Positions 1 through 50,354 of a stretch of 50,354 nucleotides of DNA are shown here, piece after piece. Location of the stretch: positions 1-50,354 of the forward strand of contig LFFB01000065.1 in NCBI GenBank assembly GCA_001510335.1, given 5' to 3'. The DNA is from Actinobacteria bacterium casp-actino2. Its GTDB lineage: Bacteria; Actinomycetota; Acidimicrobiia; Acidimicrobiales; Ilumatobacteraceae. Positions within the stretch are counted from its first letter, which is position 1. Every line of letters starts with the position of its first letter. The notes under the pieces are model-generated. The model was not told the DNA's origin, did no database searches, and saw only the letters and a list, made by a program, of their open reading frames with translations. The translations under genes were made by a program, and so were the position numbers.

Positions 1-755
1 CCATCTTGGTCGAAGGACCAGCTGGAACGGGTAAAACCCAGTTGGCCAAAAGCGTCGCAGAAATGCTCGGCGCGCGACTGATCCGCTTGCAGTGTTACGA
101 AGGCTTAGACGAGTCAAAGGCCTTGTACGAATGGAACTACAAGAAGCAGTTATTGCGTATTCAGGCCGACAAGAACAGTGACTCGTGGAGTGAAGTCCAC
201 GATGACATTTTTAGTCGTGAGTTTTTGTTGACGCGTCCACTGCTGGAAGCCATTAGCGCACCCGATCCGGTGGTGTTGCTCATTGACGAAGTTGATCGTG
301 TCGAAGTCGAGACGGAAGCTTTACTGCTTGAAATCTTGTCGGAGTATCAGGTGTCAATTCCTGAACTCGGAACGATTACGGCAACGCAAATCCCGATGGT
401 GTTTTTGACGTCGAACAACACACGTGAACTGTCAGAAGCCCTCAAGCGTCGTTGTTTGTACTTGCATGTTGACTATCCGTCAATGGAGCGCGAAAAGGAA
501 ATCGTTCTTGCGAAAGTACCCGACATTACCGAGAACTTGGCAGATCAAGTGGCGCGCATCGTGCGCAGCATTCGTCAGCTGGATTTGAAGAAGGCACCAA
601 GCGTCAGCGAAACCCTCGATTGGGCGCGCACCATGATGTTGCTCAATATCGATTCAATTGATGCTCAGACTGCCAAGGAAACTTTGCACGTTTTGCTAAA
701 GTATCAATCAGATATTGCTAAGGCCGCCAAAGAACTTTCCGTCGACTTGACCTGA
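1..755 (+). CDS. MoxR/CoxD-like AAA ATPase, 5' truncated
   Basis: The reading frame is open to the left edge, so the N-terminus is missing and the first visible residues already sit just before the Walker A loop (GPAGTGKT). A Walker B motif (LLIDEVD) follows about 85 residues later, then a sensor-1-like segment (VFLTSNN) and an arginine-finger-like KRR. This order is that of MoxR/CoxD-type AAA+ ATPases, which remodel or load metal cofactors into partner enzymes together with a VWA protein. The stop lies 22 bases before a VWA gene, the usual partner. I infer a chaperone-type role; the client enzyme is not visible here. An alternative is another AAA_5 family member of unrelated function. Confidence 0.85.
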   Translation, partial: ILVEGPAGTGKTQLAKSVAEMLGARLIRLQCYEGLDESKALYEWNYKKQLLRIQADKNSDSWSEVHDDIFSREFLLTRPLLEAISAPDPVVLLIDEVDRVEVETEALLLEILSEYQVSIPELGTITATQIPMVFLTSNNTRELSEALKRRCLYLHVDYPSMEREKEIVLAKVPDITENLADQVARIVRSIRQLDLKKAPSVSETLDWARTMMLLNIDSIDAQTAKETLHVLLKYQSDIAKAAKELSVDLT

Positions 756-777
756 TCAGAACTGTTGTCTGTCGCTC

Positions 778-2220
778 ATGCTTGATCTTCTTTCTGGATT
801 TGTTCAAGAACTTCGCAACGCCGGCCTACCGGTTTCATTGACGGAGAATCTTGATGCCATGGAGGCGGTGCGGCATATCCCGCTGGAAGATCGTGATGCA
901 TTTAAGTACGCGCTCGGCGCAACCATGGTGAAGAACAGCGCTCACTGGCGTTCGTTTGAGACGGTATTTGAAGTCTACTTCTCGATGCGCGGACCCGAAT
1001 ACAAAATCGGTGAAGGCGCCGAGGATGATCTCGAGCAAATGTGGCGCGAGATGCAAGAACAAATGCAGCAGCAACAGGGTGAAGGTAAGGGTTCATCCGG
1101 CGGGATGGACAGCCTGACTCCTGAAGAGATCGCACAGATGCTCATGAAGGCCTTGATGAACGGCGATCAGGCTCTGATGCGGGCATTAGCAAAGCAATCG
1201 GTGCAAAGGTTTGCAGGTATGGAGCCAGGGCGTCCGGTAGGTGGGACGTACTACCTGTACCGAACCTTGCGCAATCTTGATCTTGACAACATGTTGCAAA
1301 AGCTCATGGAGGCCAGCAAACAAGAAGTCGGTGGTGAACTGACCGCACTTGAAGAGCGCCTAGAAAAAGATGAATACGAAAACCGTATTGATCAATTCAA
1401 AAAGGAAATTGAAGCCGAAATTCGCCGACGCCTGGTAGCTGACCGTGGTGCCGAAGCGATGGCCAAGACTTTGCGTAAGCCTCTTCCTGAAGATGTTGAA
1501 TTCATGCACGCCAGTCGTGATGAAATGCAGGCTTTAAAGAAATCGTTGTACCCGCTCACTCGTAAGTTGGCGGCTCGACTAGCTCGCAAACGTCGTCATG
1601 GTCGCAAGGGACCACTTGATTTCCGCAATACGGTTCGCCATTCACTTTCGTATGGTGGAACTCCAGCCGAGCCAAAGTTCAAGCAGCCGCGACCGTCTAA
1701 GCCCGAACTTATGGTTGTTGCCGATATTTCTGGAAGCGTGGCTGCATTCGCGCGCTTCACATTGATGTTGGTCTACGCCATTCAAGGCCAATTCTCGAAA
1801 GTGCGGTCTTTCGTTTTCATTGATGGAATTGACGAAGTGACCGAATTCTTTAAAGGCACTGATGACATCAGTGAAGCAATCCACCGGGTAAACACGGAAG
1901 CAGATGTTGTCTGGGTTGACGGTCATAGTGATTACGGCCATGCCTTCGAAGTTTTCTGGGACAAATACGGCAAGGACATTAATCCAAAGACGACGGTGTT
2001 GTTTTTGGGTGATGCACGAAATAACTATCACGCATCACAAGCTTGGGTGATCAAAGAGATCCGTTCCAAGGCTCGGCAGGTGTATTGGTTGAATCCAGAA
2101 CCGAAGTCGTACTGGAACACGGGAGACTCAATCGTCGGTGAATACGCCGCTCATACTGACGGCGCCTATGAATGCCGCAACTTGCGTCAGCTTGAAGCAT
2201 TCGTGGAGAAGTTGGTTTAG
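778..2220 (+). CDS. VWA-domain protein, CoxE-like
   Basis: A 480-residue cytoplasmic protein with no signal peptide. The N-terminal half is helical and charged, with a Gln/Met-rich stretch around residues 85-105. The C-terminal third is a von Willebrand factor A domain: the MIDAS motif DISGS lies near residue 315, a second loop reads HSDYG near residue 385, and a later strand reads VLFLGDAR. CoxE-family proteins pair with CoxD-type AAA ATPases to mature or activate metalloenzymes, and the preceding gene is such an ATPase. The start ATG at 778 is the first in frame after the upstream stop. No carbon monoxide dehydrogenase subunit genes are seen nearby, so the target is unknown. Confidence 0.85.
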   Translation: MLDLLSGFVQELRNAGLPVSLTENLDAMEAVRHIPLEDRDAFKYALGATMVKNSAHWRSFETVFEVYFSMRGPEYKIGEGAEDDLEQMWREMQEQMQQQQGEGKGSSGGMDSLTPEEIAQMLMKALMNGDQALMRALAKQSVQRFAGMEPGRPVGGTYYLYRTLRNLDLDNMLQKLMEASKQEVGGELTALEERLEKDEYENRIDQFKKEIEAEIRRRLVADRGAEAMAKTLRKPLPEDVEFMHASRDEMQALKKSLYPLTRKLAARLARKRRHGRKGPLDFRNTVRHSLSYGGTPAEPKFKQPRPSKPELMVVADISGSVAAFARFTLMLVYAIQGQFSKVRSFVFIDGIDEVTEFFKGTDDISEAIHRVNTEADVVWVDGHSDYGHAFEVFWDKYGKDINPKTTVLFLGDARNNYHASQAWVIKEIRSKARQVYWLNPEPKSYWNTGDSIVGEYAAHTDGAYECRNLRQLEAFVEKLV

Positions 2221-2226
2221 TTTCAG

Positions 2227-2883
2227 ATGACGCGTCTCATTTTTGTTCGCCACGGCGAATCACAAGTCACCGTCAACCGTGTTGTAGGTGGACCTCGCTC
2301 ATGTGTCGGTCTATCCGATCTGGGCCGGCAACAAGCGGGGAAATTGCGCGATCGCTGGACGCAGGGTCCAGAGTTCACACCTGATCTTGTTATCTCGAGT
2401 GCTTACCCGAGGGCCAAAGAGACTGCAGAAATCGTGTTGCCAGCATTTGCTGGTCGCTCAATAGAAGTGCTTCCCCAATTCGGCGAGCATGACCCGGGCC
2501 CTCAGTGCGACGGCTTGAAGTACACCGAATTCACCGAACGATTTGGTGATCCCGATTGGGAGAACGATCCGTATGGAGTCACCTTTCCAGGTGGCGAGAC
2601 GATTGCTGAATTCCAAATTCGTATCGGAACAGCGATCCGGGCACTGGTTGATCGAGTCGGAAGTGGCACGGCAATCATTTTTTGTCATGGCGGTGTTGTC
2701 GATACGGCGTTGCGTCAAGCATTGCGCACATCGGGAACAGGGATATTTGAAATTCACACGAAGAATACGTCGATAACCGAATTTGTCTTAGTGCGCCCAG
2801 GACGTTGGCGACTTGCGCGTTACAACGATGCGGCGCACACGGCCGAATTGCCTGTATCAACCAATCGACCCGACGAACTCTGA
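2227..2883 (+). CDS. Histidine phosphatase (phosphoglycerate mutase-like) family protein
   Basis: A 218-residue protein opening with the family signature FVRHGES (phospho-accepting His at residue 9). A second conserved His lies in IIFCHGGVVDT near residue 155, and a Glu/His acid site is likely in QFGEHDPG. These mark the histidine phosphatase clan, which includes cofactor-dependent phosphoglycerate mutases, GpmB-like phosphatases and cobalamin/alpha-ribazole phosphatases. Substrate cannot be assigned. The gene starts 6 bases after the VWA gene, so it is probably co-transcribed with it. The length is typical of stand-alone phosphatases rather than true glycolytic mutases of about 250 residues. 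Confidence 0.85.
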   Translation: MTRLIFVRHGESQVTVNRVVGGPRSCVGLSDLGRQQAGKLRDRWTQGPEFTPDLVISSAYPRAKETAEIVLPAFAGRSIEVLPQFGEHDPGPQCDGLKYTEFTERFGDPDWENDPYGVTFPGGETIAEFQIRIGTAIRALVDRVGSGTAIIFCHGGVVDTALRQALRTSGTGIFEIHTKNTSITEFVLVRPGRWRLARYNDAAHTAELPVSTNRPDEL

Positions 2884-2897
2884 TACAAAGATCACCA

Positions 2898-4331
2898 ATG
2901 AGTGACTCACAGCGCCCCGATGTCATTGTGATTGGTGCTGGGTCGGCTGGGTGTGTGTTGGCCGATCGACTGTCAAGTCGTGGTTTATCGGTGCTTGTGT
3001 TAGAAGCTGGTCCCGATATCGCGCCTGGCCAAACGCCTGGCGGTATTGATGGGAATTCTTTTTTTGCCGCACTCGAAGAACATGGTCGTCGTTGGCCCGA
3101 TCTTGTGGCCCAACGTGTTGTCGGACAAGAGCGCCGTGAATACGCCCGTGGACGGGGAGTGGGCGGTTCGTCGGCAGTCAATGCAATGATCGGATTGTGG
3201 GGAGAAGTTGAAGATTACGACTCGTGGGAACGCGACTTTGGTTGTGTTGGCTGGTCATGGCGTGATGTTGAGCCGTATTTTCGGCGAATAGAAATTCCGT
3301 TGACTCAAGCCGATGTTGGTGCCCCGTCGCGAATCGGTGCAGCGCTCTTTGAAGCCTGCCGAACCGAAGGGTGGTTGTGGCATCGAGGTCCGTATCCACT
3401 TGGAGCAGTGGGTAGCGATGTTGGTCCAGCAATGTTGACGCGCAATCAAGATGGTCATCGAGTATCGGCGGCAGATATCTACTTGAATCGAGCTCGTCAA
3501 CGTCCGCATGTGCAAGTTGTCTGTGACGTGCTCGTTGATCGCGTTGCCATCGAGAATGATCGAGCAGTTGGAGTCGTACTCGCCGACGGCACGTTTATTG
3601 CGGCAGCAGAAGTTGTTGTTGCAGCCGGGGCAATTCATTCACCAGCGATTCTCTTGCGTAGCAAAATTGATCAACCTGGTATCGGTCAAGGACTACAAGA
3701 TCACCCGTCGGCACCTTTAACAATCGCGCTCGCCGAGTTTTGTTCTCCCGATGAATTAGCTGTCACAACTTTGGCGCGATTCACTTCAGGTTTTGAACCT
3801 GCTGACTTGCAGCTTCTTCCCATTGATCATCTGGGTCAAAGTTCTGAGGGCTACGGATTGTTGAGTGTCGCCTTAATGTTGACGCGTTCGCGCGGACATA
3901 TTGCTTTGGCGTCAAATGACCCGCTGGTTGATCCGGTCGTCAGTTTCAATCTGCTGGCCGATGAGCGCGATATTGAAGCGCTGTCTGTCGGTGTTGAAGT
4001 GGCTCGGCATTTGCTTGAGTCTCCAAGCCTGAAGCGAGTCGCTTCAGAAGTGTTCATTGATGATGTCGGAACCCCATTGTCGGCACTCGGTAACAGTGAT
4101 CATGAGATAGCCACATGGTTGAAATCTCGTACGGGTGATTACGTGCACGCGGCCGGAACCTGTGCTATGGGTGAATCGGCAACTGAGAAGGCGGTGGTCG
4201 ACACGGCTGGGCGCGTTCACGGCATCAAGAATTTGCGCGTGTGTGACGCCTCAATCTTCCCAGTGTTGCCGCGTGCGAACACCCATTTCCCAGTCATGAT
4301 GGCAGCAGAACTCATCGCCGATCGCTGGTAA
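2898..4331 (+). CDS. GMC-family FAD oxidoreductase
   Basis: A 477-residue flavoprotein. The N-terminal Rossmann fold shows VIGAGSAGCVLADRL, followed by the GMC signature around GRGVGGSSAVNAM. The C-terminal catalytic part shows HAAGTCAMG and, near the end, NTHFPVMMAAELIAD, giving the His and Asn/His residues expected of glucose-methanol-choline oxidoreductases. These enzymes oxidise alcohols; the substrate cannot be told from sequence. The ATG at 2898 was chosen because FAD-binding sequence begins 10 residues later; an in-frame extension back to 2805 would overlap the previous gene and lacks family character. The gap to the upstream gene is 14 bases. Confidence 0.88.
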   Translation: MSDSQRPDVIVIGAGSAGCVLADRLSSRGLSVLVLEAGPDIAPGQTPGGIDGNSFFAALEEHGRRWPDLVAQRVVGQERREYARGRGVGGSSAVNAMIGLWGEVEDYDSWERDFGCVGWSWRDVEPYFRRIEIPLTQADVGAPSRIGAALFEACRTEGWLWHRGPYPLGAVGSDVGPAMLTRNQDGHRVSAADIYLNRARQRPHVQVVCDVLVDRVAIENDRAVGVVLADGTFIAAAEVVVAAGAIHSPAILLRSKIDQPGIGQGLQDHPSAPLTIALAEFCSPDELAVTTLARFTSGFEPADLQLLPIDHLGQSSEGYGLLSVALMLTRSRGHIALASNDPLVDPVVSFNLLADERDIEALSVGVEVARHLLESPSLKRVASEVFIDDVGTPLSALGNSDHEIATWLKSRTGDYVHAAGTCAMGESATEKAVVDTAGRVHGIKNLRVCDASIFPVLPRANTHFPVMMAAELIADRW

Positions 4332-4367
4332 ACGCACTGTGCCATACCGCTTGGGCATGGTTCAGTG

Positions 4368-4673
4368 ATGAACTTCCCAAACCAGCCACGCCGTACCAAA
4401 ATCCACCTCGCACAGATTCCCCCGGCTTCGCCGGATAGTTCTTCAACGCTGATTGATTGCGGCACCTGCGTGATGCGTGAAACCGACACCTGCGCCGATT
4501 GCGTCGTTACTTTCTTGTTTCAAGAGCCCTCGGAAGAGACCGAAAATGACGAATCGTGCCAGATTGGGGCCAAGTCCATGGCAGTTGTGTTCGATATCTC
4601 AGAAATTCGGGCCATGCGTGCCCTCGCAGAGGCCGGTTTAGTGCCTACGCTTCGTCATCGTGCATCGGGTTAA
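4368..4673 (+). CDS. Small four-cysteine (zinc-ribbon-like) conserved protein
   Basis: A protein of about 101 residues, with ATG at 4368 and an alternative GTG one codon upstream at 4365. Its hallmark is a CGTC...CADC pair of CxxC motifs separated by seven residues near positions 30-45, a likely zinc site or iron-binding knuckle. The C-terminal part ends with a predicted helix rich in Ala and Arg. It overlaps the start of queG by 14 bases, implying translational coupling. I recognise this as a type of small conserved actinobacterial protein but know no function. A role tied to the neighbouring queuosine enzyme is only a guess from position. Confidence 0.7.
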   Translation: MNFPNQPRRTKIHLAQIPPASPDSSSTLIDCGTCVMRETDTCADCVVTFLFQEPSEETENDESCQIGAKSMAVVFDISEIRAMRALAEAGLVPTLRHRASG

Positions 4674-5850
4674 GCGAAATAGTCCTCCAGTTGATACCAC
4701 CGACCCTGCGTATCTCGAATCGCTGATGCAGTTCGCCCGCGAATTGGGCCTCGACCGTGTGGGTGTTACCGATGCTTCGCCGCTCAGTCGGGCGCGCGTC
4801 GCACTTCATGATCGCAATGCTCGTGGTCTGAGTGACACCATGGGTTTCACCTATCGCAATCCATCGCGCTCGACCGATCCCAATACCGCCGTTGAGGGCG
4901 CTCGTTCGATCATTGTGGCGGCACGCAGCTACCACTCTGATCAACCTGATCATCCGGGTGGTATCTCGGCCCGTGTTGCGCGCTATGCGCAAGATGATCA
5001 CTACACACCATTGCGTCAAGCGCTACAGAAAGTCGCTTTGCGGTTGCGCGCTGATGGCTATCGGGCCGTGGTCTTTGCCGATGAAAACAACTTGGTCGAT
5101 CGCGAAGTGGCGTATCGCGCGGGTCTTGGTTGGTTTGGTAAGAACGCCAATATTCTGCTTCCGGGGGCTGGCAGTTTTTTCAGTCTGGGTTCAATTGTGA
5201 CGACTGCAGTGTTGGCTCCTGCGTCGCAACCAGCGCCCGACGGATGCGGAACCTGTCGCGCGTGTTACGACGAATGCCCAACTCAAGCAATTGTCGCTGA
5301 CGGGGTCATTGATGCACGCCGATGCCTGGCGTGGTTAGTGCAAAAGCCTGGCATCTTTCAGCGCGAGTTTCGAGTGGCACTCGGTGATCGTTTGTACGGG
5401 TGTGATGACTGTCAAACCAGTTGCCCGCCGACGGTTAGGTTGCACTCTCGCCATCATGCTCGTATCGCACCTATTGCAGGGCCAGGCGCATTTGTGGATG
5501 TCATAGAACTATTGAATGAGACCAATGAAAATCTGCTGGCTCGATTCGGTGCTTGGTATTTGGCCGACCGTGACCCCCGATGGTTGCGTCGTAACGGACT
5601 CATCATTTTGGGGAATATCGCACCAGTTGACAGTTCTGCCGTTGAAAATTCAGTCATGAGTCCTGTTGAGATAGTGCTACGCCGCTACCTTAGTGACATC
5701 GATCCGATGCTTCGACTCCATGCCTTGTGGGCGGCAGTGCGTTTAGGTCGCCGTGATCTGGTTGAGTATTTGGCATCCGATCCTGATGAATCGGTACGAG
5801 ATGAGTATTCGCAGATTGACTCAATTCCTATTCGAGCGGTTGCCTCGTGA
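4660..5850 (+). CDS. queG: Epoxyqueuosine reductase QueG
   Basis: A 396-residue cobalamin- and iron-sulfur-dependent enzyme for the last step of queuosine tRNA modification (epoxyqueuosine to queuosine). Two [4Fe-4S] binding segments are visible: CGTCRACYDECP near residues 195-206, and CLAW followed by YGCDDCQTSCP. The AGLGWFGKN block and the upstream ADENNLVDR segment correspond to the cobalamin region; the Asp in DENN aligns with the proposed catalytic acid. The C-terminal 100 residues look HEAT-repeat-like, as in other QueG proteins. The start is GTG at 4660, inside the previous gene. The stop overlaps the next start as GTGA, placing it in one operon with the glycosyltransferase. Confidence 0.92.
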   Translation: MHRVKRNSPPVDTTDPAYLESLMQFARELGLDRVGVTDASPLSRARVALHDRNARGLSDTMGFTYRNPSRSTDPNTAVEGARSIIVAARSYHSDQPDHPGGISARVARYAQDDHYTPLRQALQKVALRLRADGYRAVVFADENNLVDREVAYRAGLGWFGKNANILLPGAGSFFSLGSIVTTAVLAPASQPAPDGCGTCRACYDECPTQAIVADGVIDARRCLAWLVQKPGIFQREFRVALGDRLYGCDDCQTSCPPTVRLHSRHHARIAPIAGPGAFVDVIELLNETNENLLARFGAWYLADRDPRWLRRNGLIILGNIAPVDSSAVENSVMSPVEIVLRRYLSDIDPMLRLHALWAAVRLGRRDLVEYLASDPDESVRDEYSQIDSIPIRAVAS

Positions 5851-6968
5851 AACATCTTCTCGTCACCAATGATTTTCTGCCCAAGATTGGTGGAATTCAA
5901 TCTTTGCTGTGGGAATGGTGGCGGCGACTTCCGCCAGAATCGTTTGCGGTCTTAACAAGTTCTTACGATGGCTCTCATGAGTTTGATGCCGCGCAACCAT
6001 TTCTGATTGAGCGAACGAAAGAACCGGTGCTTTTGCCACATCCGTGGATGATGAAGCGCGTCAATGAAATGGCCAAACGAGTTGGCGCTGATTTCATTGT
6101 TCTTGACCCAGCCGTTCCACTTGGCATCATTGGTCCACATCTTGATTTGCCATACGACGTCGTTTTACACGGGGCCGAAGTGACTGTCCCAGGTCGTCTT
6201 CCTGGATCGAAGCAAGTTTTGGGACGAGTATTGCGGCACGCCCGTCATGTCGTTGCTGCCGGTGGATACCCAGCTGCCGAAGCAGTACATGCTGCTGGTC
6301 GCGAATTGCCGATGACAATCGTTCCGCCAGGTGTTGATGGTGAACGTTTTGTTCCGTTGAATGCTCAAGATCGCTCGCAGGCCCGACGCGATTTTGGATT
6401 CACTGACGAAACCGAATTGATCGTCGGAATTAGTCGACTTGTTCCGCGTAAAGGATTCGACACTGCAATTCGCGCTGTCACAAAGTTGAAGTCATCTCGA
6501 CCAAATTTGATTCTTGCAATAGCCGGTTCGGGTCGTGACCGCGAGCGATTAGAGAAACTCGCGCTCGAACTCAAAGCGCCAGTCAAATTTTTGGGGCGCG
6601 TTGACTATGATGACCTGCCACGGTTGTACGGATGTGCCGATATCTACACCATGTTGTGCCGAAATCGTTGGGCTGGTCTTGAACAAGAAGGTTTTGGCAT
6701 TGTCTTTGTGGAAGCGGCGGCCTGTGGAATTCCACAAATTGCTGGTTCAAGCGGCGGGGCGGCCGAAGCGGTTTCCCACGGCGAAACCGGATTTGTCGTT
6801 GATGAATCTGAAGATGTTGAGGCGGTCGCAGGTTATATGGAGACGTTGTTGAACGATCCAGATTTGCGTCGTCGCATGGGAGTGGCATCGCGCGAGCGAG
6901 CCATGACAGAGTTTTCCTACGAGATGCTGGCTGAGCGTCTTGGCAACGTATTTGGAGTGTGGTCATGA
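5847..6968 (+). CDS. pimB: GT4 glycosyltransferase, PimB'-like mannosyltransferase
   Basis: A 373-residue GT-B glycosyltransferase. The N-terminal acceptor domain carries PKIGGIQSLLWEWWRRLP; the C-terminal nucleotide-sugar domain carries the GT4 EX7E motif in EGFGIVFVEAAACG and SRLVPRKGFD before it. This matches the actinobacterial GDP-mannose-dependent phosphatidylinositol monomannoside mannosyltransferase PimB' (Rv2188c type). A small membrane protein and an SRPBCC protein follow, as in the mycobacterial Rv2188c region, which supports the call. It starts at a GTG overlapping the queG stop by four bases and ends in an ATGA overlap. Other GT4 enzymes of lipoglycan synthesis remain possible. 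Confidence 0.8.
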   Translation: MKHLLVTNDFLPKIGGIQSLLWEWWRRLPPESFAVLTSSYDGSHEFDAAQPFLIERTKEPVLLPHPWMMKRVNEMAKRVGADFIVLDPAVPLGIIGPHLDLPYDVVLHGAEVTVPGRLPGSKQVLGRVLRHARHVVAAGGYPAAEAVHAAGRELPMTIVPPGVDGERFVPLNAQDRSQARRDFGFTDETELIVGISRLVPRKGFDTAIRAVTKLKSSRPNLILAIAGSGRDRERLEKLALELKAPVKFLGRVDYDDLPRLYGCADIYTMLCRNRWAGLEQEGFGIVFVEAAACGIPQIAGSSGGAAEAVSHGETGFVVDESEDVEAVAGYMETLLNDPDLRRRMGVASRERAMTEFSYEMLAERLGNVFGVWS

Positions 6969-7474
6969 GTGGTCTCAAAATTTTGCAATTCAATATTGGA
7001 GCGACTGTTCTTTTTGTGGTGTCCGCCGTCGCCGCGACGGTGGTGTTTGAGGGATTCGCCAAGAGTCAAGGTGTTGTAGTTGCATTGGGGCTTTTTACCG
7101 TTGGCATTGCGGTGTTTATTTGGGGGTATTGGACCGCGGTGCAACGTAGTCGAGAAGAAGAGATCTCAGTTGCCGAGTTGTACTTCTTACTGGGCCGCGC
7201 GATCCCACAAAAAGTCAAGGTTGTGATGCACTCATGCTTGGCTGCGCAAGTCATCGTTGCCGTGGCAACTGCTATCGCTCGGCCAAACACACTGCAAGAA
7301 GGGGCACAAGGTTCGAGCCGCGGTTCAACACTGGCCTTTGGGGTGCTCGTCCCAGTCTTGGGTCTCGGATTGAACGGACTATGGGCCGCAACTTATGGCA
7401 CTTTTGGGGCTCGTCGCCTGAAAGGTGGACCTTCCTCGGTCGAGAGCCACCCCGACGACCGTCCGATCGGCTAG
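6965..7474 (+). CDS. Integral membrane protein next to pimB'
   Basis: A 169-residue protein with four likely membrane helices: residues about 7-30, 37-57, 85-105 and 120-140. A Gly-rich, charged tail follows. The start ATG at 6965 overlaps the upstream stop (ATGA). The arrangement pimB', membrane protein, SRPBCC protein resembles mycobacterial Rv2188c to Rv2183c, where Rv2183c is a membrane protein of similar size; homology is inferred from context and topology rather than shown. The function is unknown. A role in envelope glycolipid assembly fits the neighbours. Confidence 0.7.
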   Translation: MSGLKILQFNIGATVLFVVSAVAATVVFEGFAKSQGVVVALGLFTVGIAVFIWGYWTAVQRSREEEISVAELYFLLGRAIPQKVKVVMHSCLAAQVIVAVATAIARPNTLQEGAQGSSRGSTLAFGVLVPVLGLGLNGLWAATYGTFGARRLKGGPSSVESHPDDRPIG

Positions 7475-7483
7475 AACTTAGGC

Positions 7484-7924
7484 ATGGCTGACACCGCGTC
7501 ACTGACGATCACCATTCAAGCTCCGCACGAAACATGTTGGGATATTGCCACTGATTTTGAGCGTTATCCCGAGTGGGCTAAAGATGTGAAATCTGCAATT
7601 GTGCTGGCTCGCGATGAGCAAGGCCGTGCGACACAGGTTGAATTTCGTACTTCGGCACTAGGTCGCAGTACGCATTACACCTTGGCGTATGACTACAGCG
7701 CCGCTCCGGCGCGCTTGTCGTGGCACATGGTGTCAGGCGACATTATGCGGGCAGTCGATGGGGCCTACATGTTCTCACCAGATAATGCCGACGGCGTGGT
7801 TCTGACCTACAACTTGTCCATTGAACTCGTCGTACCGCTTCCTGGTTTTGTGAAGCGACGGGCCGAAGTGCGAATTCTTAACACTGTCAAAGAGTTGAAG
7901 GTTCAAGCTGAGTCCACTCGCTAA
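7484..7924 (+). CDS. SRPBCC / polyketide cyclase-like protein
   Basis: A 146-residue protein with the START-like SRPBCC layout: a first strand (TITIQAPHETCWDIATDFERYPEW), a curved beta-sheet and a long C-terminal helix (VKRRAEVRILNTVKELKVQAES). The YPEWAKDVK segment is typical of the family. These proteins bind hydrophobic ligands in a deep pocket. In mycobacteria the homologue Rv2185c sits in the same neighbourhood as pimB', which suggests a lipid-related role. The gene begins 9 bases after the membrane protein. A TAGAAC stretch six bases before the ATG partly resembles a -10 element, so an internal start of transcription is possible. Confidence 0.8.
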   Translation: MADTASLTITIQAPHETCWDIATDFERYPEWAKDVKSAIVLARDEQGRATQVEFRTSALGRSTHYTLAYDYSAAPARLSWHMVSGDIMRAVDGAYMFSPDNADGVVLTYNLSIELVVPLPGFVKRRAEVRILNTVKELKVQAESTR

Positions 7925-7934
7925 AGACGGCACG

Positions 7935-8882
7935 GTGCCAAGCGACAGTCGACGTTTCGCCGGAATTGATGTCGGTGGGACGAAGTGCTTGGGTGTCGTT
8001 TGGCAAGGCGGCCGTATTATCCGCGAAGTTCGCCGAGATACGCCGCAAGGCGGCGACGACATGATCAGCACATTGATTGAACTTGCGCGCGAACTCGGCG
8101 ATGTTGACTCGGTTGGTGTTGGGGTGCCAGGTCTTGTGACCCGCGAAGGGGTCTTGCGGGCTGCTCCTAATTTGGTTGGTGTTGCTGACCTGGCGGTCGG
8201 ACCGCAGTTGCGTGAGATCTTGCAGTGCGATGTCGCAGTTGACAATGACGCAACCTGTGCCGCAGTTGCTGAATGGTCGGTGGGGGCGGCTCGGGGCGTT
8301 GACGATGTTGTTGTGGTGACGCTTGGAACGGGAATTGGCGGGGGTCTTGTCTCGGGTGGGCGATTGGTGCGCGGTACGAATGGTTTTGCTGGCGAGATCG
8401 GCCATATGGTCGTTGAGTCCTCGGGGCCGCAATGTGTGTGCGGGCAACGCGGATGCTGGGAGCGCTATGCATCGGGTAACGGACTTGGCTATTTGGGTCG
8501 TTTGGCAGCCGAACAGGGGGCGGCCAAACGAGTTCAAGAACTCGCGGGAAGTGCTGAACAGATTCGAGGCGAACATATTCGCCAAGCCGCGATGGAAGGA
8601 GACAATGAGGCCCTCGTCGTTGTTGATTCATTTGCGCGGTGGGTGGCTCTGGGGTTGACAAATCTGACCAATCTTCTTGACCCCGCGATGATTGTTATAG
8701 GTGGGGGACTCGCGAGTTCGGGCAATGTATTTCTTGAACCTATGCGGCGTTGGTTTGAAGAATTGTTGTATTCGCCCCAACTTCGTCCGCATCCGCAACT
8801 GGTGATGGCCACATTGGCCGAGCAAGCCGGAGCGGTTGGGGCGGCGTTATTGCCGAAGTTTGCGCACATTTCAGACACCTAA
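7935..8882 (+). CDS. glk: ROK-family glucokinase
   Basis: A 315-residue sugar kinase. The N-terminal phosphate-binding loop reads FAGIDVGGTK, the catalytic Asp is in VDNDATCA near residue 103, and a GTGIGGGLVSGG loop follows. The ROK zinc site is complete: GHMVVE supplies His and CVCGQRGCWERYASG supplies the cysteines. This matches actinobacterial glucokinases that phosphorylate glucose at C6. The start is GTG at 7935, 10 bases after the SRPBCC gene. A second ROK protein is encoded at 23521, so one of the two may act on another hexose or be regulatory, although neither has an N-terminal HTH domain. Confidence 0.85.
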   Translation: MPSDSRRFAGIDVGGTKCLGVVWQGGRIIREVRRDTPQGGDDMISTLIELARELGDVDSVGVGVPGLVTREGVLRAAPNLVGVADLAVGPQLREILQCDVAVDNDATCAAVAEWSVGAARGVDDVVVVTLGTGIGGGLVSGGRLVRGTNGFAGEIGHMVVESSGPQCVCGQRGCWERYASGNGLGYLGRLAAEQGAAKRVQELAGSAEQIRGEHIRQAAMEGDNEALVVVDSFARWVALGLTNLTNLLDPAMIVIGGGLASSGNVFLEPMRRWFEELLYSPQLRPHPQLVMATLAEQAGAVGAALLPKFAHISDT

Positions 8883-8884
8883 TG

Positions 8885-8917
8885 TTGACAGCACGGTCAC
8901 AACACACTGGTTAGTGT
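8885..8917 (+). promoter_or_regulatory. Candidate leaderless promoter of the ACT-domain gene
   Basis: A perfect TTGACA (8885-8890) is followed 21 bases later by TAGTGT (8912-8917), a TANNNT -10 hexamer. The hexamer ends six bases before the GTG start codon at 8924, which would put transcription initiation on or next to the first base of the codon. No Shine-Dalgarno sequence is visible. The spacer is longer than the ideal 16-18 bases, so the -35 assignment is weaker than the -10. Confidence 0.45.
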
Positions 8918-8923
8918 CAGAGC

Positions 8924-9595
8924 GTGCAAACTTACGTTTTACGGTTGTGGCTTCCTGACATTCCAGGAACTCTTGGTCGGGTGGCGGCCGCAATCGGTGC
9001 AGCCAATGGCGACGTCATTGGTATTGAAATTCTTGAACGTGGCGCGGGTATGGCCATTGACGAATTGATTGTGACTTTACCGATTGGTGATGCCGGACAC
9101 GACGGAGAGTTTGATCGCGAAGAGTCAGCTCTTGAAGAACTCGTTGGTCAGGTCAGTCGAGTTGAAGGCGTCGCAGTCGAGGATGTGCACCGAGTCGCGC
9201 AAGATCGACCTGATCAGAGCGTTCTCGCACTAGATACTGCGGCGCGCATTATGGAGACTCCGAAGGTTGATCGAACCGAGGCGACCTGTGAGTTGGTTCG
9301 TGACATGCTTGAGGCTGATTGGTGCACCGTGGTTCCTCGTGGAGCGCAGACCACGATGGCGGTGTCAGGAGATGTTCCTGACTTGCCATGGGTGATGGCA
9401 TTCTTGGGTGGGATTAGTCACCTCGCAAGTGATGCGCAATACGAACACACACCGGCAGACGTCGCATGGGCGCCACTTGATTTACTCGATGCGGCAATTG
9501 TGGTCGGACGTCTACGAGGTGCGTTCCGTTTGCGTGAGCGTCAACACCTCGCACTGATTGCCCGCATTGTGAGTTCGGCTTTAGTGAGCGAATAA
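8924..9595 (+). CDS. ACT-domain protein, function unknown
   Basis: A 223-residue protein. Residues 3-75 form an ACT domain (YVLRLWLPDIPGTLGRVAAAI, then VIGIEIL), a fold that usually binds amino acids and regulates enzymes. The remaining part, from about residue 100, is a mixed alpha/beta region with the pattern of a degenerate GAF-like sensor ending in LRERQHLALIARIVSSAL. There is no DNA-binding or catalytic motif. It appears monocistronic, converging on glpK with a gap of about 20 bases. The GTG start at 8924 is supported by the -10 hexamer just upstream. Its role is likely regulatory, but this is inference. Confidence 0.72.
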   Translation: MQTYVLRLWLPDIPGTLGRVAAAIGAANGDVIGIEILERGAGMAIDELIVTLPIGDAGHDGEFDREESALEELVGQVSRVEGVAVEDVHRVAQDRPDQSVLALDTAARIMETPKVDRTEATCELVRDMLEADWCTVVPRGAQTTMAVSGDVPDLPWVMAFLGGISHLASDAQYEHTPADVAWAPLDLLDAAIVVGRLRGAFRLRERQHLALIARIVSSALVSE

Positions 9596-9615
9596 TCCGA
9601 GTCTTTGGATTTCAA

Positions 9616-11124
9616 TTATTCAGAGTCGTGTTCGGCCCAATCACGAGAACGGGCCACCGCGTTGAGCCATGTCGAGTGCAAAGCATCTGCCAAAATTCTC
9701 TCCAACGATTCGGGTTCATGGGGAGTGACGACCAGATCGCTGACCCAGCGTGCGCTTAAAGCCTCGAGCGATGGCCAAGCCCCTTCGGCTAGACCAGCAA
9801 GAAAAGCGGCACCTAAAGCAGTTGTCTCTTGATCAACGGGGCGACGAACGGTAATGCCAAGTTGATCGGCTTGTAGAGAAAGCAGAAGGTCCATCACTGA
9901 AGCGCCACCGTCAACGCGTAGTTCGGCGATACGGGTTCCACTTGCCTGTTGCATTGCGTCAACGGCATCGCGGGTTTGTAACGCCATTGCTTCAACGACT
10001 GCCCGCGCGATGTGGGCTCGAGTTGTTCCTCTCGTGATTCCGATCAAGGTTCCGCGGGCATATGGATCCCACCAGGGACTACCGAGACCAGTAAATGCGG
10101 GTACTAAATAAACTCCGCCATTGTCGGGGACTGACTCTGCAAGTGGTCCAATGTCCGATGACGAGGAAATAATGCCGAGGCCATCGCGCAACCATTGCAC
10201 TGCTGCACCGGTGACAAAGATGGCTCCTTCAAGCGCGTATGTCGTTGAAACGGTGCCGTCCGAGTGAGCGATGCTCCAAGCGATCGTCGTCAGCATTCCG
10301 TCTGAGGGGGTGGGGCATTCTGATCCAACATTCATCAGGATGAAACTGCCGGTGCCGTAGGTGTTTTTGGCCATTCCTGGCATAAAACAGGTTTGTCCAA
10401 AAAGTGCGGATTGTTGATCGCCAGCGATACCTGAAATAGGAATGCCGATCGGTACTTCGGATGAAGCAGTCAGACCAAACCGACCACTAGATGGGCGCAC
10501 TTCGGGAAGGCAGTGCAATGGAACTCCGAGAATCACGCTCATTGTTGGACTCCACGCCAATGAGCAAAGATCAAACAACATCGTGCGACTGGCGTTTGAT
10601 GGATCAGTTGCGAAGACTTGCCCGGAAGTTAACTTCCAGAGAATCCAACTGTCAATCGTTGCGAGAGCGAGATCGGGTGAATCTGGTACGCCATGTTCGA
10701 GCATCCACGCCATCTTCGTACCAGAGAAATAGGGATCAAGAACGAGACCAGTGATTGAGCGCACAGTTTCGAGATGGCCTTCGGTGGAGAGTCGTTCACA
10801 CATGGGTGCGGTACGCCTGTCCTGCCACACAATGGCATGTCCGTACAATTCTCCGGTGGAGCGATTCCAGGCAACCACGGTTTCGCGTTGATTCGTGATG
10901 CCAATTGCGATCGGGTTACCGATTTTGCCGACAACTTCATTAAATGTTTCGACAACAGCCCGCCAGATTTCTTCGGCATCGTGTTCAACCCAACCGGGTT
11001 CGGGAAAGTACTGCGTGAACTCGCGGTATGAAGCGACTACTTCTTGGCCATCAGTAAATACCGCGCGGCACCGGACGCCAGTGGTGCCAGCATCAATAGC
11101 CATGACGTAGGACGACCGAGACAC
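9616..11124 (-). CDS. glpK: Glycerol kinase GlpK
   Basis: A 502-residue FGGY carbohydrate kinase that phosphorylates glycerol to sn-glycerol 3-phosphate. The phosphate-1 loop is AIDAGTTGVRC, followed by the GlpK-specific GITNQRETVVAWNR and WQDRR segments, then GIAGDQQSALFGQ with the catalytic Asp, and the adenosine-site region ELRVDGGASVMD. The length is typical. The GTG start at 11124 was chosen because the next ATG (11103) would cut into the phosphate loop strand. It lies 2 bases after the small membrane protein gene, so the two are probably co-transcribed. No glpF or glpD is adjacent. Confidence 0.93.
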   Translation of the reverse strand: MSRSSYVMAIDAGTTGVRCRAVFTDGQEVVASYREFTQYFPEPGWVEHDAEEIWRAVVETFNEVVGKIGNPIAIGITNQRETVVAWNRSTGELYGHAIVWQDRRTAPMCERLSTEGHLETVRSITGLVLDPYFSGTKMAWMLEHGVPDSPDLALATIDSWILWKLTSGQVFATDPSNASRTMLFDLCSLAWSPTMSVILGVPLHCLPEVRPSSGRFGLTASSEVPIGIPISGIAGDQQSALFGQTCFMPGMAKNTYGTGSFILMNVGSECPTPSDGMLTTIAWSIAHSDGTVSTTYALEGAIFVTGAAVQWLRDGLGIISSSSDIGPLAESVPDNGGVYLVPAFTGLGSPWWDPYARGTLIGITRGTTRAHIARAVVEAMALQTRDAVDAMQQASGTRIAELRVDGGASVMDLLLSLQADQLGITVRRPVDQETTALGAAFLAGLAEGAWPSLEALSARWVSDLVVTPHEPESLERILADALHSTWLNAVARSRDWAEHDSE

Positions 11125-11126
11125 GT

Positions 11127-11498
11127 TTATCGCTTCTTACGTTTGTTTGAACGATGTTGTGAAGGCCCAGTGGTCGTGCGGCTCGTCGGAGCCGGCCGAA
11201 CTTTGGTTGGTGATGGTTGCTGTGATGTGGTGCCCCGTGATCGACGAGAAGCTCGAGGTGTTCGCACGGGGGTAGAGCGACGTAGATCAGTCAGGGTTTT
11301 GCGCTGATAGCCGAATTTGGCGAGCGCTCCTCCGAAAATGAGATACATCGGGAAAGATGCTGCGAGACCGGCGATTGATCCCGCGGAAACATTGTCACGG
11401 AGGAAAATCACAAAGACTCCCGCCATCACCACCGCATACACAAGCCATTCACGAATCAGTCGCGCCCAGTTAACAGTTCTTGTTGAGTCCCAACCCAT
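11127..11498 (-). CDS. Small membrane protein with basic C-terminal tail
   Basis: A 123-residue protein with two predicted membrane helices (about residues 17-34 and 42-62), followed by a roughly 55-residue tail very rich in Arg, Ser, Thr and Pro that ends in NKRKKR. The tail is probably cytoplasmic and disordered. The ATG at 11498 is about 30 bases from the divergent pfkA start. The gene abuts glpK, but nothing in the sequence suggests a glycerol facilitator: it is too small and lacks NPA motifs. The function is unknown. Confidence 0.6.
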   Translation of the reverse strand: MGWDSTRTVNWARLIREWLVYAVVMAGVFVIFLRDNVSAGSIAGLAASFPMYLIFGGALAKFGYQRKTLTDLRRSTPVRTPRASRRSRGTTSQQPSPTKVRPAPTSRTTTGPSQHRSNKRKKR

Positions 11499-11517
11499 TC
11501 GTTCATTGTTTCATGTC

Positions 11518-11523
11518 TAGGCT
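11518..11523 (+). promoter_or_regulatory. Candidate leaderless -10 element of pfkA
   Basis: TAGGCT matches TANNNT and ends exactly six bases before the GTG start of pfkA (11530). The intervening bases (cagaga) contain no Shine-Dalgarno. The spacing and flanks closely resemble those before the ACT-domain gene (TAGTGT, cagagc, GTG). No good -35 is seen. Confidence 0.45.
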
Positions 11524-11529
11524 CAGAGA

Positions 11530-12564
11530 GTGCGCATCGGAATCATGACAGGCGGAGGAGACTGCCCTGGGTTAAATGCCGTCATTAGAGCCGTCGTTCG
11601 CAAAGGCGTCTCTGCCTACAACGATGAATTCTTCGGTTTCGTTGATTCGTGGGACGGTGTCATGGAGCAGCGCTATATGACATTGGGTGAAAGTGATGTT
11701 CGTGGATTGTTACCCCGGGGTGGCACGATTTTGGGCACTCGTCGCGGGAGTCCGTATGACTCGAGCGATGGAATTGAGCGAGTCAAAAAATGTTTTGCTG
11801 AACAGCATCTTGACGGACTCATCGTCATTGGTGGTAATGGTTCATTGACTGTTTCCTCTCTGATCTATACCGAGACCGGATTGCCAATAATTGGAGTTCC
11901 GAAGACGATTGATAACGATGTGTATGGCACTGATCTCACGTTTGGTTTTCATACGGCAGTTCAAATTGCAACTGATGCGATTGATCGATTGCACACAACT
12001 GCTGAAAGTCACGATCGAGTCATGGTTGTTGAACTCATGGGTCGTGACACCGGTTGGATTGCTCTATACGCCGGAATCGCTGGTGGGGCGACTGCCATTT
12101 TGGTTCCCGAAGAACCTTTTGATATTGCCAGGGTGTGTGAGCAGGTAGCCAATCGCCACCGCAGTGGACGTTATGCCTCAATCGTGGTTGTGGCGGAAGG
12201 TGCGCAGCCGATACCGGGAACCTTGACATTGCCAGAATACGAACGTGATCAGATCGGTCGTCCCCGATACGGCGGTATTTGCGTGTCTATTGCCGAAGAA
12301 ATTGAAAAGCGAACCGGGTATGAATCGCGAGTCGTGCAAATCGGACATGTGCAACGAGGTGGCACGCCAACGGCGTATGACCGAATCCTGTCAACTCGAT
12401 TTGGGTTAGCAGCCGTTGATGCATTGCACGATGGGGCAGTCGGCCACATGGTTGCGCTGCGATCATCTCAAGTCACAACAGTTCCATTGAGCGAAGTTGT
12501 CAACCAAAAGCGTCCCATTGACATGAAGTTGTTTCATGAAATCGGCTCAGTTTTTTTCGGTTAA
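11530..12564 (+). CDS. pfkA: 6-phosphofructokinase
   Basis: A 344-residue PfkA-family enzyme converting fructose 6-phosphate to fructose 1,6-bisphosphate. The N-terminus is IGIMTGGGDCPGLNAVIRA, the substrate loop is PKTIDNDV, and ELMGRDTGWIAL and HVQRGGTPTAYDR follow. Gly104 in GGNGS points to ATP rather than pyrophosphate as donor, while Lys125 (KTIDND) is the combination found in actinobacterial group III enzymes. Position 103 is Asn, where Asp (or Glu in many actinobacteria) is usual. The gene is monocistronic, divergent from the glpK pair and convergent with lpqB. The GTG start is backed by the adjacent -10 hexamer. Confidence 0.9.
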   Translation: MRIGIMTGGGDCPGLNAVIRAVVRKGVSAYNDEFFGFVDSWDGVMEQRYMTLGESDVRGLLPRGGTILGTRRGSPYDSSDGIERVKKCFAEQHLDGLIVIGGNGSLTVSSLIYTETGLPIIGVPKTIDNDVYGTDLTFGFHTAVQIATDAIDRLHTTAESHDRVMVVELMGRDTGWIALYAGIAGGATAILVPEEPFDIARVCEQVANRHRSGRYASIVVVAEGAQPIPGTLTLPEYERDQIGRPRYGGICVSIAEEIEKRTGYESRVVQIGHVQRGGTPTAYDRILSTRFGLAAVDALHDGAVGHMVALRSSQVTTVPLSEVVNQKRPIDMKLFHEIGSVFFG

Positions 12565-12575
12565 TCACAAGAATG

Positions 12576-12590
12576 GGCAGTTACTCTGCC
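12576..12590. terminator. Weak hairpin between convergent pfkA and lpqB-like genes
   Basis: GGCAG-TTACT-CTGCC forms a 5-bp GC-rich stem with a 5-base loop in the 16-base gap and over the lpqB-like stop codon. It lacks a strong T-run on either strand, so it is at best a modest bidirectional terminator. Confidence 0.3.
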
Positions 12591-13210
12591 TGAACTTTAA
12601 TGATTGCCGGAAAAGCTGGTTGGCTGCTGATCGCTCGTCCTGGAAAATCAAATGCGGTTAACGGTTGTGAAGTTAAAGACCCGTCGCCTTTGGGCCATTC
12701 GTTGACTTGGCCATTGACCACAATGATGACTCGCTGAATGCCGGGTATGTCACACAACGATAAAACAATTTGCGCGACCGACGAAACAAGATCATCGCCA
12801 GTCGCCTGAAAGATCTCTGAGGTGAGATCAACTCGGACTAGGTCTGAGGAGACATAGCGGGCCGAGAGTAATTTCGTTGAAGCAGGTATTGCACTGCGGA
12901 GTCCGGCGTCCTGTTCGGCTTCAATGGGGCCGTTGAGCAATACCTGAACGACATCAAACGGGTCAGTGGAGAGGTCGCGTTGCACTCCAGTTAAAAACGA
13001 GCCGCCAGTGCTTTCGGTGCGCTGTAGATACACCCTTCCAAGCCCGCTACCTGTTTCGTCAGACGAAATAGTTTCGTCCAATTTTTGTTGTTGATACTCG
13101 GGGATCACTTGTGACGTGTTCTCAGGTCCAAACGAACAGCCAACGGTTAGCGTCACGAAAATCGCGAGGACGAATGTGTTCTTTGCTCGAACCGCAAAAT
13201 ACTTTGTCAT
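12581..13210 (-). CDS. lpqB: Short LpqB-like GerMN-domain lipoprotein
   Basis: A 209-residue predicted lipoprotein. A signal peptide (VLAIFVTLTVGC) ends in a lipobox with the acceptor Cys near residue 25. Residues about 85-185 form a GerMN domain (VLLNGPIEAEQDAGLRSAIP, then VRVDLTSEIF and IPGIQRVIIVVNG). It follows mtrA and mtrB in the order in which actinobacteria carry lpqB, a lipoprotein that modulates MtrB. Classical LpqB proteins are near 580 residues and carry a C-terminal beta-propeller region, which is absent here. The ATG at 13210 overlaps the mtrB stop by one base (TGATG); GTG at 13213 is an alternative. Confidence 0.78.
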   Translation of the reverse strand: MTKYFAVRAKNTFVLAIFVTLTVGCSFGPENTSQVIPEYQQQKLDETISSDETGSGLGRVYLQRTESTGGSFLTGVQRDLSTDPFDVVQVLLNGPIEAEQDAGLRSAIPASTKLLSARYVSSDLVRVDLTSEIFQATGDDLVSSVAQIVLSLCDIPGIQRVIIVVNGQVNEWPKGDGSLTSQPLTAFDFPGRAISSQPAFPAIIKVQAE

Positions 13211-14676
13211 CACGACACACTCTCAGCTGGCAGTTCAATGATGAAACATGCACCATCAAGGCCGTCATGGCGATCTTCAACCCAAACTCGTCCACGATGA
13301 AGTTTGATATGTTCGTCAACGAGGGCGAGTCCGAGCCCAGCGCCTTCAGATCCGCTGCGTCGTCCAGCGATTGATCCACGAGCAAATCTTTCGAAAATAA
13401 GGTCGCGTTCTTCCAAGGGGACACCCGGACCGTGATCTTCAACCGTGATCCAAATTTGCGAAGGTGGATCTTCATCATCAGGAACGAAAACTGAGATTTC
13501 CAATTCTCCGCCGCCGTACGCTCGGCCGTTGTCAATCAGGTTGGCGACAACTCGCGCAAGACGACGGCGATCGCCAGTGATCAACATTTCCTCGGCGGTC
13601 TCAGATACCAAGATCACTGTTTCGGGAGCACTGCTGATTGCAACAGCCTGACGAACGAATTCTCCGACAAGAAGTTCATCAACATTGAGGCGAATGCCGC
13701 CGGCATCAAATCGGGAAATTTCCAGCAAGTCTTCAACCAGGCCTTGAAAACGTGAGACGTCCGCAACGAGTAGATCGAGAGCGACTTGAGCTCGTTCGGG
13801 CATCTCGTCACGCCGAGCCTGCATCACCTCAACTGAAGCAGCCAAGGTCATGAGCGGGGATCTCAATTCATGGCTGACGTCAGAAGTGAATCGCGTGTCG
13901 CGTTCAACGCGTAACTGCAGTGCACTCGCCATGTCGTTGAATGACGAGGTTAGTACTGCAAGGTCGGGATCTTCGGTTTCGGCAAGACGAGTATCGAGTC
14001 GACCGTCAGCAATCGCTTGAGCCGCTTGGCTTGCGGCAGTGAGTGGACGCACGGCTCGTGATGCGGCAATGGCGCCGAGGATGATTCCGAGGAAAGTTGT
14101 AGTGCCGGCTGCGAGAATCAGTGCGAGATTGACGCTATTGAGGGTTGAACGCACATCGTTGATGGAAGGAAACTCAAAATAGGCCGCATCAACTGAATCA
14201 AGTGGAACGCCAACCGCCAATACGAGCTCATTATCGACTTCAATGCGCATCGTTGTGGGTTGGCGATTCTGAATAACCGAAGTCAAAAGGGACAGTGGAA
14301 TCACCGATGAAGAAAACCGTGCATCATTTCCGGTCCAAGTTCCGCGGAAATAGACCAACGGGCGATCTGCTCCGAGTCGTTCAAGGACTGTTTGAATATT
14401 GGGGGGATTTGAACGCAGATCTACTGCAAGACGGGAAGCATTTGTATACGTCTGGTCAATGGCACTTCCCGTTCGCTCTTCAACCAAATTGGAACGGGTG
14501 AAGTTAAAGGTTGCGAGAGCCAAAAAAAGCGACAATGCCAAACTGCCGAGGCCAAATGTCAGAAGAATTCGACTCCGCAGACCTGGCGGTCCAAAGCGCC
14601 ATCGTCGACTCTGACGTTTTGGTTTCGAAGATCGCCCCGAAGGCTCGCCTCCTTCGATCACGTCGTGTTCGGTCAT
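13210..14676 (-). CDS. mtrB: Sensor histidine kinase MtrB-like
   Basis: A sensor kinase of about 488 residues. A basic cytoplasmic N-terminus leads to TM1 (residues about 38-60), an extracytoplasmic region of about 120 residues, TM2 (about 183-208), a HAMP domain, a HisKA domain with phospho-acceptor His269 in SDVSHELRSPL, and a HATPase_c domain (NLIDNGRAYGGGELEI, then DHGPGVP and GLGLALVDEH). Partnering with the MtrA-like regulator upstream and the GerMN lipoprotein downstream identifies it as MtrB-like, a cell-wall and division-linked sensor. The start is uncertain: ATG 14676 is used, with GTG 14694 and TTG 14697 as alternatives. Confidence 0.85.
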   Translation of the reverse strand: MTEHDVIEGGEPSGRSSKPKRQSRRWRFGPPGLRSRILLTFGLGSLALSLFLALATFNFTRSNLVEERTGSAIDQTYTNASRLAVDLRSNPPNIQTVLERLGADRPLVYFRGTWTGNDARFSSSVIPLSLLTSVIQNRQPTTMRIEVDNELVLAVGVPLDSVDAAYFEFPSINDVRSTLNSVNLALILAAGTTTFLGIILGAIAASRAVRPLTAASQAAQAIADGRLDTRLAETEDPDLAVLTSSFNDMASALQLRVERDTRFTSDVSHELRSPLMTLAASVEVMQARRDEMPERAQVALDLLVADVSRFQGLVEDLLEISRFDAGGIRLNVDELLVGEFVRQAVAISSAPETVILVSETAEEMLITGDRRRLARVVANLIDNGRAYGGGELEISVFVPDDEDPPSQIWITVEDHGPGVPLEERDLIFERFARGSIAGRRSGSEGAGLGLALVDEHIKLHRGRVWVEDRHDGLDGACFIIELPAESVS

Positions 14677-14700
14677 GTCTGATTCGATTGACACCAACGA

Positions 14701-15381
14701 TCAAGCCTGTAATCGGTAACCCAAGCCACGAACCGTCACAACATGGCGCGGGTTAGCCGAGTCACTTTCAACTTTTGTGCGCAGGCGGCGAATATGAACA
14801 TCAACGAGTCGACCATCGCCGAAATATCCGTAGCCCCACACTGAGTCAAGTAAATGTTCACGGCTGAACACTCGTCCTGGATTTTGGGCGAGTTCGCACA
14901 GAAGTCTGAATTCGGTTTTGGTTAAGTGAAGTTCGGTGCCTGAGCGCACGACCTTTCCCTCATCGGGAATGATTTCTAGGTCGCCAAAAACGAGTTTCGG
15001 GTGCGCTGGGTGAGCGGGACGAGCGCGACGTAGCAATGCTCGAATGCGCGCCGAGAGCTCTTTTGGAGCGAAGGGCTTGGTGAGGTAGTCATCGGCGCCG
15101 GCTTCAAGTCCAGCGACAACGTCGTGGGTATCTGAACGTGCTGTCACCATCACAATGGGGACGTCGCTCGCTCGGCGGATCGTGCGACACAACTCAAATC
15201 CGTCAATGCCAGGGAGCATGATGTCAATCAACACAACATCAGCGGGCTGACGAAGAAACAAAATGACTGCTTCTTCACCACTTGCGGCCTCGTCGACGGT
15301 CCAGCCTTCGTCTTCAAGCGCCAACTTGACAGCGGCGCGAATTCGTTCATCATCTTCAACAGCAAGGATTCTTGTTCCCAC
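14701..15381 (-). CDS. mtrA: Response regulator MtrA-like
   Basis: A 226-residue OmpR-family regulator. The receiver domain has the acidic pair in AVEDDER, the phospho-acceptor Asp53 in LIDIMLPG and the conserved Lys in DYLTKPF. The winged-helix domain contains TEFRLLCELAQNPGRVFSRE and VDVHIRRLRTKVE, which are near-diagnostic of MtrA. In other actinobacteria MtrA controls division and cell wall hydrolase genes. The GTG start at 15381 gives a length close to the usual 228; a longer in-frame extension would overlap the upstream gene and adds no family sequence. mtrB follows closely. Confidence 0.9.
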   Translation of the reverse strand: MGTRILAVEDDERIRAAVKLALEDEGWTVDEAASGEEAVILFLRQPADVVLIDIMLPGIDGFELCRTIRRASDVPIVMVTARSDTHDVVAGLEAGADDYLTKPFAPKELSARIRALLRRARPAHPAHPKLVFGDLEIIPDEGKVVRSGTELHLTKTEFRLLCELAQNPGRVFSREHLLDSVWGYGYFGDGRLVDVHIRRLRTKVESDSANPRHVVTVRGLGYRLQA

Positions 15382-15445
15382 GACTACATCTTGCCTTATG
15401 TCGAGGGCGCGGCGGGGACAAGCGTGTCGATTCTTTGTCTTCGGG

Positions 15446-16228
15446 TCATAAAAGTTTGAGCAAGTCACCATGGATGCGCGGTGATGCCACAAGAACCTCA
15501 GTAGGAGTAATGGTTTCGCCGACAAAATTAGAGAGTGTGGCACCGGCTTCGCTGGCGATCAATTGTCCAGCGGCAAGATCCCACGCTTGAAGTCCTTCTT
15601 CAAAATAGGCATCAAGTCTACCGGAGGCAACGAAACATAAGTCGGCCGCAGCAGCGCCGAGACGTCGGATATCTCGAACTCGTGGCAACAATCGAGCGAT
15701 GCGCTGACCCTGCAGATCACGGCGAGATGCACTGTACGAGAATCCGGTGGCCACGAGCGCGGTTTCGATTGACTCACATGATGAGACCTGAAGGCGGGTG
15801 GATCCGAGCCAGGATCCATGTCCCTTGGCTGCGACAAAAAGCTCGCGGGTGGCGGGGAGAAAGACCGCCGCCGCAACTGGATCGGCGTCGATGCAAGCAG
15901 CGATAGAAATGGCGTAGCCGCTGAGGTTGTACAAGAAATTCGTGGTCCCGTCGATGGGGTCAATCAACCATGTGTACGGGGTCGTGCCCTGTACTTGTCC
16001 GCCTTCTTCGCCGATGATCGAATCGTGGGGGCGCAGTTTGCTGAGTTGTTCAACGACGAAATGTTCGCTCGCAGTGTCCCACTGAGTCACCATGTCGGTT
16101 GCCGACGACTTGGTCAGCACCTTTCCGGCACCATTGCGGCGACCCGAGAACACTAGGTCGCCGGCATTGCGAGCAATGCCGGCCGCTACGTTCATGAGTT
16201 CAACAAACTCTGCAGATGATGGATTCAT
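15446..16228 (-). CDS. Inositol monophosphatase family protein
   Basis: A 260-residue metal-dependent phosphatase. All three family motifs are visible: IIGEEGG, DPIDGTTNFLYN and WDLAAGQLIASEAG. Family members dephosphorylate inositol 1-phosphate, histidinol phosphate, fructose 1,6-bisphosphate or PAP. Because actinobacteria make phosphatidylinositol mannosides, inositol phosphatase (ImpA/SuhB type) is a fair guess, but HisN activity cannot be excluded. The ATG at 16228 overlaps the upstream gene's stop (ATGA). The gene ends 64 bases before mtrA. Confidence 0.85.
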   Translation of the reverse strand: MNPSSAEFVELMNVAAGIARNAGDLVFSGRRNGAGKVLTKSSATDMVTQWDTASEHFVVEQLSKLRPHDSIIGEEGGQVQGTTPYTWLIDPIDGTTNFLYNLSGYAISIAACIDADPVAAAVFLPATRELFVAAKGHGSWLGSTRLQVSSCESIETALVATGFSYSASRRDLQGQRIARLLPRVRDIRRLGAAAADLCFVASGRLDAYFEEGLQAWDLAAGQLIASEAGATLSNFVGETITPTEVLVASPRIHGDLLKLL

Positions 16229-16491
16229 GATGAGCGAGAGTCGCTGATATCGCGCCATTCTCCAGTCGCCCTCAGGACGAGTACAGCGATAATTGCGGTG
16301 CCTCCCGCAGTGATGATCGCTCCGATCAAAAGTCCGAGGCCAAGGGGCGTCGTGCTGGTGCCGTCGTATTGAATGTCGACCAAGGTGTAGCCGATCAGTG
16401 CTCCTGCCAAACCGCCGAGGAGGACAGAAACAAAGGCGATGATCCGAGCCAAAGGCGATGGAAGGGCCGAGAGTGGACGTTCATTAGTCAC
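16225..16491 (-). CDS. Small two-helix membrane protein
   Basis: An 88-residue protein with two membrane helices (about residues 15-38 and 50-75), Gly-rich, with no recognised domain. The GTG at 16491 is chosen over a longer in-frame extension, which would run antisense into the ppm1-like gene. The choice is supported by a TANNNT hexamer six bases upstream. The stop overlaps the phosphatase start (ATGA). The function is unknown. Confidence 0.6.
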   Translation of the reverse strand: MTNERPLSALPSPLARIIAFVSVLLGGLAGALIGYTLVDIQYDGTSTTPLGLGLLIGAIITAGGTAIIAVLVLRATGEWRDISDSRSS

Positions 16492-16497
16492 CGCTAC

Positions 16498-16507
16498 ATC
16501 GTAGGCT
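16498..16507. promoter_or_regulatory. Overlapping divergent leaderless -10 elements
   Basis: Plus strand: TAGGCT at 16502-16507 lies six bases before the ppm1-like GTG (16514). Minus strand: TACGAT at 16503-16498 lies six bases before the GTG of the small membrane protein (16491). The two hexamers share two base pairs, and the whole intergenic gap is 22 bases. No Shine-Dalgarno is visible before either start. Confidence 0.5.
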
Positions 16508-16513
16508 CGTGGG

Positions 16514-17296
16514 GTGATCCAAGGTTCGGTTGTCAGCGAAGTTATTCCTCCACGGAAAGTGGTCGTGGTCATCCCGACCTTTAACGAAGCGGGCAATATT
16601 GAAGCAGTTATCACTGGCGTGATCACCGCTTTGCCCGATGCCTCAATTTTGGTTGTTGATGACAACAGTCCCGATGGCACCGCCGATTTAGTGGAAAGTT
16701 ACGCCAAACAACTCCCCAAGACTTTTGTTGGCTTGGTACAGGTGCATCGGCGTCAGACTAAAGCTGGACTTGGCGCTGCTTATCGTGATGGTTTCGCCAG
16801 GGCTCTCGAAATGAGCGCCACGATTTGCGTGCAGATGGACGCTGATCTTTCGCATCATCCGATGTATTTGCCAGCAATTGTTTCGGTTGTCGATATGGGC
16901 GCTGACGCATCGTTGGGTAGTCGGTACATTCCAGGAGGGCGAATTGAAAATTGGCCGCCGTTGCGTCGCTTCTTATCGCGTTGGGGTAACAGATTTGCCG
17001 CGGGCATGTTGGGTCTCGCGATCAATGATGCGACGAGTGGCTATCGGGCCTATTCACGCTCGATCCTTGAACGCATGGATTATGCAAGTGTTGAAGCCGA
17101 GGGCTACGGCTTTCAAGTTGAGATGTCGCATCGTGCCGTTCGATGTGGGGGACGCATTGTTGAGGTGCCGATCTTGTTTACTGATCGAGTGGTCGGCGAA
17201 TCGAAGTTAACGCACCACATCATTGGCGAGGCGTTCGGTCTTGTGGTCAAGTTGTGGCTCAAAGACCGTGTATTACGGCGTGTTCGACGCCGATGA
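16514..17296 (+). CDS. ppm1: Polyprenol monophosphomannose synthase (GT2)
   Basis: A 260-residue GT-A glycosyltransferase of the dolichol-phosphate-mannose synthase type. It shows VVIPTFNEAGNIEAVI at the start, LVVDDNSPDGTADL, the metal-binding DAD in VQMDADLSHHP, and the terminal acceptor region VGESKLTHHIIGEAFG. These enzymes transfer mannose from GDP-mannose to polyprenyl phosphate, giving the donor for extracytoplasmic mannosylation. It has no C-terminal membrane domain and no fused Lnt domain, unlike the fused mycobacterial Ppm1. It fits with the PimB'-like enzyme at 5847. The GTG start sits behind a -10 hexamer. Confidence 0.87.
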   Translation: MIQGSVVSEVIPPRKVVVVIPTFNEAGNIEAVITGVITALPDASILVVDDNSPDGTADLVESYAKQLPKTFVGLVQVHRRQTKAGLGAAYRDGFARALEMSATICVQMDADLSHHPMYLPAIVSVVDMGADASLGSRYIPGGRIENWPPLRRFLSRWGNRFAAGMLGLAINDATSGYRAYSRSILERMDYASVEAEGYGFQVEMSHRAVRCGGRIVEVPILFTDRVVGESKLTHHIIGEAFGLVVKLWLKDRVLRRVRRR

Positions 17297-17317
17297 CTCA
17301 AGTTCGCGGATTGATTG

Positions 17318-18628
17318 ATGGCTGAGTATCGCACGATCCTGCACGTTGACATGGATGCTTTTTTCGTCTCTGTTGAAATGAGGCGTCATCCTGAACTCAT
17401 CGGCCAACCAGTTGTCGTTGGTGGGGCAGGTTCCCGTGGAGTCGTGGCAGCTGCCAACTATGAAGCCCGTCGGTACGGAGTGTTTTCCGCGATGTCATCC
17501 TCAAAGGCGCGTCGGCTGTGCCCGCAGGCAGTTTTTTTATCTGGTGACTACGGCGAATACGCGAAAGTCAGTACGCAAGTACACGCGATCTTTATGCAGT
17601 TCACCCCGTTTATTGAACCCATTGCTCTCGATGAAGCTTTCTTGGATGTCACTGGTTCAACTCATCTGTTTGGAGACGGCACCGCGATCGGCTGGAAAAT
17701 CAAGGAGCAAATTCACACCGAACTTGAACTGCCTTGTTCGGTTGGTGTGGCAACTTCAAAGTTCATTGCCAAACTTGCATCAAAAAAGGCGAAGCCCATT
17801 CCGACGAGTGGCGGAATTGATCAGGGCCATGGAGTACTAAGAATCGCGCCTGGCGAAGAGTTGTCCTTTTTGCATCCCCTGCCAGTGCAATCGTTGTGGG
17901 GAGTCGGCCCCGCGACGTTGGTCAAACTGGAGCGACTTGGAGTGAGTCAAGTGGGCGATTTGGTCGCGTTGGGTGAAGAGACGCTCGTTCGGGCCGTGGG
18001 CAAGGCTCACGGATGCCACCTTTTTGCGTTAGCCAATGGTATCGACGAGCGGTCGGTGAAGACCGAACGGGATCTCAAGTCAATTGGTCATGAAGAGACC
18101 TTCTCCCACGACATCACCGATCGCGAATCAATGCGTCGAGAAATAGTCCGATTAGCTGATGCGGTTTCATCACGACTGCGAGCGCACGAGAGTGCGGCGC
18201 GAACATTGCAGCTCAAAATTCGCTATTCAAATTTTGAAACCATCACCCGTTCAATCACCCCGGGTAGCCCGATTGCGAGTGCCCCAGCAATGGTGAAGGC
18301 TTTAGATCCATTGCTCGAGAAAATTGACCCAACGATTGGAGTTCGGCTCATTGGAGTCAGTGTTTCGGGTTTCGTTGAGCCCGTTGAGCAACTATCGCTG
18401 CTCGATTTCGGCGGAGACGGTAGTGACGAACTTGGGAACGCCAACCGAACGACTGCTGACTTGGAACGCGACTGGAGTCCAGCGAGTCAAGCAGTTGATG
18501 AGATTCGTGAAAAATTCGGTCGCGGCGCAATTAGCCCGGCAAGTTCATTGTCGGTGAATGGTCGTCACGAATTAGGTCATTCGCCGTGGGGTCCGGGTGA
18601 AGAAAAATCGGGGCATGCTTTGCCTTAG
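17318..18628 (+). CDS. dinB: DNA polymerase IV (Y-family)
   Basis: A 436-residue translesion polymerase. The catalytic acidic residues are in HVDMDAFFVSVE and ALDEAFLDVTG. YEARRYGVFSAMSS (finger contacts), SVGVATSKFIAKLASKKAKP (palm) and a helix-hairpin-helix thumb (LWGVGPATLVKLERLGV) follow, then the little finger. A clamp-binding-like QLSLLDF lies near residue 357, followed by a roughly 75-residue extension containing VDEIREKFG, common in actinobacterial DinB. The ATG at 17318 is preferred over TTG 17315. It lies 21 bases after ppm1. Confidence 0.92.
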   Translation: MAEYRTILHVDMDAFFVSVEMRRHPELIGQPVVVGGAGSRGVVAAANYEARRYGVFSAMSSSKARRLCPQAVFLSGDYGEYAKVSTQVHAIFMQFTPFIEPIALDEAFLDVTGSTHLFGDGTAIGWKIKEQIHTELELPCSVGVATSKFIAKLASKKAKPIPTSGGIDQGHGVLRIAPGEELSFLHPLPVQSLWGVGPATLVKLERLGVSQVGDLVALGEETLVRAVGKAHGCHLFALANGIDERSVKTERDLKSIGHEETFSHDITDRESMRREIVRLADAVSSRLRAHESAARTLQLKIRYSNFETITRSITPGSPIASAPAMVKALDPLLEKIDPTIGVRLIGVSVSGFVEPVEQLSLLDFGGDGSDELGNANRTTADLERDWSPASQAVDEIREKFGRGAISPASSLSVNGRHELGHSPWGPGEEKSGHALP

Positions 18629-18680
18629 GTCGTGCAGTCTGTGAGACTAGGAGTCGGCAAGGAAAGTAGGAGGTGAAACC

Positions 18681-19016
18681 ATGGCATTGTCCGAAGACGA
18701 ACAGCGCATATTGCGCCAAATCGAACAAGAGTTAGAAAACGACTCCAAGTTTGCCCAGGCGGTGTCGCCCTCAGGTTTGTACACCCATTCTGCGAAAACG
18801 GTGCGTTGGGCCGCGGTGGGTTTAGTGGGTTGTTTGGTTTTGTTAGTCGTGTTATTGCAGGTTCACTATCTAGCCGCTTTTGCTGCGTTTGTCGGAATGC
18901 TGGGATTACTTGCGGTCATTGAGCGCAACGCTCGAGCCATGGGTAAAGCCGGTATTCAAGATGTGGCTGGGGCGATTCGCAAAGCGCGATCAACCGCCGG
19001 TCGTCGCTTTCAGTAA
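18681..19016 (+). CDS. DUF3040 family membrane protein
   Basis: A 111-residue protein that begins with the DUF3040 signature ALSEDEQRILRQIEQEL, followed by two closely spaced membrane helices (about residues 38-56 and 60-78) and a basic C-terminal tail. The family is widespread in actinobacteria, often between dinB and the mraZ cluster; its function is unknown. An unusually strong Shine-Dalgarno (taggaggtg, 18666-18674) precedes the ATG, in contrast to most genes in this window. The gene converges with the tgpA-like gene. Confidence 0.85.
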   Translation: MALSEDEQRILRQIEQELENDSKFAQAVSPSGLYTHSAKTVRWAAVGLVGCLVLLVVLLQVHYLAAFAAFVGMLGLLAVIERNARAMGKAGIQDVAGAIRKARSTAGRRFQ

Positions 19017-19046
19017 TTTTTCTATATTTTTGACTGTGTCTTTGTG

Positions 19047-21362
19047 TTAGGCGGGTTTGCCGCCAGCGAGTTTCCAAGCGAGTCGCGGACTGATCCTGCG
19101 TAGTACCTGAACTTTCAACGGCAACTGTGCATTGTGCGATTTCACGAAAGCGGCCAACGCTTCAGCGGCGATCGGGTCGACCGACTGTGGGGCAAATAAG
19201 AGTTTGCTCATGTCGTCGACGAGTTCTGTCATGACTTGTGGATCGTCCCACTGTTTGGCGATGAACGATTGGCCGATTTCGTAGACGGTGAATTGTTTCG
19301 GTAGTCGCCCATGAACTGTTTCAAATTGTGCAACCGCGATTCTCCAGTTGACCAGAATGAGGTTGCTTTCTCGGCGTTGAACGAGAGAGCGAATCACAAT
19401 CGGGAGAGCGATAGCCCATAGCGCAACCAGGGCGAGGACGCCGACGAGAATCTTCAACCACTGTGCAGTTGTGTCAGTTCCGGCGCTTGTATTCGGAGCA
19501 ATTGATGTGTCTGAGCCACTGGGCGTCGTCGCTGGTGTCAACACGGTTGTTGTCGAGATTGGGTCGGGAGTCGTCGTGGTGGATGCTGCCGGATCGGGGA
19601 GAGAGTTGTCTTGTGCGGGGTCCACATTTGTATAGCCGGCCGATGGAGCGCCTCGGCCGGGCGTCGGTTCAAAAAGAACCCAACCGATTCCATCAAACCA
19701 AACCTCTGGCCACGCGTGAGCGTGCTGGCCTCTTACGTTAAACAGCCTGACATTTGAAGTTCCGATTGGTGTCTCTTCGCCTGGGGTGAAGCCGATGACG
19801 ACTCGTGATGGTAAGCCGATCAAGCGAGCGAAAAGGGCAAATGTTGAAGAAAACTGTTCGCAATATCCGCTTTGGCGAGCCAAGAAATCAAGGGTTGCCG
19901 AGGTTGATGTGCTGGCTGGAACGTCTAGCGAATATGCAAAGTTATTGCGAAAGTAACTTTGTAAGGCTAAGAGTTTTTCGTAGTTTCCACTCAGTCCTTG
20001 AATGATTTCATCAACGACTTTTCGCAATGCGGAAATTTCACCCCTCTCGGGAACTCGTAAATACTCAGTACCAGGCGGTGAACTTGATTGGGAGAAGCGC
20101 AATGCGTCCGAAGACGGTACGACAACAGATGACACAACTTGATAACTGTCGTTTTGCTGTAAACCGTCTTTACTGACGAGCAAGGTCCCACTTTCGGGTT
20201 CGTAGAACAAACTTCGTGTGGCGGACCGCAATTGAATCGGCCGTTCGGCTACTGGGGCAAAACTTCCAGTGAGGTTCTGAATAGTGACGAGTTGTGTCAC
20301 CTCGGTGATTGCGACACCCACCTCAGTAATTGATGCGGTGCTCGCAAGTTGGCCGCCGGCAGTATTTAACAGATCTTGCGACACGGTCCACCTATTCCCA
20401 TCGAAATCGGGAAGAGAAGTGATGCGCCAATAAGAAGGAAACTCGGCAGCGACGCTAAAGAGAACTTCATCAGAGGGATTACTTAATCGGCCTCTGATAT
20501 CGACGAGAGGATCAAGTTGTGGTCCTGACTCTCCTGAGCGAGATGACAGCCAAGCTTCCTCCGACGCTCCCGGAAGGCGAGGACCAATAACGAGAGCAAT
20601 GAGGCTGGCGACGATTGCCAAACTTGCGATGTAAGTCGCCGAGACGATGGTCGTGCGGCCAGGGCGATATCCAAAGAGTTTGCTGCTGCGGGTGAGTTGA
20701 TATCGCAAGCGTAAAACCGCCACTGAAGTAATTGCAGTCGCTATCCAAAGACCAGTGATCAAGGTTCGGTTTCGCTCAATGCCCACACTTGCCAGCACGA
20801 TAAAAACAATGGTGGAAGGAATCAATGACTCCACTCGGCCTGCAAATCGAAAGGCGAAAGAATCAGACAAAAAGGCGATGAGGCCGATGCTGATGAGACC
20901 AACGAAACCAAATCCTGATTGAAGTGGCAGGGGTGGAATGGCTTCGCCAAGGAGTTGCCACGATTGAGAAAGTTCACTCCAATTGAAAGACCAAGTTTCC
21001 TTGAGCGGTAAGCCGTAGGTGAAGGTCGCGCTGGCTTGGAAGTATGACGCAATGAGGTAGGTGGTGAGCAATACCGTGACAAATGAAGGGAGAAATGCAA
21101 CTCTCCAGCGCCGCAAGGCATACGCCGTCAGATGGGCCAAAGTCGCGACGATGACATACGACGGCAAGAAGCCCCAACCTTGAAAAATTCGGCAGAAAGA
21201 TATGGCCGTGACAAGCGTGAGGATCCACAGTGTGACGACGCCGAGTAAATCGCGTATCGTGCGATCGTAAGCAAGGCTTTTAGGGCTCGAGGGCGGATCT
21301 GTGTGTGTCCCTGTACGTGTCTCTGAAGATGTCACGTGCGTCGGTTCAGAAGATGTGTTCAT
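19047..21362 (-). CDS. TgpA-like transglutaminase-domain membrane protein
   Basis: A 771-residue protein. The N-terminal third has several membrane helices. An extracytoplasmic region follows with a transglutaminase core: catalytic Cys in SGYCEQFSSTFALFARLIG, His in GQHAHAWPEVW and an acidic residue in WFDGIGW. A Ser/Thr/Pro-rich linker, one further membrane helix (WLKILVGVLALVALWAI) and a cytoplasmic DUF4129-like tail complete it. This matches the TgpA family, which occurs with DUF58 and MoxR genes as here. The ATG at 21362 gives a 17-base overlap with the DUF58 gene; a longer in-frame extension was rejected. The substrate is unknown. Confidence 0.85.
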   Translation of the reverse strand: MNTSSEPTHVTSSETRTGTHTDPPSSPKSLAYDRTIRDLLGVVTLWILTLVTAISFCRIFQGWGFLPSYVIVATLAHLTAYALRRWRVAFLPSFVTVLLTTYLIASYFQASATFTYGLPLKETWSFNWSELSQSWQLLGEAIPPLPLQSGFGFVGLISIGLIAFLSDSFAFRFAGRVESLIPSTIVFIVLASVGIERNRTLITGLWIATAITSVAVLRLRYQLTRSSKLFGYRPGRTTIVSATYIASLAIVASLIALVIGPRLPGASEEAWLSSRSGESGPQLDPLVDIRGRLSNPSDEVLFSVAAEFPSYWRITSLPDFDGNRWTVSQDLLNTAGGQLASTASITEVGVAITEVTQLVTIQNLTGSFAPVAERPIQLRSATRSLFYEPESGTLLVSKDGLQQNDSYQVVSSVVVPSSDALRFSQSSSPPGTEYLRVPERGEISALRKVVDEIIQGLSGNYEKLLALQSYFRNNFAYSLDVPASTSTSATLDFLARQSGYCEQFSSTFALFARLIGLPSRVVIGFTPGEETPIGTSNVRLFNVRGQHAHAWPEVWFDGIGWVLFEPTPGRGAPSAGYTNVDPAQDNSLPDPAASTTTTPDPISTTTVLTPATTPSGSDTSIAPNTSAGTDTTAQWLKILVGVLALVALWAIALPIVIRSLVQRRESNLILVNWRIAVAQFETVHGRLPKQFTVYEIGQSFIAKQWDDPQVMTELVDDMSKLLFAPQSVDPIAAEALAAFVKSHNAQLPLKVQVLRRISPRLAWKLAGGKPA

Positions 21363-22524
21363 ATGATTGAACAGTCGTTTGGATACAAAGTTGCTTCCAG
21401 TCTTCGGCGAATTGCTCAAGTTGTCGGCAGGAAAGCACAAACCAATGCGGTGGAAGGGCAACCGGCGTAGCGGTTTCATCACAGAGCACGACAACGACGA
21501 TGCGGGCCGAACCCAGTTGTTTCCATGTTGATTCAACCCATGACGGTTGTGCTTTGCCTGTGATGATGATGTCAACTTTGATACGGCCTGGTTCGCGTTG
21601 GATTGAGAGAGAGGATTGGTTGTCGTTTGGAGAAATACTGGCGAGATACTTCAATGCCTCAAGTGACTCTTTACCGGGGGTGCATTGAAAACTTTGCCCG
21701 CCGAACCAAACGCCAAGCGACTGCGAAACGCGATCGCCTGGTCGTTCAATTGAACGAACTAGTGACGCGGCGACCGATACTGCGCGTTCAAATCCCTCTG
21801 TCGAATAAGCCTTCGGGTTGGTGTTCAGAGCGACGTAAGTATCTATGTTGACTTCTCGTGCGTATTCATTGACGACAAGATCTTCTCGTTTTGCGCTCGC
21901 CCTCCAATTGATCCGGCGGGGGTCATCGCCAGAGGTGTATTCGCGAATTGCTTGAAATTCTGAACTTGTGGGTTGATAGCGAATCACCCGTCGGATGGCA
22001 TCAATAAGTTCCCCTTGACACGTGTTGGGGTCGGGAAGATCAATAGCGACCGAGCGCGGGAAAATGGTGATATTGGTTGCGCGACCAAGGCTTTTTGAAC
22101 GGCGTGACAATCCGAGGGGATCGGCTACCTCGAGCAATGATGGACCGAGGGCCAAGAGGCCGCGTTGTTGAGCAACGAGTTGGTAATTTGCCCGCGCCAC
22201 TTGCCCTGCTGGAAGTGGTGCTAAGGCGATGTGAACGTGAATGCCCTCAGCGAGTGATTCATAGACATCGCAAGCAGGAACGCGCGAACTCGTTAGAAGG
22301 CTCAGCCCGACCTGAATCGTTTGACCAACTTCTGGTTCGGTCGGAGTGGTGGAGCGTCCAATTTCAATATGGGGGCGCTGGGTTGTGACAATAAATATGG
22401 CGACGGCTACGCACGTGACGAGGGCGGTGCCCATGATGAATAGTTCAATCAGACCAAAGAGTCGACCGGCTGCAATAGTCAGCAGCCCACCGATCAAAAA
22501 GATTGCTGATTGGCGTGACAGCAT
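21346..22524 (-). CDS. DUF58 domain protein
   Basis: A 392-residue protein. Two membrane helices occupy residues about 7-48, followed by a beta-rich region and the DUF58 block IREYTSGDDPRRINWRASAK near residues 195-215, which precedes a VWA-like fold. DUF58 proteins are encoded with MoxR ATPases and TgpA-like transglutaminases, as here: the MoxR stop is 2 bases upstream and the tgpA start overlaps. A joint role in envelope protein processing or assembly is inferred from this conserved triad. Confidence 0.85.
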   Translation of the reverse strand: MLSRQSAIFLIGGLLTIAAGRLFGLIELFIMGTALVTCVAVAIFIVTTQRPHIEIGRSTTPTEPEVGQTIQVGLSLLTSSRVPACDVYESLAEGIHVHIALAPLPAGQVARANYQLVAQQRGLLALGPSLLEVADPLGLSRRSKSLGRATNITIFPRSVAIDLPDPNTCQGELIDAIRRVIRYQPTSSEFQAIREYTSGDDPRRINWRASAKREDLVVNEYAREVNIDTYVALNTNPKAYSTEGFERAVSVAASLVRSIERPGDRVSQSLGVWFGGQSFQCTPGKESLEALKYLASISPNDNQSSLSIQREPGRIKVDIIITGKAQPSWVESTWKQLGSARIVVVVLCDETATPVALPPHWFVLSCRQLEQFAEDWKQLCIQTTVQSYEHIF

Positions 22525-22526
22525 GA

Positions 22527-23495
22527 TCAGCGGCCAGATGGTACTGGAACTGTTGTCAAAATTTCTTGGATGACATCGCTTGAAGTCATCTGATGACTTC
22601 GGTTGGTATGACGCAATACCAGCCGATGAGCCAATACTGGAACTGCGAGCTCTTTCACATCGTCGGGTGTTGAGTAGTCGCGACCACGAGATGCGGCGAG
22701 CGCGCGAACTGCACGGGCAAGTTGCACCATGGCTCGTGGTGATAGTCCGAGGGAGACTTGGGGGTGCTTGCGACTTGCGTGAGCGATATCAATGACGTAG
22801 TTCTTTAAGGGTTCAACCATGGACACTTGTGACGCAACGGAAATCATTTCTCGAATATCGCGTGCACTCACGACGGGTGAAAGTTGATGAGTTGCCTCGG
22901 CGCCAGTGCTGGGTTCAAGAATGTCCAATTCGGCCTGGCGATTTGGATAACCGATTTCCATACGAATCAAGAAGCGATCTAATTGACTTTCTGGCAACTT
23001 GTATGTTCCGTCATGTTCGATCGGATTCTGTGTGGCGATAACAAGAAATGGATGCGGTAAGGGTCGTGTCACGCCATCAACTGATATCTGTCGTTCCTCC
23101 ATTGCTTCAAGAAGAGCCGATTGGGTCTTCGGTGACGCACGATTGATTTCGTCGGCGAGCACGATGTTGGCGAATGAAGGTCCCTCTTGGAATTCAAAAA
23201 TCTCCCGCTGCTTACTCCAAATTGAGACACCAATAAGGTCAGATGGCAAGAGATCGGGAGTGAACTGAACGCGCTTCCACGTGCAATCAATTGATGCCGA
23301 CAATGCTTTAGCAAGGCTGGTCTTGCCAACACCTGGCACATCCTCGATCAGTAAGTGACCGTCAGCGAGGAGGCACACGACCGCAAGTTCAATCGGGTTC
23401 TTCTTCCCTTTGAGAACGAGTCCAACATTGTTCACGATGGACTCATACATGCGGGCGAATGAGCGAGAAGTAGATGATTCAGAAGTAGAAGACAC
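22527..23495 (-). CDS. MoxR-type AAA ATPase
   Basis: A 322-residue AAA_3 ATPase. Walker A is EDVPGVGKTSLAKAL, Walker B is IVLADEINRASPKTQSALLE, and sensor 1 is VIATQNPIEHDGTYKLPESQ, a near-diagnostic MoxR signature. A C-terminal lid domain follows with SLGLSPRAMVQLARAVRAL. It leads the moxR-DUF58-tgpA operon. The GTG start at 23495 is supported by a TAGCGT hexamer ending six bases upstream. It differs clearly from the CoxD-like ATPase at the left edge of the window. Confidence 0.9.
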   Translation of the reverse strand: MSSTSESSTSRSFARMYESIVNNVGLVLKGKKNPIELAVVCLLADGHLLIEDVPGVGKTSLAKALSASIDCTWKRVQFTPDLLPSDLIGVSIWSKQREIFEFQEGPSFANIVLADEINRASPKTQSALLEAMEERQISVDGVTRPLPHPFLVIATQNPIEHDGTYKLPESQLDRFLIRMEIGYPNRQAELDILEPSTGAEATHQLSPVVSARDIREMISVASQVSMVEPLKNYVIDIAHASRKHPQVSLGLSPRAMVQLARAVRALAASRGRDYSTPDDVKELAVPVLAHRLVLRHTNRSHQMTSSDVIQEILTTVPVPSGR

Positions 23496-23501
23496 GCTGT
23501 C

Positions 23502-23507
23502 ACGCTA
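23502..23507 (-). promoter_or_regulatory. Candidate leaderless -10 element of the moxR operon
   Basis: On the minus strand TAGCGT is followed by six bases (gacagc) and the GTG start at 23495, with no Shine-Dalgarno. The 25-base gap to the divergent ROK gene also contains a direct repeat, CGCTAGA-CGCTAGA on the plus strand, and flanking TCAC/GTGA inverted bases that could be an operator. Confidence 0.42.
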
Positions 23508-23520
23508 GACGCTAGATACC

Positions 23521-24408
23521 GTGAGAGACATGGCAACGACCTCAGGAATTCTCGCGGTAGATATCGGCGGGACCAAATTGGCAGCGGCCGTCGTAAGCGC
23601 TCAGGGTGACATTATTCGGCGCGACCGCGTGGCAACGCCGAATCGTGCTCCGTGGGTGGCGTTGGCGGCGCTCATTAAGCGCATTCAGGCGGCGGCTTCA
23701 GATATCGAATTAGTAGCCTGTGGTGTTGCGTGCGGGGGACCGATGAAGATTGGTGGAACTGAGGTTTCGCCGTTACACATTACGACGTGGGTGGACTTTC
23801 CTCTTTTAAGTTCCATTTCCGAACTCACTGGATTGCAAACATTCATTGACAACGACGCCAAGGCCCTTGCTCTTGCTGAAGGCTGGCTGGGAGCGACGCG
23901 GGACTGCGCGAATTTTCTAGCAGTAGTGATTGGCACCGGCGTCGGCGGAGGTCTTGTTGAAGGAAATCGATTGGTAGTCGGGCGGACCGGAAATGCTGGA
24001 CACTTTGGTCACATAGTCGTCGGATCAGATGATCGTCCGTGCCGTTGCGGGGGACGGGGTTGCCTTGAAGCATATATTTCTGGTCCAGCGATCGAGCGTG
24101 AAACTGGGCGCGACCCGATGTACGCGCCGATGAACTTAAAAGTACGCAACGGAATTTTGTTGGGACGAGCGGTGGCTTCGGTCGCTGCTGTCGCGGATAT
24201 TCAACGGGTTGTCGTTGGCGGAAGCGTTGCCTTGGGATGGGGTGAGTCCTTTTTCCAGGCAGCCAATGATGAACTTCATTCGCGCTCAAAATTGCAGTTC
24301 ACATCGGGAGTCTCAATCGTGCCGCTAGGCCTTGGTGAGTCATCGGCATTAATTGGGGCCGCAGCAGTTGCTTTGACCAGTATCACCGAGAGAACCGCAA
24401 GCGAGTAG
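23521..24408 (+). CDS. ROK-family sugar kinase
   Basis: A 295-residue ROK protein with LAVDIGGTKLAAAVV at the N-terminus, catalytic Asp in IDNDAKALAL, IGTGVGGGLVEGNRL, and the zinc site formed by GHFGHIVV and CRCGGRGCLEAYISG. There is no helix-turn-helix, so it is a kinase rather than a ROK repressor. Glucokinase is the most common activity, but fructokinase, allokinase or N-acetylmannosamine kinase are possible. The start is GTG 23521 or ATG 23530. It diverges from moxR, with the acyl-CoA dehydrogenase downstream. Confidence 0.82.
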   Translation: MRDMATTSGILAVDIGGTKLAAAVVSAQGDIIRRDRVATPNRAPWVALAALIKRIQAAASDIELVACGVACGGPMKIGGTEVSPLHITTWVDFPLLSSISELTGLQTFIDNDAKALALAEGWLGATRDCANFLAVVIGTGVGGGLVEGNRLVVGRTGNAGHFGHIVVGSDDRPCRCGGRGCLEAYISGPAIERETGRDPMYAPMNLKVRNGILLGRAVASVAAVADIQRVVVGGSVALGWGESFFQAANDELHSRSKLQFTSGVSIVPLGLGESSALIGAAAVALTSITERTASE

Positions 24409-24411
24409 GTT
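24406..24411 (+). promoter_or_regulatory. Candidate leaderless -10 element of the acyl-CoA dehydrogenase gene
   Basis: TAGGTT overlaps the TAG stop of the ROK kinase and ends seven bases before the ATG at 24419. The intervening bases (cacaccc) have no Shine-Dalgarno character. Confidence 0.4.
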
Positions 24412-24418
24412 CACACCC

Positions 24419-25633
24419 ATGCGTCCGATGTACGACCCAGAAGTCGAAGTCTTTCGAAGCCAAGTGCAGTCGTTCCTGGTAAAAAACCTTCCCGTCGATT
24501 GGCGGGGAATTGGTGTGTTGCCAGCCGTAGAAGCCCATGCATGGGTCATGGAGTGGCGCAAGATTTTGCATCGTGAGCGTTACCTAGCGCCGGGTTGGCC
24601 AGCCGAGTACGGCGGTGGAGGAATGTCCGCTCTCGAGCAAGTGATATTGGCTGAAGAATTCGCCAAAGCGGGCGTACCGACAGGTGGACCGAATGACGGT
24701 TTCGGGATCACAATGCTCGGAAACACATTGTTGACATGGGGAACCGAAGAGCAAAAGAAGTACCACCTCCCTCGAATCCTTTCTAACGAAGATGTGTGGT
24801 GTCAGGGATACAGCGAGCCGAACGCTGGTAGCGACTTGGGAAGTCTGGGTTTGAAGGCAACTCCTGATGGTGATCAGTGGATTTTGAATGGACAAAAGAT
24901 TTGGACCTCCGCTGGGCACCTTGCCGATCACATTTTTACTTTGGCGCGAACAGACCCTGATAGTCCGAAACATAAAGGTATTTCGTTCCTACTTGTTGAT
25001 ATGCGCCAACCAGGAATTGAAGTCCGCCCCATCAAAATGATTAACGGCGAGAGCGAGTTCAACGAAGTTTTCTATACCGATGCCGAATGTCCGAAAGACA
25101 ATGTCATTGGTGGTCTGAATAATGGATGGGCAGTAGCGATGACCCTGCTTGGTTACGAGCGGGGAGAAGGTGCGGCAACTGTTCCTGTTCGGTTCCAAGC
25201 TGAACTTGATCGCTTACTTCTCTTGGCTAAAGAATACGGTGTTGACAAAGATCCAAATATTCGGCAAAAACTCGCGTGGGCCTATTCGAAAGTTCAAATC
25301 ATGCGATATCTCGGTTTGCGCACTTTGACAAAGTTCTTGGCTGGCGGTCACCCCGGTCCAGACGGCGGAATTTTCAAACGCTATTGGAGTGAATATCACC
25401 AAGCCGTGACGGAAATTTCTTTGGATATTTTGGGGGCTGCGGCGATGTGTCAAGAAGGTCGGCCACCGTTGAACTCATTCCAGCCCGATGATCGAAGTGC
25501 TCCGAATACAAGTGGAAGTTGGACCGGGGCATTCCTTAATGCTCGCGCCGGAACTATTTATGCAGGTTCGTCGCAGATTCAATCAAATATCATTGGCGAG
25601 ATGGTGCTCGGACTTCCGAAGGAGCCGCGCTAA
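24419..25633 (+). CDS. Acyl-CoA dehydrogenase
   Basis: A 404-residue FAD-dependent dehydrogenase that introduces the alpha-beta double bond into an acyl-CoA. The FAD/substrate region reads WCQGYSEPNAGSDLGSLG and WILNGQKIWTSAGHLADHIF. The C-terminal helical domain ends GSSQIQSNIIGEMVLGLP. At the position of the medium-chain enzyme's catalytic Glu (the YEGT motif) this protein has YAGS, so the base must come from elsewhere, as in some subfamilies, or activity is altered. It resembles actinobacterial FadE paralogues used for branched or sterol-like substrates, but the substrate is not assignable. The 88-residue unknown follows after 3 bases. Confidence 0.87.
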   Translation: MRPMYDPEVEVFRSQVQSFLVKNLPVDWRGIGVLPAVEAHAWVMEWRKILHRERYLAPGWPAEYGGGGMSALEQVILAEEFAKAGVPTGGPNDGFGITMLGNTLLTWGTEEQKKYHLPRILSNEDVWCQGYSEPNAGSDLGSLGLKATPDGDQWILNGQKIWTSAGHLADHIFTLARTDPDSPKHKGISFLLVDMRQPGIEVRPIKMINGESEFNEVFYTDAECPKDNVIGGLNNGWAVAMTLLGYERGEGAATVPVRFQAELDRLLLLAKEYGVDKDPNIRQKLAWAYSKVQIMRYLGLRTLTKFLAGGHPGPDGGIFKRYWSEYHQAVTEISLDILGAAAMCQEGRPPLNSFQPDDRSAPNTSGSWTGAFLNARAGTIYAGSSQIQSNIIGEMVLGLPKEPR

Positions 25634-25636
25634 AAT

Positions 25637-25903
25637 ATGAGTCGTATTCGCCGCGTACTCTCAATGTTGTTCATCGTGTTCGGTGTGACTGTTCGTCCAC
25701 GCTTTTGGCGGGTAGGTCTACGGGTGGTGCGACGAATGGTGCCGACGCGTTGGTGGACACAGCGACCGTATTTGCCATTGCCTCGTCGAGACTATGTGCA
25801 GTTTCGTCTTGAGACTCAGTACGGTGGCGGGTCCCCTCAGGCCTCCTTGCCAGACGTGTTGAAATATTTGCGATGGGTTCAACAATGGGACTCTGCGTCA
25901 TGA
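25637..25903 (+). CDS. Small Arg/Trp-rich conserved hypothetical protein
   Basis: An 88-residue basic protein. The first 20 residues are hydrophobic with flanking Arg, and a MVPTRWWTQRPYLPLPRRDY segment follows. I recognise this PLP...FR pattern as recurring in small actinobacterial proteins of unknown function. There is no membrane helix of convincing length, no cysteine and no signal peptide. The ATG is 3 bases after the acyl-CoA dehydrogenase stop and a run of A/T precedes it, so translation is probably coupled. The function is unknown. Confidence 0.6.
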   Translation: MSRIRRVLSMLFIVFGVTVRPRFWRVGLRVVRRMVPTRWWTQRPYLPLPRRDYVQFRLETQYGGGSPQASLPDVLKYLRWVQQWDSAS

Positions 25904-25938
25904 CGAACAAGATTTCACTTCGGATTAGGTGACCGAAT

Positions 25939-26436
25939 ATGAGGAGCGCGCTAGTACTCAATGCAACGTATGAGCCGCTCAGCGTCGTGCCTTCACGTCG
26001 AGCGATTTGTTTAGTCTTGAGCGATAAGGCCGAAATGGTTGAATCTGATGTTGACTTTATTCGTAGTGAGCGGATGTCGTTTCCGTCGCCGTTGGTGATT
26101 CGCTTGCGGTATGTCGTCAAAGTTCCGTTTCACCGCAGGACATCACTCTCGCGCCGTGCTGTTTTTGCTCGAGATAATCATCGGTGTCAGTACTGCGGCG
26201 GAGTCGCTGAATCGATAGATCATGTGATGCCGCGTTCTCGTGGCGGATTACATGCCTGGGACAATGTTGTGGCGGCGTGTCGGAAGTGCAATCTTGGCAA
26301 ACGCGACCGCACTCCCGATGAGGCAGGTATGCGGTTGGCAACGTTGCCGATCATTCCACGCGAACTAGCGTGGGTGACTGTTGAAGCGGGCACCGTGCCA
26401 GAAGCATGGAAGCCGTATCTGTTGAAAGCATCGTGA
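25939..26436 (+). CDS. HNH endonuclease
   Basis: A 165-residue protein. The N-terminal half (LVLNATYEPLSVVPSRRA) is typical of a common actinobacterial HNH family. The nuclease core shows CQYCGG, the HNH block SIDHVMPRSRGGLHAWDNVV, and CRKCNLGKRDRTP, giving the zinc cysteines and catalytic His. The target is unknown; these proteins occur as housekeeping genes without restriction partners, and none is seen here. It overlaps the following gene as GTGA at 26433, so they are probably translated together. Confidence 0.88.
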   Translation: MRSALVLNATYEPLSVVPSRRAICLVLSDKAEMVESDVDFIRSERMSFPSPLVIRLRYVVKVPFHRRTSLSRRAVFARDNHRCQYCGGVAESIDHVMPRSRGGLHAWDNVVAACRKCNLGKRDRTPDEAGMRLATLPIIPRELAWVTVEAGTVPEAWKPYLLKAS

Positions 26437-27107
26437 CCCTTTTGCCATCTCGTATCAGCAAAGTGACTGGGTCATGCGAAGAGTTCCATCATCGGGCGTT
26501 CCCTCAGGGTAAAGATCCGGTGATTTCACTGTTTACCCCGATCAGAGATGCCATCGTTTTGGGCTCGACTCAAGAGCGTTCATTGCTGAATGAAACAGCT
26601 TGTTTGTCACATGATGTGGAAATTGTGAAGCGTCGTAGCGGAGGAGGGTTGGTGCTGCTCTCCGCTGACTCAACTTTATGGGTTGACGTAGAAATCCCCT
26701 GTGACCATTCGTTGTGGATGAATGATGTCGGTGATTCGTCTCTATGGCTTGGTCAGGTTTTTGTCGAAGTTTTGACTGCGCTCGGTTTAAAGGATCTTGA
26801 ATTACATCGTGGTGCCTTGATGAAAAGTACTTGGTCGCCGCTGATTTGTTTTGCGGGCAAAGGTCCAGGGGAAGTCTTTGCGGCTGACGGAAGCAAAATT
26901 GTGGGCATCAGTCAACGTCGAACCCGTGACTGGGCAAGGTTTCAGTGTGCCGTTTCACTGAAGTGGAGACCAGAGTTGCTACGTGAGTTGTTACATGAAC
27001 CACGTCCATCGCTCAGCGAGATTTCTGGATGTGGATCAAATCTCACTCTGGACGCTGATTCAACAGCGACCAAGGTTCTTGCGGCGATTCAAGAAGCGCT
27101 GAATTAG
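26433..27107 (+). CDS. Lipoate ligase / octanoyltransferase-like protein
   Basis: A protein of about 224 residues of the biotin/lipoate ligase fold: [12 protein letters not shown] (lipoyl/adenylate loop), then [12 protein letters not shown] and [18 protein letters not shown] carrying the conserved Lys. The Cys in ICFAG may correspond to the acyl-accepting Cys of LipM-type octanoyltransferases, so octanoyl transfer is as likely as lipoate ligation. GTG at 26433 (GTGA overlap with the HNH stop) is preferred; ATG 26406 gives a 31-base overlap. Its stop codon overlaps that of the convergent M23 gene. Confidence 0.75.
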
Positions 27108-28858
27108 GCGCTTGGTGTCGTCGCCGGATTTGTCGTTGTCGTTGTCGTTGCTGGCGCGGTGGTTGGGGGTGTTGTGCTCTTGCAAGCGTCAAGGGGTTTG
27201 ATGACGGGAAATGGATTGACCGCCGCGCCACCACCTGGGTGATATTCAAAATGTAAGTGCGGGGTTGAACTGCTGCCCGTACTTCCGACATAGCCAATCA
27301 CTTGACCGGCTACGACGGTGGCGCCGAGTCCGGTGCCATCGGCAAATGTCGACAAGTGGGCATAGTGAAAATATGTTCCGTCAGCCGCTGTGAGACGAAT
27401 CGCATTTCCGCCGAGCGAACCAGGTCGATCAAGGAAAATTCTTGTGATCGTTCCGTTGGCTACTGCATACAGGGGTGTTCCCGATTTGGCGATGATGTCG
27501 ACTCCCTCGTGGCGTCGACCTCCTGAACGCGGCGCCTGCCAAGTGTCAGCAAACCAACATGGGCCGAGTACTGGAAACACCGTGGGGAGTGTTGCCGTCA
27601 CGCTCGGAGTAGTGGTGGACGTCGTCGGGATGGTCGTCGTCGTTGACGGGATTGTAGTCGGCGTCGTTAATCCTGCAACAAAACCGACGTAAATAGCGCT
27701 GCGGAGGTCTAGGACTCCAGTGGCTTGAAGTCCTTGGGCTTTTTGAAATGCTGTGATTGCGTTTTTTGTGGCCGGTCCAAACTTTCCATCGGCACCACCT
27801 TTAACGGTCACTCCGGCAGTGAGCAAAGCATTCTGCAATGACTTCACGGCGTCGCCGGTGTCTCCCATTTTTGGAAGAACAGGAGCGGGGGACAGACCAA
27901 GTAGTTGAGCAGTGAGTTGATCAATGACACCCGTCGCTGCGATGCGCAAATTTTGTTGAAATGTGGTGACTGCGGCCGTTGTGGCAGGACCGAAGCGTCC
28001 ATCGGCGCCACCTCGAACAGTGACGCCTGCCGCGATGAGGGCTTTTTGTAGAGCTTTCACTGCATCGTTGGCATCACCTACGACGGGGAACTGATCCGTT
28101 GTCGGTGGTGTTGTCGTTGTCGGTGGTGCTGTCGTTGTCGGTGGTGCTGTCGTTGTCGGTGGTGCTGTCGTTGTCGGTGGTGTTGTCGTTGTCGTATCTG
28201 TCGTTGTCGTATCTGTCGTTGTTGTTGCACTTCCGTCAACAATGCCGAGAGCAATGGCCGTTGTGATATCAACAATGCCGGTTGCTGGTAGTCCACGGCC
28301 AGTCTGAAACGTTGTCACTGCGGCGGTTGTGTACGCACCAAAGATTCCGTCAACTCCGCCGCGCACTGTGATGGAGGCTCGGGTTAATGCTTGTTGCAAA
28401 GTGGTGACGAGCGCCCCTCGTTGGCCTCGCTTCGGGAGGATAGGCGATGGTGCAAGACCGAGAAGGAATGCAGTTGTGGAGTTGACTTCGCCAGAGGCGA
28501 TGAGTCCCTTCGACGATTGAAAAGTTTTGACTGCATTCAGAGTTCCCTGACCGAAGACCCCGTCGACACCGCCCCTAACCGCGATGCTTTGGGCGGTAAG
28601 TGCTCGTTGGAGAGCGTGCACCGCTTGTCCCTTATCACCAAGTCGCGGCAGGCTCGATGTTTTTTTAGCCGAGGCAAAAGTCTGGGCGGCGGAAGTTTTG
28701 GGTGTTGCGTGGACTGCTGACACACCACCGACGGTGGGTATCACTAAAGCAACGAAAACTGCGCCGACCGATATGACGGTCCGAGTCCAGTTCCTCTGGT
28801 TGACACCAGGCTGCGTTGGGCGGTTGACGATGAGCACCTTTGGGTATCGGCGCGCCAC
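27104..28858 (-). CDS. Secreted four-PGBD M23 peptidoglycan endopeptidase
   Basis: About 584 residues. A signal sequence/anchor ([19 protein letters not shown]) is followed by two PG_binding_1 domains (each with RGGVDG.FG), a Thr/Pro-rich linker of roughly 40 residues, two more PG_binding_1 domains ([18 protein letters not shown]), a second Thr/Pro linker and an M23 peptidase domain. The metal ligands are present: HEGVD and HLHFE. A Thr/Pro tail ends the protein. It should cut peptide cross-links in peptidoglycan outside the cell. The start is unclear: GTG 28858 is used, with TTG 28867 or GTG 28837 also possible. It diverges from mraZ. Confidence 0.85.
28098..28225 (-). repeat. In-gene tandem repeat encoding a Thr/Pro linker
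   Basis: Tandem units of 18 bases (encoding TTTAPP or TTTTPP) followed by 15-base units (encoding DTTTT) on the minus strand, within the M23 peptidase gene between the second and third binding domains. The 18-base units are nearly identical, so copy number may vary between strains without shifting the frame. Confidence 0.85.
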
Positions 28859-28976
28859 CGCTCCCAACTTGAGGACTTCGTCAAGATTTTTGGGTGAAAC
28901 GGGGTCCGGGAGGCCAAAGAAAGAGGTCAGCGGACAAAAAAATTTCAAAAAAGTGGGGAAAAAAGGGGGCTGATGG

Positions 28977-29006
28977 TTGACAGAGGGGGACTTTGGGGTG
29001 CAAAGT
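28977..29006 (+). promoter_or_regulatory. Candidate mraZ promoter
   Basis: TTGACA (28977-28982) is a perfect -35. With an 18-base spacer the -10 would be CAAAGT (29001-29006), a poor match. The mraZ GTG lies about 75 bases further on. The upstream 100 bases are strongly purine-rich on the plus strand, with long A and G runs. Confidence 0.38.
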
Positions 29007-29030
29007 GGAGGGCATAGGGGAAATGTGGAG
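28983..29030 (+). promoter_or_regulatory. Candidate MraZ operator (phased G-rich boxes)
   Basis: Five G-rich boxes recur at about 10-base intervals: GAGGGGG (28983), TTGGGG (28993), GTGGAG (29005), TAGGGG (29015) and GTGGAG (29025). The last three are spaced exactly 10 bases apart. MraZ of E. coli binds TGGGN repeats separated by 5 bases, which is the same 10-base period, upstream of its own gene. The boxes overlap the proposed -10, consistent with autorepression. Confidence 0.5.
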
Positions 29031-29080
29031 GCAGAAACCACATTTCGTCGCACGTTTATCAAAGGCAGAGGGGCAGATCA

Positions 29081-29503
29081 GTGGAAGGTTTCGTTGGAAG
29101 GTATGAGCGTCAGCTCGACCCCAAGGGTCGAGTCGCGCTGCCAGCGACCTTCCGAAACCGTCTGGAACCCCGCTGTTACTTGGTCCTTGGGCAGGACAAA
29201 TGCATCAGCGTGGTCACTGTCGCTGTGTCGTTGGCCTGGGCTGAAGAAATGACTCAGGCCGTCAAACGCGGCGAAAAGACTCGAGCCGAATTGCGAGCGA
29301 TGGCTGCCAACATGGTTGAAGTCCAAGTTGACGGTCAAGGTCGAATCACCCTGGACGAAAATCTGCGCCAATTCGCTGGTCTCAGCGCTGGCTCAAAGGT
29401 CGTTGTCTCAGGTGCTTTTGACTCGGTCGAAATTTGGGAGCCGACTCGCTTCGCCCGGATGTTGGCAGCCGGTGAAGGCGTGATCGCTGGAGATGACGCG
29501 TAA
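29081..29503 (+). CDS. mraZ: Transcriptional regulator MraZ
   Basis: A 140-residue protein with two AbrB-like SpoVT half-domains: YERQLDPKGRVALPATFR near the N-terminus and VEVQVDGQGRITLDENLRQF in the middle. Each carries the D.KGR / D.QGR DNA-binding pattern. MraZ forms a ring that binds repeats upstream of the dcw cluster and usually represses it. The GTG at 29081 has a purine-rich AGAGGGG about 7 bases upstream. The stop overlaps the rsmH start by one base (TAATG). It is the first gene of the division cluster. Confidence 0.93.
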   Translation: MEGFVGRYERQLDPKGRVALPATFRNRLEPRCYLVLGQDKCISVVTVAVSLAWAEEMTQAVKRGEKTRAELRAMAANMVEVQVDGQGRITLDENLRQFAGLSAGSKVVVSGAFDSVEIWEPTRFARMLAAGEGVIAGDDA

Positions 29504-30438
29504 TGTCCACGGCGCCCGCGACGTTCTCGCACGACCCGGTGATGGTTCGTGAAATCACCGAACTTTTCGCCAACGTCCCAGGTGGTGTTGTGCTTGACGC
29601 GACACTCGGTGGCGCCGGGCATACCACGGCCCTACTGAATGCGCATCCTGGATTGCGCGTGCTTGGTCTTGACCGAGACCCAGCGGCGCTTGAAGCATCA
29701 CGCGCTCGTTTGGCGCCATACGGAGATCGTGCGATGTTGCAGCATCGTCGATTTGATGATCTTGACGCGGCGATGTTAGAGGCTGGCATCGATGAATTGT
29801 CGGGTGCTCTATTTGATCTCGGCGTCTCATCACATCAATTTGATAGTGGTGAACGGGGATTTTCGTATCGTCATGATGCTCCGCTCGATATGCGGATGGA
29901 CACGACCGAACCTACGACCGCGGCCGATGTTGTGAATCAAGCATCAGAAGGTGAAATAGCCCATCTGTTACGTGAATACTCGGATGAGAAGTTTGCTGGT
30001 CGCATCGCCCGCGCCATTGTGTCGGCCCGCCCGATTCACACAACTGCTGAACTTGCTGACATTGTTGCCTCGGCAATTCCCGCTCCAGCTCGCCGCCGAG
30101 GTGGACATCCGGCAAAGCGCACCTTTCAGGCTTTGCGGATATCTCTCAACAAAGAATTAGAGATTCTTCCGAATGCCATTGATTCGGCAGTGCGCCGCAC
30201 GCTCAGTGGCGGCCGAGTGGCGGTTTTGTCGTATCACTCTGGCGAGGATCGCATTGTTAAGGCCCGTTTCAAGCAACACGCCACCGGTGGTTGCGAATGT
30301 CCAAGTCATCTTCCATGTGGATGCGGCGCACTGAGCACAGTGCGTCTTGTGCGAGTGGCATCGAAGCCCTCAGCCGAAGAGCAATTAAACAATCCGCGCA
30401 GCACGTCAGCTCGCCTTCGCGTAGCCGAGTTGATTTGA
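29503..30438 (+). CDS. rsmH: 16S rRNA m4C1402 methyltransferase RsmH
   Basis: A 311-residue SAM-dependent methyltransferase acting on N4 of cytidine 1402 of 16S rRNA. It shows the SAM loop VVLDATLGGAGHT, LGLDRDPAAL, the family block FDLGVSSHQFDSGERGFSYR, and AVLSYHSGEDRIVKARF near the C-terminus, plus KRTFQALRISLNKEL. The length is typical. It keeps the canonical mraZ-rsmH-ftsL-ftsI order, and its stop overlaps the ftsL start by one base. Confidence 0.96.
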   Translation: MSTAPATFSHDPVMVREITELFANVPGGVVLDATLGGAGHTTALLNAHPGLRVLGLDRDPAALEASRARLAPYGDRAMLQHRRFDDLDAAMLEAGIDELSGALFDLGVSSHQFDSGERGFSYRHDAPLDMRMDTTEPTTAADVVNQASEGEIAHLLREYSDEKFAGRIARAIVSARPIHTTAELADIVASAIPAPARRRGGHPAKRTFQALRISLNKELEILPNAIDSAVRRTLSGGRVAVLSYHSGEDRIVKARFKQHATGGCECPSHLPCGCGALSTVRLVRVASKPSAEEQLNNPRSTSARLRVAELI

Positions 30439-30971
30439 TGGCTCGCTCAGTCAAGATTGCTCGTTCGGCTGCACCAGCCAAAGTTGCTCCACAACGCAAG
30501 AAGGTGACGACACGCACTGCTCAGCAACGTCGCATTCAGGTTTCGCCGAAGGTTCGGGCGGTCCCGCCGGCAGTAGTGAGCACACGAAGTCGTCGATTAG
30601 TTCTTGCTGGGCTACTGGTTTCATTTTTGGCGATCGCCGTGATGATGTTGGTCGTTGTCTTCCAAACCCGTATCGCTGAGACACAACTCAATATTGACGA
30701 AATTGAGTCGCAGATTGCCGCTGAACGCGATCGTTACGATGCATTACGACTTGAACGTTCAAGTCTTCGTGAGCCTTCGCGTTTGGTATCTGAGGCAACA
30801 GCGATGGGTATGGTTCCTGGCAAAGGCACCGATTTCATTTCGGTCGACCCGTTGACCATTGCTCAAGTGTTGGTCTCAACAGGTGGGGTAGACCCCGAAC
30901 TCCTCTCAGTGTCACATGATCCGCTCGTGAACTACGGAGCCGTGAAGTCGACGATTGGAAATCGGCCGTGA
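30438..30971 (+). CDS. ftsL: Cell division protein FtsL
   Basis: A 177-residue bitopic protein. A long basic cytoplasmic N-terminus (about 55 residues) precedes one membrane helix (LVLAGLLVSFLAIAVMMLVV), then a coiled coil (NIDEIESQIAAERDRYDALR) and a short extracytoplasmic tail. FtsL-like proteins bind DivIC/FtsB and help activate the FtsW-FtsI synthase. The ATG at 30438 overlaps the rsmH stop (TGATG); a longer in-frame extension was rejected. Position between rsmH and ftsI is the main support, since FtsL sequences diverge. Confidence 0.85.
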   Translation: MARSVKIARSAAPAKVAPQRKKVTTRTAQQRRIQVSPKVRAVPPAVVSTRSRRLVLAGLLVSFLAIAVMMLVVVFQTRIAETQLNIDEIESQIAAERDRYDALRLERSSLREPSRLVSEATAMGMVPGKGTDFISVDPLTIAQVLVSTGGVDPELLSVSHDPLVNYGAVKSTIGNRP

Positions 30972-33001
30972 CCCCGCGCAAGCCAGCCTCGAGCCGAACG
31001 AAGCGCGTATCAACGGCGAAGAACCCATCAACCTCGTCCCGTCGTGCGTCATCACCACGTCCTGCAGCATCACGCTCATCTAAGTCACGTTCAACACGTT
31101 CAACTACATCCCGTTCGTCAAAGTCAACGGCATCACGTTCATCACGTTCAACTGCATCACGTTCGTCGAAGACAACGGGATCGCGTCAGCGGACGAAAAC
31201 TGGTTCATCGTTTTTGTCATCACGTCTTGCGCCACAAGATGCGCATCAGGCCAAGGTATGGCGCATTGGTGCAGTGCGCCGGCGTTTTCGTTGGTTTGCC
31301 GGAATAACGGCCTCATTGTTGGTGGCATTGATTGCCTGGAGCGTCATTGTGCAGGTTGTCAAAGGTAACAAACTGCGCGCTTACGGCGTTGATCAGCGTG
31401 AGTCGAATATAAAAATTCCAGCCGCTCGAGGAACCATTTTTGATCGCGATGGAAATGAAATGGCGATCACTGTTCCCGCTTTATCGCTATACGCCGACCC
31501 ACGTGCAGTGCTTGATCCAAGTGCGACGGCCCATGTCCTTGGTCAGATGCTTGGATTTGATGTCACCGCCGAAGCCGAATTAGCCACAAAATTGGCGAAT
31601 CAGAAGCAATCGTTTGTGTACATCCAGCGTTTTGTTGATGAAGATGTTGCAGCCGCTGTTCTCTCATTAAACCTTTCAGGGGTTAATGGAGTGAGCGAAC
31701 CGAAGCGAGTCCAAGTTGCCGGTGGCTTGGCGACAAACATCATCGGTCGCACCGATCCATTTGGTACGGGAGCGACAGGTCTCGAACTGCAATACGACAA
31801 GGTGCTGACCGGTATCGATGGTGAAATGGTGAAGCAAGCATCGCGTGGTCGCAGTCTGCCAGGAACAAGTCACATCGTTTCTCAGGCCCGACCAGGTACC
31901 GACTTGGTTCTCACAGTTGATCGCTCGATGCAATTCCAAACCGAACAAGCCCTGTTGTCGCAAGTCAATGAACTGTCCGCAAGGGGTGGTAACGCAATCA
32001 TCCTTGACTCAAAAACTGGCGAAGTTTTATCAATCGCAAGTGTGCGACGCGGTAACGATGGAGTAGCGGCAATCACGTCGGGTAACTTGGCCGCCGTCGA
32101 ATCCTATGAACCTGGATCGGTTGCAAAAGTTTTCAGCATGGCGGCCACGATTGACTCCGGTATTGCTACCCCCGAGCGTGTGTACGAAGTTGCAGGTACT
32201 CATACATTTGACAAAGACACAGAATTTGAGTACACGATTCAGGATGCGTTTCCTCATGATTTGGAACCGATGACCCTACGAAGCATTTTGGTTCGCTCAT
32301 CAAATATTGGCACAATGATGGCGGCGGGTGAGTTGGGGTCGCCCAAACTTCACAGTTATTTGTCGAATTTTGGATTCGGGAAATTATCGGAACTTGAATT
32401 CCCTGGCGAAAGTGCCGGAATTCTCAAAGATCCCCAGGATTGGAAGGGTTCGCAGAACGGCACCATTGCCTACGGCTATGGGTTCTCGTCAACGTCGTTG
32501 CAGTTGGTGTCAGCAGTCAATGCAGTTGCAAACAAAGGTGTGTATGTTTCACCAAAATTTGTTCGGGCAACGATTGACGAAAAGGGCTCGAAATGGGAAA
32601 CACCATCTGGCTCTTCCCGCCGTGTCATCTCTGAAGAGTCAGCGGCAACGATGACAGAAATGTTGACGGGCGTAGTTTGCGAAGGCACGGGATCGCGAGC
32701 TCAAGTCAACGGTATTTCGGTTGCTGGGAAAACCGGAACTGGATACAAAATTCAGGACAACGGAACCTACAAGAGTGATGATGGACTGCGCTCGTATTTT
32801 GCAACCTTCGTTGGGTACTTCCCGGCAAAGGATCCCGTGGTGACCATTCTTGTTTCAATTGATGAACCAGACCGATCAAGTCGCGACCGCTTTGGTGGTA
32901 CGGCAGCAGCGCCAGTTTTTGCAAGTTTGGCGGAAGTAGCTATTCAAGAACTCTCGATTCAGCCAACACTGGGTGACACTGGCTGTCCCTTAGGCGGGTG
33001 A
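30968..33001 (+). CDS. ftsI: Septal transpeptidase FtsI (PBP3-like, class B)
   Basis: A 677-residue class B penicillin-binding protein that cross-links septal peptidoglycan with FtsW. The cytoplasmic tail (residues 1-100) is extremely Ser/Arg/Thr-rich. One membrane helix (about 114-133) and the PBP dimerisation region follow. The transpeptidase motifs are all present: Ser384-Val-Ala-Lys387 (SxxK), Ser444-Ser-Asn446 (SxN) and Lys588-Thr-Gly-Thr (KTGT). The GTG start overlaps the ftsL stop (GTGA) and the gene ends in a GTGA overlap with murE. The tail is longer and more repetitive than usual. Confidence 0.95.
   Translation: MTPRKPASSRTKRVSTAKNPSTSSRRASSPRPAASRSSKSRSTRSTTSRSSKSTASRSSRSTASRSSKTTGSRQRTKTGSSFLSSRLAPQDAHQAKVWRIGAVRRRFRWFAGITASLLVALIAWSVIVQVVKGNKLRAYGVDQRESNIKIPAARGTIFDRDGNEMAITVPALSLYADPRAVLDPSATAHVLGQMLGFDVTAEAELATKLANQKQSFVYIQRFVDEDVAAAVLSLNLSGVNGVSEPKRVQVAGGLATNIIGRTDPFGTGATGLELQYDKVLTGIDGEMVKQASRGRSLPGTSHIVSQARPGTDLVLTVDRSMQFQTEQALLSQVNELSARGGNAIILDSKTGEVLSIASVRRGNDGVAAITSGNLAAVESYEPGSVAKVFSMAATIDSGIATPERVYEVAGTHTFDKDTEFEYTIQDAFPHDLEPMTLRSILVRSSNIGTMMAAGELGSPKLHSYLSNFGFGKLSELEFPGESAGILKDPQDWKGSQNGTIAYGYGFSSTSLQLVSAVNAVANKGVYVSPKFVRATIDEKGSKWETPSGSSRRVISEESAATMTEMLTGVVCEGTGSRAQVNGISVAGKTGTGYKIQDNGTYKSDDGLRSYFATFVGYFPAKDPVVTILVSIDEPDRSSRDRFGGTAAAPVFASLAEVAIQELSIQPTLGDTGCPLGG
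31074..31190 (+). repeat. In-gene Ser/Arg repeat at the start of ftsI
   Basis: Imperfect repeats of TCACGTTC(G/A)TC-like units encode the SRSSKST / SRSSRST series in the FtsI cytoplasmic tail. Units differ by a few synonymous and Lys/Arg substitutions, which suggests slippage or unequal recombination followed by divergence. Confidence 0.75.
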
Positions 33002-34434
33002 CTATGTCTCAGCGTCGGGTAGGAGAGGTGATGAGTGCATGCGCGGCTTCAGCACCCCGCGTGTTGAACGGCGATGCTGATGTTGTGGTGAGTTCCCTCA
33101 CCCACGACTCTCGGCAGGTGCGCGTCGGTTCACTGTTCTGCTGTATCAGGGGCGAAAAATTTGACGGTCATGACTTTGCGGCAGCAGCGGTCGAACGTGG
33201 TGCAGTGGCCTTGCTCGTCCAGCACGAAATATCCGATATCCCGGTAACGATTCCTCAAATTATTGTGGATGACCCACGGGCTTGTGTCGGTTTTGCAGCG
33301 ACAGAATTGTATGGCAACCCTTCACGTCATCTGTCGTTGGTGGGCATTACTGGTACGAATGGAAAGACGACGACAGCACATTTACTGGCGTCGATCATGA
33401 AAGCTTCGGGTATGCAAACTGAGGTGATCGGTACATTGAGCGGTACCTTCACCACCCCCGAAGCGCCAGACCTGCAACGCAGTTTTTCCGAGATGGTTGC
33501 GCACGGCACGCGTGCCGTAGCAATGGAAGTTTCATCTCATGCGCTGGCACTCGGCCGAGTCAATGGGACTCGATTTGCGGCAAGTGTGTTTACCAACTTG
33601 GGCCGTGATCATTTAGATTTTCACGGTTCAGAAGAAAACTACTTTCAATCTAAGTCACGGCTGTTTACTCACGACTTCACATCAGTTGGTGTCGTCAATG
33701 CAGATGACGTTTATGGTCAGAGACTGTTGAACGAGTCAACCATACCCATGACATCGTTCTCTAAAGATGATGTTGAAGACTTACAAGTGTCTGCAACAAC
33801 TCACCAGTATTCATGGGGCAGTCGCACGATTCGTGTGGGAATCGGTGGCACGGTCAATGTGATGAATTCTTTGGCCGCGGCCACGGCAGCGCGTGAAATT
33901 GGCATCAGTATTGATGACATCGTGCTTGGTCTTGAATCGGCACCAGCGGTGCCGGGACGTTTTGAAACAGTGGAAGCTGGTCAAGATTTCGTTGTGCTCG
34001 TTGACTTTGCGCACACTCCCGACGGGCTTGCTGAAGTTTTACGATCGGTGCGGGCCTCATCACCTGATTCCCGCGTTATCGTGGTGTTTGGCTGTGGTGG
34101 AGATCGTGACAAGATGAAACGTCCTTTAATGGGCGAAATAGCGGTGTCCTTAGCAGATGCTGTCATCGTGACATCAGACAATCCCCGATCCGAAGACCCA
34201 GAGGCGATTATGTCTTCAATTATCGCCGGAATTCCTGATCACATGCGCCATCGCTTGTTGTCCACCGATGTTGATCGTCGACGAGCGATTCAGCGAGCGA
34301 TCAACATTGCGCGTACGGGAGATGTTGTTTTGATCGCAGGTAGAGGCCACGAGGTAACTCAAACTATTGGTACCGAGAGCTATCCATTTGATGATCGTAC
34401 GGTTGCATTAGAAATGTTGAGGAGTGTCGCATGA
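32998..34434 (+). CDS. murE: UDP-MurNAc-tripeptide synthetase MurE
   Basis: A 478-residue Mur ligase that adds the third stem-peptide residue. The ATP loop is GITGTNGKTTTAHLL, the central domain includes EVSSHALALGRVNG and TNLGRDHLDFHG, and the C-terminal domain contains DNPRSEDP. The DNPR motif is diagnostic for meso-diaminopimelate specificity. The start is GTG 32998 (GTGA overlap with ftsI), with ATG 33004 as an alternative. It is followed directly by mraY through an ATGA overlap; murF, normally between them, is absent. Confidence 0.95.
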   Translation: MTMSQRRVGEVMSACAASAPRVLNGDADVVVSSLTHDSRQVRVGSLFCCIRGEKFDGHDFAAAAVERGAVALLVQHEISDIPVTIPQIIVDDPRACVGFAATELYGNPSRHLSLVGITGTNGKTTTAHLLASIMKASGMQTEVIGTLSGTFTTPEAPDLQRSFSEMVAHGTRAVAMEVSSHALALGRVNGTRFAASVFTNLGRDHLDFHGSEENYFQSKSRLFTHDFTSVGVVNADDVYGQRLLNESTIPMTSFSKDDVEDLQVSATTHQYSWGSRTIRVGIGGTVNVMNSLAAATAAREIGISIDDIVLGLESAPAVPGRFETVEAGQDFVVLVDFAHTPDGLAEVLRSVRASSPDSRVIVVFGCGGDRDKMKRPLMGEIAVSLADAVIVTSDNPRSEDPEAIMSSIIAGIPDHMRHRLLSTDVDRRRAIQRAINIARTGDVVLIAGRGHEVTQTIGTESYPFDDRTVALEMLRSVA

Positions 34435-35498
34435 TCGCCGTCATGATTGCGGGAGCGACAGCCATGTTCTTCTCATTGTTGGGAAGCCGATTTCTGATTT
34501 CGTTCTTCAGCGATCGCGGAAAAGGTCAACCAATTTTGGGCAAAGAAGACCATGGGCCAGAGCATCATCAAAAGAAGTCAGGAACACCCACGATGGGTGG
34601 ATTGGCGATTGTGTCCGCAGCAATGACCGGTTGGGTTGTTGCGCACTTGCGCGACGGATTGGCATTTTCAAACCAAGCCCTCATTATTTGGGTTGGAATT
34701 CTGGTGATGGCCGGCATGGGTCTCTTGGACGATGTCATCAAAGTCAATAAAGGTCATAACCGCGGAATCTTCTGGAAGAAGAAGGGCTACATCACATTTG
34801 CCATGGCGTGTGGCATCACGTGGTGGCTCGCCGCGGCGACGGACATTTCTGAAACTCTTTCATTCACTCGTTTCGACGTTCCAGGTTGGCAAATTCCTTG
34901 GTGGCTGTGGGTGTTGTGGACTGCGTGCATGATGTGGGCAACGACAAATGCCGTGAATGTCACCGACGGACTTGATGGTTTGGCAGGAGGATCAGCGCTT
35001 TTCGGATTCTTGGCCTTCACAATCATCGGTTACTGGTCATTTCGAAATCCGGAGTTGTACGGAGTGCTCGCTGGTGGAACCGTGAACCCTCTTGACTTGG
35101 CGGTACTTTCAGCAGCATTCGCCGGAGCTTGTGGCGGGTTTCTCTGGTGGAACGCGGCCCCCGCCAAAATTTTCATGGGAGATGTCGGTGCGCTCGGAAT
35201 TGGAGCCGCACTTGGACTGCTAGCAGTAGCAACGAATACACACTTCTTGCTGCCGCTGATTTGTGGCGTCAACGTCATGGAGGCTGGCTCGGTCGCCATT
35301 CAAATGGCGATATTCAAAGCCTCTGGTCGTACGCGCCGTTTCTTCCGAATGACTCCGATCCATCATCACTTTGAGCTGATCGGCTGGCCCGAGACGACAG
35401 TCATCATTCGTTTTTGGATTATCGGTGGAATTTGTGTGGCTGGCTCACTGGTGCTATTTATTGGTGATTTCACCAGGATGAGTGACGCGCTCCGCTGA
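34431..35498 (+). CDS. mraY: Phospho-MurNAc-pentapeptide translocase MraY
   Basis: A 355-residue polytopic membrane enzyme with about ten helices that makes lipid I from UDP-MurNAc-pentapeptide and undecaprenyl phosphate. Signature segments: GTPTMGGLAI near residue 50, the catalytic Asp region LLDDVIKV, NVTDGLDGLAGG, FMGDVGALGIGAALG and the HHHFELIGWPE loop near the end. The start overlaps murE (ATGA) and the stop overlaps murD by one base (TGATG). Confidence 0.96.
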   Translation: MIAVMIAGATAMFFSLLGSRFLISFFSDRGKGQPILGKEDHGPEHHQKKSGTPTMGGLAIVSAAMTGWVVAHLRDGLAFSNQALIIWVGILVMAGMGLLDDVIKVNKGHNRGIFWKKKGYITFAMACGITWWLAAATDISETLSFTRFDVPGWQIPWWLWVLWTACMMWATTNAVNVTDGLDGLAGGSALFGFLAFTIIGYWSFRNPELYGVLAGGTVNPLDLAVLSAAFAGACGGFLWWNAAPAKIFMGDVGALGIGAALGLLAVATNTHFLLPLICGVNVMEAGSVAIQMAIFKASGRTRRFFRMTPIHHHFELIGWPETTVIIRFWIIGGICVAGSLVLFIGDFTRMSDALR

Positions 35499-36838
35499 TG
35501 ACTCAACCAGTTCTTGTTTACGGTGTTGGGGTTGCGGGAATCGCGACAATCAACTTTCTGTTGCGCCGAAATATTGATGTCATCGTGGCCGATGATCGCA
35601 TAAACGAGGCGCGACAGGCAGAACTGCGCAAACTCGGTATTGATGTTGTCATTGCTCCGGTGAGTCACGAGTTACGGGACCTGGTGGATCATTCACAGTA
35701 TGTTGCTCCAGCACCTGGAATTCCCGAATCACACCCCGTCATCAAAGCAGCGTTATCGCAACAGAAGAGTCTGAAGACTGAACTTGATATTGCGTACGAA
35801 TGGGAAGCCGAACGAGTTGGTGGGGCGCGTCCGATGGTTGCAGTCACTGGAACCGACGGGAAAACGACAACCGTATTGATGGCTGAAGCGATTTTGCAGG
35901 CTGCTGGACGCAAGACCATTGCTTGTGGCAATACTGAAATCCCATTAGTAGAGGCACTCGACATGAATGTTGATTCCTTTGTCGTCGAGGCCACCTCATT
36001 TCGCTTGGCATTTATCGAGAGTTTTCGTGCCGAGGCTTCGGCATGGTTGAACTTTGACTCAGATCATCTCGACTGGCACGAATCAATGAGCACCTATGAG
36101 GCTGCAAAAGCTCGTTTGTGGCGCAATGTCCGACCAACCGATATCGCAATTGGTGTATCGGGAGAACTCGCTGTATTGAAACACCTACAAAATGCTCAGT
36201 GTCGTCGTCGCGTAGTTGGTGGCTCTGGCGATTACCGCGTCCATGAAGCAATGTTGGTCGGACCCCAGGGCGAAATCGTGTCGACTTCTGACCTGCGTCG
36301 AGCCTTGCCGCATGATGTCTCGAACGCTTTGGTGGCGAGTGCTTTGTGTGTCGAAGCAGGTTTAGCGACAACGACTCAAGCCGCAATGGCATTGAGCAAC
36401 TTTGTCGCACCTCATCACCGCATTGAATTTATTGCTGAAAGCAAAGGTGTTCGCTGGTTTGACGACTCTAAGGCGACGACCCCGCACGCTGTGGAGACAG
36501 CGCTACGTGGATTCGAGTCAGTTGTCCTGATTGCTGGCGGTCGCAACAAGGACTTAGATCTTGCTCAAATAGCAAGTGAGTCTGGGCGCATCAAGTCAGT
36601 CGTCGCAATAGGCGAATCAGCAGAAATGATTGCACAGGTATTCGCTGGTAAAAAGCCAGTTGCTATTGCTTCATCAATGCAAGAAGCAGTTGAACAGGCC
36701 GCACGTGTCTCTGTCGCTGGAGATGTAGTTCTGCTTTCGCCTGGTTGCGCCAGTTTTGATTGGTACGGAGGATACGCCGAACGTGGCGATCACTTTGCCG
36801 GACTTGTTCGCCAGTTTATTTCTGAAGATCGTTCATAA
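35498..36838 (+). CDS. murD: UDP-MurNAc-L-alanine:D-glutamate ligase MurD
   Basis: A 446-residue Mur ligase that adds D-Glu to UDP-MurNAc-L-Ala. It shows an N-terminal Rossmann domain (VLVYGVGVAGIATINFL), the ATP loop VTGTDGKTTTVLMAEAI, NFDSDHLDWHES in the central domain, and DDSKATTPHAVETAL plus LLSPGCASFDWYGGYAERGD in the C-terminal domain. It overlaps mraY and is separated from ftsW by 11 bases containing a Shine-Dalgarno (aaggagtt). Confidence 0.94.
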   Translation: MTQPVLVYGVGVAGIATINFLLRRNIDVIVADDRINEARQAELRKLGIDVVIAPVSHELRDLVDHSQYVAPAPGIPESHPVIKAALSQQKSLKTELDIAYEWEAERVGGARPMVAVTGTDGKTTTVLMAEAILQAAGRKTIACGNTEIPLVEALDMNVDSFVVEATSFRLAFIESFRAEASAWLNFDSDHLDWHESMSTYEAAKARLWRNVRPTDIAIGVSGELAVLKHLQNAQCRRRVVGGSGDYRVHEAMLVGPQGEIVSTSDLRRALPHDVSNALVASALCVEAGLATTTQAAMALSNFVAPHHRIEFIAESKGVRWFDDSKATTPHAVETALRGFESVVLIAGGRNKDLDLAQIASESGRIKSVVAIGESAEMIAQVFAGKKPVAIASSMQEAVEQAARVSVAGDVVLLSPGCASFDWYGGYAERGDHFAGLVRQFISEDRS

Positions 36839-36849
36839 GGAGTTATCTC

Positions 36850-38079
36850 ATGACTGTTGCCATTCAACGACAGAATCGTCGACCTAAGGAAATTACTGAC
36901 CGTCGACGAGTGGCATATGAACGTGCCCTTCTTGCCCGAGCTGGTCAGGGAAGAATTCGCTCACGTTTTCGCGAAGATGTCGGACGCGATCCGAAGCCGT
37001 TGGGGTTTTACATGATCGTTGCGGTGTCTTTAACGCTGGTTCTCTTTGGTTTGGTCATGGTGCTGTCGGCGTCGTCAATTACTTCTTTTCATAAGGGTGG
37101 ATCACCTTGGAAGATGTTTATTGAACAAGCGTCAATGGCGGCTCTTGGCGGTGCTGGCATGTTTGCGGCCTACGTGTTTCGGTTGGATTATCTACGACAT
37201 TTGGCCAGATTTCTTCCCTGGATCGGCATTGGCCTGATGTTGATGGCCTTCATTCCTAAATTTGGAGTGAGTGTGAACGGCGCCCGAGCATGGATTGATA
37301 TTGCAGGGCAAAGGTTTCAACCTTCAGAATTCACCAAGTTATTCCTCATCATTTTTGGCGCAGATTTACTGGCTCGTCGTGAGAAGGAGATGGGCAACCT
37401 CAAAAAAACAATGCGTCCTTTCCTGTTTGTCGTAGCAATCGCGGCTGCCGTTTCAGTCATTCAAAGTGATATTGGTTCGTGCATCGTCATCGTGGGCATT
37501 GCTGCAGCGGTTCTTTTCTTAGCAGGAGCGCCGCTTCGCCCGATGGCGGGAATTGGTCTGATCGCCGGATTCGTGGGCTTTTTGTTCATCCGTTCCAGTC
37601 CGGAAAAAATGGCGCGTTTCACATCGTTCTTGCACCTTGAAGAACTTCGAGAGAGCGACAGTTACCAGGTGTATCAAGCGATGATTAGCTTGTCCAATGG
37701 CGGAGTGACCGGGACTGGTATTGGTGCAGGTAGCGGTAAATGGGGCTATGTACCATTGGCTCACAGCGACTTCATTTTTTCAATTTTGGCCGAAGAGATG
37801 GGGCTCTTAGGGGTATTTGGATTGTTGACACTGTTCGCGTTCTTGATCTATTTCGGATTGCAGGTTGCCTTGTCGTGTCGTCATCGATTCGGCATGCTCT
37901 TGGCTGGCGGAATCTCGGCATGGTTTCTGATTCAGATTGTGATCAACATTGGTGGTGTGATCGGAATGCTTCCAGTGACAGGTTTGACCTTGCCATTCAT
38001 TTCTTATGGCGGTTCATCGCTTATTGTCTCAATGGTGGCTTGCGGATTATTGATGAACGTAGCTCGCCGTCCGCGATGA
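36850..38079 (+). CDS. ftsW: Septal peptidoglycan polymerase FtsW (SEDS)
   Basis: A 409-residue SEDS glycosyltransferase with about ten membrane helices and a basic 55-residue cytoplasmic N-terminus. Family segments: QRFQPSEFTKLF, VIQSDIGSCIVI, GKWGYVPLAHSDFIFS with the catalytic Asp in HSDF, and the terminal PFISYGGSSLIVSMVACGLL. It polymerises lipid II at the septum with FtsI. The ATG at 36850 has a good Shine-Dalgarno (aaggag) about 8 bases upstream. Its end overlaps murG (ATGA). Confidence 0.95.
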   Translation: MTVAIQRQNRRPKEITDRRRVAYERALLARAGQGRIRSRFREDVGRDPKPLGFYMIVAVSLTLVLFGLVMVLSASSITSFHKGGSPWKMFIEQASMAALGGAGMFAAYVFRLDYLRHLARFLPWIGIGLMLMAFIPKFGVSVNGARAWIDIAGQRFQPSEFTKLFLIIFGADLLARREKEMGNLKKTMRPFLFVVAIAAAVSVIQSDIGSCIVIVGIAAAVLFLAGAPLRPMAGIGLIAGFVGFLFIRSSPEKMARFTSFLHLEELRESDSYQVYQAMISLSNGGVTGTGIGAGSGKWGYVPLAHSDFIFSILAEEMGLLGVFGLLTLFAFLIYFGLQVALSCRHRFGMLLAGGISAWFLIQIVINIGGVIGMLPVTGLTLPFISYGGSSLIVSMVACGLLMNVARRPR

Positions 38080-39200
38080 CGACGTTTGCAGTGATCGCAG
38101 GCGGGGGAACATCTGGACATGTTCTGCCAGCAATTGCGATTGCAGAGGCCTTGACAGATAGCGGGATACACCTCTCACAAGTTTATTACACCGGCGCCCG
38201 ACGAGGCGTTGAAACTGAACTTGTTCCGACCACGGGAATACGCCATAGTTTTTTTGATGTTGTCGGTCTACAACGAAGTTTCTCAATCGCTTCGCTGAAA
38301 TCAAATCTGGTTTTTGCGCCGAAGTTGTTGAAGGCTCGGCGAGAAGCAATCAAACTTTTCGCAGCTGAACGACCACAAGTTGTGGTCAGTGTGGGCGGCT
38401 ACGCAAGTTTGCCGGCAGTGCTGGCCGCGCGAAAACTGGATATTCCTATTGTCGTAGTGAGTTATGACCGAATTCCAGGGCGATCAAGCAAACTCACATC
38501 GCGTTTTGCTCAGGCGACAGCCGTGGCGTTCCCATCAAGTGACTTGCCGAGGGCTATTACAACAGGTGCGCCGGTTCGGCGAGTAGTTCGTAACGTTGAC
38601 CGAAGACTCCATCGAGAAGATGCACGCCGCCGTTTAGGAATCTCTCATGACTCGTTTTTTATTGGTGTCATTGGAGGATCGCTCGGTTCACTGATGCTGA
38701 ATACTGCTATCAGCGAGTTCGTGAAACAATTTCAGGATGATGCAGATTTGGCGATACGACATGTTGTGGGTCCGCGCTTCATGAAATCGTATTCAAGTCC
38801 GATTGTTGATGCCGATGCCGCGATCACGTATCAAGTGGTGGCTTACGAGGACAACATGGCCGATATTTACGCCGGAGTAGATGTGTTGATCGGGCGCGGC
38901 GGAGCGGGCACGATTGCCGACGTTGCGACGACTGGGGTGCCCGCAATTTTGATTCCCTGGAAAGATGCGGCCGATGATCACCAATCTGCGAATGTTCGAT
39001 ATCTCTCTGACGATGGCGCCGCAATTTTGGTAAATGAAGAAGATGTCGCAAGCACGTTGGTGAAGATCATCGTGAATCTTCGAGCGCATCCAGAGGAACT
39101 TGAGAAGATCTCCCATCAGGCGTATGAAGTAGGCGCCGTAAATCGCCAAGGGAAAATTGCTGAGGTCATCAAAGATGTCGCGAATAGGCACGTTGCATGA
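38076..39200 (+). CDS. murG: UDP-GlcNAc:lipid I GlcNAc transferase MurG
   Basis: A 374-residue GT28 enzyme making lipid II at the inner membrane face. The N-terminal Gly-rich loop is IAGGGTSGHVLPAIAIAEAL, VSVGGYASLPAVLAAR is the acceptor-side loop, and the C-terminal donor domain has VIGGSLGSLMLN, RGGAGTIADVATTGVPAILI and AADDHQSANVRYL. The usual HEQN motif is replaced by VSYDRIPGRSSK at residues about 126-137, and the donor-site Glu is Asp. The ATG at 38076 overlaps the ftsW stop; a longer in-frame extension was rejected because it runs through ftsW. The stop overlaps murC. Confidence 0.92.
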   Translation: MTTFAVIAGGGTSGHVLPAIAIAEALTDSGIHLSQVYYTGARRGVETELVPTTGIRHSFFDVVGLQRSFSIASLKSNLVFAPKLLKARREAIKLFAAERPQVVVSVGGYASLPAVLAARKLDIPIVVVSYDRIPGRSSKLTSRFAQATAVAFPSSDLPRAITTGAPVRRVVRNVDRRLHREDARRRLGISHDSFFIGVIGGSLGSLMLNTAISEFVKQFQDDADLAIRHVVGPRFMKSYSSPIVDADAAITYQVVAYEDNMADIYAGVDVLIGRGGAGTIADVATTGVPAILIPWKDAADDHQSANVRYLSDDGAAILVNEEDVASTLVKIIVNLRAHPEELEKISHQAYEVGAVNRQGKIAEVIKDVANRHVA

Positions 39201-40603
39201 ACGGCATTCTTGATCTTCGCCGTCGCCTCCGACTGCATGTCGTTGGCGTAGGTGGCCCGGGAATGAGTGCGATTGCTACTTGTCTGGCTCAAATGGGTCA
39301 CGAGGTTTCGGGGAGCGATATCAAGAGTTCAGAACTGATTGAACGGCTCGTCGATTTGGGCATCCGAGTCAATATTGGTCACGACAGTTCAGTCGTACAT
39401 GATTGCGACGCGGTCACGGCCTCAACTGCGATACCCCACACAAACATCGAGTTAGTTGAAGCCGAACAAAGTCGTGTGCCCGTTCTCAATCGGGCCGCGA
39501 TGCTGGCGTCAATCTGCGCGATGAGTCCATCAATCGGAGTTGCAGGAACACATGGCAAGACAACGACGACATCGCTACTCGTACGTATTTTCACCGAAGC
39601 AGGTTTAGATCCCAATTTTGTCGTCGGAGGAGAATTGCTCGACGAGGGAGTCGGCGCTCGTTGGACTGGAGCAGAGTGGACAATTGTTGAAGCAGACGAG
39701 AGTGATGGAACTCACCTTGAGCTACCACTTTCGGCGACAATTCTGACCAACATTGATTCTGATCACCTTGATCACTATGGAGACCTTCAGGGAATTATCA
39801 ACAGTTTTCAGAAGTATGTTCTCGGAATTGATGGGCCAGTCGTGATGTGTGTTGATGATCCGACTATTGCTGGTTTGATCAGACCACAGCAGTGCGTGAC
39901 CTATGGTTTTTCAGACGACGCCCAATTCTGTTGCCACTCTGTCGAATCAAGTAACGGTTTCACAAGTTTCGCTATTTCCAAAACCGACGAAACGTCCGCT
40001 GTAGTCGACATGGCTGTTCAGATGTCATTACGTGGCCGACACAATGTCTTGAACGTGACCGCCGCAATTGCGATGGCGGTGAGTTGGGGCATTGATCCTC
40101 AGGTGGCTGTTTCGGCAGTGGCTAAGTTTGGGGGAGTTGGACGTCGGTTCGAGATCATTGGTGAGGCTGATGGCATCACTTTTGTTGATGACTATGCGCA
40201 CTTGCCGCGTGAAATCGCTGCTGTGATGTCGGCTGCAAAGACAAGCGATGATCATTGGAAAAGAGTTGTTGCTGTCTTTCAGCCGAATCGCTACAACCGT
40301 ATGGCTGTGATGTCTCACGAATATGTCAATGCATTTGTTGATGCTGATGTAGTGGTCATTACTGACATTTACGCTTCTGGCACACAAAAGATTGAGGGAA
40401 TTACTGGTCGTCTAGTAGTTGAGGCGGTGTTGCAAGCGCACCCGCACGCTCAGGTGTTTTGGCATGCCGAGCGCGACTCGCTCGCCGAATTCGTGAATCA
40501 ACTTGTTCAACCTCGAGATGTTTGTATTTCAATGGGCTGTGGCGATATTGAGTATTTGCCCCAGGAATTAGTCTTGTTGCGGTCCGATGGAGCAGCGATA
40601 TGA
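39197..40603 (+). CDS. murC: UDP-MurNAc:L-alanine ligase MurC
   Basis: A 468-residue Mur ligase adding the first stem residue. It shows VGVGGPGMSAIATCLAQMG at the N-terminus, VAGTHGKTTTTSLLVRIF (ATP loop), VEADESDGTHLEL and ILTNIDSDHLDHYG in the central domain, and DDYAHLPREIAAVM in the C-terminal domain. Start and stop both overlap neighbours by four bases (ATGA), consistent with tight translational coupling of murG-murC-murB. Confidence 0.95.
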   Translation: MNGILDLRRRLRLHVVGVGGPGMSAIATCLAQMGHEVSGSDIKSSELIERLVDLGIRVNIGHDSSVVHDCDAVTASTAIPHTNIELVEAEQSRVPVLNRAAMLASICAMSPSIGVAGTHGKTTTTSLLVRIFTEAGLDPNFVVGGELLDEGVGARWTGAEWTIVEADESDGTHLELPLSATILTNIDSDHLDHYGDLQGIINSFQKYVLGIDGPVVMCVDDPTIAGLIRPQQCVTYGFSDDAQFCCHSVESSNGFTSFAISKTDETSAVVDMAVQMSLRGRHNVLNVTAAIAMAVSWGIDPQVAVSAVAKFGGVGRRFEIIGEADGITFVDDYAHLPREIAAVMSAAKTSDDHWKRVVAVFQPNRYNRMAVMSHEYVNAFVDADVVVITDIYASGTQKIEGITGRLVVEAVLQAHPHAQVFWHAERDSLAEFVNQLVQPRDVCISMGCGDIEYLPQELVLLRSDGAAI

Positions 40604-41550
40604 ACTCGTCTATTGATGAAGTAGCCGAAGCGCTTGGCGAATTGGGTCAACGCCATTTTCCAGTGGCGTCGCTAACCACCTACAAAGTCGGCGGAACAGC
40701 AGCCTTGTTTTGTCAGGTTGACGATGTCGAGACTTTGATCAGGGTCGCTCAAATTGCCCGCGATTCGTCGACTCCATTGGTGGTTCTTGGTCGGGGGAGC
40801 AACAGCCTTTTTGCCGATTCAGAATTTGCTGGAATAGTCGTGCAACTCGGTGATTTCGCGCAACAACTAGTACTGCCAGAGCAAAATCAAAACAGCGTTG
40901 TGATCGCTGGCTCGGCGGTAGCGCTTCCAGTGATGGCCCGCCGCACGGCAATCGTTGGATTGCGGGGATTTGAATGGGCGGTCGGCGTGCCCGGAACTGT
41001 CGGCGGGGCAATCAAAATGAATGCCGGGGGCCATGGTTCAGATATCGCTGAGTCTTTGGTGAGTGCGCGGGTTTTTTCATGCCGATCTGGAGAAGTTAAT
41101 GACATTGAAAAAGCAGAATTCGGATTGCGTTTTCGAGGATCGGCAATTCCGGATGATGATGTAATCATCGACGCAGCTTTCCAGTTGACGTGGGGCGACA
41201 GCAATGAGGCGCTCGGCATTATTGACGACATCGTGAAGTGGCGTCGTGAAAATCAACCCGGCGGGCAAAATGCGGGTTCAGTATTTGTGAATCCCGTCCC
41301 TGGCGAAATCGCCGCCGGAGAGTTGATTGATCAATGTGGACTGCGGGGTTTTCGTATTGGCTCAGCCGAGGTGTCGGTGAAACACGCCAACTTTATTCAG
41401 GCCGACCCAGGTGGTCGTGCGAGTGACATTGTTGCTGTTATGGATCATGTCCAAGCAGTCGTGCAACAAAAATTTGGTTTCAACCTTCGCTCCGAAGTTC
41501 GTTTGATCGGTTGGACGCACGAGATAAGTACCAGGGGTTCTGATGAGTGA
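40600..41550 (+). CDS. murB: UDP-N-acetylenolpyruvoylglucosamine reductase MurB
   Basis: A 316-residue FAD enzyme that reduces enolpyruvyl-UDP-GlcNAc to UDP-MurNAc. The FAD-binding region contains LGRGSNSLFAD and GVPGTVGGAIKMNAGGHG. The catalytic Ser is in QNAGSVFVNP, and the C-terminal KHANFIQADPGG segment completes the active site. The start overlaps murC (ATGA); the stop overlaps the ftsQ start by 8 bases. Confidence 0.94.
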   Translation: MNSSIDEVAEALGELGQRHFPVASLTTYKVGGTAALFCQVDDVETLIRVAQIARDSSTPLVVLGRGSNSLFADSEFAGIVVQLGDFAQQLVLPEQNQNSVVIAGSAVALPVMARRTAIVGLRGFEWAVGVPGTVGGAIKMNAGGHGSDIAESLVSARVFSCRSGEVNDIEKAEFGLRFRGSAIPDDDVIIDAAFQLTWGDSNEALGIIDDIVKWRRENQPGGQNAGSVFVNPVPGEIAAGELIDQCGLRGFRIGSAEVSVKHANFIQADPGGRASDIVAVMDHVQAVVQQKFGFNLRSEVRLIGWTHEISTRGSDE

Positions 41551-42475
41551 CAAGTTTTCAATTCTGAGGCGACTCAGCCAAAAGGTTCGGACCCAAGATT
41601 TTGACGCAACCGATGATTTGGCGAATTTGAAAAAGACTCCGCAAACCAAAGTTGATAGCTTGGGAAAGAAAAGGGTTGTTATCTCTGATGACTCTGAAGT
41701 GATTGACTGGAAAATTTCGCGTCAATCTGATAACGGTGCTTCACGTTTTCGGTTACGCCGAATGGCGGTTCAACGAGAAGAAGGTCGGCGACGTTTGCGC
41801 TGGTTTACCATTGTTGGAACTGTTGTGGCTGCAGTCGTCGTGATCTTGTTGTTGCTAACGAGTCCAATTCTTTCGGTGCGACAAGTGGATGTTGAAGGAG
41901 TCGTCTATGCAGACCCTCAACAGATCGCAGCAATCGTTGACAGTATTAACGGCGAACCCATCTTGACAGTTGATCTCGGCGTGGCTGAGACAAAACTCTT
42001 GGCGATTCCTTGGGTGCGACTGGCGCGGGTTTCGATGCATCTGCCATCGCGAGTGTCTATTGAAGTCGTTGAACGTACCCCCGTCGCCTTCTTTCGCGCC
42101 GTAGACGGGTTCAACCGTGTTATCGATCGTGATGGCAGAGTGCTTGACGTCATTGAAGGCGACCCAACTGATTACATCCGAATTATCGGCACTGGACCAA
42201 ATCTTTCTGCTGGGCAAATGACCGAACAGCCGTTACTCGGTGCTGCCGAGTTGATCAACGCCTTGCCGAGCGATCTTCGTATCCGACTGCTGTCGCTTAC
42301 CGTTAGTCCTGAGGGTGAGGTATCGCTTTCACTCACGAATGATGTTGAGGTGATTTTTGGTCGCCCCGACGACTTTCAGGTGAAACTTGTCGCCGTGGTG
42401 AACGAAATTAAGCGGCAAGGGACTAATCGCTACGCCGTGATTGACGTCTCAAGCGGACAACCGAGCGTTCGCTGA
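41543..42475 (+). CDS. ftsQ: Cell division protein FtsQ/DivIB
   Basis: A 310-residue bitopic protein: an approximately 85-residue charged cytoplasmic N-terminus, a membrane helix (about residues 87-108), a POTRA domain beginning VRQVDVEGVVYADPQQIAAI, and a beta domain with VSIEVVERTPVAFF and FGRPDDFQVKL. It links FtsL/DivIC to the synthase in the divisome. Murein precursor genes immediately upstream and ftsZ downstream give the canonical order. The start ATG lies 8 bases inside murB. Confidence 0.92.
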   Translation: MSDKFSILRRLSQKVRTQDFDATDDLANLKKTPQTKVDSLGKKRVVISDDSEVIDWKISRQSDNGASRFRLRRMAVQREEGRRRLRWFTIVGTVVAAVVVILLLLTSPILSVRQVDVEGVVYADPQQIAAIVDSINGEPILTVDLGVAETKLLAIPWVRLARVSMHLPSRVSIEVVERTPVAFFRAVDGFNRVIDRDGRVLDVIEGDPTDYIRIIGTGPNLSAGQMTEQPLLGAAELINALPSDLRIRLLSLTVSPEGEVSLSLTNDVEVIFGRPDDFQVKLVAVVNEIKRQGTNRYAVIDVSSGQPSVR

Positions 42476-42476
42476 C

Positions 42477-42562
42477 GGGGGTATCCCCCCATTAGCGATT
42501 CGGAAGTGCGAGACTCATCAATTAATTACTGGTTATTTTCAACTCAACGTCGGCTTGCCGAC
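42477..42562 (+). promoter_or_regulatory. ftsZ leader: two hairpins and possible -10 element
   Basis: Directly after the ftsQ stop GGGGG-TAT-CCCCC (42477-42489) can fold. GTCGGC-TT-GCCGAC (42549-42562) is a perfect 6-bp inverted repeat 8 bases before the ftsZ Shine-Dalgarno (42571-42577). Between them, TATTTT (42534-42539) in an AT-rich stretch could be a -10, giving ftsZ its own promoter. No T-run follows the first hairpin, so attenuation is uncertain. Confidence 0.4.
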
Positions 42563-42586
42563 ACCCGAAAAGAGGAGTCTCCCGAC

Positions 42587-43699
42587 ATGGTTGGTGGACA
42601 AAACAATTACATCTGCCAGATCAAGGTTGTTGGCGTCGGCGGCGGTGGCGTCAACGCAATTAACCGAATGATCGAGCGAAATCTGCGTGGGGTCGAATTT
42701 ATTGCGATCAACACCGATATTCAGGCTTTGATGACCAGTGACGCTGAGCTCAAGCTTGACGTGGGTCGCGAGTTGACTCGTGGTCTTGGCGCTGGAAGCG
42801 ACCCAGAAGTTGGCCGCCAGGCCGCTGAAGCTCACCGCGATGAAATTGAAGACGCGCTGAAGGGCGCCGACATGGTTTTCATCGCAGCCGGTGAGGGCGG
42901 AGGTACCGGAACGGGTGCTGCGCCAGTCGTGGCAGAAATCGCCAAAGCCGCTGGTGCGCTTACTATCGGCATCGTTACCCGTCCCTTCTCGTTTGAAGGT
43001 CGTCGTCGTGCAGTGCAAGCCGACGCGGGTATCGCCAAGCTCAAGGAAAAAGTTGACACCTTGATTGTTGTTCCCAACGATCGTTTGTTGTCAGTCGTTG
43101 ACGCTCGTGACACTGTCATGGAGGCTTTCGCTCGAGCCGATGAGGTTCTGTACAGCGGCGTTTCTGGAATTTCAGAATTGATCACGAATCCTGGTCTGAT
43201 CAACACCGACTTTGCTGACGTCAAGATGACGCTTCAGAACGCTGGTTCGGCGTTGATGGGAATTGGTTCAGCAAGTGGTGATAGTCGTGCCCGAGACGCT
43301 GCGTTGAAGGCACTTTCAAGCAGTTTGCTTGAAGCGTCAATTGAAGGTGCTCGCGGCGTATTGCTCAACGTCACTGGCCCATCAACGATGACGTTGATGG
43401 AAATGAACGAAGCTGCCGAAATCATTCACGGCATCGCTCACCAAGACGCCAACATCATCTTCGGTACGGTCATCAACGACGACATGGGCGACGAAGTGCG
43501 CGTCACTGTTATCGCTGCAGGTTTTGATCGTTGGGAAGGGGCTCCGCAGGTGCGTCCGACAGGACGACCCGCTGCTCGCTCAAGTCAAACCGGTGGCACC
43601 GCTCGCACTCCGGCACCAGCGAAGGACATCTTCGCGTCAGACCCCGTGTCAAGTGACGACGGCGATGACGACTTTGATGTCCCGTCGTTCCTGAAGTGA
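42587..43699 (+). CDS. ftsZ: Cell division GTPase FtsZ
   Basis: A 370-residue tubulin-like GTPase that forms the division ring. It shows [19 protein letters not shown], the tubulin signature [28 protein letters not shown] and NDRLL, and the synergy loop in [14 protein letters not shown] short linker leads to the conserved C-terminal peptide DFDVPSFLK that binds SepF and other partners. The ATG at 42587 is set by a strong Shine-Dalgarno (agaggag, 9 bases upstream). It is the only dcw gene after mraZ with more than 100 bases of leader, so it is probably separately controlled. Confidence 0.97.
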
Positions 43700-43703
43700 G
43701 ATT

Positions 43704-43719
43704 GCGGGCCCATGCCCGC
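43704..43719 (+). promoter_or_regulatory. Hairpin enclosing the pgeF start codon
   Basis: GCGGGC-CCAT-GCCCGC is a perfect 6-bp GC stem; the ATG at 43712-43714 begins in the loop and its G enters the stem. No clear Shine-Dalgarno precedes it. This would tend to limit independent initiation at pgeF and favour coupling to ftsZ translation, or it may act as a weak stop after ftsZ. Confidence 0.45.
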
Positions 43720-44389
43720 CTTCATCCAACTTCCTGGTATTTCGACGGTCAATTTTGTGGTATCCCATCGATCCGATGGCGATTTCAATAGCGATGTCGT
43801 TGATCGGACATTGCTCCGTTCACGTCGTCAAGAGTTAGTTGCTTTGCCGTGGACGCAATTAAACGAGATTCACGGGTCGGACTCGCAGTGGGTTGAAACT
43901 CCGGGGTCACGCGACGGTGAGATTGGTGATGTCATCGGAACCGATGTGAATAACGCAGTCCTTGGGATTTGGGTTGGTGACTGCGCCCCTGTTTTTCTGA
44001 TTGGTGAACATTTAATCGTTGCCGTGCACGCTGGTTGGAAAGGCCTTCGTGATGGGGTGTTGGCGCATGCTCATGCACTCATGCGCACCCATGATGATGT
44101 TGCCATTCACGGTTTTGTTGGCCCGCATATTGGCCAATGTTGTTATGAATTCAGCGAATCTGACTTACGCGTGATGGCTGACCTGTTCGGATCAAGTGCT
44201 CGCGGTGTTGACCAATTCGGACGCCCGGCATTGAACGTGGCCGCATGCATTCGCAGTTTTTTCAGGTCTTGTGAGATTCCCCTCACTGAACTCAGTGAGT
44301 GCACGGGTTGCCGAGCAGAACAGTATTTTTCGCACCGTGTCCGTGGCGAACGGGAACGACAGATCGTCGGAGTATGGAGAACAACGTGA
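43712..44389 (+). CDS. pgeF: PgeF/YfiH/LACC1-family protein
   Basis: A 225-residue protein of the former multicopper polyphenol oxidase family, now known for peptidoglycan editing (removal of misincorporated L-Ser) in E. coli and purine nucleoside phosphorylase activity in LACC1. The metal site is visible: VGDCAPVFL, VHAGWKGLRDG and GPHIGQCCYEF. It sits in the usual actinobacterial place between ftsZ and the yggS-type gene, which favours the cell-wall role. The stop overlaps the next gene (GTGA). Confidence 0.9.
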   Translation: MPAFIQLPGISTVNFVVSHRSDGDFNSDVVDRTLLRSRRQELVALPWTQLNEIHGSDSQWVETPGSRDGEIGDVIGTDVNNAVLGIWVGDCAPVFLIGEHLIVAVHAGWKGLRDGVLAHAHALMRTHDDVAIHGFVGPHIGQCCYEFSESDLRVMADLFGSSARGVDQFGRPALNVAACIRSFFRSCEIPLTELSECTGCRAEQYFSHRVRGERERQIVGVWRTT

Positions 44390-45066
44390 ACAGTCATGAT
44401 GAGACTTTTGCTGCTCAGCGAATCAAAGAAAATTATGAATTGATCGTGAATCGTGTGCGTAAATATGGTGGCGAACGAGTTCGAGTTGTTGCGGTGACAA
44501 AAACATTTCCCGCTAGTGCGGTGAACGCAGTGATAGTCGCGGGTTGTTCGATGATCGGTGAAAATTACGCTCAAGATTTACTCGAAAAATGGCCGGGAGT
44601 CAATCCAGTCCATCGGCCCGAAGTTCATTTCATCGGTCGTTTACAGTCAAACAAGGTGCGTTCATTGAGCCCGATCGTAGACGTTTGGCAATCAGTTGAT
44701 CGTGGTTCAATCATTGATGAAATTGCGCGTCGGGCCCCGCAATCACGAATCATGTTGCAGGTCAATGCGACTGGTGAGGCAGACAAAGGTGGTTGTGAAG
44801 TCAGCGGGCTGAGCGAGCTTATGACCCGAGCGGTAGACCTTGGTCTTGGTGTAGTCGGATTGATGACAGTTGGACCCACGAGTGGAGATATCGCAATCAC
44901 TCGACGGGCTTTTGAGACGACGGCTCGACTGGCCCATGAATTGGGCGTCCCCGAAGTGTCGATGGGCATGACCGCCGACCTTGAACTGGCCATTGAGTGT
45001 GGCTCAACCATGGTTCGAATCGGGTCGGCTATCTTTGGTGACCGTCCACCCATGGCCCATCAATAG
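44386..45066 (+). CDS. PLP homeostasis protein, YggS family
   Basis: A protein of about 226 residues with the alanine-racemase-like TIM barrel. The PLP-binding Lys is in VVAVTKTFP, and VHFIGRLQSNKVR, LQVNATGEADKGG, GLMTVGP and VSMGMTADLELAIECGSTMVRIGSAIFG are all diagnostic. The family buffers pyridoxal phosphate and affects amino acid pools. GTG 44386 is chosen for its GTGA overlap and a GGAGA 5 bases upstream; ATG 44374 is an alternative. Confidence 0.92.
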   Translation: MNSHDETFAAQRIKENYELIVNRVRKYGGERVRVVAVTKTFPASAVNAVIVAGCSMIGENYAQDLLEKWPGVNPVHRPEVHFIGRLQSNKVRSLSPIVDVWQSVDRGSIIDEIARRAPQSRIMLQVNATGEADKGGCEVSGLSELMTRAVDLGLGVVGLMTVGPTSGDIAITRRAFETTARLAHELGVPEVSMGMTADLELAIECGSTMVRIGSAIFGDRPPMAHQ

Positions 45067-45070
45067 CGAC

Positions 45071-45076
45071 TATTCT
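45071..45076 (+). promoter_or_regulatory. Candidate -10 element before sepF
   Basis: TATTCT matches TANNNT and ends seven bases before the sepF ATG (45084), with no Shine-Dalgarno between. The arrangement is like the other proposed leaderless starts in this window, here inside an otherwise continuous cluster. Confidence 0.33.
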
Positions 45077-45083
45077 TTCGGTG

Positions 45084-45608
45084 ATGTCAATTTTTAGACG
45101 AGCGATGGACTATCTCGGCCTCGGCGAGGACGATGCGTACGATGATTACGGCGACCACGATCAGGCCGATCGTTCGGGCGGCGTTTCGCAAACTGCCGAT
45201 ACTCGTGGTGGTTTCGACGACTCGCGACCAGTTGCCCGTCAAGTGAGTCCTCGTGACACCGACCCGGTTCCAACACCGCGTCGTCCACAGTTTGACGATT
45301 CGTCAGTGCAGCCGCGTCCAATTTCGGCCCGTCAGGGCTCATCAGTTCGAACCTTGGGTGGACCGGTGCAAGGTGAAACCCACACAGTGAAGGCGATTCG
45401 TTTTAACGACATTCAAGAAGTGGCCAATCGTTACCGTGATGGAAACCCCGTGATTTTGAATACTGAAGGATGCGATGATGAAGTGGCTCGTCGCATGATC
45501 GATTTTTCAAGCGGCCTTTGTTATGCGTTGCATGGCAAGATTGAAAAAGTTGCGCGGGGTGTCTATCTCTTAAAGCCAGACACACGCGCCGCCAACCCAG
45601 AATACTGA
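45084..45608 (+). CDS. sepF: FtsZ-anchoring protein SepF
   Basis: A 174-residue protein. The N-terminal amphipathic membrane-binding helix (MSIFRRAMDYLGLG) is followed by an acidic, disordered linker (about residues 15-85) and the SepF core with VKAIRFNDIQEVANRYRDGN and DFSSGLCYALHGKIEKV. SepF binds the FtsZ C-terminal peptide and tethers the ring to the membrane; FtsA is lacking in actinobacteria. GTG at 45081 is an alternative start. yggT follows 4 bases later. Confidence 0.94.
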   Translation: MSIFRRAMDYLGLGEDDAYDDYGDHDQADRSGGVSQTADTRGGFDDSRPVARQVSPRDTDPVPTPRRPQFDDSSVQPRPISARQGSSVRTLGGPVQGETHTVKAIRFNDIQEVANRYRDGNPVILNTEGCDDEVARRMIDFSSGLCYALHGKIEKVARGVYLLKPDTRAANPEY

Positions 45609-45612
45609 ACTC

Positions 45613-45855
45613 ATGAATATTCTTGGCTCTTTGATCACGCTGTACACCGTCGTGCTTTTGTTGCGCGTTGTGACGTCGTGGTTCCCACCGGCTTCATCGC
45701 AAAGCCCAATGGCTTCAGTTCAGCTATGGTTGTACAAGGCGACTGAGCCAGTGCTCGCACCCATTCGACGTACCTTGCCATCAATGGGTGGCTTGGATTT
45801 GTCTCCGATGCTGCTTCTGATCGCGTTGCAGATACTTGGTCGAGCACTGGGGTAG
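45613..45855 (+). CDS. YggT family membrane protein
   Basis: An 80-residue protein with two membrane helices and the YggT signature (VVTSWFPPAS, then EPVLAPIRRTLPSMGGLDLSPML). The function is not firmly known. In actinobacteria it follows sepF and usually precedes divIVA; here ileS follows instead after 50 bases. Confidence 0.9.
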   Translation: MNILGSLITLYTVVLLLRVVTSWFPPASSQSPMASVQLWLYKATEPVLAPIRRTLPSMGGLDLSPMLLLIALQILGRALG

Positions 45856-45861
45856 TGCCGA

Positions 45862-45898
45862 TATCCTCAGTCAATCGTTGATTTTCTGATTGAGACTG
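45862..45898 (+). promoter_or_regulatory. ileS leader: possible -10 element and inverted repeat
   Basis: TATCCT (45862-45867) matches TANNNT. An imperfect inverted repeat, CAGTC-AATC (45868-45876) with GATT-GA-GACTG (45888-45898), ends 7 bases before the ileS ATG. No clear Shine-Dalgarno is seen. The leader is far too short for a T-box riboswitch. Confidence 0.33.
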
Positions 45899-45905
45899 AC
45901 TAATT

Positions 45906-48900
45906 ATGACCGAGCGCCGTTATCCACCCGTTGAATCTCAGCCATCATTTCCAGCGATCGAAGCGACTGTCCTTGAACGTTGGAAGACTGAACACACTTT
46001 TGAAGAATCGGTCGATCAACGTTCAGTTGGTGCTGATGGTTCCAATGAATTTGTCTTCTACGACGGCCCGCCATTTGCGAACGGATTGCCACACTACGGA
46101 CATTTGTTAACTGGCTTTGTGAAAGATGCGATTCCGCGTTATCGCACCATGAAGGGTGAACGAGTTGATCGACGATTCGGTTGGGACTGCCATGGTTTAC
46201 CCGCAGAGGTTGAAGCTGAAAAGCAATTAGGAATTTCTGGTCATCCTGAAGTCACCGAATTCGGAATTGAAAAATTCAATGACTATTGCCGAACCAGTGT
46301 GTTGCGTTACACCAACGAATGGGAACGCTATGTCAATCGTCAGGCCCGCTGGGTTGATTTTGAAAACGACTACAAGACCCTCGACCTTCCGTACATGGAA
46401 AGTGTTATGTGGGCATTCAAGACTTTGCATGTCAAGGGTTTGATTTACGAGGGCTTTCGAGTTTTAGCGTATTGCTGGCGTTGTGAAACCCCGTTGAGCA
46501 ATACCGAGACGCGAATGGATGATGTCTATCGCGATCGTCAAGACCCAGCACTGACCGTAAAGTTTTCGTTGTCGACTGGCGAAAAGATTTTGGCATGGAC
46601 GACTACGCCATGGACGCTGCCATCAAACCTGGCGTTGGCGGTTAATCCTGACATTGACTACGCAGTCGTTGAATTGAACAGCGAGAAAATCATCTTGGCC
46701 GAAGCCCGATTGGCCTCGTATGAACGCGAACTTGGTGATGCGGTACGAGTTGGGACCTTGAAGGGTTCTGAGTTGATCGGACGCACCTACGCACCACTCT
46801 TTGATTATTTCTCGGATACAGCTTCGGCATTCCAAGTACTCGGAGCCGAGTTTGTGACGACCGAGGACGGAACCGGTGTCGTGCACATGGCTCCTGGATT
46901 TGGTGAAGATGACCAGATCGCTTGTCTCGCGGCCGGAATCGAAACTATTTGTCCGATGGACAGCCACGGTTGCTACACCGCGGAAGTTTCCGACTGGGTC
47001 GGAATTCATGTTTTTGAAGCGAATCCATTAGTCATTAAGCACCTGAAGCAGGCTGGCGTTGTCATTCGACACGACAGTTACGATCACTCGTATCCACACT
47101 GCTGGCGCTGCGCTGAACCGTTGGTGTACCGCGCGATTTCGTCGTGGTTCGTCGAAGTAACCGCGATTAAAGCCCGCATGCTTGAACTCAACCAACAGAT
47201 CACCTGGGTTCCTGAACATCTCAAAGAAGGTTCATTCGGTAAATGGCTCGCCAATGCGCGCGATTGGTCAATTAGTCGAAATCGCTTCTGGGGTTCACCC
47301 ATCCCCGTGTGGAAGAGCGATGACCCCACGTACCCGCGTCTCGATGTGTACGGAAGTATCGCCGAGATTGAACGCGACTTTGGTGTGACAGTGACTGATC
47401 TGCATCGCCCAGTTGTTGATGATCTCGTGCGCCCTAATCCCGATGATCCAACCGGACAGTCAATGATGCGTCGAGTGCCAGAAGTTCTTGACTGTTGGTT
47501 TGAGAGCGGATCAATGCCATTCGCTCAAGTGCACTATCCATTTGAGAATACGACGTGGTTTGAACAGCATTACCCTGGCGACTTCATTGTTGAGTACATC
47601 GGCCAAACACGTGGGTGGTTCTACACATTGCATGTACTTGCAACTGCATTGTTTGATCGTCCGGCTTTTTCAACTTGCGTGAGTCACGGAATCGTCCTTG
47701 GTGACGACGGACAGAAAATGTCTAAGAGTTTGCGCAACTATCCCGACCCTATGGTTGTCTTTGACACCTACGGGGCTGACGCAATGCGCTGGTATTTGTT
47801 GTCATCGGCTATTTTGCGGGGCTCGGACTTCTCGGTTACCGAATCAGGAATTCGTGAAACTGTTCGACAGGTTCTTTTACCAATGTGGAACTCCTGGTAT
47901 TTCTTGAGTCTGTACGCCAATGCCGAAGGCGTATCGGGAACTTTCCGCACTGATTCAACGAACATTCTTGACCGTTATATTCTGGCCAAGTCAGCACAGA
48001 TGGTTGAACGAGTCACGCATGATCTTGATGCGTACGATCTCTTTTCAGCATGCTCGGGGGTTCGTGACTTCTTAGATGTCTTGACCAACTGGTATATCCG
48101 TCGTTCTCGCGATCGTTTCTGGGAAGGCGATCAAGACGCATTTGACACGCTGCATACAGTCCTTGAAGTTTTGTGTCGAGTCTCCGCACCGTTACTGCCG
48201 CTTTTGTCAGACACCGTTTATGCAGGCTTGACCGGAGGTCGTTCGGTACACCTCACTGACTGGCCGACGAACACGGCCTTACCGCATGATGTCGAATTGG
48301 TTCGCTCGATGGACCGAGTTCGAGAAGTGTGTTCGGTCGCATTGTCGATTCGTAAAGCCCACAGTCGTCGCGTGCGTCTGCCGTTGAGTGAACTTGCGGT
48401 TTCACATCCCGATTCGGCTGAGTTGGTGTCGTTCATTGACATCATTGCCGATGAGGTCAACGTTAAAAAAGTGACGTTAGGAACCGAAGTTTCGGGGGCA
48501 GCTCCGGCTGTTTTACAAGTGATTCCCGGAGCTCTCGGACCGCGACTTGGCGGAAGAACCCAAGATGTTATCAAAGCCGTTAAATCGGGTAATTGGCGTC
48601 AAGACGGCGAACAAGTTTTTGCGGGAGATATTGAACTTTTTGCGGGTGAGTACACCCTCAAAATGGTTGCCGCAGAAGGTGCGGCAAGTAGTGCTCTCGG
48701 TGATGGTCTCGGAATGGTGACACTTGATATAGAGGTCACCCCTGAGCTTGCGGCCGAAGGCACTGCCCGAGATCTCATTCGATTAGTCCAACAGGCTCGC
48801 CGCGAAGCAGGTCTTGAAGTCAGCGACCGTATCGAAATCACGCTCGGAGTGTCTCAATCGGTACGGCGCCAGATCCAGCCATTTATTGACGAACTAGCGA

Positions 48901-49010
48901 GTGAAACTTTGGCTCAATCTGTCCAATGGGGGCAGGGGGCTATGAACGCCATTTTGGATGATGAGGACATTCATATCGGTGTTGATCGCATAGATATGCC
49001 CCCGAGATAG
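45906..49010 (+). CDS. ileS: Isoleucyl-tRNA synthetase, type 2
   Basis: A 1034-residue class Ia synthetase charging tRNA-Ile. HIGH variant HYGH at residues 63-66 in [21 protein letters not shown] at residues 604-608, an editing domain with [18 protein letters not shown], and two CWRC segments in the first half. The length and C-terminal region (a [11 protein letters not shown]-like block with no terminal zinc cysteines) place it with the eukaryote-like IleS2 group rather than the roughly 940-residue bacterial type 1. Type 2 enzymes are known to be less sensitive to mupirocin. A DksA-like gene and lspA follow, as in other actinobacteria. Confidence 0.95.
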
Positions 49011-49023
49011 GTCGATTTGCAGG

Positions 49024-49029
49024 TATCCT
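49024..49029 (+). promoter_or_regulatory. Candidate -10 element of the DksA-like gene
   Basis: TATCCT (TANNNT) lies in a small inverted repeat, GCAGG-TAT-CCTGC (49019-49031). It is 32 bases before the ATG at 49062, which has its own Shine-Dalgarno-like AAAAGGA (49047-49053). The same hexamer occurs before ileS at 45862. No -35 is evident. Confidence 0.33.
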
Positions 49030-49061
49030 GCCCAACCACACGAGTGAAAAGGACATCAGCG

Positions 49062-49934
49062 ATGGCTAGTAAAACGGTTAAGAAGCCTGCTCCTGCCAAG
49101 AAGGTCGCACCTGCGAAGAAAGCTTCGGCGAAGAAGGCTGCACCGGCGAAGAAAGCTTCGGCGAAGAAGGCTATGCCAGTCAAGAAAGCTCCGGCCAAAA
49201 AGGTCGCTCCTGCCAAGAAGGTCGCACCTGCGAAGAAGACTCCGGCGAAGAAGGCTATGCCAGTCAAGAAAGCTTCGGCGAAGAAGGCTATGCCAGTCAA
49301 GAAAGCCGCACCGGCGAGGAAGGCTATGCCGGTCAAGAAGGCCGCTCCCGCCAAAAAGGTTGCACCTGCCAAAAAGGTTGCACCTGCCAAAAAGGTTGCT
49401 CCGGCGAAGAAGGCCGCTCCGATCAAGAAGCCGGCACCCACTAAGCCAGTCGCACCTGCGCCGGTCAAGGCTCCCCCCGCTCCCAAGAAAGTAGCCAAGC
49501 CAGTTTTTGTCAAGCCACCTGTTCCCGGCAAGAAGACTGTGTCAAAGGACGGAATCATTGCTAACAAAGATTTTGACTTGACGTTCCTTCGTCGCCAGCG
49601 GGCTTTGTTGATTGAACAGCGTGATCGTTTGTTGGGTCGTGCAGTGAGCCTCGAGAATGAATTAGAAAAGCTCATTGAAGAAGCCGGTATGGGTGATGAT
49701 CAATTCGACGAAGATGGTGGCGAAGGTGACACCATGGCCGTTGAACGTGAGCGAGATCGCGTTTTGTCCGATCAAGCGCGTCAGACCATTGAAGAAATTG
49801 ATGGTGCACTTTTGCGCATCGAAACTGGCGACTATGGCTACAGCACCGTTTCAACCCGCCCGATTCCGCGCGAGCGCCTCGAAGTCATTCCGTGGGCAAT
49901 TGAACTCGTTGAAGAACGAGTCGGCTGGAGATAA
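49062..49934 (+). CDS. DksA/TraR-like protein with Lys/Ala tail, cysteine-free
   Basis: A 290-residue protein in two parts. Residues 1-150 are low-complexity repeats (APAKK, ASAKK, MPVKK) resembling histone H1-like or mycobacterial HupB tails, likely DNA- or RNA-binding. Residues about 165-290 follow the DksA/TraR plan: two long helices (FLRRQRALLIEQRDRLLGRA, RVLSDQARQTIEEIDGALLR), then ETGDYGYSTVSTRPIPRERL. The four zinc-finger cysteines of the family are replaced and the protein has no Cys at all. A gene of this type between ileS and lspA is conserved in actinobacteria. A role in binding RNA polymerase is inferred only from the fold. Confidence 0.82.
   Translation: MASKTVKKPAPAKKVAPAKKASAKKAAPAKKASAKKAMPVKKAPAKKVAPAKKVAPAKKTPAKKAMPVKKASAKKAMPVKKAAPARKAMPVKKAAPAKKVAPAKKVAPAKKVAPAKKAAPIKKPAPTKPVAPAPVKAPPAPKKVAKPVFVKPPVPGKKTVSKDGIIANKDFDLTFLRRQRALLIEQRDRLLGRAVSLENELEKLIEEAGMGDDQFDEDGGEGDTMAVERERDRVLSDQARQTIEEIDGALLRIETGDYGYSTVSTRPIPRERLEVIPWAIELVEERVGWR
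49080..49430 (+). repeat. In-gene repeat encoding the PAKK tail
   Basis: Short tandem units of 15-18 bases (encoding KKVAPA, KKASA and KKAMPV) with higher-order copies, for example the AKKAMPVKK block recurring several times. Near-identical units make length variation by recombination likely. Confidence 0.85.
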
Positions 49935-50354
49935 GTGACTCAAGGTCAGCGTAGGATTCCAAGTCTGTCGTTGTTGGTTGCAGCAGTTGTTGTCGGTGTA
50001 GATCAACTCAGCAAACATTGGGCGGTGTCACAACTCAATGACGGGCACACCGTTCATGTGTTGTGGACCCTGCAATTCAATTTGGCGTTTAATAGCGGCA
50101 TGGCCTTTGGTAGGGGCCAAGGTTGGGGCCCGATTATTGGTGTCGTGGCGGTCGTTGTTGTCGTCTTTTTGCTACTTTCGCTGCGGCAAGCATCGAGCAA
50201 GTCTTCAGTGGTCGCAATCGGTCTCCTCGTCGGCGGTGCCATGGGCAACATCGTTGACCGTCTTTTCCGTGGTGACGCGTGGTTGCAAGGAAAAGTCGTT
50301 GATTTCATTGACTTCCAATGGTTCCCCATTTTTAATATTGCCGATATGTGCGTC
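49935..50354 (+). CDS. lspA: Lipoprotein signal peptidase LspA, 3' truncated
   Basis: The first 140 residues, cut by the right edge. LspA removes the signal peptide from prolipoproteins after lipidation. The conserved blocks are visible in translation: VDQLSKHWA near residue 22, FNLAFNSGMAFG, GGAMGNIVDRLFRG with the first catalytic Asp, and VVDFIDF...FPIFNIADMCV with the second. Three membrane helices are seen. The GTG at 49935 immediately follows the DksA-like stop, with GGAG 4 bases upstream. It would process the LpqB-like lipoprotein encoded at 12581-13210, among others. Confidence 0.92.
   Translation, partial: MTQGQRRIPSLSLLVAAVVVGVDQLSKHWAVSQLNDGHTVHVLWTLQFNLAFNSGMAFGRGQGWGPIIGVVAVVVVVFLLLSLRQASSKSSVVAIGLLVGGAMGNIVDRLFRGDAWLQGKVVDFIDFQWFPIFNIADMCV

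Follow-up and report, generated by a model that had tools for sequence, protein, structure and literature searches.

The combination of a histone-like part and a DksA part in one protein has been described before: DdbA (SCO2075) of Streptomyces coelicolor is reported to carry an N-terminal histone-H1-like domain and a C-terminal DksA (PMC9043899). In DksA itself, K98, R91 and K139 are reported to co-ordinate the phosphates of ppGpp, which R129 also contacts (PMC7676912), a DxxDxA motif at the tip is given as needed for DksA/TraR activity (PMC9239242), and the cysteines are stated to undergo oxidation (PMC8262869). RSP2654, SMc00469 and DksA2 are described as lacking the C4 zinc finger yet functioning like DksA (PMC9239242), and DksA2 as being expressed only under zinc starvation, beside the zinc-bearing DksA1 (PMC9213440).

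We analyzed a DdbA-type gene in a window (the whole stretch of DNA under analysis) of 50,354 nucleotides from Actinobacteria bacterium casp-actino2, an acidimicrobial actinobacterium of freshwater type in the Ilumatobacteraceae, the host family below. A first-pass annotation of this DNA had suggested a chromatin-like or RNA-polymerase-associated protein distinct from DksA; that the combination is a new kind of protein is not supported, since tail plus DksA is already published as DdbA and the function of zinc-less DksA is published as well. The same annotation had left room for the subfamily being already characterized, which is the case for the wider family, as DdbA; for the zinc-free branch, a search of the open-licence literature (most subscription papers lie outside it) found no paper that treats a zinc-free DdbA, nor one on the acidimicrobial protein. 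What appears to be new, from the sequences compared here, is that across one family a DdbA-type protein has lost its zinc site as a fixed trait.

The locus and the Lys/Ala/Pro tail

The ileS stop and the ATG of the gene are 51 nt apart, and the GTG start of lspA lies immediately 3' of the gene's TAA (Table 1). The window from 43712 to 50354 (+) has the order of a division cluster: laccase-domain protein, YggS-type PLP protein, SepF, YGGT, IleS, the DdbA-type gene and LspA. A scan of 48700-50354 for one promoter type revealed no promoter-like site, and the same scan gave three terminator-like sites compared to 2.3 expected. We considered a phage origin and set it aside, as there was no match among the phage records searched.

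Table 1. Features of the DdbA-type gene and its neighbors, in window positions
Feature	Position	Strand	Basis or remark
ileS	45906..49010	+	Pfam tRNA-synt_1 2.4e-128, Anticodon_1 7.8e-24
Shine-Dalgarno-like AAAAGGA	49047..49053	+	8 nt 5' of ATG, read from sequence
DdbA-type gene	49062..49934	+	290 codons plus TAA
N-terminal Lys/Ala/Pro tail, residues 1-162	49062..49547	+	composition; NCBIfam hist_H1_lk_Burk 1.3e-6
Tandem-repeat DNA encoding PAKK-type units	49080..49430	+	seven overlapping arrays, units 15-117 bp
DksA-like domain, residues 163-290	49548..49931	+	NCBIfam, predicted structure, Foldseek, VIA-align
Coiled-coil helix 1, domain residues 11-47	49578..49688	+	model; identical limits in control model
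Acidic Gly-rich tip, domain residues 48-58	49689..49721	+	model (low pLDDT here), conserved alignment positions
Coiled-coil helix 2, domain residues 59-93	49722..49826	+	model
Former first CxxC, Ser99 and Ser102 of domain	49842..49853	+	alignment
Former second CxxC, Leu120 and Glu123 of domain	49905..49916	+	alignment
lspA	49935..50354	+	Pfam Peptidase_A8 3.2e-29; runs off window

Translation of the open frame confirmed the earlier statement that the 290-residue protein is without cysteine, and it is also without histidine; the open frames of some relatives have one Cys 5' of the domain. The first 162 residues comprise 51 Lys, 45 Ala and 30 Pro, with 22 KK pairs, a net charge of +52 and a pI of 12.0. 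The absence of any Asp or Glu from this tail is a difference from DdbA. The Lys-rich tail of the first-pass annotation is therefore present, but its position had to be corrected to N-terminal. The similarity of the tail to the hist_H1_lk_Burk profile is weak, below the family cut-off, and a Pfam HC2 match (E 8.1) was dismissed as not significant. Residues 1-162 are nevertheless Lys/Ala-rich and histone-H1-like, as expected of a DdbA-type N-terminus, and residues 163-290 form the DksA-like C-terminus, the same two-part arrangement that is reported for SCO2075. Among full-length host-family relatives the open frame 5' of the domain runs from 63 to 295 residues, a range that includes contigs cut at their ends and excludes one sequence (L068) that begins inside the domain. 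The tail is probably disordered and would be expected to bind DNA.

A 234-aa open frame rich in FFAGA/FLAGA lies opposite the tail (48971-49675, -); it probably just reflects the repeats encoded on the plus strand, rather than being a gene of its own. We also considered whether the tail replaces HU, for which the window's genome (68% complete) gave no match. This was rejected: HU is present in 15 of 16 host-family genomes of the class sample and, with the genome 68% complete, its absence is probably an assembly gap.

The order of tail, DksA domain and lspA recurs across the sampled Actinomycetota. In three genomes of one genus (6.9-9.5 Mb) a K/A-rich tail is followed by a DksA domain with four zinc cysteines and then by lspA, and ileS is close by on the opposite strand. 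We infer that these are Streptomyces and that the protein is DdbA, for which Aldridge et al. 2013 (10.1093/nar/gkt180) is reportedly the primary paper, and we used these genomes as stand-ins for SCO2075.

Predicted fold of the C-terminal domain

The 128-residue domain has a net charge of -13 with 31 Asp/Glu, and neither Cys nor His. A Pfam search of the protein returned no DksA match, zf-dskA_traR (PF01258) included, and the PF01258 profile had no match in the window's genome at its 68% completeness; we do not assign the protein to this C4 zinc-finger family. The NCBIfam profiles yteA (5.8e-14), DksA_like (1.1e-7) and dksA (1.1e-6) matched, all below their curated cut-offs. When solved structures were searched by sequence, 6ptg, 4ijj and 2kq9 headed the list with weak scores (E 4e-4 to 3e-3).

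An AlphaFold model of the domain from 44 aligned sequences (pLDDT 81.6, pTM 0.72) consists of two long helices and a small head, the antiparallel coiled coil with a small globular head that is characteristic of the DksA/TraR fold. Foldseek placed DksA2 of Pseudomonas aeruginosa (4ijj) at the top with E 1.2e-5, followed by E. coli DksA with RNA polymerase (5.6e-4). VIA-align gave Z scores of 12.2 for E. coli DksA (1tjl), 11.5 for DksA2, 11.2 for Chlamydia Dks and 9.4 for 2kq9, values to be read with the caveat that helical models may score a Z of about 13 from a common arrangement; all DksA entries were grouped at the top and the first unrelated row had a Z of 7.6. The alignments to 1tjl and 4ijj each span 113 residues, with an rmsd of 2.1 to 1tjl. 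A control model, built from an alignment without the proteobacterial rows, had a lower pLDDT (64.0) and still ranked DksA2 and DksA first; confidence in the tip was low in both models. The description of the protein as DksA/TraR-like therefore stands, and the prospect of a structure unlike DksA/TraR was not borne out by the prediction. Both reference proteins differ from ours in having no Lys/Ala tail, neither in the matched 129-residue 4ijj chain nor in E. coli DksA.

A second DksA-like frame of 81 aa was observed elsewhere in the window's genome (L238:1489-1734, -; contig C69, about 4048-4167). It has no Cys, reads GTYWVDEISGQPLP at the former first CxxC, matches the profile weakly (E 1.1e-4) and corresponds to a short head from which the long helix 1 is missing; perhaps it is a truncated paralogue.

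The likeness to DksA2, a DksA fold without the zinc finger, raises the possibility that the protein needs no zinc and takes over from a zinc-bearing DksA paralogue during zinc starvation. In a set of 61 host-family genomes, each at least 80% complete except the window's own at 68%, a zinc-finger DksA/TraR match does occur elsewhere in 17. The remaining 44, including all four of the same genus, have no such match, so that in most sampled genomes of the family there is no zinc protein visible to the profile to be backed up. The gene also sits between ileS and lspA, 51 nt from the former and directly next to the latter, and the single promoter type scanned for gave no site. By this profile the protein is no second copy beside a zinc-bearing DksA in those 44 genomes; from locus and copy number we regard the stand-in role as very unlikely.

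Zinc positions among lspA-linked relatives

The four zinc positions of DksA read S/S/L/E in this protein. The two stretches quoted in the first-pass annotation were correctly chosen, GDYGYSTVST including Ser99 and Ser102 and IELVEERV including Leu120 and Glu123, and the loss of the zinc site that it proposed is supported in that all four ligand positions are replaced. The domain might still bind metal through its 31 Asp/Glu, one of the former zinc positions now being Glu; however, it contains no Cys or His, another of the positions is Leu, and DksA2 is described as keeping the fold without a zinc finger (PMC9239242). We consider metal binding of this kind highly improbable.

A homologue was present in 40 of 41 relatives, which speaks against a chance feature, as do the constancy of the four positions and the low omega given below. 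The domain profile hit 146 genomes of 149 in the class and 112 of 148 in the phylum; these last two counts take in paralogues elsewhere in the genome, and a part of the matches was fetched and read. Among 151 distinct domain sequences, 139 had an lspA match in the locus; paralogues and proteins of proteobacteria are among the other 12. With lspA required on the same strand and <1200 nt downstream, L130, L138, L144, L148, L150 and L157 have none, in some cases because the contig ends. Record titles could not be relied on for taxonomy, since several near relatives (L042, L053, L067, L070 and others) carry wrong organism names (Bifidobacterium breve, Ferrithrix thermotolerans, Burkholderiaceae).

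Cysteine retention in the alignment of the lspA-linked homologues ranged from four to none. Of the 139 sequences, 47 are C/C/C/C and 46 are S/S/L/E or S/T/S/E. Another 20 retain just the first Cys (C/S/R/[Y,H,F] in 19, C/S/T/A in one), 16 have three Cys with a replacement at the second position, and 10 show other states. The zero-Cys lineage reads S/S/L/E in 45 of its 46 distinct sequences and S/T/S/E in one (L134). The label 'Cys-free' is exact for the protein in the window but does not extend to four of the 46 (L007-L010), which have one Cys elsewhere in the domain. The host genus yielded 22 full-length sequences from 24 genomes (one genome had no match and one sequence was cut by a contig end), all S/S/L/E, as is a sequence from another genus of the host family (L023). 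In the class sample the protein was found in 15 of 16 host-family genomes (one without a match), 14 with S/S/L/E and one with S/T/S/E. Lineages of the same order are in many cases C/S/R/[YHF], and other relatives are C/C/C/C. The sampled lspA-linked sequences from presumed Streptomyces (L209-L211, L213, L215 and L216) differ from ours in being C/C/C/C in five cases and C/C/C/D in one.

Two states in other lineages are noted here. Sequences from other lineages of the class (L168, L169, L173, L174, L177-L179, L182-L184, L188, L189, L069, L140, L175 and L194) read C/A/C/C, C/S/C/C or C/T/C/C, a different partial state in which the second Cys alone is replaced. Two DksA-like sequences of the actinobacterial family f62 (L217 and L218) read S/S/T/E and C/T/T/A, with no lspA within the fetched stretch; their residues suggest that the site was lost in this family as well.

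FastTree phylogenies built with and without the four zinc columns both placed the 46 zero-Cys sequences in one clade (support 1.0). The unmasked tree, which is not reliably rooted, united one-Cys and zero-Cys sequences in one group (support 0.943). With the columns masked, ten C/C/C/C sequences fell among the one-Cys ones, joined by mostly weak nodes (0.16 at the base). This speaks against a tidy stepwise loss, and a single loss of the last three cysteines is therefore not established. Since four Cys are kept in relatives that occupy the same position beside lspA, the idea that this subfamily never had the site is not borne out, and loss of a zinc site is the simpler reading. Alphaproteobacterial DksA (RSP2654, SMc00469 and relatives) resembles our protein in having lost most zinc ligands. 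The relatives we fetched (mostly Paracoccus, Polymorphobacter and other Sphingomonadales) are mostly C/T/T/A or C/S/T/A; unlike our protein, they keep the first Cys, have DxxDxA-type tips and are low in Lys before the domain.

Tip, ppGpp contacts and proposed function

When aligned with E. coli DksA, 74 zero-Cys rows show E/D in place of K98 (73 rows), Q in place of R91 (62 rows) and I/L in place of R129 (all 74), with R/K at position 139 in all 74. Three of the four ppGpp-contact equivalents (K98, R91 and R129) are thus replaced and only 139 is kept, on which ground we do not class the protein as DksA proper. In 50 C/C/C/C rows K98 is kept in six and R129 in three, so the ppGpp site was probably lost before the zinc. 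The window's genome contains RelA/SpoT and so probably makes ppGpp; its CarD family profile match lies in a 1155-aa open frame, which suggests a TRCF protein rather than CarD.

The tip of most zero-Cys sequences, MGD[DV]QFD[ED][ED]GGEGDT, is acidic and Gly-rich in place of DxxDxA. Two alignments place it differently against DksA, one keeping D..D and the other giving mostly Glu at 74 and always Asp at 76; the Ala is absent in both, in a region of low model confidence. With the DxxDxA form altered, the protein may act on RNA polymerase in another way or not at all. The resemblance to E. coli DksA is accordingly one of fold, while its C4 zinc site, DxxDxA tip, K98, R91 and R129 are all replaced; the earlier view that the protein is distinct from DksA agrees with these replacements.

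These changes could mean that the protein is a nucleoid protein only, in which the tail compacts DNA and the DksA-like part, inactive on polymerase, is a folded or self-associating remnant. The replacement of the zinc site, the tip and most ppGpp-contact residues together fits such a remnant, as does a tail that makes up most of the protein and carries a net charge of +52. However, the median omega of the domain was 0.138 (40 of 120 pairs with dS of 0.1-1.5, from 16 genus and family sequences), by which measure the domain is under purifying selection. The tip residues invariant across an 18-row alignment include G49, D50, Q52, F53, D54, G58 and G60, and the model gives the coiled coil and head the form that they have in DksA. 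Zinc-bearing relatives share the changes at the tip and the ppGpp contacts, which therefore do not result from decay in the host family. We regard a purely nucleoid role as rather unlikely.

We propose that the protein is a zinc-independent, lspA-linked factor of the DdbA type that is tethered to DNA and enters the secondary channel of RNA polymerase without the ppGpp site of DksA. We consider this reading fairly probable and word it no more firmly because polymerase binding is deduced and the tip is altered. By analogy with DdbA and from the fold, the probably disordered Lys/Ala tail would bind DNA with no sequence specificity and keep the factor near DNA, while the coiled coil would enter the secondary channel and modulate transcription. 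A metal-free S/S/L/E core in place of the zinc finger would allow the head to fold without zinc in the cell and would leave it without the cysteines through which DksA is oxidised. With most ppGpp-contact residues replaced, the factor probably works without that site and would not co-operate with ppGpp there.

It is possible, and we offer it tentatively, that the chromosomal DdbA of the host family became permanently metal-free, plausibly by way of the one-Cys state C/S/R/[YHF] that persists in lineages of the same order. With the ppGpp pocket lost beforehand, the outcome would be a secondary-channel factor that is tethered to DNA and responds neither to zinc nor to thiol oxidation, nor to ppGpp at site 2. 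The zinc-finger profile of Pfam does not pick up the DdbA-type proteins of this family. The lspA-linked relatives, whose zinc cysteines number four, three, one or none, form a natural series in which the role of the zinc finger in folding, redox sensing and polymerase contact may be tested.
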